From: Candidatus Heimdallarchaeota archaeon
Lineage (GTDB): Archaea > Asgardarchaeota > Heimdallarchaeia > Heimdallarchaeales > Heimdallarchaeaceae
Direction of reading: 5' to 3'
Assembly: GCA_023705945.1 (NCBI GenBank)
Contig: BPTM01000193.1
Location: 1-36,276, forward strand
DNA length: 36,276 nt
The translations under genes and the position numbers were made by a program. The notes under the pieces were generated by a model. The model searched no databases and was not told where the DNA came from. It worked only from the letters and a program-made list of their open reading frames with translations. Each line of letters begins with the position of its first letter. Positions within the stretch are counted from its first letter, which is position 1. Below, in pieces: positions 1 through 36,276 of this stretch.

Positions 1-2
1 GT

Positions 3-632
3 CCTATAATTGCTAAAAACTTTGTTTCAAACATAACGGATAGCATTATACCACTGGACTTTGCAAATAGAGAGCAATATGAAACAAACAGAGACAATTA
101 TCTTTCTGATTTAGATGAGTTGATATTTGATATCGAAGATTATTATTTCAATAGAACCAACGGCTTAAAGGTAGTTGTACAGCACCCCGCATTTTTCTAC
201 TTGTTGAATATGCTTGGTGTTGAAAGAGTAGGAATAATTGAAGAGCATGAAGGTTCAGAACCTTCAGCACAACACGTTCAAGAAATTGTTAACATTATGA
301 GAGAACAAAACGTGTCCACTATTATCACCCAACCACAAATTGAGGAGCAATTAATTTTACAGATTGCTAGGGATACAAATTCTAAACTTGCTAAATTATC
401 ACCAATGTTGCGCGATGATGTAAATGACAATTATATTAAAATGATAATAGATGATATTAACGCACTGTTGAATCCGGAAGATATAGAAGATAATCAATGG
501 ATTTTAACATCTTTAGCAATCGGTAGTGGATTTTTTGTGTGTAGTATTCTATTACTTGTCTATCTACGTTTTAAGGGAGACATTTTCAAATTCAAGAAAG
601 AAAAAAACAAACCAAAAACCAATAAGGAATGA
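3..632 (+). CDS. C-terminal part of a ZnuA/TroA-like metal ABC transporter substrate-binding protein with a C-terminal TM anchor (5' end outside window)
   Basis: The frame of ORF 120..632 is open back to base 3 (PIIAKNFVSNITDSIIPLDFANREQYETNRDNYLSDLDEL-IFDIED...). HPAFFYLLNMLGVERVGIIEEHEGSEPSAQHVQEIVNIMREQNVSTIITQPQ resembles the TroA/ZnuA C-lobe. TM helix WILTSLAIGSGFFVCSILLLVYLRF at the end. Confidence 0.7.
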   Translation, partial: PIIAKNFVSNITDSIIPLDFANREQYETNRDNYLSDLDELIFDIEDYYFNRTNGLKVVVQHPAFFYLLNMLGVERVGIIEEHEGSEPSAQHVQEIVNIMREQNVSTIITQPQIEEQLILQIARDTNSKLAKLSPMLRDDVNDNYIKMIIDDINALLNPEDIEDNQWILTSLAIGSGFFVCSILLLVYLRFKGDIFKFKKEKNKPKTNKE

Positions 633-636
633 TTTT

Positions 637-1425
637 GTGTCAGAAAAAACAGCTCTAATAACTGGAGCTTCAAGTGGAATTGGTAAATCTTTTGCAGAAA
701 TTCTCGCAAAGGAAGGATATAATTTAATTTTAGTTGCAAGAAGAAAACAGAAGTTAGATACATTAGCTGAAACTCTTACTAAGCAGTTTTCAATTGAAGC
801 TAAAGTTCTTGTCGCAGATCTATCTAAAATAGAACAAATAAAAGTGGTGGAAGAAGCTATAAAATCGTTGGATAACATTGATATTTTAGTCAATAATGCT
901 GGTTTTGGATTATCTTCTAGTTTTGCTGAAGGTAATTATGAACGGCAGCTAGATATGGTAAATATTCATGTTGTTGCCAGTTATATGTTAAGTCGTGCTA
1001 CAGTTCCTGTCATGCTTAGAGTGAATAAAGGACTAATAATCAACGTTTCATCCATGAGTGGATTAATGACAAAGCTTGGAGATGTGACTTATACTACAAC
1101 AAAAGCTTTTCTTATTGTACTTTCAGAATCTTTACAAGAGGAATTAAAAGATACAAATATTAAGATTCACGCTCTCTGTCCGGGAATGACCTACTCTGAA
1201 TTTCATGACACTAAAGATCTTGAAAAATTTGACCGTTCTACTGTACCAAAAAGACTCTGGATGAGTTCTAAGGAAGTTGCTACAAAATCTCTGAGAGCAG
1301 CTCGTAAAGGTAAAGTTGTTTATGTACCTGGCTTCCTTAATCGATTATCTTTACTCTTATCTAAATTGGTCTTTGTTAGAATAATATCACAATGGTTTAT
1401 CAAGAGAAATGAAAAGAAAGCATAA
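637..1425 (+). CDS. Short-chain dehydrogenase/reductase (SDR)
   Basis: ALITGASSGIGKSFAE (TGxxxGIG), NNAGFG, and YTTTKAF at the YxxxK position. The ORF is open from 526, but a GTG at about 637 just before SEKTALITG and after the upstream stop is the more likely start. Confidence 0.85.
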   Translation: MSEKTALITGASSGIGKSFAEILAKEGYNLILVARRKQKLDTLAETLTKQFSIEAKVLVADLSKIEQIKVVEEAIKSLDNIDILVNNAGFGLSSSFAEGNYERQLDMVNIHVVASYMLSRATVPVMLRVNKGLIINVSSMSGLMTKLGDVTYTTTKAFLIVLSESLQEELKDTNIKIHALCPGMTYSEFHDTKDLEKFDRSTVPKRLWMSSKEVATKSLRAARKGKVVYVPGFLNRLSLLLSKLVFVRIISQWFIKRNEKKA

Positions 1426-1440
1426 CGTTTCAATTTTCTA

Positions 1441-2637
1441 CTATTCTAGCAATGGTTGAAGTGCATTGGTTATTTGCACTGTTCCATTTTTGCCAATTAC
1501 ATATGTATTTTCTGAACCTATAACCATCTCGTTTGGATAGATTAATTTTGGCTCTAATGCGATAACATTGCCTTCTTTTAAAATATAATCTGATTTTCCG
1601 GTGATAATTGGAAGCTCACTCAGTTCTAAACCAACTCCGTGTCCCAAGAAAGGTATCTGCCCACCAAGCATTAGCTCATTTTTAGCACCGAGTTCTTCAG
1701 CGAAGTCATATGTTTCATGATAAAGATCATTTACTTTTTTACCTATTTTCATCTTGTTACTCATGAATTTCTCAAATTCCCAGGTTTTTTGATATCTGTC
1801 TTTTATTTCTTCAGAAGCTTGACCTAGTACATGACATCTAGTTTCATCTGTAATGTAACCTTTGTAAGCTAGTGAATAATCTACGAAAATAATTTCTCCT
1901 TGCTTAATCTTCTTGAAACTCGGTCCCGATGGGTTTGATTGATGTATTCCAGGACCTGCTGTAGCTGTCAGAGTATAACTACTTATTGCAGTATTAGTTC
2001 CTGATAGGACAAGTCCTATACCTCCTGTCTCTGTATAGAAATCTCTACTCCTTACTGTAGGTTGTGCTCCTCTTATCCGCATTTCGGTGTTAAGTTTCGA
2101 GCTAGCCTCTATCTCAGTTATACCCTCATAAATTATAGATGGAAAAATATCATGGATTTCATCCAGAATACTCGCAGATTTTTTCAGAACTTTAATCTCA
2201 TTTTTACTTTTAACAGAACGTATATTCCGAAGTAAAGGGCCAATAGAGATCGCTTGCTTTTCTGAGAATATTTTTTCAGCTTTGTGATACATATTAGCAG
2301 GGAGAATATCTCCTTCGAGACCAAATTTGCCTCCCTTTACTCTAACTCCCCAATCATCTAATTGTGAGAAAATTTCTCTCGTATTTTTTATTATAATAAT
2401 ATTATCTATTGCTGTTTCTTGCTCTATTCTGTTGATATCTCGCCTTCCAAAGAGTAATGGTTCACTTTCAGCTGGTATCACTAGTATGCAAGATTGACCA
2501 GTTCCTGAATAATAATAGAGATCGGATTTATATTGAATTATAGAAAAATCTATTTTAGATTCCACAAGCTCTTTTTGATGATTCTCTATCCTGTCTAAAA
2601 ACTCTTTTTTAGGAAAAAAGTCATGTTCTAATATCAT
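1441..2637 (-). CDS. M24-family metallopeptidase (Xaa-Pro aminopeptidase/creatinase-like)
   Basis: Creatinase N-terminal region plus pita-bread fold motifs (GEIIFVDYSLAYKGYITDETR, GQIPFLGHGVGLELSELP, LKEGNVIALEPKLI). ORF open to 2706; internal Met (MILEHDFF) near 2637 is the likely start. Confidence 0.8.
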   Translation of the reverse strand: MILEHDFFPKKEFLDRIENHQKELVESKIDFSIIQYKSDLYYYSGTGQSCILVIPAESEPLLFGRRDINRIEQETAIDNIIIIKNTREIFSQLDDWGVRVKGGKFGLEGDILPANMYHKAEKIFSEKQAISIGPLLRNIRSVKSKNEIKVLKKSASILDEIHDIFPSIIYEGITEIEASSKLNTEMRIRGAQPTVRSRDFYTETGGIGLVLSGTNTAISSYTLTATAGPGIHQSNPSGPSFKKIKQGEIIFVDYSLAYKGYITDETRCHVLGQASEEIKDRYQKTWEFEKFMSNKMKIGKKVNDLYHETYDFAEELGAKNELMLGGQIPFLGHGVGLELSELPIITGKSDYILKEGNVIALEPKLIYPNEMVIGSENTYVIGKNGTVQITNALQPLLE

Positions 2638-2687
2638 TAAAGCGATGTAAATAAAGAAGATAAAATATTTTGTGATGGGTGAATAAT

Positions 2688-3344
2688 TTAGACAACTTGT
2701 ACCCATCGAGGTTCAAATTGATTTTTAGCAAACTTGATCCTAACGAGCTGTTGAGGACCTGTGGGTTCATCTGTTCTTTTTGATTCAGCTAGGACGTCAA
2801 CTATTGTATGGAGAGTTTTTTCTGTTTGTTCGTCTATAACTCCAGAGTCTAATAAGAGTAAAATGGCTTGATTTCTATCTCTAATCCTTGCTGCTAATGT
2901 TTGAAGGAAGTTTAGAACCTGCATTGGTTCAGTATATAAAGTTAGGAGAGCAAGTTGATCAAACACAATTCGTAGATTTTCAGCTTTTTGAGATTGTTCA
3001 TTCAAGGTAACAGAGAGTGTGAGTAAATCGTTTGCATTGTCCAAGAAGAATGTTTTAGGCGGTTTCTCCTCAGGAATAGATCTATAAGAAACAGCATCTA
3101 TAATGTTAAGTTGACCTTTTTTAAGGTATGTTTCATTTTTCGCGTCTCGTTTTTTTAATTCTTCGAGATAGTCATTTGCAGAATGAGCGAAGAGAACCGC
3201 TATAACATTTTCTCCTTTCTGAAAGCCATCTTCAACAAATCGGAATGCTATCTCTTCTTTTGCTGTTCCTGATTCACCTATCATTAAGATTACAGAACTT
3301 TCAACACTATCAACCAAAATATCAATACTAGTTCTAACTGACAT
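2688..3344 (-). CDS. KaiC/RecA-like ATPase-fold protein with degenerate Walker A
   Basis: SVILMIGESGTAKEEIAFRFVEDGFQKGENVIAVLF resembles the KaiC-like N-terminus but has GxxGxxKE in place of GxxGxGK[ST]. Walker-B-like strand QAILLLLDSG. Confidence 0.6.
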   Translation of the reverse strand: MSVRTSIDILVDSVESSVILMIGESGTAKEEIAFRFVEDGFQKGENVIAVLFAHSANDYLEELKKRDAKNETYLKKGQLNIIDAVSYRSIPEEKPPKTFFLDNANDLLTLSVTLNEQSQKAENLRIVFDQLALLTLYTEPMQVLNFLQTLAARIRDRNQAILLLLDSGVIDEQTEKTLHTIVDVLAESKRTDEPTGPQQLVRIKFAKNQFEPRWVQVV

Positions 3345-3357
3345 ACATAATCCTCTT

Positions 3358-4203
3358 TTATTTCAATTCAGCAACAACTTTCTTACAAAAGTTTAAGGAT
3401 TTAGGGATGAAGTCTTTAGTATCAAGAGTCTTTGCTGCAAGCCTTAGTCCATGACTGATTTGGATTGGTTCTATATCTAGCTTCTTTTTGTATTTTTCTT
3501 CAAAAAGAATTATAGCTGAACTTCGGTAAAACTCTGTTTCTCCATGATAATAGAGATATGCGCACCCACATCCAAGTACTGCTTCTACAGTTAAGTAGAG
3601 TTTGTCGTAAGCTTCAATCTCATCAGTCGAAATAATCTCTTCAAGTTGTTCCAGATAGACTTTAGCCATCTCTTTAGCAGACATTTTAATGTTTTCTTCA
3701 CTAATTTTAATTTTTGTAAAAAGATTGTCTCCAAGTAGAGCTCTACCTCGTTGAGCTACCAGTACTTTTGTCCAAGGATAATCTGTTTCCCCATCGATGG
3801 GCACATCATTTGCTCCTAAAACTTCAACATCGATTATTGAACCATATAGTGGATCTTCTAGATACTTTAAAACAATCTTACTTATTGCTTCCATCGATTT
3901 TTCAAAATTATCTCCAGATGCTTTTTCATCTAAGACTATAAGAAAATCGCAATCAGATTCACCTGCGATGTGCTCTTTTGAGACATAGCTTCCTAATAAA
4001 AGAAGGCTCTTAACTTCTTTGGACAATTCGTTTTTGATATCTTTAGTAAATCCATCAACCAGATTTTTGTATTCATCTCGCATTAAGATAGGTCCCATTG
4101 GTTTTCCGTCAGGACCTAGTGGTCTACCATCAGGACCAGCGCGACGAATACCAGGACTTCGAGGTGGAGGGCTTGCAGGAGGTTTAGAGGGGGGTGTGCT
4201 CAT
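3358..4203 (-). CDS. Pol-beta-type nucleotidyltransferase-domain protein with Pro/Gly-rich N-terminal tail
   Basis: LLLLGSYVSKEHIAGESDCDFLIVLDE matches GSxxxG-xSDxDxLV. N-terminus PPSKPPASPPPRSPGIRRAGPDGRPLGPDGKPMGP is low complexity. Confidence 0.7.
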   Translation of the reverse strand: MSTPPSKPPASPPPRSPGIRRAGPDGRPLGPDGKPMGPILMRDEYKNLVDGFTKDIKNELSKEVKSLLLLGSYVSKEHIAGESDCDFLIVLDEKASGDNFEKSMEAISKIVLKYLEDPLYGSIIDVEVLGANDVPIDGETDYPWTKVLVAQRGRALLGDNLFTKIKISEENIKMSAKEMAKVYLEQLEEIISTDEIEAYDKLYLTVEAVLGCGCAYLYYHGETEFYRSSAIILFEEKYKKKLDIEPIQISHGLRLAAKTLDTKDFIPKSLNFCKKVVAELK

Positions 4204-4330
4204 AGTTATTCACTTGTTATCTTTATTTTTGTTTGTCGCTAAACAAATAATTGTGGATACTCTCTTAAACTTTACTTAATTTATAAAAGAAATGTTTATT
4301 GTTAAATATTTCTCAACAAATCAGCTTAAA

Positions 4331-4339
4331 GTTTATATT
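4331..4339 (+). promoter_or_regulatory. Candidate archaeal TATA box (gtttatatt) upstream of the P-type ATPase
   Basis: tttatatt about 43 nt upstream of the ATG. A nearly identical motif lies at about 7319 upstream of the next gene. Confidence 0.35.
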
Positions 4340-4381
4340 GCATGGCTTTGTTAATTTCTTACCATAGCTGGTTGTGTGCTC

Positions 4382-7276
4382 ATGCGAAAAAAGGCCAAGC
4401 AAACAGAATTTTTAACTCAAAAATACTTGTGTCCTCATCATCTTTCTGTAGATAAAATTAGTGAAAAACTAGATACCGATATCAGATTCGGATTACATGA
4501 TGAAGAAGCAGCCAAACGATTAGAACAAAATGGTCCTAACGTAATTCCAAAAATTAAAGGATCAATTTGGGAGATATATTTAGCTCCATTATTCAATTGG
4601 TTAATCAATATTTACCTAATTGTTTCTTCTATTCTAATATTTATGGCAATATGGGTTGATGGTGTTATTGGGCAAATTGGCTTTTGGCTAATAATAATTG
4701 TTTTCAATATTGGTTTTACCATTTTTCAACAAATAAGAGCCCAATTCAAGTTGGATGCATTGCACAAGCTAGCTGCTCCGAGCACTACAGTTATACGAGA
4801 CGGTGTACCTGGACAAATAGATGCAGTAAATTTGGTACCGGGTGATTTAATCGAATTAGATCAAGGAGATGGTGTTCCAGCCGATTCAAGAATTATCTAT
4901 TCGAGTAATTGTCTAGTAAATGAAAGCGCATTAACTGGTGAATCAGTAGCTGTGGAAAAAACCCACAATCCAAAAAGTATTCTTCAAGAAGATACTCCCA
5001 TATCGCTTAGAACTAACATGCTTTACACAGGTACTTTTATTGAAGTAGGTAGAGTAGATGCAATTGTGGTAAATACAGGTATCTATACAGAAATTGGAAA
5101 ATTATCCACAGAACTACAAAAGATAGGAACGACAGATATCCCGATTCGAGCTAAAGTAAATAGATTAGCTAAATGGTTAGGATTAACTGTTCTAGCTTAT
5201 CTAGTAATCTCAATAGCATACAAAACAATCTATTACTACACAATTGGTGGAGATCAACCACTACCAAATCAGATTGTAGATTCTATAACAACTTCAATGG
5301 CGATTATGCCCATAAGTATCCCACTATTGACGACTTTGATATTACTAACAGGAGTATTATCGATGGCAAAAGACAGAGTAATAATTCGGAATCTTTCTGC
5401 GGTAGAAACATTGGGTAGAAGTTCGATTTTATGTACTGATAAAACAGGAACTATAACAACTAATATGATGACAGTCCAAAGGATTTGGGATACTAGTCAA
5501 TTTTATGGTGTATCTGGAATAGGATACAGTAACAAAGGTGCAATAGTTCCTCTTGGTGATGAACCAGAAAATTTCTCGGAAGACATGTATATACCTGACT
5601 CGATTAAACCTTTTGCAGAAGATTCAAAATTAGAGTATTTGCTTGTCGGAGGAATGTTAAATAACAATGCTCATTTGATCGTAGAAGAAGTTTTTGAACC
5701 TCATCATCAAATCTCATGGAAAACTACAGGGGATCCAACAGATGGGGCATTTTTAGCGTTATTCAATAAATCAGGATTAAATGACAAGGAAACAAAGAAA
5801 CAATATGGATACATTATGGAATACAATTTTGATTCAACACTGAAACGGATGAGCAAAACTTATCAAGATAAGGAAGGGTATTCGCTTTTTTGTAAAGGTG
5901 CAACAGAGACAATTTTGCCCTTATGCAATAGGATTGGTAGTCCATCAGAATACAGTGAATTAACAAAAGAAGATATTGAGAAAATAGATGAATATGTCAG
6001 TGAGTTTGCATCAAAAGGTTACAGAGTAATTTCTTTAGCAATAAGACCAATGGATAAAGATACACTATTAAGTCATGATAGAGAAGAATCAGAGCAAGAA
6101 TTAATCTATAATGGTTTTGTTTGCATGTTGGATCCAGCTCGTTATGGCGTTGGTGAAGCAGTGAATATGTGTTACAAAGCTGGGGTTACTCCAATAATGA
6201 TAACAGGAGATAGCCCTCTAACCGCAAGAGCAATTGCTAAAGAAGTAGGAATTGTTCAAAAAGATGAACTAGCAGTAGAAGGGAATAATATTGCGAAGCT
6301 TTCAGAAGAAGAATTTTTCAATACAAGAATATTTGCTAGAGTTTCCCCACAACACAAACAAGTAATTATAGAGAAATATCAGGGCAAGAACAAGATCATA
6401 GCAATGTGCGGAGATGGTGTAAATGATTCCTTGGCATTAACAATGGCTGATGTTGGAATTTGTATGGGAATCGCTGGAACGGAAACAGCTAAACAAGCTT
6501 CTGATGTTATTATTGCTGATGATAGTTTTACCAGTACTGTTTTAGGTATTAGAGAAGGAAGAGGATTGTTTAATCGTATTAGAATTATGATTTTCTTTTA
6601 CATTGCTCTAAACATAGCCGAAGCAATTTTGTATTTCACTAGTTCATTTATTCCTGATTTTGCACTCGTTACCAGTTTCCAGCGAGTTTATATTTTCTCT
6701 ACTGCTCACTTAATCCCACCCTTTGCTTTTATTTTTGATAGCATAACTCAGGAAATAATGGAGTACCCTCCAAGAGATGATGAAGACATTTTCAACAGAC
6801 GCTATATAGGCGCTCTTGTAGTACTTGCACTTTCTCTAGCATTCGCTGCTGGATTGATTTACCTCTTAGCTTTTTTTGGCATTATACCTACAACAACTAA
6901 CACGCTAAATGAAGTCAGTCTACTAGCAGATTTGCAACAAGCTAAAGCAAGAACTATGTTTATTTCAATAATCGTCATTTCAGAAAGTTTAGTAGTGTTG
7001 ATGCTCCGTCGACTAAACAAACCAGTTCATAAATCTATAAAAGAAGATTGGAAATGGGTAGTTATGTTACTTGTAATAGTTGTACCGATTCTACATGTTA
7101 TCCTAATGTACTCTAGTTGGCTCCAAGAAATTGTTCTCATATTCTTTGATGACCCTTATGTTTTTATGCCACTTGGAATTACGGATTGGTTGATTGTTAT
7201 TGGTGCAATAGCTATCCCTCTTACGGCAATAGAGATTTACAAATGGTTTGTTAGAAGGAAGAATAAGTACTTCTAG
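4382..7276 (+). CDS. P-type cation-transporting ATPase
   Basis: LTGES, ILCTDKTGTITTN (phosphorylation site), GDPTDGA, KGATETI, MCGDGVNDSLAL hinge, about 10 TM segments. The ORF track starts at GTG 4376; ATG at 4382. Confidence 0.93.
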   Translation: MRKKAKQTEFLTQKYLCPHHLSVDKISEKLDTDIRFGLHDEEAAKRLEQNGPNVIPKIKGSIWEIYLAPLFNWLINIYLIVSSILIFMAIWVDGVIGQIGFWLIIIVFNIGFTIFQQIRAQFKLDALHKLAAPSTTVIRDGVPGQIDAVNLVPGDLIELDQGDGVPADSRIIYSSNCLVNESALTGESVAVEKTHNPKSILQEDTPISLRTNMLYTGTFIEVGRVDAIVVNTGIYTEIGKLSTELQKIGTTDIPIRAKVNRLAKWLGLTVLAYLVISIAYKTIYYYTIGGDQPLPNQIVDSITTSMAIMPISIPLLTTLILLTGVLSMAKDRVIIRNLSAVETLGRSSILCTDKTGTITTNMMTVQRIWDTSQFYGVSGIGYSNKGAIVPLGDEPENFSEDMYIPDSIKPFAEDSKLEYLLVGGMLNNNAHLIVEEVFEPHHQISWKTTGDPTDGAFLALFNKSGLNDKETKKQYGYIMEYNFDSTLKRMSKTYQDKEGYSLFCKGATETILPLCNRIGSPSEYSELTKEDIEKIDEYVSEFASKGYRVISLAIRPMDKDTLLSHDREESEQELIYNGFVCMLDPARYGVGEAVNMCYKAGVTPIMITGDSPLTARAIAKEVGIVQKDELAVEGNNIAKLSEEEFFNTRIFARVSPQHKQVIIEKYQGKNKIIAMCGDGVNDSLALTMADVGICMGIAGTETAKQASDVIIADDSFTSTVLGIREGRGLFNRIRIMIFFYIALNIAEAILYFTSSFIPDFALVTSFQRVYIFSTAHLIPPFAFIFDSITQEIMEYPPRDDEDIFNRRYIGALVVLALSLAFAAGLIYLLAFFGIIPTTTNTLNEVSLLADLQQAKARTMFISIIVISESLVVLMLRRLNKPVHKSIKEDWKWVVMLLVIVVPILHVILMYSSWLQEIVLIFFDDPYVFMPLGITDWLIVIGAIAIPLTAIEIYKWFVRRKNKYF

Positions 7277-7318
7277 TTCTTTCTATTTTCTCTTTTTGTG
7301 TAAGTTTCATAGTGAAAA

Positions 7319-7326
7319 TTTATATT
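7319..7326 (+). promoter_or_regulatory. Candidate archaeal TATA box (tttatatt)
   Basis: aatttatattgag about 45 nt upstream of the 7368 ATG. Confidence 0.35.
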
Positions 7327-7367
7327 GAGAGTTGAGCTTTTCAATTTAGATGCTTTCTGGTGAATAA

Positions 7368-9479
7368 ATGAATCTTAAGAATCAACGACGAATCAGTGAC
7401 CATCCCATACTCAAAGAACAAGAGTATAATCTGGTTCATTTTGAATTTGAAGGTAAAAAATACCAAGCAAAAGAAAATGAGATGCTTTCATCTGCCTTAA
7501 TAGCAAATGGAATACAAATTTTTGGGTTTCATGCTAAGGATAACGCTCCTCAAGGTATATTTTGTGCAAATGGGCAATGTGCTCAATGTACTGTTCTTGT
7601 TAATGGTGTTCCAGTAAAATCTTGTATGACACCTACAAAAGAAGGAATGATTGTTAAACAAGTTCATGGTATCCCCTCTTTACCTGAAGACGATACCGAA
7701 GTTCAGTTTGGAAAAATACCTGTTTATGAGACAGATGTGTTGATTATAGGTGGAGGTCCTGCTGGATTGCAAGCTGCTCTGACCTTAGCTCCAAACGAAG
7801 TTGATATAATTCTTATTGATGATAAAGATCATTTGGGTGGAAAACTCTTACTTCAAACACACAAGTTTTTTGGTTCAGTTGAAGATTCTTATGCAGGAAC
7901 TAGAGGGAATGATATAGCAATAAAACTTGAGGAGGAAATTGAGGAATACAAGAATATTGATGTATGGTTATCAAGTCCAGCAATTGCTGTTTATAATGAC
8001 AAATTAGTTGGAATTCTTAAAGGAGATAAGTATGTTTTTGTTAAACCAAGAAAATTACTCATAGCAACTGGTGCTAGAGAAAAGATGCTTTCATTTCCTG
8101 GAAATACAATTCCAGGGGTATATGGAGCTGGTGCTTTCCAAACGCTAGTTAATAGAGATTTGGTAAGATCAAGTGATAAGATATTCTTGATAGGGGGTGG
8201 AAATGTAGGATTGATTACAGGTTATCATGCGATTCAAGCAGGAATTGAAGTCGTTGGTTTAGTTGAAGCTTTACCGAAATGTGGAGGGTATAAGGTTCAT
8301 GAAGATAAATTGCGTAGGTTAGGTGTACCTATTTACACTAGTCATACAATCTTAACAGCTCATGGAAAAGAGCACGTAGATAAAATTACGATTGTTCAAA
8401 TAGATGAAAATTTTAAACCTATAGAAGGAACTGAGAAAACGTTTGCTGTGGACACAGTGTTGATAGCTATTGGGTTAGATCCTGTTAACGAATTTTACCT
8501 TAAAGCTCGAGAATTTGAGATGGATGTATGGGCTGCAGGAGATGCCTTAGAAATAGCTGAAGCTTCTTCAGCGATGTTTAATGGAAAAATTGCTGGAATG
8601 GAAATTGCGATTGATTTAGGATTAATAGAAGACGAAATACCTGCCGAGTGGACAGAGAAATCTAAAATTCTTAAGAGTCACCCTGGACCAGTTGTTGAAA
8701 GAGAGTGTCAGTTAGAAAAAACAGGAGTACATCCAGTCATACATTGTAAGCAAGAGATACCATGTAATCCCTGTACAACAGCTTGTAGTGAAGGGTTAAT
8801 CTATATCAAGGGAGGAGGTTTGCTGGGGTTACCACAATATGAAGGGTGTGAAGATCTTGTTACATACACATCAGATTGTATTGGGTGTGGTCAATGCGTG
8901 GCTATTTGTCCAGGTCTAGCGATTACTTTGGTAGATTATAGAAAAAGTGAGGATAAACCCAGAGTAACACTCCCCGCGGAAGTCTTCAATAAGAAAGTTG
9001 AGAAAGGTGAGATATTAACTATTGTTGATGAGGATGGGAATGAATTAGGTGATTATGAAGTTTTTAGATCAAGAATATTAGCTCAACACCCAAAAACACA
9101 ATTGGTCACTTTCGAACTTCCTGCAGAAATTGCTACAAAAGCAATGTCTTTCAAAGTTCAGAAAACTATAGAAAAAGTAATTGAAGAACAATACCAAGAG
9201 ATTATTCCTGATGAAGCTATAATCTGTAGATGTGAAAGAATTACAGCAGGAGAAATTAGGGCTTTGATTAGAAAGGGAATAACGGATGCTAATGAGTTGA
9301 AAGCTAAATCAAAAGTTGGGATGGGAGCTTGTGGAGCTAAAACCTGTTCAAAACTAATAGAAAAGTTGTTCAGAGAAGAAGGTATTTCTTACGACCAAAT
9401 TACTCCATTTGTGCAAAGACCACTATTCGTAGAAGTACCTCTAAAGTGTTTTACCGGATCTCAGGAGGAGGATGAGTAA
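7368..9479 (+). CDS. Multidomain Fe-S/FAD oxidoreductase (SoxA/HcnAB/opine-oxidase-alpha-like): N-terminal 2Fe-2S, pyridine nucleotide-disulfide oxidoreductase, 4Fe-4S and BFD-like [2Fe-2S] domains
   Basis: CANGQCAQCTVLVNG (2Fe-2S), DVLIIGGGPAGLQAAL (FAD), CIGCGQCVAICPG (4Fe-4S), ICRCERITAGEIRALIRKG...GMGACGAKTC (BFD-like). Confidence 0.85.
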   Translation: MNLKNQRRISDHPILKEQEYNLVHFEFEGKKYQAKENEMLSSALIANGIQIFGFHAKDNAPQGIFCANGQCAQCTVLVNGVPVKSCMTPTKEGMIVKQVHGIPSLPEDDTEVQFGKIPVYETDVLIIGGGPAGLQAALTLAPNEVDIILIDDKDHLGGKLLLQTHKFFGSVEDSYAGTRGNDIAIKLEEEIEEYKNIDVWLSSPAIAVYNDKLVGILKGDKYVFVKPRKLLIATGAREKMLSFPGNTIPGVYGAGAFQTLVNRDLVRSSDKIFLIGGGNVGLITGYHAIQAGIEVVGLVEALPKCGGYKVHEDKLRRLGVPIYTSHTILTAHGKEHVDKITIVQIDENFKPIEGTEKTFAVDTVLIAIGLDPVNEFYLKAREFEMDVWAAGDALEIAEASSAMFNGKIAGMEIAIDLGLIEDEIPAEWTEKSKILKSHPGPVVERECQLEKTGVHPVIHCKQEIPCNPCTTACSEGLIYIKGGGLLGLPQYEGCEDLVTYTSDCIGCGQCVAICPGLAITLVDYRKSEDKPRVTLPAEVFNKKVEKGEILTIVDEDGNELGDYEVFRSRILAQHPKTQLVTFELPAEIATKAMSFKVQKTIEKVIEEQYQEIIPDEAIICRCERITAGEIRALIRKGITDANELKAKSKVGMGACGAKTCSKLIEKLFREEGISYDQITPFVQRPLFVEVPLKCFTGSQEEDE

Positions 9480-10635
9480 AATGACTAAGAGATACGATGT
9501 TATAATTATTGGTGCAGGAAGTATAGGTGTTCCAGCAGCTTATGCTATTTCTAGAGAAGGGTTGAAGGTTGCAGTTATCGAATCGCTTCCTTCATCAGGT
9601 CAAGGTCAGAACAAGAAAGCTATTGGAGGAATCAGAGCAACTCATACAAATCCTGCAAAAATACTCTTGTGTCAGGATTCAATAGATATCTTCTCAAATT
9701 GGGAAAACAGACACGGTGATGATATCGAATGGTTCCAAGGTGGATATACCTTTGTAGCATACAATGAAGCTCATGAACAGCTCATGAAAGAAAATCTGGT
9801 CATCCAAAAAGAATCAGGATTAAATATTAATTGGGTGGATAAAGAGAAAATCATTGAGTTAGTACCAGGAATCAGCAAAGAGGGATTACTAGGAGGAACA
9901 TATTCTCCTGAAGATGGAAATTCTTCTCCACTAAAATCTCTTTATGCAATACAAAAACAATCTCTTTCTAATGGTGTTGAATATTTCTTTAAAGAATCTG
10001 TGACAAATATTGAACAGAAGAATGGAACAGTTGAGAAAATTATTACAAATAAGGATGAATACGAGACGAATTTTGTTATTAATGCAGCTGGAGCTTCCGC
10101 TAAACAAATAGGTGAATTGGTTGGACTCAATTTACCAATATTTCCAGACTCACATGAGTCTGGTATCAGTGAACCTGTTCAGAAATTTATTGATCCTCTA
10201 GTTGTAGATTTAAGACCTGGAGAAGGCACCAAAAACTTCTATTTCTACCAAAATGTGGAAGGCAAGTTTATTTTATGCCTCACACCAGAACCAATTATAC
10301 CTGGAATAAACGAAAACGAAACATCAGTCTTTCTACCACAAGTCGCACAAAGGCTTATTGGACTTATCCCCCGAACAAAACACTTGAAAATGAGAAGAAC
10401 TTGGAGAGGACTTTACCCCATGACAACTGATGGTTCTCCTATTGTAGGTAAAATAACTAATCCTGAAGGATATATCAATGCGGTAGGGATGTGTGGTCAA
10501 GGTTTCATGCTAGGTCCTGGTTTGGGTGAATTACTTGCAAGATTGGTAATGGAAAGGACTTCCCCATCAGATGATAGAATCTTGGAGGAACTTTCTTTGA
10601 AGAGAGATTTCGGAAAAGTGGAAAAACTAAAGTGA
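9472..10635 (+). CDS. FAD-dependent amino acid/amine oxidoreductase (DAO family; sarcosine oxidase beta/glycine oxidase-like)
   Basis: YDVIIIGAGSIGVPAAYAISREGLKVAVIE dinucleotide fold; C-terminal RRTWRGLYPMTTDGSPIVG...GMCGQGFMLGPGLGELLARL. Overlaps the upstream ORF by 8 bp. Confidence 0.88.
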   Translation: MSKMTKRYDVIIIGAGSIGVPAAYAISREGLKVAVIESLPSSGQGQNKKAIGGIRATHTNPAKILLCQDSIDIFSNWENRHGDDIEWFQGGYTFVAYNEAHEQLMKENLVIQKESGLNINWVDKEKIIELVPGISKEGLLGGTYSPEDGNSSPLKSLYAIQKQSLSNGVEYFFKESVTNIEQKNGTVEKIITNKDEYETNFVINAAGASAKQIGELVGLNLPIFPDSHESGISEPVQKFIDPLVVDLRPGEGTKNFYFYQNVEGKFILCLTPEPIIPGINENETSVFLPQVAQRLIGLIPRTKHLKMRRTWRGLYPMTTDGSPIVGKITNPEGYINAVGMCGQGFMLGPGLGELLARLVMERTSPSDDRILEELSLKRDFGKVEKLK

Positions 10636-10742
10636 AAGCATAGTCTCTTACTCATTATGAGTTGCACTTACAAATAGTTTTATAATCAAAAATCAATATA
10701 AGTTGCTTTAAGGGTTCAATCAATTTACAAGCTGGTTAACTA

Positions 10743-11462
10743 ATGGATTCAAGTAATAAAAAGAAACTACTTATTTGTCGCGAAACTGACATTATTTGTA
10801 CAGGTGGAGTAGTGTTCATTGGAGACGGTGCGGTTGGAAAAACTCATACAGCTTTGAATCTAGCAAGTTATAAAAAAGGCTCATTCTATGCAACTGATTG
10901 TACTAACTTATCCAAATCGGTTAATTTGGAATTTGATTATTTCATTCTATATTCAAATATTGAAAAATATAAAGTAACAATAAGCTCACAATTATATATT
11001 CTGCCTGGACAGAAAGGGAGAGCTGAGGCAGGACAAGGACTAGCTTTTGAAGATGCAGTTGACATGTATTTCAACGTAAGAAGTATCAATGATATTATGG
11101 CACTAATCTTAACTTACAGTCTAGCTGATATTAGAACCTTTCAGAATTTAGAATATTGGTTAGACAGAGCAATTGATCACGAGTTGATCTCAGATTATAC
11201 AAACGTCATTTTACTTGGAACACATCTTGATCATGTTATTTCATTGGATATAACAGATAACATGATTAGTGATGGAGAAGTTTTTGTGAAGCAAAGAATA
11301 GATGAAAAGCTTGGAATAGAAATGAGTACAGATCGAATAAGCTCGGTGAAAATTTCTAATCTAAATAGAACGGGAATTGATGAACTACAAGATAGTGTAT
11401 CAAAAGCCTTCTTCAGGGCATTTGAGATAGAAAAGTTCACACAGCAAGCAAACCTCGAATAA
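10743..11462 (+). CDS. Ras-superfamily-like small GTPase with altered G3/G4 motifs
   Basis: G1 FIGDGAVGKTHTAL, G3 region LPGQKGRAEAG, G4 position LLGTHLDHV. Confidence 0.75.
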   Translation: MDSSNKKKLLICRETDIICTGGVVFIGDGAVGKTHTALNLASYKKGSFYATDCTNLSKSVNLEFDYFILYSNIEKYKVTISSQLYILPGQKGRAEAGQGLAFEDAVDMYFNVRSINDIMALILTYSLADIRTFQNLEYWLDRAIDHELISDYTNVILLGTHLDHVISLDITDNMISDGEVFVKQRIDEKLGIEMSTDRISSVKISNLNRTGIDELQDSVSKAFFRAFEIEKFTQQANLE

Positions 11463-11651
11463 TTACAGATAGTATAAGTTTATTTGAGATAAGTAAAATG
11501 TTTCAATATCTAATGATTTATCTTCATTGTAAATTCAAGAAACTTTATTTAGATAAATTTAGTATCATGTTTAAGGTTTAAACCATAGTTACTAGTACTC
11601 AAGAAAGTAGTTTCACGAAATTCGTAATATGAAAAAAAACACGGGATAATT

Positions 11652-14600
11652 ATGAAAACTAATTCAAGCAGGATCTGGTCATCTTATTTTCTTATTCTTT
11701 GCATTTCAACTCTTATATACATAGAGCCAATTATGAACTCAAACGAAAATAATGGGAATCCAAAAATAGATATACCAAATGATGAAATTAATGATTATGT
11801 TGATTTTGAGGATATTAATGATTACAGTCCAATTAAGCAAGAATTAATTCCTGGGGGGGATTTTGAAACATTTGCTTTCTTTAGTGGAGGAGGAACTGAA
11901 GCTGGAACCGATTTAATTGATGATCCAGAATATCCAAATGATCCGGAGAATAATGTTACAGCTTGGTACCCTAATGTAGTTGAATGGGTAACATACGATG
12001 AAATTAGAAATGGTGGTCACATACCAAAAGAGCTTTACTGGAGAGCTCTAAGTACTGAACCTGATACTTGGCCAAGTACAGCAGATGTATGGCACCAAAT
12101 GAGGGAAAGATCCCTTCCCCACGAGCCTTCAAAAATGTTCAGTCCAGTATTTACAGAGGATTGGGAAATAAGTGGAAGAGTTCATTATTTAACATATATT
12201 CAGACTAACAATGGAGCAACGTTCTCTGAGACAATAACAGTTACGATGAGATTTAGTATACATCTATATGAACCCATAAATCAGAATTCCACTATGTTAA
12301 CAAATCACACTTTTGTAATTCCTGATGTTATGAATTATAATGAACAACAGAGAACTTTCTATTCCGATATACCTGAACCAGTCAACATACCAGCTGGTTA
12401 TAGACTCAAATATGATATTGAATACATGTTCAGTTCTATTCCATCTTCAGGTTCTCTATTAATGCTTACTGGATATCCTTATGGTGGTGGAGGTTCTATG
12501 ACTTGGACTATAAATGATGGTATTTATTCTAATTCATATACTCTCAATAATAATGCAAAAATGGCAGGAATACAACTCTATATGCGCTCAAACGAATACC
12601 CTGATATTTCTGTTTATGGTCCAACCAATAATACAGTATATTCAACAGCTGAAAACGTGACTATTGACGTTACTGATGGTTCCTTAAGCTCTTATAGGTG
12701 GAATGGAGGAACATGGAATTCTTTTACCAATGGAACACAAACAAATATACCCTCAACTCATGGGTGGCAATATCTGGAAATTAAAGCTAGTGATCCCATT
12801 TATAATAACACAAATGTAGTTATGTATCAATATGGTTATGATGCTACTGTTGATAATTTACTGCTACATAATGCTGTTACTGGACAGAAGCTTCCTGGAG
12901 GATTTTCACTCAATTTCAGCGCATATAATGTAGATTCTGTAACGTATGCATGGGATGGAGATCCAACACCTATTCCTCTATTGAGCCCATATGACATAAC
13001 GACTTCAATGTTTAATGGATTACATGATATTACGGTTAATACAACAGATTTATTCAAAACGCGATCTTTTAATTATCAATTCTATTTTGATTCAGATTCT
13101 CCCATTATAAGCTTGAGTAACGTAGTAAATAATACCTTTATTCTCGAAAGTAAAACGATTAATATACAAATAACGGAGTATAGCGACTTTGAATTTCTGA
13201 ATTACAGTTGGGATGGTGGTTCAATACAAAACTGGATATACGATTCGAGTGATATTTATTCAACTGTAATGCCTTTAGGAGAAGGAGACCATTGGTTGAT
13301 GGTTTACGCTGAGGATGAATTCGAACATAGTTTTACAAAAAACTACAGATTTTTTACTAGTCCAAACGTTTTTTCTGTTGATCTAAAATATTGGGATAAT
13401 GAAAGTTTTCATTATGGTGGAGAAGATGTTGAATTAATCATCCAACAGAGTAATACTACTCTTTATTTCTCATGGAATGGTGGATCTGAAACATATACAA
13501 CCGTTGGTACATCTCTTGTCTTAACTGGTGCAAATGCATTGCCATCTGTCGAAGGTATGCAAAATCTTACTATTAGAACTTTTAACTTGACTGATGTTGA
13601 ACATATCTTTATCTTTAGTTTCTACGTTGATAGAACTGCACCAGAATTCAGCACAAGTTATTTAATTTATAATAATACAAGATTTCTAGCTGCAGCGGAA
13701 TTCAATTTTTATGTGATCGATAATTATATTGATAATGTCTCATTATCAGTTCAATATTCTATTGATGGAAAAATTTACAAATCATTTGACACTAGGTTTC
13801 TATTTCCATTATTCAGTTATGCTGATGGTCTTCATTCCTTAGAAATCTATGCGAAAGATAAAGCAGGAAATATTGCTAGTTTCATAATCTACTTCACAAT
13901 AGATACAACTAATCCAGTAATAATATCTGTAACTATCCCTGATTTAATCGATGATTCCGCACATGGATTTCTTTATGTACCTGAGAATGCGATGATTCAG
14001 GTTCTTGCCACAGATGCTGATACTGGATTAAGAACTTTTTATAAGTGGGGTGGAGGTCCCAAGGTGGAATTCTTTAACAGTTTCATTTTAACCTCAGCAA
14101 CTGATGGAAAAGCAAAATTAACAATATATGCAAACGATACACTTGATAATGAAGTTAGATATAACATTTATCTAGTATATGATAGTAGTGCACCAGTAGT
14201 GACTCTTGAATGGCCATTCATTTTTTCAAAAATCAATGATAGAACATTGTTAGATTTTAATGTACAAGACTTTTCACCATATTCTATTGAGAGTGTTCAA
14301 TATGAATGGGATTCTTCCTGGGGTTCGGATAGTGCAAATCCTGATAATGAAGGTGATTTCAGTTTTAAAATGGAAGACTGGGTACTATTACTGTATGATA
14401 CATTTGTTTGTGCCATTTATGGGTATGCATACGCTAACCTTACTATAACTGTAGAAGATGTATTGGGACATATAGATAACTATTACTATACTTTTGAGGT
14501 AGATCAATATCCTCCCGAAATCGCATTATATTTCTATAATGATAATACTTCTGCTTATGACCCTATGGAAGTTGATGGTGTATATAACTTACCAGGAGGA

Positions 14601-16484
14601 ACAGAGCTCTTGTATAACAGCAGTGCTAATGATGATTTAGCTATTTTTAGATACTATTTTGATGACGATATTGAGCCCACTACTCTACCTGATCCTTGGA
14701 ATTTTACGATACCTTCCGCAGATGGAAATCATACACTAAAAGTGATACTAATTGATACTGCAGGTGAGGGTTCAACTCCAAATATGATTGAAGCTAATTT
14801 TACATTCATCGTGGATGACATAAGTATTGACTATATCGATCCTTTTAATCTAAGTAAGATCAATCATATCGAACTTGATTATAATGACACATTTGCATAT
14901 ACTGTGAATGTCACAGATGCTTTTGATAATGCACCAATAGATGGACTTCAATACATTGTAACTTATGATAATATAGTTAATTTGAATTATACTGTTTCTA
15001 AACTAGATAACTCAACTTTCACAGTCACTATACGCGCTACTAATGTGACTAATGGTATGGAAACAGAAGTAAGAGTTAGATTTTATAATCTGTATCCAAC
15101 AGGTGGTGATTATATCACTGTTTTTCTCACAATTAATAAAAAAGAAGCTGATTTATCCATTTTAAGTAAGAGTGATACTAGTGTGGTTTTCGGCGAAAAT
15201 TTTCAAATACATGTCACATTAGAAAATGATTTGTTTGATTTTCAAACTATCAATAAAATAATTGTTGATGGAACACTAGAAATTACAGATTTCTACTTTA
15301 ATTTAACAACAATGGAGTGTGTGTTCAATTATTCTTCAACGATGCTAGCTGCAAAAGGTAATTATTCCATATTTATACGAGCTGAATCATTTTATTATTA
15401 TGGAAACACATCATCCGAAGCTCTATATGATTTAGAAGTTAAACCTATGCCAGTGATTTTAGATGTATGGGTTCTAAATGCAACTATACTAGAAGGAATT
15501 CCGGTGTCTATTTATGCGAATCTCACTTTAGCGGATGGTACCCCTATAGCTGGTGCTCAAATCTATTTTACAATTTATATCTATTTGAAGAGTAATCCTG
15601 ATTTTCTTCCAGAAGCAATTCGAATGTTATTTACTGATTATGATGGGAATGAAACACATTTTAGTACTACAAATTCTGAAGGCATTGCCTTTTTGTCTTT
15701 CACGATAAATTCAAGCATTTCGTCAATTGAAATTGAAGCAGAGTACCTGGGCGATGAAACTCGTGATCAGATTCAATTCAAATTTGATACTATAGTTGTA
15801 ACCTTCCCACCACCTGAAGCAGAGGAACTTCCCGTTTGGCTTTTGGGATTGATCATTGGTGGAAGTATTTTGATTGCAGGTATCCTCTCATTCATTATTT
15901 ACAAAGCTACTCGACCTAAACCTTTCGAAGAATTAATGAAGAAAATTACTGATGAAGAAATAGTTCTTAATTATTCAATACTTTCTCCAGGTATTATGCT
16001 GTCAATATTTGATCAGCGGAAAGGTCCGATTCCATTGGTAACAGATCATTCATTAAGTATTGGTCGATATATGGGGAGAATGCAGATTGGAATTGAAAAC
16101 TTTCTACTTAAAATTGCAGATCAAGCTTATTCCAGCTTAGGTTTTGAGGAACATACCGATGAGAGAAGAGTTGGATCGATAGTACTACCTAGTGAAAAAA
16201 TGATCGGGTTCTTACAAGGAATACAACTAAAGAATCCACAAGCTCGAGGAGGTTTTGAGAATCTTTCTCTGATAGTTCTTGCTGACAGAGAGTATGGAAA
16301 CTTGCTTCTTAACTACCAAGAGTATCTTTATCCAAAAATTGATGAATTGGATGCTGCACTCAAAACTAAAGATTCGCTGAAGAAAGTAGAAGAGTTGATG
16401 AAAGAAATCCGTAAAATATCTGTGGTAATTATCCTTGCTGCACAAAAAGTTGAAAAAGCTCAAGAAAACGGAAACAACTCATAA
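11652..16484 (+). CDS. Giant extracellular Ig-like/beta-sandwich repeat protein with one C-terminal TM helix and a longin-like cytosolic domain
   Basis: N-terminal signal/TM, many repeats ending in (F)xxDxxxP. TM LLGLIIGGSILIAGILSFIIY, then ILSPGIMLSIFDQRKGPIPLVTD...GSIVLPSEKMIGFLQGIQLKNPQARGGFENLSLIVLADREYGNLLLNYQEYLYPKI. Confidence 0.75.
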   Translation: MKTNSSRIWSSYFLILCISTLIYIEPIMNSNENNGNPKIDIPNDEINDYVDFEDINDYSPIKQELIPGGDFETFAFFSGGGTEAGTDLIDDPEYPNDPENNVTAWYPNVVEWVTYDEIRNGGHIPKELYWRALSTEPDTWPSTADVWHQMRERSLPHEPSKMFSPVFTEDWEISGRVHYLTYIQTNNGATFSETITVTMRFSIHLYEPINQNSTMLTNHTFVIPDVMNYNEQQRTFYSDIPEPVNIPAGYRLKYDIEYMFSSIPSSGSLLMLTGYPYGGGGSMTWTINDGIYSNSYTLNNNAKMAGIQLYMRSNEYPDISVYGPTNNTVYSTAENVTIDVTDGSLSSYRWNGGTWNSFTNGTQTNIPSTHGWQYLEIKASDPIYNNTNVVMYQYGYDATVDNLLLHNAVTGQKLPGGFSLNFSAYNVDSVTYAWDGDPTPIPLLSPYDITTSMFNGLHDITVNTTDLFKTRSFNYQFYFDSDSPIISLSNVVNNTFILESKTINIQITEYSDFEFLNYSWDGGSIQNWIYDSSDIYSTVMPLGEGDHWLMVYAEDEFEHSFTKNYRFFTSPNVFSVDLKYWDNESFHYGGEDVELIIQQSNTTLYFSWNGGSETYTTVGTSLVLTGANALPSVEGMQNLTIRTFNLTDVEHIFIFSFYVDRTAPEFSTSYLIYNNTRFLAAAEFNFYVIDNYIDNVSLSVQYSIDGKIYKSFDTRFLFPLFSYADGLHSLEIYAKDKAGNIASFIIYFTIDTTNPVIISVTIPDLIDDSAHGFLYVPENAMIQVLATDADTGLRTFYKWGGGPKVEFFNSFILTSATDGKAKLTIYANDTLDNEVRYNIYLVYDSSAPVVTLEWPFIFSKINDRTLLDFNVQDFSPYSIESVQYEWDSSWGSDSANPDNEGDFSFKMEDWVLLLYDTFVCAIYGYAYANLTITVEDVLGHIDNYYYTFEVDQYPPEIALYFYNDNTSAYDPMEVDGVYNLPGGTELLYNSSANDDLAIFRYYFDDDIEPTTLPDPWNFTIPSADGNHTLKVILIDTAGEGSTPNMIEANFTFIVDDISIDYIDPFNLSKINHIELDYNDTFAYTVNVTDAFDNAPIDGLQYIVTYDNIVNLNYTVSKLDNSTFTVTIRATNVTNGMETEVRVRFYNLYPTGGDYITVFLTINKKEADLSILSKSDTSVVFGENFQIHVTLENDLFDFQTINKIIVDGTLEITDFYFNLTTMECVFNYSSTMLAAKGNYSIFIRAESFYYYGNTSSEALYDLEVKPMPVILDVWVLNATILEGIPVSIYANLTLADGTPIAGAQIYFTIYIYLKSNPDFLPEAIRMLFTDYDGNETHFSTTNSEGIAFLSFTINSSISSIEIEAEYLGDETRDQIQFKFDTIVVTFPPPEAEELPVWLLGLIIGGSILIAGILSFIIYKATRPKPFEELMKKITDEEIVLNYSILSPGIMLSIFDQRKGPIPLVTDHSLSIGRYMGRMQIGIENFLLKIADQAYSSLGFEEHTDERRVGSIVLPSEKMIGFLQGIQLKNPQARGGFENLSLIVLADREYGNLLLNYQEYLYPKIDELDAALKTKDSLKKVEELMKEIRKISVVIILAAQKVEKAQENGNNS

Positions 16485-16540
16485 ACAATTCTCTTTTTTT
16501 TCTCCAGCCTTCATCGATATATTGATATTTTAATACAACT

Positions 16541-16554
16541 CTATATTTTTAAAG
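16541..16554 (+). promoter_or_regulatory. Candidate archaeal TATA box (ctatatttttaaag)
   Basis: A/T-rich TATA-like element about 40 nt upstream of the 16586 ATG. Confidence 0.35.
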
Positions 16555-16585
16555 AGGTCAACGATGCTGTTAGAGGTTACTATCT

Positions 16586-18391
16586 ATGTCATACTTATTC
16601 GATGAAATTTACGGTAAAAACGACGAAGCTCCTGCAATTGAAGACAAGATTCTACTCATGGGTCTCCAAGCTGCAGGGAAAACTGCAATAAAAGATGTAG
16701 TTTTCTTTAACAAAGCTCCAGAAGATATGGAAAATTACATGGCTACTGTACACTATCAACGTCAGTTTATTGACGAAGAAAAATCAAGCATGGTTATTGA
16801 TTCTGGTGGGCAAGAAAGTTATTGGAACGAAGCTGTTACACATTTTCGACACCTTGTATTCTCAAATGTCAAATTACTCATGTGGATTGTTGATGTTACC
16901 CATCCTGAGATGTTTGAAGAATCGGAAAGAAGGTTCAGTTTTACAATACGACAATATAAAAAAGAAAACCCTAACGGAAAAATAACCGTATTGTGTCACA
17001 AAGTAGATCTTGTTCCTCCAGAGAGAATGGTTGTTATTCATCAACACATCCGCGAATCATTTAATGATCCTCGTTTTGAAATAGATTATGAGAATACAAG
17101 TATCTATTACCGCGAAAGTTTAAAGGAATTAGTTTTTACGATTATGGCTGAAGCTGGTATAGATACTAAACGATTTGAGTTAATTTCCAATTTAGGTCAG
17201 AAAGTGGAGGAAAGTGAAGAGTTCCAAAGCTATCTTTTGGAGCATCAAGAAGACCCAAAAATTGCTCAGCTTCTAGATTTTCTCAAACCTGAAGCTGAAA
17301 TTACCTTGCCCACATTTGGCAACTTAGATCTGCAATTTGACTTAACAGATTATGGTATTATAGAAATTGTTCTTATTGATAAACAAACATTTTCTCCTAT
17401 TGTAGGTGCTTCATCCAAAACCGATGTTACAACACAAAATTCAATGGATTATCTCATTGCACTTCACGATTTCAAAAGATATGTTAAGGAGAAAGGTCAA
17501 GAGATTGAGTCCACAGGTACTATTGTTACATCTGATGATGAAAAAGTTCATGGTATGGTTTTCAACCTTGCTAAAAATTTCTTGCTTGTAACTTCTTTCT
17601 CTGAAATAACAGAGGAAAAGAAGAAAATGTTTTTTGATCTTATACTCAAGTTTGCTAAATCAACTACAGCTTCAGCTCAAGAAACTAAACCTGAGCCAGC
17701 TCCTGTTGTTGTTCAAGAGCCTGAGCCAGCAACAGTTCCTTTAGTACCGCAAGTCCCTTCAGTTCCTATTACTGAAGAAACAGTTTCTACTGAAACTGAA
17801 CCATTACCTGAAATTGTTGATGAACCAATAGTTATTGAAGAGACAGTGGAGGTTCCTCAAATAGAGATAATGGAAACACCACTAGTTATTGAAGAAATTA
17901 ATACTGCTGAACCTGAAATCATTTTACCTCCTTCTCCTTCTCCTGTTGAACTTGTCACAGAGGAACAAAAAGAAGAGATTGAACAAATTAAACCAGAACC
18001 AATCGAAGAAAAGCTTGTAGAAGAACCTGCTGAGCTACCGGAAACTCATGTAGAATCAGAACCAATTATTGTAGAAGAAACCCCAGAAACTTTAGCTGAG
18101 CCAGCACCTCAAGTACCTGTTCCATCAGTACCAGAGTCCACTGCTGTGCCATATGTTCCAGATACAACAGAACCTGCCGCTACGTTAAATGGTATCGGAG
18201 ATTCAAGTGCAATCAGTTTTACAGCAGATGATATCACAAACTTTGCTAATTTCTTAGTTCAGAAGAAAGAAACAATACTTGAAGATGTATCATCAGATGC
18301 GATTAAAGGTATGTCAGACTTTCTAACAAAGGGATCAAAAACAAAACGTGATGAAATAACTGAAGAAGAAGAAGAACAAAACGTAGAATAG
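16586..18391 (+). CDS. Rag/Gtr-like GTPase with C-terminal roadblock/longin-like domain and a Pro/Glu-rich linker
   Basis: G1 LLMGLQAAGKTAIK, G3 VIDSGGQESY, G4 VLCHKVDLVPPERM (HKxD is typical of Rag/Gtr). PE-rich segment about residues 365-540. Confidence 0.8.
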   Translation: MSYLFDEIYGKNDEAPAIEDKILLMGLQAAGKTAIKDVVFFNKAPEDMENYMATVHYQRQFIDEEKSSMVIDSGGQESYWNEAVTHFRHLVFSNVKLLMWIVDVTHPEMFEESERRFSFTIRQYKKENPNGKITVLCHKVDLVPPERMVVIHQHIRESFNDPRFEIDYENTSIYYRESLKELVFTIMAEAGIDTKRFELISNLGQKVEESEEFQSYLLEHQEDPKIAQLLDFLKPEAEITLPTFGNLDLQFDLTDYGIIEIVLIDKQTFSPIVGASSKTDVTTQNSMDYLIALHDFKRYVKEKGQEIESTGTIVTSDDEKVHGMVFNLAKNFLLVTSFSEITEEKKKMFFDLILKFAKSTTASAQETKPEPAPVVVQEPEPATVPLVPQVPSVPITEETVSTETEPLPEIVDEPIVIEETVEVPQIEIMETPLVIEEINTAEPEIILPPSPSPVELVTEEQKEEIEQIKPEPIEEKLVEEPAELPETHVESEPIIVEETPETLAEPAPQVPVPSVPESTAVPYVPDTTEPAATLNGIGDSSAISFTADDITNFANFLVQKKETILEDVSSDAIKGMSDFLTKGSKTKRDEITEEEEEQNVE

Positions 18392-18419
18392 ATTGCTTCT
18401 AATCTAACAATTTTATTTA

Positions 18420-19658
18420 TTATACTGGACGACTGTCACCATATCTTCTATATTCTAATTGCGAATCTAAAAAGATTGGTATCTCTCGCATCTCTGTAAC
18501 ACATTCATGAATAGGATAAATCTCAATAGATGTTGTACCAAATCCTTTCTGAACTTTAATCCCTCTTTCAAGCTGTTCAGAGTTTTCAACTGCAACATTA
18601 AGCATTGATTTCTGCAGATTCCTTCCACAAACATCACATCTAAAACTTATGTTTTTATCAACTCTTCTTTCAACAACCTCGTCTTTCGGAATACCATTTT
18701 TTGCTAAATAATTGATGAGTGTATCTTTCATTTTGACTTTAGCTCTTCCAAGAAGTTCGTCCGGCTGGAATAGTTGCTGCATTTCAACTGCTAAAGTATT
18801 AAAATATTCTTTTTCATTAACTAAATCAGCATCTGGAGGAAAAACGGTTGTTAATACTAAATCTTCGTCTATTTCTTTCATATAAATTCTGTTTTCTTCA
18901 AAAGAGAATATAACATGATCTAAAACTAAAGTTGGTGAAAACATTTTTGCAAGATCATTTTTCAATTTAATAAAATTGTATCCTGCATATCTTTCAGGTT
19001 GAGAATATAACATTAAACCTTGTGCTGTGGACAGAGCGATAAAAACTAAGTCTTGTTGTTGGAATGTTTCCTTAATTTTAACAGATTTGTTGTCATCTTT
19101 TGGGTAAACATAGGCTAATACTGTTTGCATTGCATCCCATATTGTCTCCTCAAAAATAGACGTACCTATAATTTCTGCATTTGGAAAATTCTCAATTTCG
19201 AAAATATCTTTAATTGATTGTAAAACAGGTTCTCGTTTATTTGGTGGAACTACATCCATCTTATGTGCAAATACGTATATGCGAGCATCTTTGCTCAATT
19301 CTTTTGTAGCTTCAATAGTAAGATCAAAATAGTATTTTGAGCGCATGATGTTTGATGCATCAGAGATATCAATTACAAAAATTAGAGCTTTTGTATCACT
19401 GAATGTTCTTTCTTTGTATTGTTCAAAGACTTCATTCAAATAGTTGCTTTGGCCTCCTACATCAAAAAGATTAATAGCACTACCAGCAAGATTAAACAAT
19501 TTTCTATTTATACGCACTGTAGCTGGGTTCATTGATGTTGCTTCTGGGGCAAATCCTTCAAAAACAACTTGGCGAATAGAGGTTTTACCTGATTGAGATA
19601 AGCCTAAAACGACAATCTTCGATTCTAATTCACTAGTACCACTGTACATTATCCTCAC
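18420..19658 (-). CDS. Rag/Gtr-like GTPase with C-terminal longin/roadblock-like domain and CxxC motif
   Basis: KIVVLGLSQSGKTSIRQVVF, INLFDVGGQSNYL, IYVFAHKMDVVPPNKRE, then FIALSTAQGLMLYSQPERYAGYNF; CDVCGRNL. Confidence 0.85.
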   Translation of the reverse strand: MRIMYSGTSELESKIVVLGLSQSGKTSIRQVVFEGFAPEATSMNPATVRINRKLFNLAGSAINLFDVGGQSNYLNEVFEQYKERTFSDTKALIFVIDISDASNIMRSKYYFDLTIEATKELSKDARIYVFAHKMDVVPPNKREPVLQSIKDIFEIENFPNAEIIGTSIFEETIWDAMQTVLAYVYPKDDNKSVKIKETFQQQDLVFIALSTAQGLMLYSQPERYAGYNFIKLKNDLAKMFSPTLVLDHVIFSFEENRIYMKEIDEDLVLTTVFPPDADLVNEKEYFNTLAVEMQQLFQPDELLGRAKVKMKDTLINYLAKNGIPKDEVVERRVDKNISFRCDVCGRNLQKSMLNVAVENSEQLERGIKVQKGFGTTSIEIYPIHECVTEMREIPIFLDSQLEYRRYGDSRPV

Positions 19659-20180
19659 AGTTAGAACGGTTTTATTGTTATAAAAAATTAATGTTACTCC
19701 AAATTGATTGTATTGCGGTTCTTTATATACTATTTTTTCTAGATTAGAAAAATTAAGCTATTGTCAGCAATATGGATTCGTGTTAATGATTCTTTAATTC
19801 TCAAGAAAGTCTCACCCACATACTTTTTACTTGCATCTAGAACATTTTTTTGGGTTTGTATTAAGGAGAGCTTATTAGAAGACAGCTCTACTTACAGATA
19901 TTAGTTCTCTTTTTCCTAAGGACCTTCTTGTATCGGGCTCCTTACAAGAAGAGTACCCTATTTACAGCAAAAAGAAAACTCTACCCTATTCACTATTCAG
20001 ATAGCTCTAAACCATAAATTGGTTTATTGTTTCTCTTCACTCGCTATTAAATTGTTTAGATCTGTTTCTAGAGAAGCACCTAGATATACCTTACAAGAAG
20101 CTGTTCACCAAAAAATAACAAAGAAACCTTACAAGAAGGGTACTTACCAACAAGGTCATAGTGAAACCCATATCACTATA

Positions 20181-20200
20181 TTTCTAGAAAAAGTGAGACA
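20181..20200 (+). repeat. 20-bp direct repeat tttctagaaaaagtgagaca, copy 1 (runs into hairpin TGAGACA-AGAAAA-TGTCTCA, 20194-20213)
   Basis: Identical 20-mer at 20317-20336; each copy's 3' end forms the left arm of a different hairpin. Confidence 0.8.
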
Positions 20201-20316
20201 AGAAAATGTCTCAACAACCTATATTTTTGAAAAACAGATTTTAGAAATTATACTAGCTAATTTTAACAATTTTGAGGTTTCAAAGGTTCTTATTCAAGAG
20301 ATTAGCGATTTTATTA

Positions 20317-20336
20317 TTTCTAGAAAAAGTGAGACA
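20317..20336 (+). repeat. 20-bp direct repeat tttctagaaaaagtgagaca, copy 2 (left arm of AAAAGTGAGAC/GTCTCACTTTT, 20325-20372)
   Basis: Identical 20-mer; 11-bp perfect inverted repeat with its right arm at 20362-20372. Confidence 0.8.
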
Positions 20337-20395
20337 TTTTCCCTACCTGTCTGTGTCTCTTGTCTCACTTTTCCAGCTTGTTGGCTGAATGTAAT

Positions 20396-20422
20396 TATCT
20401 GCGTAAGCAATTTGCTTACTCA
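20396..20422 (+). repeat. 27-nt hairpin-containing repeat tatctgcgtaagcaatttgcttactca
   Basis: Inner GTAAGCA-ATT-TGCTTAC hairpin; near-identical to copies at 20429-20455 and 23440-23466. Confidence 0.75.
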
Positions 20423-20428
20423 TCTTAT

Positions 20429-20458
20429 TATCTGCGTATACAATTTGTTTACTCAGCT
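20429..20458 (+). repeat. 30-bp repeat tatctgcgtatacaatttgtttactcagct
   Basis: Identical to 23440-23469, about 3 kb away. Confidence 0.85.
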
Positions 20459-20487
20459 ATTTAGGATCAATCCCCAATTTGTAGGAG

Positions 20488-21813
20488 TTGGTTTTCTTGA
20501 CTAAAGCCTTTTATTTAACTGAATCTATTATCTCCACTATTCACGAAGCTAGTTACAAGCTTACTTGTGGGGAAATCGTTAAAGCTATTAAACAACTTCA
20601 ACTTGATAGTAATTCTGATAGTATTAGAAGGATTTTAACAAGATTAGTAAGAAACCCCAACTATTCTATAGCTCGAACAGAAACTAGGCCATACCTGTAT
20701 TACTATTCTAAAGCTGAACAAATAGAACAGATTCCTTATGAGCTAGATTCCTTTTTTGATTCTAATGAACCTTTATTCATTCATCGAATAATAATTATGC
20801 TAAGAAACCTACTCATTAAGAGAGATGAAAAACTAGCTCTACCTTTCTTGAATCTTTCAAATCCAATTAGATTCACTTTTTACAAAACTACTCAAAGTAT
20901 TAGAATAGATCTCAAATGCAGTGGTGGTTGGAAGAAAGCTCTAGATATTTATCTATTCAATGCTTTGATAGCTGCTGTTGAAACTGTATTACACCTGAAA
21001 GAAATCAGCTGCAGTCGTGATAAAATGAGGATAATCAATTGCGATTTAAACAACGATAAAGATTTTCTGAGAATAGCAGGAGCTAATTATGTTAGTGTTC
21101 AAGCATTTCAAAATCTTCTCTTAACAGCTTATAATAAGAAAGAAGGATTACGAAAAGAAGCTCAATTAAGCAATGTAGATATCCCTGTTGATAGAATGAT
21201 TATACAGCTTCAAAGAAATGCGTTAGAATTGGGTATAGGTACTGTATTTAACAGAACCAATACTTTGTTAAGCCAATTTGCAACCTCTTACAATCAAAGC
21301 ATGTCCAAATTTAATTTTGTATTAAATCAAGGCATGTCTAAATTTAATTCTGTATTAGATTATAATCAAAAGGTTGTCCAGCAGCTAGATTCTAATTTCT
21401 ACAATTATAACAAAGATATGAATCAGGTAGCTCAATTACAATCGCAATTAGCTGTTAATGATCTAATGCTGCTTCAAAAAATGGATAACCAAACAGAACT
21501 TATTCTGGACCATGATAGTAATATGAAAAAGGAAAGCAACTTTTTAGCTGAAGAAATACAGATTCTCAAAGTGGTTAGTACTAATCAAGCTAGGAGTGAA
21601 TCCTTACAAACAACAATACTTGGTTTACTGAAAGAAAAAGATTATCCAATCCAGGAGCTTGAAACAGCTTTACAGCTAGACTACAAGCGGATATATTATC
21701 ATATTAGAAAGCTGTTAGACTTAGGAAAAATAACAGCTTACAAAGAAGTAAGAACAGGAAAAGGAGCTAGAAAAAATATTTACAAAATAAAGGAAGGTGG
21801 TGAATCTGGCTGA
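20488..21813 (+). CDS. Uncharacterised protein with N- and C-terminal winged-helix-like domains (DNA-binding; possible replication/partition/regulatory protein of the island)
   Basis: N-term SIISTIHEASYKLTCGEIVKAIKQLQLDSNSDSIRRILTRLVRN and C-term LQTTILGLLKEKDYPIQELETALQLDYKRIYYHIRKLLDLGKITAYKEVRTGKGARKNIYKI look like wHTH. Long helical middle. TTG start. Confidence 0.65.
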   Translation: MVFLTKAFYLTESIISTIHEASYKLTCGEIVKAIKQLQLDSNSDSIRRILTRLVRNPNYSIARTETRPYLYYYSKAEQIEQIPYELDSFFDSNEPLFIHRIIIMLRNLLIKRDEKLALPFLNLSNPIRFTFYKTTQSIRIDLKCSGGWKKALDIYLFNALIAAVETVLHLKEISCSRDKMRIINCDLNNDKDFLRIAGANYVSVQAFQNLLLTAYNKKEGLRKEAQLSNVDIPVDRMIIQLQRNALELGIGTVFNRTNTLLSQFATSYNQSMSKFNFVLNQGMSKFNSVLDYNQKVVQQLDSNFYNYNKDMNQVAQLQSQLAVNDLMLLQKMDNQTELILDHDSNMKKESNFLAEEIQILKVVSTNQARSESLQTTILGLLKEKDYPIQELETALQLDYKRIYYHIRKLLDLGKITAYKEVRTGKGARKNIYKIKEGGESG

Positions 21814-22252
21814 ATTACTTCTCTATTATTGCGAATGTTGTGATGCTCATTATTCTCTTGAAGAATTTCTTTCTCATAAAGAAAAAGATTCTCCTGTTAT
21901 TGATTCTCTCACTGTAACGACTTCTTTACCTTTATGGGATTGCCTTCAAGAAGATTTAGATTTTAATGATCCTGTAAAAATGGTTGTTTGGTCTAAATTT
22001 AGTAATATGAAAGCTGAAATAGAGCTAATACAAAACAAACAAATTGGGAATATAAGTGGTTTCTACAAATCTGCTCTAGCTCAAGATATCCCAACTAACA
22101 AAGTTCGTTTATCCTGGTTGCTTAAAAACCTCTACAAATTTGGCTATCTTCATCGAGTAGAACAGCAATTTAGAAACAAATCCTTTTTCATTTATTTTCT
22201 TGCTGGTGTAGATTCAACAATTCTGGAGAAACTTTCTTCACTTGATGACTAA
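21797..22252 (+). CDS. Uncharacterised small protein (possible wHTH), translationally coupled to the upstream gene
   Basis: Overlaps the previous ORF by 17 bp. YYCECCDAHYSLEEFLSHK Cys/His cluster near the N-terminus; C-terminal KVRLSWLLKNLYKFGYLHRVEQQFRNKSFFIYFL wHTH-like. Confidence 0.55.
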   Translation: MVNLAELLLYYCECCDAHYSLEEFLSHKEKDSPVIDSLTVTTSLPLWDCLQEDLDFNDPVKMVVWSKFSNMKAEIELIQNKQIGNISGFYKSALAQDIPTNKVRLSWLLKNLYKFGYLHRVEQQFRNKSFFIYFLAGVDSTILEKLSSLDD

Positions 22253-22263
22253 TTCTTAAAAAG

Positions 22264-22283
22264 TTGTAAAGGAAGCTTTACAA
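22264..22283. terminator. Hairpin TTGTAAAG-GAAG-CTTTACAA just after the 22252 stop codon
   Basis: Perfect 8-bp stem 12 nt after the stop; terminator function is only inferred. Confidence 0.35.
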
Positions 22284-22367
22284 AAAGCCACAGCCCCCCA
22301 AAGATGAATGAATGAAGCTTTTGGTTTTTCTTCCTTCTCTTGATAGTTGGTTTCTCTTCCCTTCAGG

Positions 22368-22463
22368 GTTTCACTTCTACTTAGTTAGAACAAAATCTTT
22401 TCTAAGTATTCTTCTAAAGTATCTTCTAAACCTGTTTCACTTCTACTTAGTTAGAACAAAATC
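22368..22463. repeat. CRISPR-like pair: 30-nt repeat GTTTCACTTCTACTTAGTTAGAACAAAATC x2 with a 36-nt spacer
   Basis: Exact copies at 22368-22397 and 22434-22463. Confidence 0.7.
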
Positions 22464-22471
22464 AAAATGCA

Positions 22472-22494
22472 ACAGTGTCCAAAATGGACACCGT
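22472..22494. repeat. Hairpin acagtgtccaaaatggacaccgt (family H2, copy 1)
   Basis: GTGTCCA-AAA-TGGACAC stem; related copy acggtatccaaaacggacaccat at 23396-23418. Confidence 0.7.
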
Positions 22495-22725
22495 TTTAGA
22501 AACTTAAATCTTTCAAGAACTCTCGAGTGAAATGGTCTCATTCTGCGGTTTAGTTTCTGAATCATTAGCTTTTTTGCTAAAAAAATAACAAAATCCAATT
22601 AGAGATTAAACCACTCAAGAAAATACTACTAAAAAATTTCAAACCCATAGCTGTCTTACCACACAAACATAAATTTACGTGGTAAGATTTTTTAATCTAC
22701 TTGCTTAACCTGTATTTGAATAGGC

Positions 22726-22920
22726 ATGGCTACTAAACAGATCCAGAAAAGGAAAGACCAACTTTCCACAGGAGAGAAAGCCTTCAATCAGCTAGAACCT
22801 AAAGAAAAGACCAAAATTCGTGTTTGTGCTAAATGGAATTTTTATTCTAGAAAATGTCAGAAATGTAAATATAAGCTGATTTGTGCGGACCAATGGGAAA
22901 TAAAAGCACGGTTAGAATGA
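22726..22920 (+). CDS. Small basic Cys-containing protein (possible zinc-binding)
   Basis: ATG-initiated 64-aa ORF with 4 Cys (VCAKWNFYSRKCQKCKYKLICADQ); longest plausible ORF between 22.3 and 26.2 kb. Confidence 0.4.
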   Translation: MATKQIQKRKDQLSTGEKAFNQLEPKEKTKIRVCAKWNFYSRKCQKCKYKLICADQWEIKARLE

Positions 22921-23151
22921 CTTAAAATGCTTGTATTGTCGTTTTAACCTATTTTTAAGCAGTTTTTAGAAAAAAAGAGTTTGATAAGCTCACACTGCTG
23001 AATTATTCTTACTAGCTGTATACTATATGTCACAGCAAAATTTATTCTAGAATGTAACAGAGACTTCAAGCCTTTTTGCCAAACACCTCTAAAGAGATTC
23101 ATCAAATGCAACACAAAAGGTGTTGTTTTACGAACAACCCCTTCATCATTG

Positions 23152-23272
23152 ATTAGAACTAAAGCCATTATGATTCATCAATTGTAACTTGTTTGAATCA
23201 TCGGCTGTACCCACAGTGGGCACAACCGAAGAACAGTTGCATTTACTACCATAATGATTCATCAATTGTAAC
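23152..23272. CRISPR. Two-unit degenerate array of 37-nt repeats (family B), related to the 24544 array
   Basis: Full repeat GTTGCATTTACTACCATAATGATTCATCAATTGTAAC at 23236-23272; copy at 23152-23188 has an eroded 5' half but a 3' half (cattatgattcatcaattgtaac) that differs at one base. The 47-nt gap contains a 27-nt hairpin. Confidence 0.55.
23202..23228. repeat. 27-nt hairpin cggctgtacccacagtgggcacaaccg (family H1, copy a)
   Basis: Near-full-length stem with two A.C mismatches and a single-base loop. Confidence 0.8.
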
Positions 23273-23395
23273 TACCTGCATAGACAGATTGTCTACACAG
23301 GCCAGAAAGCTAATCTTTCCAGAGATTTGCTATTAGCCGTCTTCTAAAGAATATGTTTAACAGTAAAAATGAGCTATTTTTTAAAGATAATTCAA

Positions 23396-23418
23396 ACGGT
23401 ATCCAAAACGGACACCAT
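23396..23418. repeat. Hairpin acggtatccaaaacggacaccat (family H2, copy 2)
   Basis: Homologous to the hairpin at 22472-22494. Confidence 0.65.
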
Positions 23419-23439
23419 TACATTAAGTAGTTTAGATCA

Positions 23440-23469
23440 TATCTGCGTATACAATTTGTTTACTCAGCT
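23440..23469 (+). repeat. 30-bp repeat tatctgcgtatacaatttgtttactcagct, distal copy
   Basis: Identical to 20429-20458. Confidence 0.85.
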
Positions 23470-23474
23470 TACTC

Positions 23475-23570
23475 GTAAAACCTCTACTTAGTTAAGCTAG
23501 AACAAAGTATGGTTGTACCCACTGTGGGTATAACCATAGAAGTAAAACCTCTACTTAGTTAAGCTAGAAC
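23475..23570. repeat. CRISPR-like pair: 29-nt repeat GTAAAACCTCTACTTAGTTAAGCTAGAAC x2 with a 38-nt spacer made almost entirely of a hairpin
   Basis: Exact copies at 23475-23503 and 23542-23570; spacer aaagta-tggttgtacccactgtgggtataacca-tagaa. Confidence 0.7.
23510..23536. repeat. 27-nt hairpin tggttgtacccactgtgggtataacca (family H1, copy b)
   Basis: 13-bp stem with one G.T pair and a single-base loop. Confidence 0.85.
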
Positions 23571-23641
23571 CAAGATCCCCTATGTGCATTAATTGCACCA
23601 ATGATTGGTGTAGTTTTGGGATCATCCATATTCCAGAATCC

Positions 23642-23661
23642 ATTACTCATTTTTGAGTAAT
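23642..23661. repeat. Hairpin ATTACTCA-TTTT-TGAGTAAT
   Basis: Perfect 8-bp inverted repeat. Confidence 0.75.
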
Positions 23662-23953
23662 AATGTCCGTATTTTGGTGTAAATTAGTCCACTTTTCACC
23701 TTTTTTTCCTTCTTTTTCACATAAATCATACCGTTTTTAAATAATCTAAAAACAACGCTTTTCTCGAGTAAAACTGGCTGAAATAATTAAACAAAAACGG
23801 AATCCGCAATATATCCCCTCTATATAGGTATCCTATCGGAACGGACGGATTCTTGGATTCTTCTGAGTAGAGTACAGTATTTATCTCTATATGCTGGAAA
23901 TCGGAAAAATTTCCAACAGTTGCCTTTGACTCAGGCTTTGGAAAAAATCTCTC

Positions 23954-24112
23954 GTATCACCCCCTCTCTTTACACACTTACCCTTTGCGCTTTTTCCTGA
24001 TACGATCAACTTGTCGCTCTTTTTTCAAAAATAATAAAAGTGATCCTCTTTTGAATAAGAATCTTTGAAACAGCAGCAGCACAACACCAGGAAAAAAACT
24101 ATGGGGTGATAC
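23954..24112. repeat. Long-range inverted repeat pair 1: GTATCACCCC ... GGGGTGATAC
   Basis: 10-bp perfect arms at 23954-23963 and 24103-24112. Confidence 0.6.
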
Positions 24113-24333
24113 AACCTAGTTAGTCTAAAATGCAAGAATTGGCATGAACTTAACTAACCGACAGCGAGGGAGTGATATAACTTAACTAGTTTGAAACAAC
24201 AACGACTGTAATACCGACTTTTTACCCAAAAATGAGTTATACTACAATAAAATGAGTTACATAGTGTATATCTGTTCTATGGCGATAAATCGCAATTCAA
24301 CACTAGACAACACCCTTAAAACCCTCGCAAACT

Positions 24334-24462
24334 GTCTTAACCCTCTTCCCCTGCCAATAATTACCCAACAATAAAAAACTCTCGTCTCAAGTCTCTTTCC
24401 CTCGAAGAAAAAATCACTGAAATTACTTAACCAATAATAGAAAAAAGATGGGGGGTTAAGAC
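24334..24462. repeat. Long-range inverted repeat pair 2: GTCTTAACCC ... GGGTTAAGAC
   Basis: 10-bp perfect arms at 24334-24343 and 24453-24462. Confidence 0.6.
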
Positions 24463-24543
24463 GTAAAGTAACAAAGGTTTAAAAGCTGAACGACAGCAAA
24501 CGACAGCACAGGGTTGCATTTAATGCAATTTTAGTATATTCCT

Positions 24544-24963
24544 GTTGCATTTACTAGCTTACTGATTCATCAAATGTAACTTACCAACAGATGGTAATGA
24601 AAAAACAATTGTTGAAGTTGTTGCATTTACTAGCTTACTGATTCATCAAATGTAACAAAGATTTATTTGAATTGGTTACAAATTCAATGCCTTTAGTTGC
24701 ATTTACTAGCTTACTGATTCATTAATTGTAACGCATTCAATGCATTTTTATTATATTTCTTGTTTTCTATACTGTTGCATTTACTAGCTTACTGATTCAT
24801 TAATTGTAACGTAGTGATCACTCAGACAGGTAGAGGCCACATGAAAGAGTGTTGCATTTACTAGCTTACTGATTCATTAATTGTAACGGAATTAACAGGA
24901 TCAGAAATAATGCAACAATGTTTTGAGTTGCATTTACTAGCTTACTGATTCATTAATTGTAAC
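24544..24963. CRISPR. CRISPR-like array: six 37-nt repeats GTTGCATTTACTAGCTTACTGATTCATTAATTGTAAC, five spacers of 39-41 nt; no cas genes in window
   Basis: Repeats at 24544-24580, 24620-24656, 24696-24732, 24774-24810, 24851-24887, 24927-24963. Repeats 1-2 share two substitutions (CATCAAATG for CATTAATTG). Spacers are mutually unrelated. Confidence 0.8.
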
Positions 24964-24964
24964 A

Positions 24965-24991
24965 CCGTTGTACGCACAGTGGTACTAACGG
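24965..24991. repeat. 27-nt hairpin ccgttgtacgcacagtggtactaacgg (family H1, copy c)
   Basis: Directly follows the last 37-nt repeat; full stem if one base is bulged on each side. Confidence 0.7.
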
Positions 24992-25049
24992 AAGAAAAAG
25001 TGCATTTTGATAAGTTTATGATAACCAACATACAAAAAAATACATCTGA

Positions 25050-25071
25050 AACGAAAGATTAACGAAAGATT
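25050..25071 (+). repeat. Tandem 11-bp repeat (aacgaaagatt) x2
   Basis: Two perfect tandem copies. Confidence 0.75.
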
Positions 25072-25159
25072 AAATTGGCTCTAATTTAGAAATAGATATA
25101 TCCCTGTAAAGAAATTTAAGATTTTCATTATTAGAAATTTCCAACAACCTGGTAAGGAT

Positions 25160-25234
25160 CAGATATCAAATGTCAGATATATGTCAGATATCAAATGTCA
25201 GATATATGTCAGATATATGTCAGATATCAAATGG
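25160..25234 (+). repeat. Iteron-like block of 14-bp (cagatatcaaatgt) and 11-bp (cagatatatgt) units in order A-B-A-B-B-A
   Basis: 75 bp fully tiled by the two unit types; last unit ends in gg. Confidence 0.85.
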
Positions 25235-25269
25235 CAGCAAAAATAAAAACCTGTTAATAGAGTATTTTC

Positions 25270-25296
25270 AAGAAACTCAAGAAACCCAAGAAACTA
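25270..25296 (+). repeat. Tandem 9-bp repeats aagaaactc-aagaaaccc-aagaaacta
   Basis: Three copies of aagaaacyn. Confidence 0.75.
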
Positions 25297-25301
25297 AAGT
25301 A

Positions 25302-25398
25302 ACTTTATCACCCCTCTTTTGTTGAATTTCTTTATAACTCTCGAGTGAAACTGCCCAGAGAGGAAGTATAAGAAAAAATATTGTGGGGGTGATAAAGT
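25302..25398. repeat. Long-range inverted repeat pair 3: ACTTTATCACCCC ... GGGGTGATAAAGT
   Basis: 13-bp perfect arms at 25302-25314 and 25386-25398. Confidence 0.7.
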
Positions 25399-25582
25399 GA
25401 TAAAAAGTATAATTCTCCTTTGGATTCTTTGAAACCTTTGTTATTTTTTACTTTGGTGTATTGGTAATATGGTACGTTTTAGATTCTGTATATCATTAGT
25501 TCTTAATAATCAGAAAATATTCCGAGGATTCTTTGTTAGAAGGCTTCTAAAGAAAATTCTCAAATCTGGTGGGGGCTAAAAG

Positions 25583-25735
25583 ATGACTTGGGGCTTTGGT
25601 TCTCCACGAGAGTATAATATTTCAGATGATAATCGTTTCCTTAATGTAACTAAGGAAGTAGCTGAACGTAAAACTCTCAAACTACTTAATTCCATTGCCA
25701 CAAGTTTTGAAATGTACGAGACATGTCATTTTTAA
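25583..25735 (+). CDS. Possible 50-aa small protein
   Basis: ATG preceded by ggtgggggc (SD-like): MTWGFGSPREYNISDDNRFLNVTKEVAERKTLKLLNSIATSFEMYETCHF. Could also be a truncated gene. Confidence 0.3.
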   Translation: MTWGFGSPREYNISDDNRFLNVTKEVAERKTLKLLNSIATSFEMYETCHF

Positions 25736-26255
25736 TACTACTATAAAAGTGTCAAAAACTATCTCTAACAGCATTTTATCGGAATGGTTTAGTATTCATC
25801 ACACAAAACAAAATCGTTAGAATTAGAGTATGAAATCAAATTAGTAAAAAAACTGTCCAAAATTACCTTTTTGAGAGAAAAACGAAAAATTACAATGTTT
25901 CAATTTTACAGTAAAAAAGAAAAAGCAACATGGATTTAATCCATATAAAAAAAGGTTAAGACTTGAAAGTACATCCTTTTGTGTTACATCTATAGATCCA
26001 GCTTTGCAGTAAATGCAATTTATCCTTCCCAACTTGGAATGATGTTTAATCTATTCTCACAGTGTCTAATCAATGGGCAAATTGCCTACGGTTGTAACTG
26101 GTAAATTCTTCAGCTAGAGCCCTAGCCAATTTGGCAATGACTGAAATCTGTAAATTCTTTATAGGACGATAACTAACCTAAAAAACTCTTAAATTCTTCG
26201 CTTAGAGTTAGAAGTAAAAAATCTAGAAAATACAAAACAATATTTCTCAAAAAAC

Positions 26256-26669
26256 TTATCTTCTACGTTTTCTCATTTTTCTATAAAGCTGTCTAAAGAA
26301 ATCTTTCAGCTCATCATATTCATTATCTCTCGTTTGTTTTAGTTTTTCAAGTGATATTGCATCATATTCATATCTTGCATCTTGACTTAGATTCTTTAAT
26401 AGTACATATTTCGTTGTAACTTCCCTTGGAATTAATTTCAATAAGTTTTGCATAGTACTATATCTGTGATTATGACTCCTTGAATGTCTATCCCTTGTTT
26501 TGAGAGGAGCTATTGCAAATACTCTCTCAATGAGATGAACTATCTCATAAAACATTATTGTTATTGCCCATTCAGTATGTTGTGAAAAATTTGAAGTGTT
26601 GAGATTGTAGAATTTTAAGTTTTTTGCAGTAACATTATAATGATCTTTTTCAGCTGGTATAAGTTTCAC
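26256..26669 (-). CDS. HEPN-like small helical protein (candidate RNase toxin or accessory)
   Basis: EWAITIMFYEIVHLIERVFA...RDRHSRSHNHRYSTMQNL...YVLLKNLSQDARYEY resembles the layout of small HEPN-like proteins (helix with FYxxxHxxE, HsxxHxxR, LSQxARY). Confidence 0.5.
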   Translation of the reverse strand: MKLIPAEKDHYNVTAKNLKFYNLNTSNFSQHTEWAITIMFYEIVHLIERVFAIAPLKTRDRHSRSHNHRYSTMQNLLKLIPREVTTKYVLLKNLSQDARYEYDAISLEKLKQTRDNEYDELKDFFRQLYRKMRKRRR

Positions 26670-27100
26670 CTTTTATAAATTCTATGAAATTTAATTCTAT
26701 AGACGTTTATTCTCTCTAATATTAAGACTTCAAGTTCAGCTATTTTTCTTTCCTCTTCAAGAGTTAGTCTGCTTTCAAAATAGTATGTTAAGAGAATTAA
26801 ACCACTATATTCCTCAAATTCTAAGTCATACTTTTGTAATGATTCTATACTATTTACCCTTTTATTCAAAGCTTCTTTAATAAACTCTGACGAACTAGAG
26901 AAATGTTCTTCTTTTTCAAACTCCCACTTCTTAATGTTCATCATTTTTACCTGTTGAGATTCATTTTCTAATTCTTCATATTTCTTAAGAACAGTACCTA
27001 AATCTAATTTTGGAAAATCTGATATTTCTTTAGATTGTTTTACTATCAATGAACATTTATTCTCAGGAATTTCCCAGGTATCAAATGGTTGTTCACTCAT
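26666..27100 (-). CDS. Uncharacterised protein, overlaps the HEPN-like gene
   Basis: 144-aa ORF overlapping the downstream ORF by 4 bp (ATGA-type coupling). Confidence 0.55.
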   Translation of the reverse strand: MSEQPFDTWEIPENKCSLIVKQSKEISDFPKLDLGTVLKKYEELENESQQVKMMNIKKWEFEKEEHFSSSSEFIKEALNKRVNSIESLQKYDLEFEEYSGLILLTYYFESRLTLEEERKIAELEVLILERINVYRIKFHRIYKR

Positions 27101-27104
27101 ATTA

Positions 27105-27755
27105 TCATTTCCTTAAGTATTTTTCAACTATTTCTTGCATTATTTTAATAGGTTCTAGAAATTCTTCAAGATTTTCTTTGCGACAAACTATCTCAAAATT
27201 GTAAAAATCTTTACCAAGCTGATGAACAGGACTAATTCTGATTCCAAACCAATTCTTTGTTATCGCATCCCTATTAGATGCTAGAAAAATTCCGTGTGGG
27301 ATTATTTGTTCCATTCCAAACTTTGAGGATAGTTCATCAAACATTGGAGATTCTATAGTTTCAAGGCGTTCTGTCCAACTAGTAGAGTAAACATTTTGCA
27401 CTCGCCATATTAATTCATAATAGATTATATTTCTTCTAATGTTATAATGAGATTCTGTAAGAACATCGTTAACTTCATTGAAGGATTCTATTATATATTC
27501 ATCATTAGACAATAATTCCAATACTTTATTGTTTGTTTGATATTCTAACTTGAAATTCTCTGTGTCCACAATATTAATTCTCTCTCTAATTAAACGAGTC
27601 TCACCTGTTTGTATTGGAGCTTGAGCTTCATATCCTGCATCATTAAAAGTTTTAAGAAGTTGTATGAAATCTAGAGGAAATAAACAAGACATTGTAATAG
27701 AGACATTATTGATACTAATATCTCCTGGTTTTATTTTTACTAGCGGTTTAGACAT
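27105..27755 (-). CDS. Uncharacterised protein (possibly TIGR04255-like), first gene of the three-gene cassette
   Basis: 216-aa ORF, ATG start, 4-bp gap to the next ORF; overall character resembles TIGR04255-type proteins but this is weak. Confidence 0.5.
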   Translation of the reverse strand: MSKPLVKIKPGDISINNVSITMSCLFPLDFIQLLKTFNDAGYEAQAPIQTGETRLIRERINIVDTENFKLEYQTNNKVLELLSNDEYIIESFNEVNDVLTESHYNIRRNIIYYELIWRVQNVYSTSWTERLETIESPMFDELSSKFGMEQIIPHGIFLASNRDAITKNWFGIRISPVHQLGKDFYNFEIVCRKENLEEFLEPIKIMQEIVEKYLRK

Positions 27756-27954
27756 TGTTTTTCACCATCAATTGCTTATTATCTGAATCTTTTAGATACT
27801 TGTAAATATTCGAAAGTACATATATAGATTTTTTGTATGAAAAATCTTCTTTTTCTTGATTCATGAGTGCGTAAGAATAATTTTAAGGTATGGAAACCTT
27901 TCTTTGTTGGTTATTACCTTCAAACATTTTCAAACAGTTTAACAGCTTACACAC

Positions 27955-28392
27955 TTATCTTTTTTCACCTAGTTTATGCAAAGCTACTCTTATAAATTCT
28001 TGAGGAGAATCATATCCCTGTTCAACAGCTTTCGTTACTACTTCACTCACTAATTCAGGATCATCAATAATGAGAAAATCTATTTCATTAGTTTCCTTTG
28101 TCTCTTTTAACATCTTTTGAATAGCAAGAGCGTATTTCTTTCCTAAATCTGTAACATGGTAAGTATATTCATTTCTGGATTTAATCTTTAACTTTTTTTC
28201 AACAAAAGTAATTTTAGCTAAATCATTCAAACGTTCCCTGATTGTAAAAGTGCTAGTTCTTCTTTTTTGTTTAAGTACTGAAAAAACAATATTGGACCAG
28301 TTTTCATAATTTTTAATTGCTACTGCATACAATACTTCATAGAATCCCTTTCTTGATACTAATTCCATTATATCTATTTTTTTTCCAGTCAT
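27955..28392 (-). CDS. Winged-helix transcriptional regulator with short RHH-like C-terminal tail
   Basis: KGFYEVLYAVAIKNYENWSNIVFSVLKQKRRTSTFTIRERLNDLAKITFVEKKLKIKSRNEYTYHVTDLGKKYA; C-term DSPQEFIRVALHKL. Confidence 0.7.
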   Translation of the reverse strand: MTGKKIDIMELVSRKGFYEVLYAVAIKNYENWSNIVFSVLKQKRRTSTFTIRERLNDLAKITFVEKKLKIKSRNEYTYHVTDLGKKYALAIQKMLKETKETNEIDFLIIDDPELVSEVVTKAVEQGYDSPQEFIRVALHKLGEKR

Positions 28393-28505
28393 TAATGTAC
28401 TTTTTCGCTATTGGTAATAAATTGTTTTGTTAGATAGTTAAATCCGCTATCTATTTCCAATATCTTTAAATAATATCCAAACTGCTATTATTTTGGTGAT
28501 ATAAA

Positions 28506-28709
28506 TTGCCATTGGAAAACAAACTTGAACAATTCAATACACGCGTACCTTCTGAAGTAGCTGAAATTTTTAGAGACTTATGTGAAAAGGAAGGAAAATC
28601 TACTTATGAAAAACTGCAAGATCTGATTGCAGATTTTTGTAGAATCGACCTCAAAAGAGGGTGGGTTATCAAACCCAAAAGCAACCAGGAGAAGAAAGAC
28701 AATGCTTGA
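28506..28709 (+). CDS. Ribbon-helix-helix (Arc/MetJ-like) protein
   Basis: EQFNTRVPSEVAEIFRDLCEKEGKSTYEKLQDLIADFC; TTG start, divergent from the wHTH gene. Confidence 0.6.
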   Translation: MPLENKLEQFNTRVPSEVAEIFRDLCEKEGKSTYEKLQDLIADFCRIDLKRGWVIKPKSNQEKKDNA

Positions 28710-28827
28710 AATGGAAATGGATAAACAGAGTAATATAAGTGAAAAAGAAAGGATACCTGATTTTGTAAATTTGGAAGAGTATAGAAATCTTCTGCGTTCT
28801 CAAAGAAAGGAGCTCCTTCAACATTAA
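28702..28827 (+). CDS. Possible 41-aa partner of the RHH protein
   Basis: ATG at 28702 overlaps the upstream stop by 8 bp (MLEMEMDKQSNISEKERIPDFVNLEEYRNLLRSQRKELLQH). Its 3' part overlaps an antisense gene remnant, lowering confidence. Confidence 0.3.
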   Translation: MLEMEMDKQSNISEKERIPDFVNLEEYRNLLRSQRKELLQH

Positions 28828-28930
28828 TCCTGTAATTACCTTTTGCAAGATCAGAGAATCTACAAAAACCATTAGAATCAGTAAAGTCAGTTGATAAATA
28901 GACCCATGAATCAGACCTATAAGTGGTGTC
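28780..28930 (-). pseudogene. Remnant of a carboxypeptidase-regulatory-like (beta-sandwich) domain
   Basis: Minus-strand frame reads DTTYRSDSWVYLSTDFTDSNGFCRFSDLAKGNYRINVEGAPFFENAEDFYTL, preceded by a stop; 'TDsNGfcrFsdLakGnYrInVeG' is typical of that domain family. Confidence 0.5.
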
Positions 28931-29039
28931 TCAATCCGTTAAAGAAAAATGTATTATGACGAAGATATAATCTAATAGGCAAAACATTTATTAATCCAAA
29001 ATTTATTTTTTAAATGCACTTTTAAGTGCGGGTGATAGT

Positions 29040-29651
29040 TTGAAAAATAAGTATGTTAAATGTTTAAGTATAATTTTGTTTTTGTCATTTGGAATAACTC
29101 AAGTAAATGCTGTTACACCTAACTATTTCGACGTTACAATAGATATAACTCAGATCTATCTTTATCATGATGGAGATCCAGGATGGTTAGAAGGAAGAGG
29201 AGAAATATACTTTAAAATAAAGAATAGAGGTGGAGTGACATTACTTGATACGATAGGTGATTTTACTAGACTTGGAAAAGGAGAACACGATATAGATGAT
29301 GTTTCTTTAACAGCTGAACATTATGTTCCAGGTTTAGATTATTTCATAATAGAAATGTGGGATAAAGATCCAGGTACAGATGACCTTCTTTTCAGAGGAA
29401 AGCTATTCATAAAAGTAAAATCAACTGAAGGAATAATTTACTATCTAGAAAGTAATAGTCTTTGGTTAGAAGCTTATACGGTGGGTATATATAATAGTGA
29501 GGGACACCCAGTATCTGCGATACCTCACGGAACAGACCGAACATATGCTTCTTTTTATCCTTATGACTTTTGGTATTGGCCTTACTATGCATTAGATAAC
29601 CATATGTGGATAGAAGTAACTATTGATTACTATTACTCAAGTATAGGCTAG
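29040..29651 (+). CDS. Secreted protein, beta-sandwich (C2-like?)
   Basis: Signal peptide KNKYVKCLSIILFLSFGITQVNA; FDVTIDITQIYLYHDGDPGWLEGRGEIYFKI...EMWDKDPGTDDLLFRG. Confidence 0.6.
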   Translation: MKNKYVKCLSIILFLSFGITQVNAVTPNYFDVTIDITQIYLYHDGDPGWLEGRGEIYFKIKNRGGVTLLDTIGDFTRLGKGEHDIDDVSLTAEHYVPGLDYFIIEMWDKDPGTDDLLFRGKLFIKVKSTEGIIYYLESNSLWLEAYTVGIYNSEGHPVSAIPHGTDRTYASFYPYDFWYWPYYALDNHMWIEVTIDYYYSSIG

Positions 29652-29726
29652 ATAGTAACATAGTCCCTTCCTCCATTTTTTTTCTTTATGAATAAGGCAT
29701 AAAGTCTTTTATATGATGAAAAAAAA

Positions 29727-32438
29727 GTGAAAAGAATGCTATCAACCGCAAAGAAAAAAGACAAAGCAGTTTTTCTTTTTGTACCCTTGTTAATTGCAGT
29801 TCTATGTTTTTTTGTAGTCTATGCTAGTGGCATTGGAAGTTATTATGAAAGTTATGAAAACATTATTTCAAGTACGTATCCGGATTATATGATTCTAAAT
29901 GAAAATTCTTCAGTTTTCCAAAATCCAAATTTCTCTAAAACATCTATTAACAATTTATTTTCTTTAGAGGACTATGAGTATATGGGTTATTTAGAAAGTG
30001 AAATCATAATAGGGGAATTTAGCAAAACTGATTTCGCCATAGTCTGGGCACCAAGTTCTTATTATTATAAATATGCTAACTTAACATTAAATACAGGTGA
30101 ATTTCTTATCGAAAGTTCACTTCAGAATGAATATTTTAATGATAGTAACCAAATTTTTACATCATTCAGACTAAATAATGGTTTCGAAATAAATGAAACC
30201 TTGTTACTAGTTAATTTTGTACAAAGGGGGGAAATCTTTGTAAGTAACAGTTTAAGTGATATCCTGAAAAAAGAATTTGAACCGGATCTATACTACATCT
30301 TTATGAATGATGAAACTTTCGAAAATTTGTTTGTTGAACAACTAGGTGAAGTAAACTCATATAATGTATATTTTTTTCAATTTAAAAGAAATGAAATTTA
30401 TTCTAAAGCTATTTCCAAAATTACGGATTTTCTGAAGACCAAAGAAAGCAAATTAAATTCACATTTCGGGTACCAATATATTGGAAAAGAGTATAGGTTT
30501 CAACAAGAACTTCTAAGGGAGAAATTAGTGTATTTTGAAAATAATATTAAGGCTGTAAGAAATATCCAAATGATTCCTTTGCTCCTTATAATTGGAGTAT
30601 TTACTACATCTCTTGTCTATATAACATCACGAACTTACATTTCTAATCAAAGTGACAGTATCAACTTATTTAGGATTAGAGGTGGTAGAAAATCTGAAAT
30701 CTATAAATTGTTCTTAGGAAGTGAGATGAAGATCATATTTTTTACTTATTTGAGCTCATTATTTATTTCAATAATCATTCTCTTTTCAATTATTCCCTCA
30801 TTTCTTAAATTTTCAGTAAACTATCTAATTTTGGCAGGTACATTACTGTTAATAGTCATTGCTTGCGGTGCTTTTCAAATTATAATGTTGTTTAGGTCTT
30901 TACAAAAAAGAGATTCATATCAATCAACAGAAAAGAATATAATAGAAGGATTAAAGGCTTTTATCAAAGATGTTGGAATTTTAACAATTCCATCAGCAAT
31001 GTGTTTTTTTATCTTTTTTTTACTTTCAAATATCTTATGGGAATTTGTAACTACATTTGAGATATGGGAATTAATATTATACCTTTTAACTATACTACTG
31101 GTTATTTATTTATCAACTAGAAAAACCTTATTGAAAATAGGAGTTTCAATGATTTTTGCTTTCACTAAAAGAGTGAAGATTTTTAGATATACCAAACAAA
31201 AATCAAAAAAAATACTATTAAAAAGGAATTTATTGTCCAAACTTATAATAGTTTTTATTCTGTTGATGTCTATTTCCTTCTCAGTACTAGATTCTTACAA
31301 TCACTATTTGATCGAAAACGAACAATACAATCAAATATGTGATATTACTATCAATTATCCAATCTCAAGTAGATACAATGTCGAAAATGAACTTCAGGAA
31401 TATGTAAATAGATCAATAGAGTTAATTCATTTTCGATTTATTAAAGAAATTGTTACAATACAAGGATGGATAGTTTCTGTAGATGGGTATTGCATCAACT
31501 CTACGAAAATAGATGAGTTGTTCGAAAATGAGATTTTCCAAGATTCCTATACTGGTTTAAAAACACCTCACGAAGTAAGTGAGAAATTATCAGAGAGTAA
31601 TAGATCGATGATTGTTTCTAAAGGAGTAAGTATTAAGACTGATAAAGGCATTGGAGAGAATTTATCTTTCTTTTGGAGAGATACAGACAAATATTATACT
31701 GGTCAAATTAACGATTATGTAGAAACAATACCAATTTTTTCTTGGTTAACCAAAAATTATTATAGTGGAAATACTGTGTCATCATCTGTTAACTTTATAG
31801 TTTTAAATAGTGATTTCGAAGAGAATCTTTTAGAAATAGAGAACTTGGATATTATTTCGATTCTTAGTCTTAAAAAAACAATAACCAGGGAAGAAGTAAG
31901 AAGTCAAATAGAAAAACTCAATTCAATGAAACACTTAGGAATAAAAATAATCGATTTTACTAATATTAGATTCTTTGATAAATATTATCAATCTGTGATT
32001 ATACAACCAGAATTTCTTTTAATATTAATAATACTGATAGGAATTGCTCTATTTATCTTCCTTTTAGAGAATTCTAACCAACTTTTCAATAGGCAAGTTG
32101 AAAGTTTTAGTGTATTTTTTTCAAGAGGATTATCCATAGAAAGAGGGATAATGCTAGCTTTATATCCAATCTTTATATTTTTGAATTTTCTAATTCTCAT
32201 TGGAACTTGTTTTGGATGGATTCTTTCAACTATGATCATTTCAATGATTCAACCACCTGATTATTTAAGAATCCAATTTCATATTTTACCATCCACTTTA
32301 ATACTAGTATGTTGTTTAATAGTAAGTATATTAATCATAGCACTAATAGTAGGTGTTATAAATTACCAATCGTTGAAAAAGCAAATTCCAGCAGTTTCTT
32401 ACAGTGAAAAACACATTAATCTAGTGGAAGGTGTTTAA
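29727..32438 (+). CDS. FtsX/MacB-like ABC transporter permease 1
   Basis: N-terminal TM, large extracellular region, then TM helices with RTYISNQSDSINLFRIRGGRKSEIYKLFLGSEM and a second FtsX-like block near the C-terminus. Confidence 0.75.
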   Translation: MKRMLSTAKKKDKAVFLFVPLLIAVLCFFVVYASGIGSYYESYENIISSTYPDYMILNENSSVFQNPNFSKTSINNLFSLEDYEYMGYLESEIIIGEFSKTDFAIVWAPSSYYYKYANLTLNTGEFLIESSLQNEYFNDSNQIFTSFRLNNGFEINETLLLVNFVQRGEIFVSNSLSDILKKEFEPDLYYIFMNDETFENLFVEQLGEVNSYNVYFFQFKRNEIYSKAISKITDFLKTKESKLNSHFGYQYIGKEYRFQQELLREKLVYFENNIKAVRNIQMIPLLLIIGVFTTSLVYITSRTYISNQSDSINLFRIRGGRKSEIYKLFLGSEMKIIFFTYLSSLFISIIILFSIIPSFLKFSVNYLILAGTLLLIVIACGAFQIIMLFRSLQKRDSYQSTEKNIIEGLKAFIKDVGILTIPSAMCFFIFFLLSNILWEFVTTFEIWELILYLLTILLVIYLSTRKTLLKIGVSMIFAFTKRVKIFRYTKQKSKKILLKRNLLSKLIIVFILLMSISFSVLDSYNHYLIENEQYNQICDITINYPISSRYNVENELQEYVNRSIELIHFRFIKEIVTIQGWIVSVDGYCINSTKIDELFENEIFQDSYTGLKTPHEVSEKLSESNRSMIVSKGVSIKTDKGIGENLSFFWRDTDKYYTGQINDYVETIPIFSWLTKNYYSGNTVSSSVNFIVLNSDFEENLLEIENLDIISILSLKKTITREEVRSQIEKLNSMKHLGIKIIDFTNIRFFDKYYQSVIIQPEFLLILIILIGIALFIFLLENSNQLFNRQVESFSVFFSRGLSIERGIMLALYPIFIFLNFLILIGTCFGWILSTMIISMIQPPDYLRIQFHILPSTLILVCCLIVSILIIALIVGVINYQSLKKQIPAVSYSEKHINLVEGV

Positions 32439-35082
32439 TTTGAAATTACTTAAAATCATCTTCAAAGCAAAAGGTAAAAAAACAGTTTTAGAATTTGCTT
32501 TCATTTTTTCTATTTTTATTGTTTCATTTTTTTCTTTTACCTATTTTATAGAAGAATATAATACCGAATGGAATGAGTTAATTAGAAATTCAAATAACCC
32601 AGACTTTGAAGTTTATTTAGACTTAAATAATTCCCAATTTCTTTCTGAATACAATACATTTAATCAGCACCTTAATGACTGGAATCATAAACTGATCTCA
32701 AGTCTTCCTAGAAATTTAATTAATCTAACTATTGATAATATCACCATAGATTCAGTCAGCTTTTTTGTGGTTAACAATAAACTGAATTTAGAAAATCTCT
32801 ATACTATAGCAGATGAAACTTCCATATTAATTGTAAAAAACTCAACACTTCCTAATGTCGATAATATTCAAATAGATTGGAGTTTAAATACAACAGTAGA
32901 TTTCTTCAATGTATCACAAATAGTAGATAATTCTTATTTTACAGAATTATTCGGTTCAATTGAAAATTACTATGTTTTACAAGAAACAAGTATATATAAC
33001 ATCATCATCAAAGATACTGATTTCTTCAGTTTTGTTTATGACATTGGTATAAGTGCAATAATGAGTGTATTTAATCAGGAAAGAATTAAGTTGTTTTCTC
33101 TTTATACAATGAATAAAACATCATATCTCAATCTTTTACCTACAAAACTAAGAAATGAATACAATGATTGGGTTTCTAACATTGAAACTGAATTTTTTAC
33201 ATTTTTTGCTTATTATTCAGCTCAAAACGAATACTACATTGATTTTGACTTTAATGATATTTTCAGAAGAATTTTGGAGGAAACGATTCTAAAAATACGT
33301 TTGGTCTTCTTTAATTCTCTTATTTTTTCTGTTTTAGTTTCAATATTTTTCTTGTATTTTCTTTACATAGTTATCAGTCAAGAGAAAAAGGATCAGAAGA
33401 CAACTATGAGCATTTTATCTTCAAGAGGTGTGAAATTTGGAGAAATATCTAAACATACATTCTTGTCTCAATTAATTATTACTGGAATTTCATTAGGTGC
33501 AGCTCTTAGCATTAGTTGGATTTTTCTATTTATTCAACAAATACATTCATATTCAGTATTTCAGTTAATTTTTTATCTATCACATTTCAGCATTTTCTTC
33601 TGTATAATTTTGATTACTCAAAAAACAAACGTAGAACTAGCAGATGAGAAAGTGCAAATGGTTGAAGATGAAAGGAGAAAATTATCAAAATCTGAGCTCT
33701 TCAACATAGGAATACAAGTTGGTATGATCATATTAATTCTAATGGTATTTGCTGCTTTTTGGACTATTAATAGTATATTACTTGAATCCATGCAGATATC
33801 AGCTGATACAATCTGGTTTATTGTCTTTGGATTGATCCTTATTACTGGTCTTTTAATAATTGTTCCAAGAATTCAAATAACAATATTGAATTGGATTACA
33901 AAGAAAATTACAAAGCAATTTACTCCAGCTTTTAAAACTATAGCAAGAACTTTGACTTCTGTATCTAAGAAAAAGAGAAGAATTCTTACTGTTAGTTTCT
34001 ATATGCTATTCTTTTTATCTCTCTTGATGACATCCTTCGTATCTATGCAAAATCAAAAAGACGACATGAATGAATCCTTAAGAGTATATGATTATTCACT
34101 AATTACAGATCCTGAGACTAGCTCAGAAATCTTAAACATTTGTGGTTATAACAACTGTTTAGTATCTTTTGTGGATCAAGTATTTACCTTCGAAGGTATC
34201 TTTGACGTAATCTATCTCAATAATCCATTAGAATTCTTTCAAAACTCATATTTTAAAAATATAAAATTTGAGAAACATTCTAATGAAGAAGTATTCAAAC
34301 AACTAAATTCTTCATCGAGTTATGTAATTACTTCTAGTATTCTTGCAAGAGAGAAACAATACTTCATATCTGAGAATATTACTATACCTAGAACTCAATT
34401 TGATATGTCAATAGTATATGATATAAACACTCTCTATGATTATGCTTATTACCTTCCATTCTATTCCCTAAATAATCCAGGGTGGTTTCTAAAGAAATAT
34501 GAAGAATCGTTACATAACTTAACAAAATTTCAGTATGCAATTACAAGTATTAAAAGGCAAAATAACAATATAGAAGAGATAATCAATTATCTTGAGCTAA
34601 AAGGAATTTGGTATATAGTCAAACATGATGAAACAGAGGTAGAACTATCAAATAGTTCTAGAGATATTGTTCTATCACAACTAAATAATTCAACGGTAAT
34701 TGTAAATACGATTGTACCGATATTTCTTGTTGGTCTTCTTGGTTCCTTTATTTTTGAAACCAACAAGAATTTCAAATACCTTAAACTTAGAGGTTTGAAA
34801 AATAAAGAAATTCGCATATCGCAAGCAATTTGGCTTTCTATATTTCTTCCTTTTATTTATACCGCTAGTATAATCTGTTCTTTTCTAATCTTAGGAGTAG
34901 TATTTTATACACATAATTCAATTTATGGTTTTCCTATCAAGTTAGCATTCTCATGGATGCCAATTATAGCGTTCATAGCTCCATTGATACTACTAATAAT
35001 ACTCATCTTCACGTTAGAGTCAATCAAGTTTTGCAGAATCAAAGATATAAAAAAATCAAACAACAAAATAAGAAGTGAATAA
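32431..35082 (+). CDS. FtsX/MacB-like ABC transporter permease 2
   Basis: Same architecture; TTMSILSSRGVKFGEISKHTFLSQL and FKYLKLRGLKNKEIRISQAIWLS. 8-bp overlaps with both neighbours. Confidence 0.75.
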   Translation: MFNLKLLKIIFKAKGKKTVLEFAFIFSIFIVSFFSFTYFIEEYNTEWNELIRNSNNPDFEVYLDLNNSQFLSEYNTFNQHLNDWNHKLISSLPRNLINLTIDNITIDSVSFFVVNNKLNLENLYTIADETSILIVKNSTLPNVDNIQIDWSLNTTVDFFNVSQIVDNSYFTELFGSIENYYVLQETSIYNIIIKDTDFFSFVYDIGISAIMSVFNQERIKLFSLYTMNKTSYLNLLPTKLRNEYNDWVSNIETEFFTFFAYYSAQNEYYIDFDFNDIFRRILEETILKIRLVFFNSLIFSVLVSIFFLYFLYIVISQEKKDQKTTMSILSSRGVKFGEISKHTFLSQLIITGISLGAALSISWIFLFIQQIHSYSVFQLIFYLSHFSIFFCIILITQKTNVELADEKVQMVEDERRKLSKSELFNIGIQVGMIILILMVFAAFWTINSILLESMQISADTIWFIVFGLILITGLLIIVPRIQITILNWITKKITKQFTPAFKTIARTLTSVSKKKRRILTVSFYMLFFLSLLMTSFVSMQNQKDDMNESLRVYDYSLITDPETSSEILNICGYNNCLVSFVDQVFTFEGIFDVIYLNNPLEFFQNSYFKNIKFEKHSNEEVFKQLNSSSSYVITSSILAREKQYFISENITIPRTQFDMSIVYDINTLYDYAYYLPFYSLNNPGWFLKKYEESLHNLTKFQYAITSIKRQNNNIEEIINYLELKGIWYIVKHDETEVELSNSSRDIVLSQLNNSTVIVNTIVPIFLVGLLGSFIFETNKNFKYLKLRGLKNKEIRISQAIWLSIFLPFIYTASIICSFLILGVVFYTHNSIYGFPIKLAFSWMPIIAFIAPLILLIILIFTLESIKFCRIKDIKKSNNKIRSE

Positions 35083-35770
35083 AATGAATAAGAAAGAGAA
35101 AACAATCATCCACATTATAGACTTGTTACATGTCTACAAAGGTAAGGTTGAAACTATAGCAATACCTGGAATCAACTTTTCCATTAAGAAAGGAGAAAAA
35201 GTTGTAATCAGAGGGAAATCTGGAATAGGCAAAACAACACTCTTACATTGTATTGCTGGTGTTTTGAAACCTACAGCTGGGAAGATACTTGTTGAAGGTA
35301 GAAATATAGTAGATTTCAACGAGGATCAACTAGCTGACTATCGTAGAGATAAGGTAGGACTTGTATATCAATCATATAATTTAGCTCCATTCCTGACAGT
35401 TAAAGAGAATATAGAATTTCCAATGACAATTGCAAAATTACCTGTAGATGTAATCGAAAGAAGAACTAATGATCTTGTCGAAATGTTAGAAATTGAAAGA
35501 TATCTTCATCAAAAACCTTCTTTCTTGAGTGGTGGGGAACAACAAAGAGTTGCTATCGCAGTAGCTTTAGCAAATAAACCTTTAGTTATCCTTGCAGATG
35601 AACCAACGGGGAATCTTGATACTGAAAATTCTGAAATTGTATATGAATTATTATCACAGATGAGTGATTTATACAATACCACTTTATTGATAGTTTCCCA
35701 TGATCACAATGCATCTAATTATACTGACAGAGAAATAGTTCTTTCCAGATTAAAATCTCTTGCTCTATAA
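35075..35770 (+). CDS. ABC transporter ATPase (LolD/MacB type)
   Basis: Walker A GKSGIGKTT, signature LSGGEQQRVAIA, Walker B LVILADEPTGNLD, H-loop VSHD. Confidence 0.93.
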   Translation: MNKMNKKEKTIIHIIDLLHVYKGKVETIAIPGINFSIKKGEKVVIRGKSGIGKTTLLHCIAGVLKPTAGKILVEGRNIVDFNEDQLADYRRDKVGLVYQSYNLAPFLTVKENIEFPMTIAKLPVDVIERRTNDLVEMLEIERYLHQKPSFLSGGEQQRVAIAVALANKPLVILADEPTGNLDTENSEIVYELLSQMSDLYNTTLLIVSHDHNASNYTDREIVLSRLKSLAL

Positions 35771-35814
35771 CTAGTTAAACAATTGAGATTGAAAAGTAAA
35801 TACTTAAATCTAAA

Positions 35815-36130
35815 TTTGCCAAGAATTAGCTCTTCTCTGAGCTTCATCTAAAATATCTTTCTTCTCTAAGTCATTTATAAAAATAAAGTCATATTTTACC
35901 TTCAATTCTTGAAAATGGAAACTATCCAGATCCTTAATACAAGTTACTTGAAATCGTTGTACTTTCTTTCAGAAACTTGTACTTACCTTTTATTCAAACC
36001 TTCTAAACTCATTCTTAAGTTTCTGAAAGAATTCTTTACCTTGTGAATCTGAATCTAGAAGTAATATTACCTAAACAGATTTAAGATATTTACTCAAAAT
36101 CTCTTCCACGAATTCAAACCAAGGATACAA
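35815..36130 (-). pseudogene. Decayed Toprim-domain gene
   Basis: Minus strand reads YPWFEFVEEILSKYLKSV*VILLLDSDSQGKEFFQKLKNEFRRFE* and, further on, ELKVKYDFIFINDLEKKDILDEAQRRANSW, with in-frame stops and frameshifts. LLLDSDxxGKEF is Toprim-like. Confidence 0.55.
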
Positions 36131-36276
36131 AAGATAACTCTGCTTCTTGTAATGTTCCTTTAAACAGAACTACATCCATGTATATTCCTCACTTAAGAAT
36201 TTCTAAAGGTAATTCAGAAGGAATTAGCCAATTTGGATACAACTGTCAATTTTGTTGATGTTGCTTTAACATCTGA

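Follow-up and report, generated by a model that had tools for sequence, protein, structure and literature searches.

Is the repeat array at positions 24544-24963 of this contig from a Heimdall-group archaeon a CRISPR array that carries no cas genes of its own, or is it a different sort of locus altogether, in which a conserved element alternates with variable hairpins? The question arose from a preliminary description of the window (the whole stretch of DNA analysed here, 36,276 nt long, which is one entire contig of a genome that is 79% complete), where most spacers of the array were held to be palindromic and the choice was left between an orphan mobile-element array that had taken its spacers from hairpin-rich DNA or transcripts and a non-CRISPR array of hairpin units. 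In what follows, we argue that the locus very probably belongs to a set of Cas-less CRISPR mini-arrays that reside on an integrated mobile element, specific to its genus within the Heimdall group, and are served by Cas proteins in trans.

Four Repeat Clusters in One Non-Coding Stretch

The array, here called array B (24544-24963, minus strand), consists of six 37-nt repeats, reading GTTACAATTAATGAATCAGTAAGCTAGTAAATGCAAC on the minus strand and starting at 24544, 24620, 24696, 24774, 24851 and 24927, and of five spacers, all unique, that measure 39, 39, 41, 40 and 39 nt in that order. Four of the six repeats are identical, and the two on the left, identical to each other, differ from these at two positions (CATCAAATGTAAC / CATTAATTGTAAC). 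The array has the near-identical repeats and the unique spacers of constant length that mark CRISPR, and both its CRISPR-like geometry and every inverted repeat previously listed for it are present in the sequence. Past the last repeat comes a segment of spacer length (24964-25000), which holds a copy of an inverted-repeat family (dyad family 2) at 24965-24990 followed by GTGCATTTT, possibly the remnant of a further repeat. Right of the array, at 25163-25237, lie short tandem repeats of the ATGTCAGATAT type.

Within a 3.3-kb non-coding stretch of the mobile element, array B is preceded by three more repeat clusters that the preliminary description did not list: A (22368-22463), B' (23096-23272) and A' (23475-23570), all assigned to the minus strand. 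Together the four give the element two repeat geometries, 37/39 and 30/36 (repeat/spacer). In array A, two identical 30-nt repeats (22368-22397 and 22434-22463; GATTTTGTTCTAACTAAGTAGAAGTGAAAC on the minus strand) enclose a single 36-nt spacer (22398-22433), and the cluster adjoins a copy of dyad family 3 (AACAGTGTCCAAAATGGACACCGTT, 22471-22495), a family that also abuts the arrays of two relatives, G022 and G009. Array B' runs from a decayed terminal repeat on the trailer side (GATTCATCAAATGCAAC, 23096-23112), which has a counterpart in a third relative, G017, through spacer 1 (23113-23151), an imperfect hairpin (P 0.033 against shuffles for imperfect inverted repeats), a degenerate repeat (23152-23188) and a 47-nt spacer 2 (23189-23235) with a dyad family 2 palindrome at 23203-23227, to the leader-side repeat (23236-23272). 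Directly beside this last repeat, and at the same place in G017, is a copy of dyad family 1 (23275-23300); it is followed by a family 3 copy (GGTATCCAAAACGGACACC, 23395-23416), within sequence that G017, G022 and G009 also conserve, and by another family 1 copy (23440-23465), which lies within 30 nt identical to 20429-20458. Array A', finally, has two 29-nt repeats (23475-23503 and 23542-23570) around a spacer (23504-23541) that consists largely of a dyad family 2 palindrome, 31 nt long and nearly perfect (23508-23538), which G017 lacks.

Palindromes and Chance

Given the weight that had been placed on palindromic spacers, those of array B were compared with shuffled sequences and with 169 control spacers, cas-linked or family spacers drawn nearly all from cas-linked arrays of the same family. 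The longest perfect arms of the five spacers sum to 27 against 21.5 +/- 2.1 in dinucleotide shuffles (P 0.015; P 0.019 against the control spacers), the corresponding values are 0.09 and 0.08 when mismatches are allowed, RNA folding energy does not depart from that of the shuffles (P 0.42), and none of the individual spacers is significant alone. Array B spacers are therefore palindromic only marginally beyond chance, with a content near that of the shuffled controls, and the assertion that most of them are notably palindromic largely falls away. Homologous arrays in relatives point in the same direction, the spacers in G022, G009 and G017 being ordinary and those in G022 and G017 showing no palindrome excess, and the six strongest palindromes of the region all lie outside array B; shuffled copies of the region yield 0 to 4 such palindromes. 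More can be said for the remark that inverted repeats come right after the repeat, since three of the five array B spacers, against 3% of the control spacers, have an inverted repeat of at least 5 bp starting in their first 3 nt, a count reached in 0.1% of shuffles; this test was chosen after seeing the data, on the prompting of that very remark, and its low P is not clean. We conclude that the short palindromes inside array B spacers are mostly due to chance.

A Mobile Element Confined to One Genus

Six genomes of the genus carry the element on which the clusters sit, and in the window it probably extends from 19941 to 28793. Its left edge was placed with the help of an uninterrupted relative: window sequence up to 19943 continues in G009 into unrelated DNA, and homology to the element of G004 begins at 19941. 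The right edge, at about 28793, is set only by the end of homology to G004 and G009. In G004, G005, G009, G017 and G022, the flanking gene and the element are found on different contigs. That the element is mobile is supported by these genome comparisons, namely by the uninterrupted left edge in G009 and by the copies that lie away from the flanking gene.

The hallmark gene of the element (20488-21813, plus strand) encodes a 441-aa protein whose homologues in G004, G005, G009 and G022 are 70-83% identical; its C-terminal winged-helix domain is a weak prediction (HTH_5, E 0.012, below the cut-off), its predicted structure is poor (pLDDT 42), and no relatives of it were found in viral contigs. 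Next come genes for a 151-aa protein (21797-22252, plus strand) that matches no family above the cut-off and for a small cysteine-containing protein (22726-22920, plus strand), part of which is conserved among the copies of the element that were compared, the identity with G022 and G009 being 91% over 100 nt at the nucleotide level. A Pfam scan of the ten element open reading frames in the window detected no cas genes, none of the proteins scanned was recognisable as an integrase, and an Rfam scan of 22200-26300 gave no match up to E 1. The 441-aa gene is retained in G004 and G005, where the stretches examined contain no such array; another copy of the element's non-coding part occurs in G017. 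Several smaller observations belong here: 20277-20336 and 24012-24071 are inverted copies, 80% identical over 60 nt, one ahead of the 441-aa gene and the other in the non-coding stretch; non-coding sequence at 26011-26135 is 91% identical in G017 (contig C277), the shared sequence continuing past the arrays; and a gene with a SIR2 domain, a domain also known from defence systems, lies near the G004 copy of the element (locus L038, 7955-9790).

Kinship with cas-Linked Arrays and Spacer Turnover

Cas-linked arrays of the family include 37-nt repeats with the same 76-78-nt period as in the window, one of them (in G002) adjoining csm2-csm5, cas6, cas1 and cas2 of type III-A and another (in G001) lying near a cas1. 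The window repeat aligns with the type III-A repeat of G002 at a shuffle P of 0.001, and with 30-nt repeats more weakly or not at all (P 0.37 and 0.03). An occurrence of the repeat in standard cas-linked arrays, named beforehand as a finding that would refute the preliminary reading, was observed for relatives of the repeat only, with no identical copy found beside cas genes, and the pattern of the element repeat occurred neither in the other GTDB contigs searched nor in viral contigs. The family's Cas1 proteins fall into two groups, and that of G017, which bears the element, is 63% identical to the type III-A Cas1 of G002 and 25-26% identical to the other group. No cas1 was found in the host genome (79% complete), and a Csm3 model gave no type III-A match in 21 incomplete genomes of the genus.

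The G002 alignment, which holds in the orientation that reads on the minus strand of the window, is also one of several weak signs of the direction of the array. Another is that decay is found at the low-coordinate end of the arrays, and a third is that the ATGCAAC end of the window repeat resembles ATTGAAAC, the usual end of such repeats; the G001 repeat aligns better in the reverse direction, making orientation by alignment ambiguous. Together these signs suggest that array B, and with it the other arrays of the element, is probably transcribed on the minus strand.

Three other genomes hold homologous arrays with divergent repeats, and these show spacers lost or replaced between relatives. 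Beside the same conserved flank, G022 has five repeats, identical in all copies, and G009 has four; three identical spacers are common to both, and one further, internal spacer of G022 is absent in G009. G017 lacks array B altogether and, in the place of window array B', carries another repeat variant in three copies with different spacers; its flanks are 93-97% identical nearest to this position (78% over the stretch beyond array A'). Such differences between close copies of the element imply turnover.

A Likely Target for Array A

The 36-nt spacer of array A matches G009 (contig C22, 5749-5784) at 33 of 36 positions over its exact length, with E 4e-7 in one genome. The sequence lies in a gene for an N4/N6 DNA methyltransferase, and the same contig also encodes another methylase, a helicase and a prophage-type domain; the changes between spacer and target are synonymous or conservative, and relatives of the methyltransferase occur in archaeal viruses. 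Since a weaker match of the same spacer in G129 falls in a different, unrelated protein with a similar acidic motif, we regard the methyltransferase gene as a likely rather than a proven protospacer.

For the five array B spacers, matches stayed at chance level in 228 genomes of the phylum (two candidates scored per genome), in 23 genomes of the family scored more deeply and, for the whole array, among phages and plasmids, and an exact search of viral contigs with the cores of three spacers found none. In genomes of the same genus, spacers B1 and B2 have weak matches that look like chance on reading. G022 spacer 4 matches a TPR-type motif over its whole length (33/39) in the genome to which the window belongs, and also has a match in G020; this was set aside as too generic for a protospacer.

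Hairpins in Spacer Slots

Three dyad families recur in the control regions of the element. Family 1 stands in two tandem copies (CTGCGTnnnCAATTTGnnnACTCAG; 20396-20454, plus strand) upstream of the 441-aa gene and again beside array B' or its G017 counterpart, and its inner arm pairs, 8-18 and 9-17, covary among nine copies. Family 2 is limited to this element among 36 genomes of the order. Three of the four spacers in clusters A, B' and A' are real palindromes, far stronger than those of array B (23113-23151, 23203-23227 and 23508-23538), and two of these three spacer-slot hairpins are family 2 members. The family thus has copies inside a B' spacer (23203-23227), over nearly the whole A' spacer (23511-23535) and, in looser form, just past array B (24965-24990), so that three arrays, which differ in their repeats, have it within or next to a spacer slot; a search of viral contigs for its pattern found none. 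As G017 has a single A' repeat and lacks the palindrome, either the window has gained a repeat together with a palindrome or G017 has lost both. We think it improbable that a process of hairpin insertion into CRISPR-type repeats is at work here, in which, for instance, hairpin DNA of the element itself would be integrated in the manner of Cas1, or that a hairpin-repeat cassette system has developed from CRISPR arrays; if palindromic units in spacer slots were inserted by adaptation machinery, this would be an unrecognised source of spacers. Elsewhere, a family 3 copy on the far side of the G017 stretch (locus L050, 1300-1500) is followed by GTTTCATTTCTTATCACAATG, which resembles a repeat fragment, and the hairpin TCTTACCACACAAACATAAATTTACGTGGTAAGA at 22654-22687 has numerous matches across most genomes of the genus and across G001, and is a dispersed intergenic hairpin, perhaps a terminator or a small repeat element.

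Weighing the Explanations

Had array B been a non-CRISPR array, its conserved 37-nt element would alternate with variable hairpins serving as recombination, partition or structured ncRNA units, and one could point to the strong palindromes that fill three neighbouring spacer slots, to the dyads that stand beside arrays on the same side, and to the small excess of array B spacers, three of five, that start with an inverted repeat. This is quite unlikely, because folding energy of the array B spacers equals that of shuffles, none of the strong palindromes of the region lies inside the array, homologous arrays in G022 and G017 have no palindrome excess, the repeats are kin to cas-linked repeats and array A has a likely protospacer of exact length; the ordinary spacers of G022, G009 and G017, the cas-linked relative of the repeat and the loss or replacement of spacers leave this option of the preliminary description unsupported for array B. 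Its other option, the orphan mobile-element array, is well supported, the element being mobile and free of detected cas genes and its arrays CRISPR-like in behaviour, and a supply of spacers from hairpin-rich DNA is not needed for array B. Very unlikely indeed is a third reading, in which the repeats are iterons in the origin region of the element, bound by the 441-aa protein as its replication initiator: the non-coding stretch is rich in repeats and dyads and adjoins the 441-aa gene, whose product may carry winged-helix domains, yet unique sequences of 39-41 nt, lost or replaced as units, do not occur between iterons, G004 and G005 have the gene and, in the stretches examined, lack such an array, and the repeat again has its kin among cas-linked repeats.

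A dead relic, that is, a chromosomal CRISPR array which the element acquired and which is now functionless and in decay, shares its origin with the explanation we prefer and differs from it in present function. The degenerate repeats of B', the two repeat variants in array B and the failure to detect cas1 in the host genome or a type III-A Csm3 in the genus would all fit; however, each of the two array B variants is uniform, in four copies and in two, the repeats of the G022 array do not vary, and spacers differ between close copies of the element, implying turnover, and we hold the relic to be unlikely. Under our preferred explanation of Cas-less mini-arrays served in trans, Cas proteins provided in trans would process the transcripts from the minus strand and use them, spacers would probably be acquired by a Cas1-Cas2 likewise supplied in trans, and the arrays may target competing viruses or elements, in immunity or in conflict between elements. 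Counting against this explanation are the searches that gave no protospacer for array B, the lack of an identical repeat beside cas genes and of a detected type III-A Csm3 in the genus, the incompleteness of the host genome, and the small excess of array B spacers that begin with an inverted repeat.

Known Mini-Arrays and an Asgard Carrier

Virus- and plasmid-borne mini-CRISPR arrays of the Sulfolobales (SPV1/SPV2) have no cas genes and few spacers, are found at matching positions of related elements with spacers that differ, are accompanied by stand-alone single repeats on other elements and have host-like repeats (PMC6858448), and in each of these respects the arrays described here are similar. 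They differ in their carrier, an integrated Heimdall-group element, and in the presence of two repeat geometries (37/39 and 30/36); reciprocal targeting, a feature of the SPV1/SPV2 arrays, was not found here, and likeness to host arrays rests on the repeats, not on a leader. Viruses of Bathyarchaeia (Chiyouviridae) have two mini-arrays per element, one of them like the host arrays (PMC10848311), as does the window element; they also encode a Cas2-like protein and self-targeting spacers (PMC10848311), neither of which was seen on the window element. Closer by lineage, Heimdallarchaeum has several CRISPR-Cas operons and CRISPR-targeted mobile elements (PMC8813620); that account, in its passages on these systems, describes arrays in Cas operons and no Cas-less array on an element. 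Type VI leader-repeat hairpins (PMC13187072) place a hairpin at the edge of an array, as is the case here; the likeness concerns this position, not pairing with the repeat or a Cas13.

The best reading, then, is of CRISPR mini-arrays of a kind already described for archaeal viruses and plasmids (PMC6858448, PMC10848311), with a mobile element of a Heimdall-group archaeon as their carrier. This extends Cas-less mini-arrays on mobile elements to the Asgard archaea, and a defined integrated element with two repeat geometries makes spacer exchange between elements testable in metagenomes.
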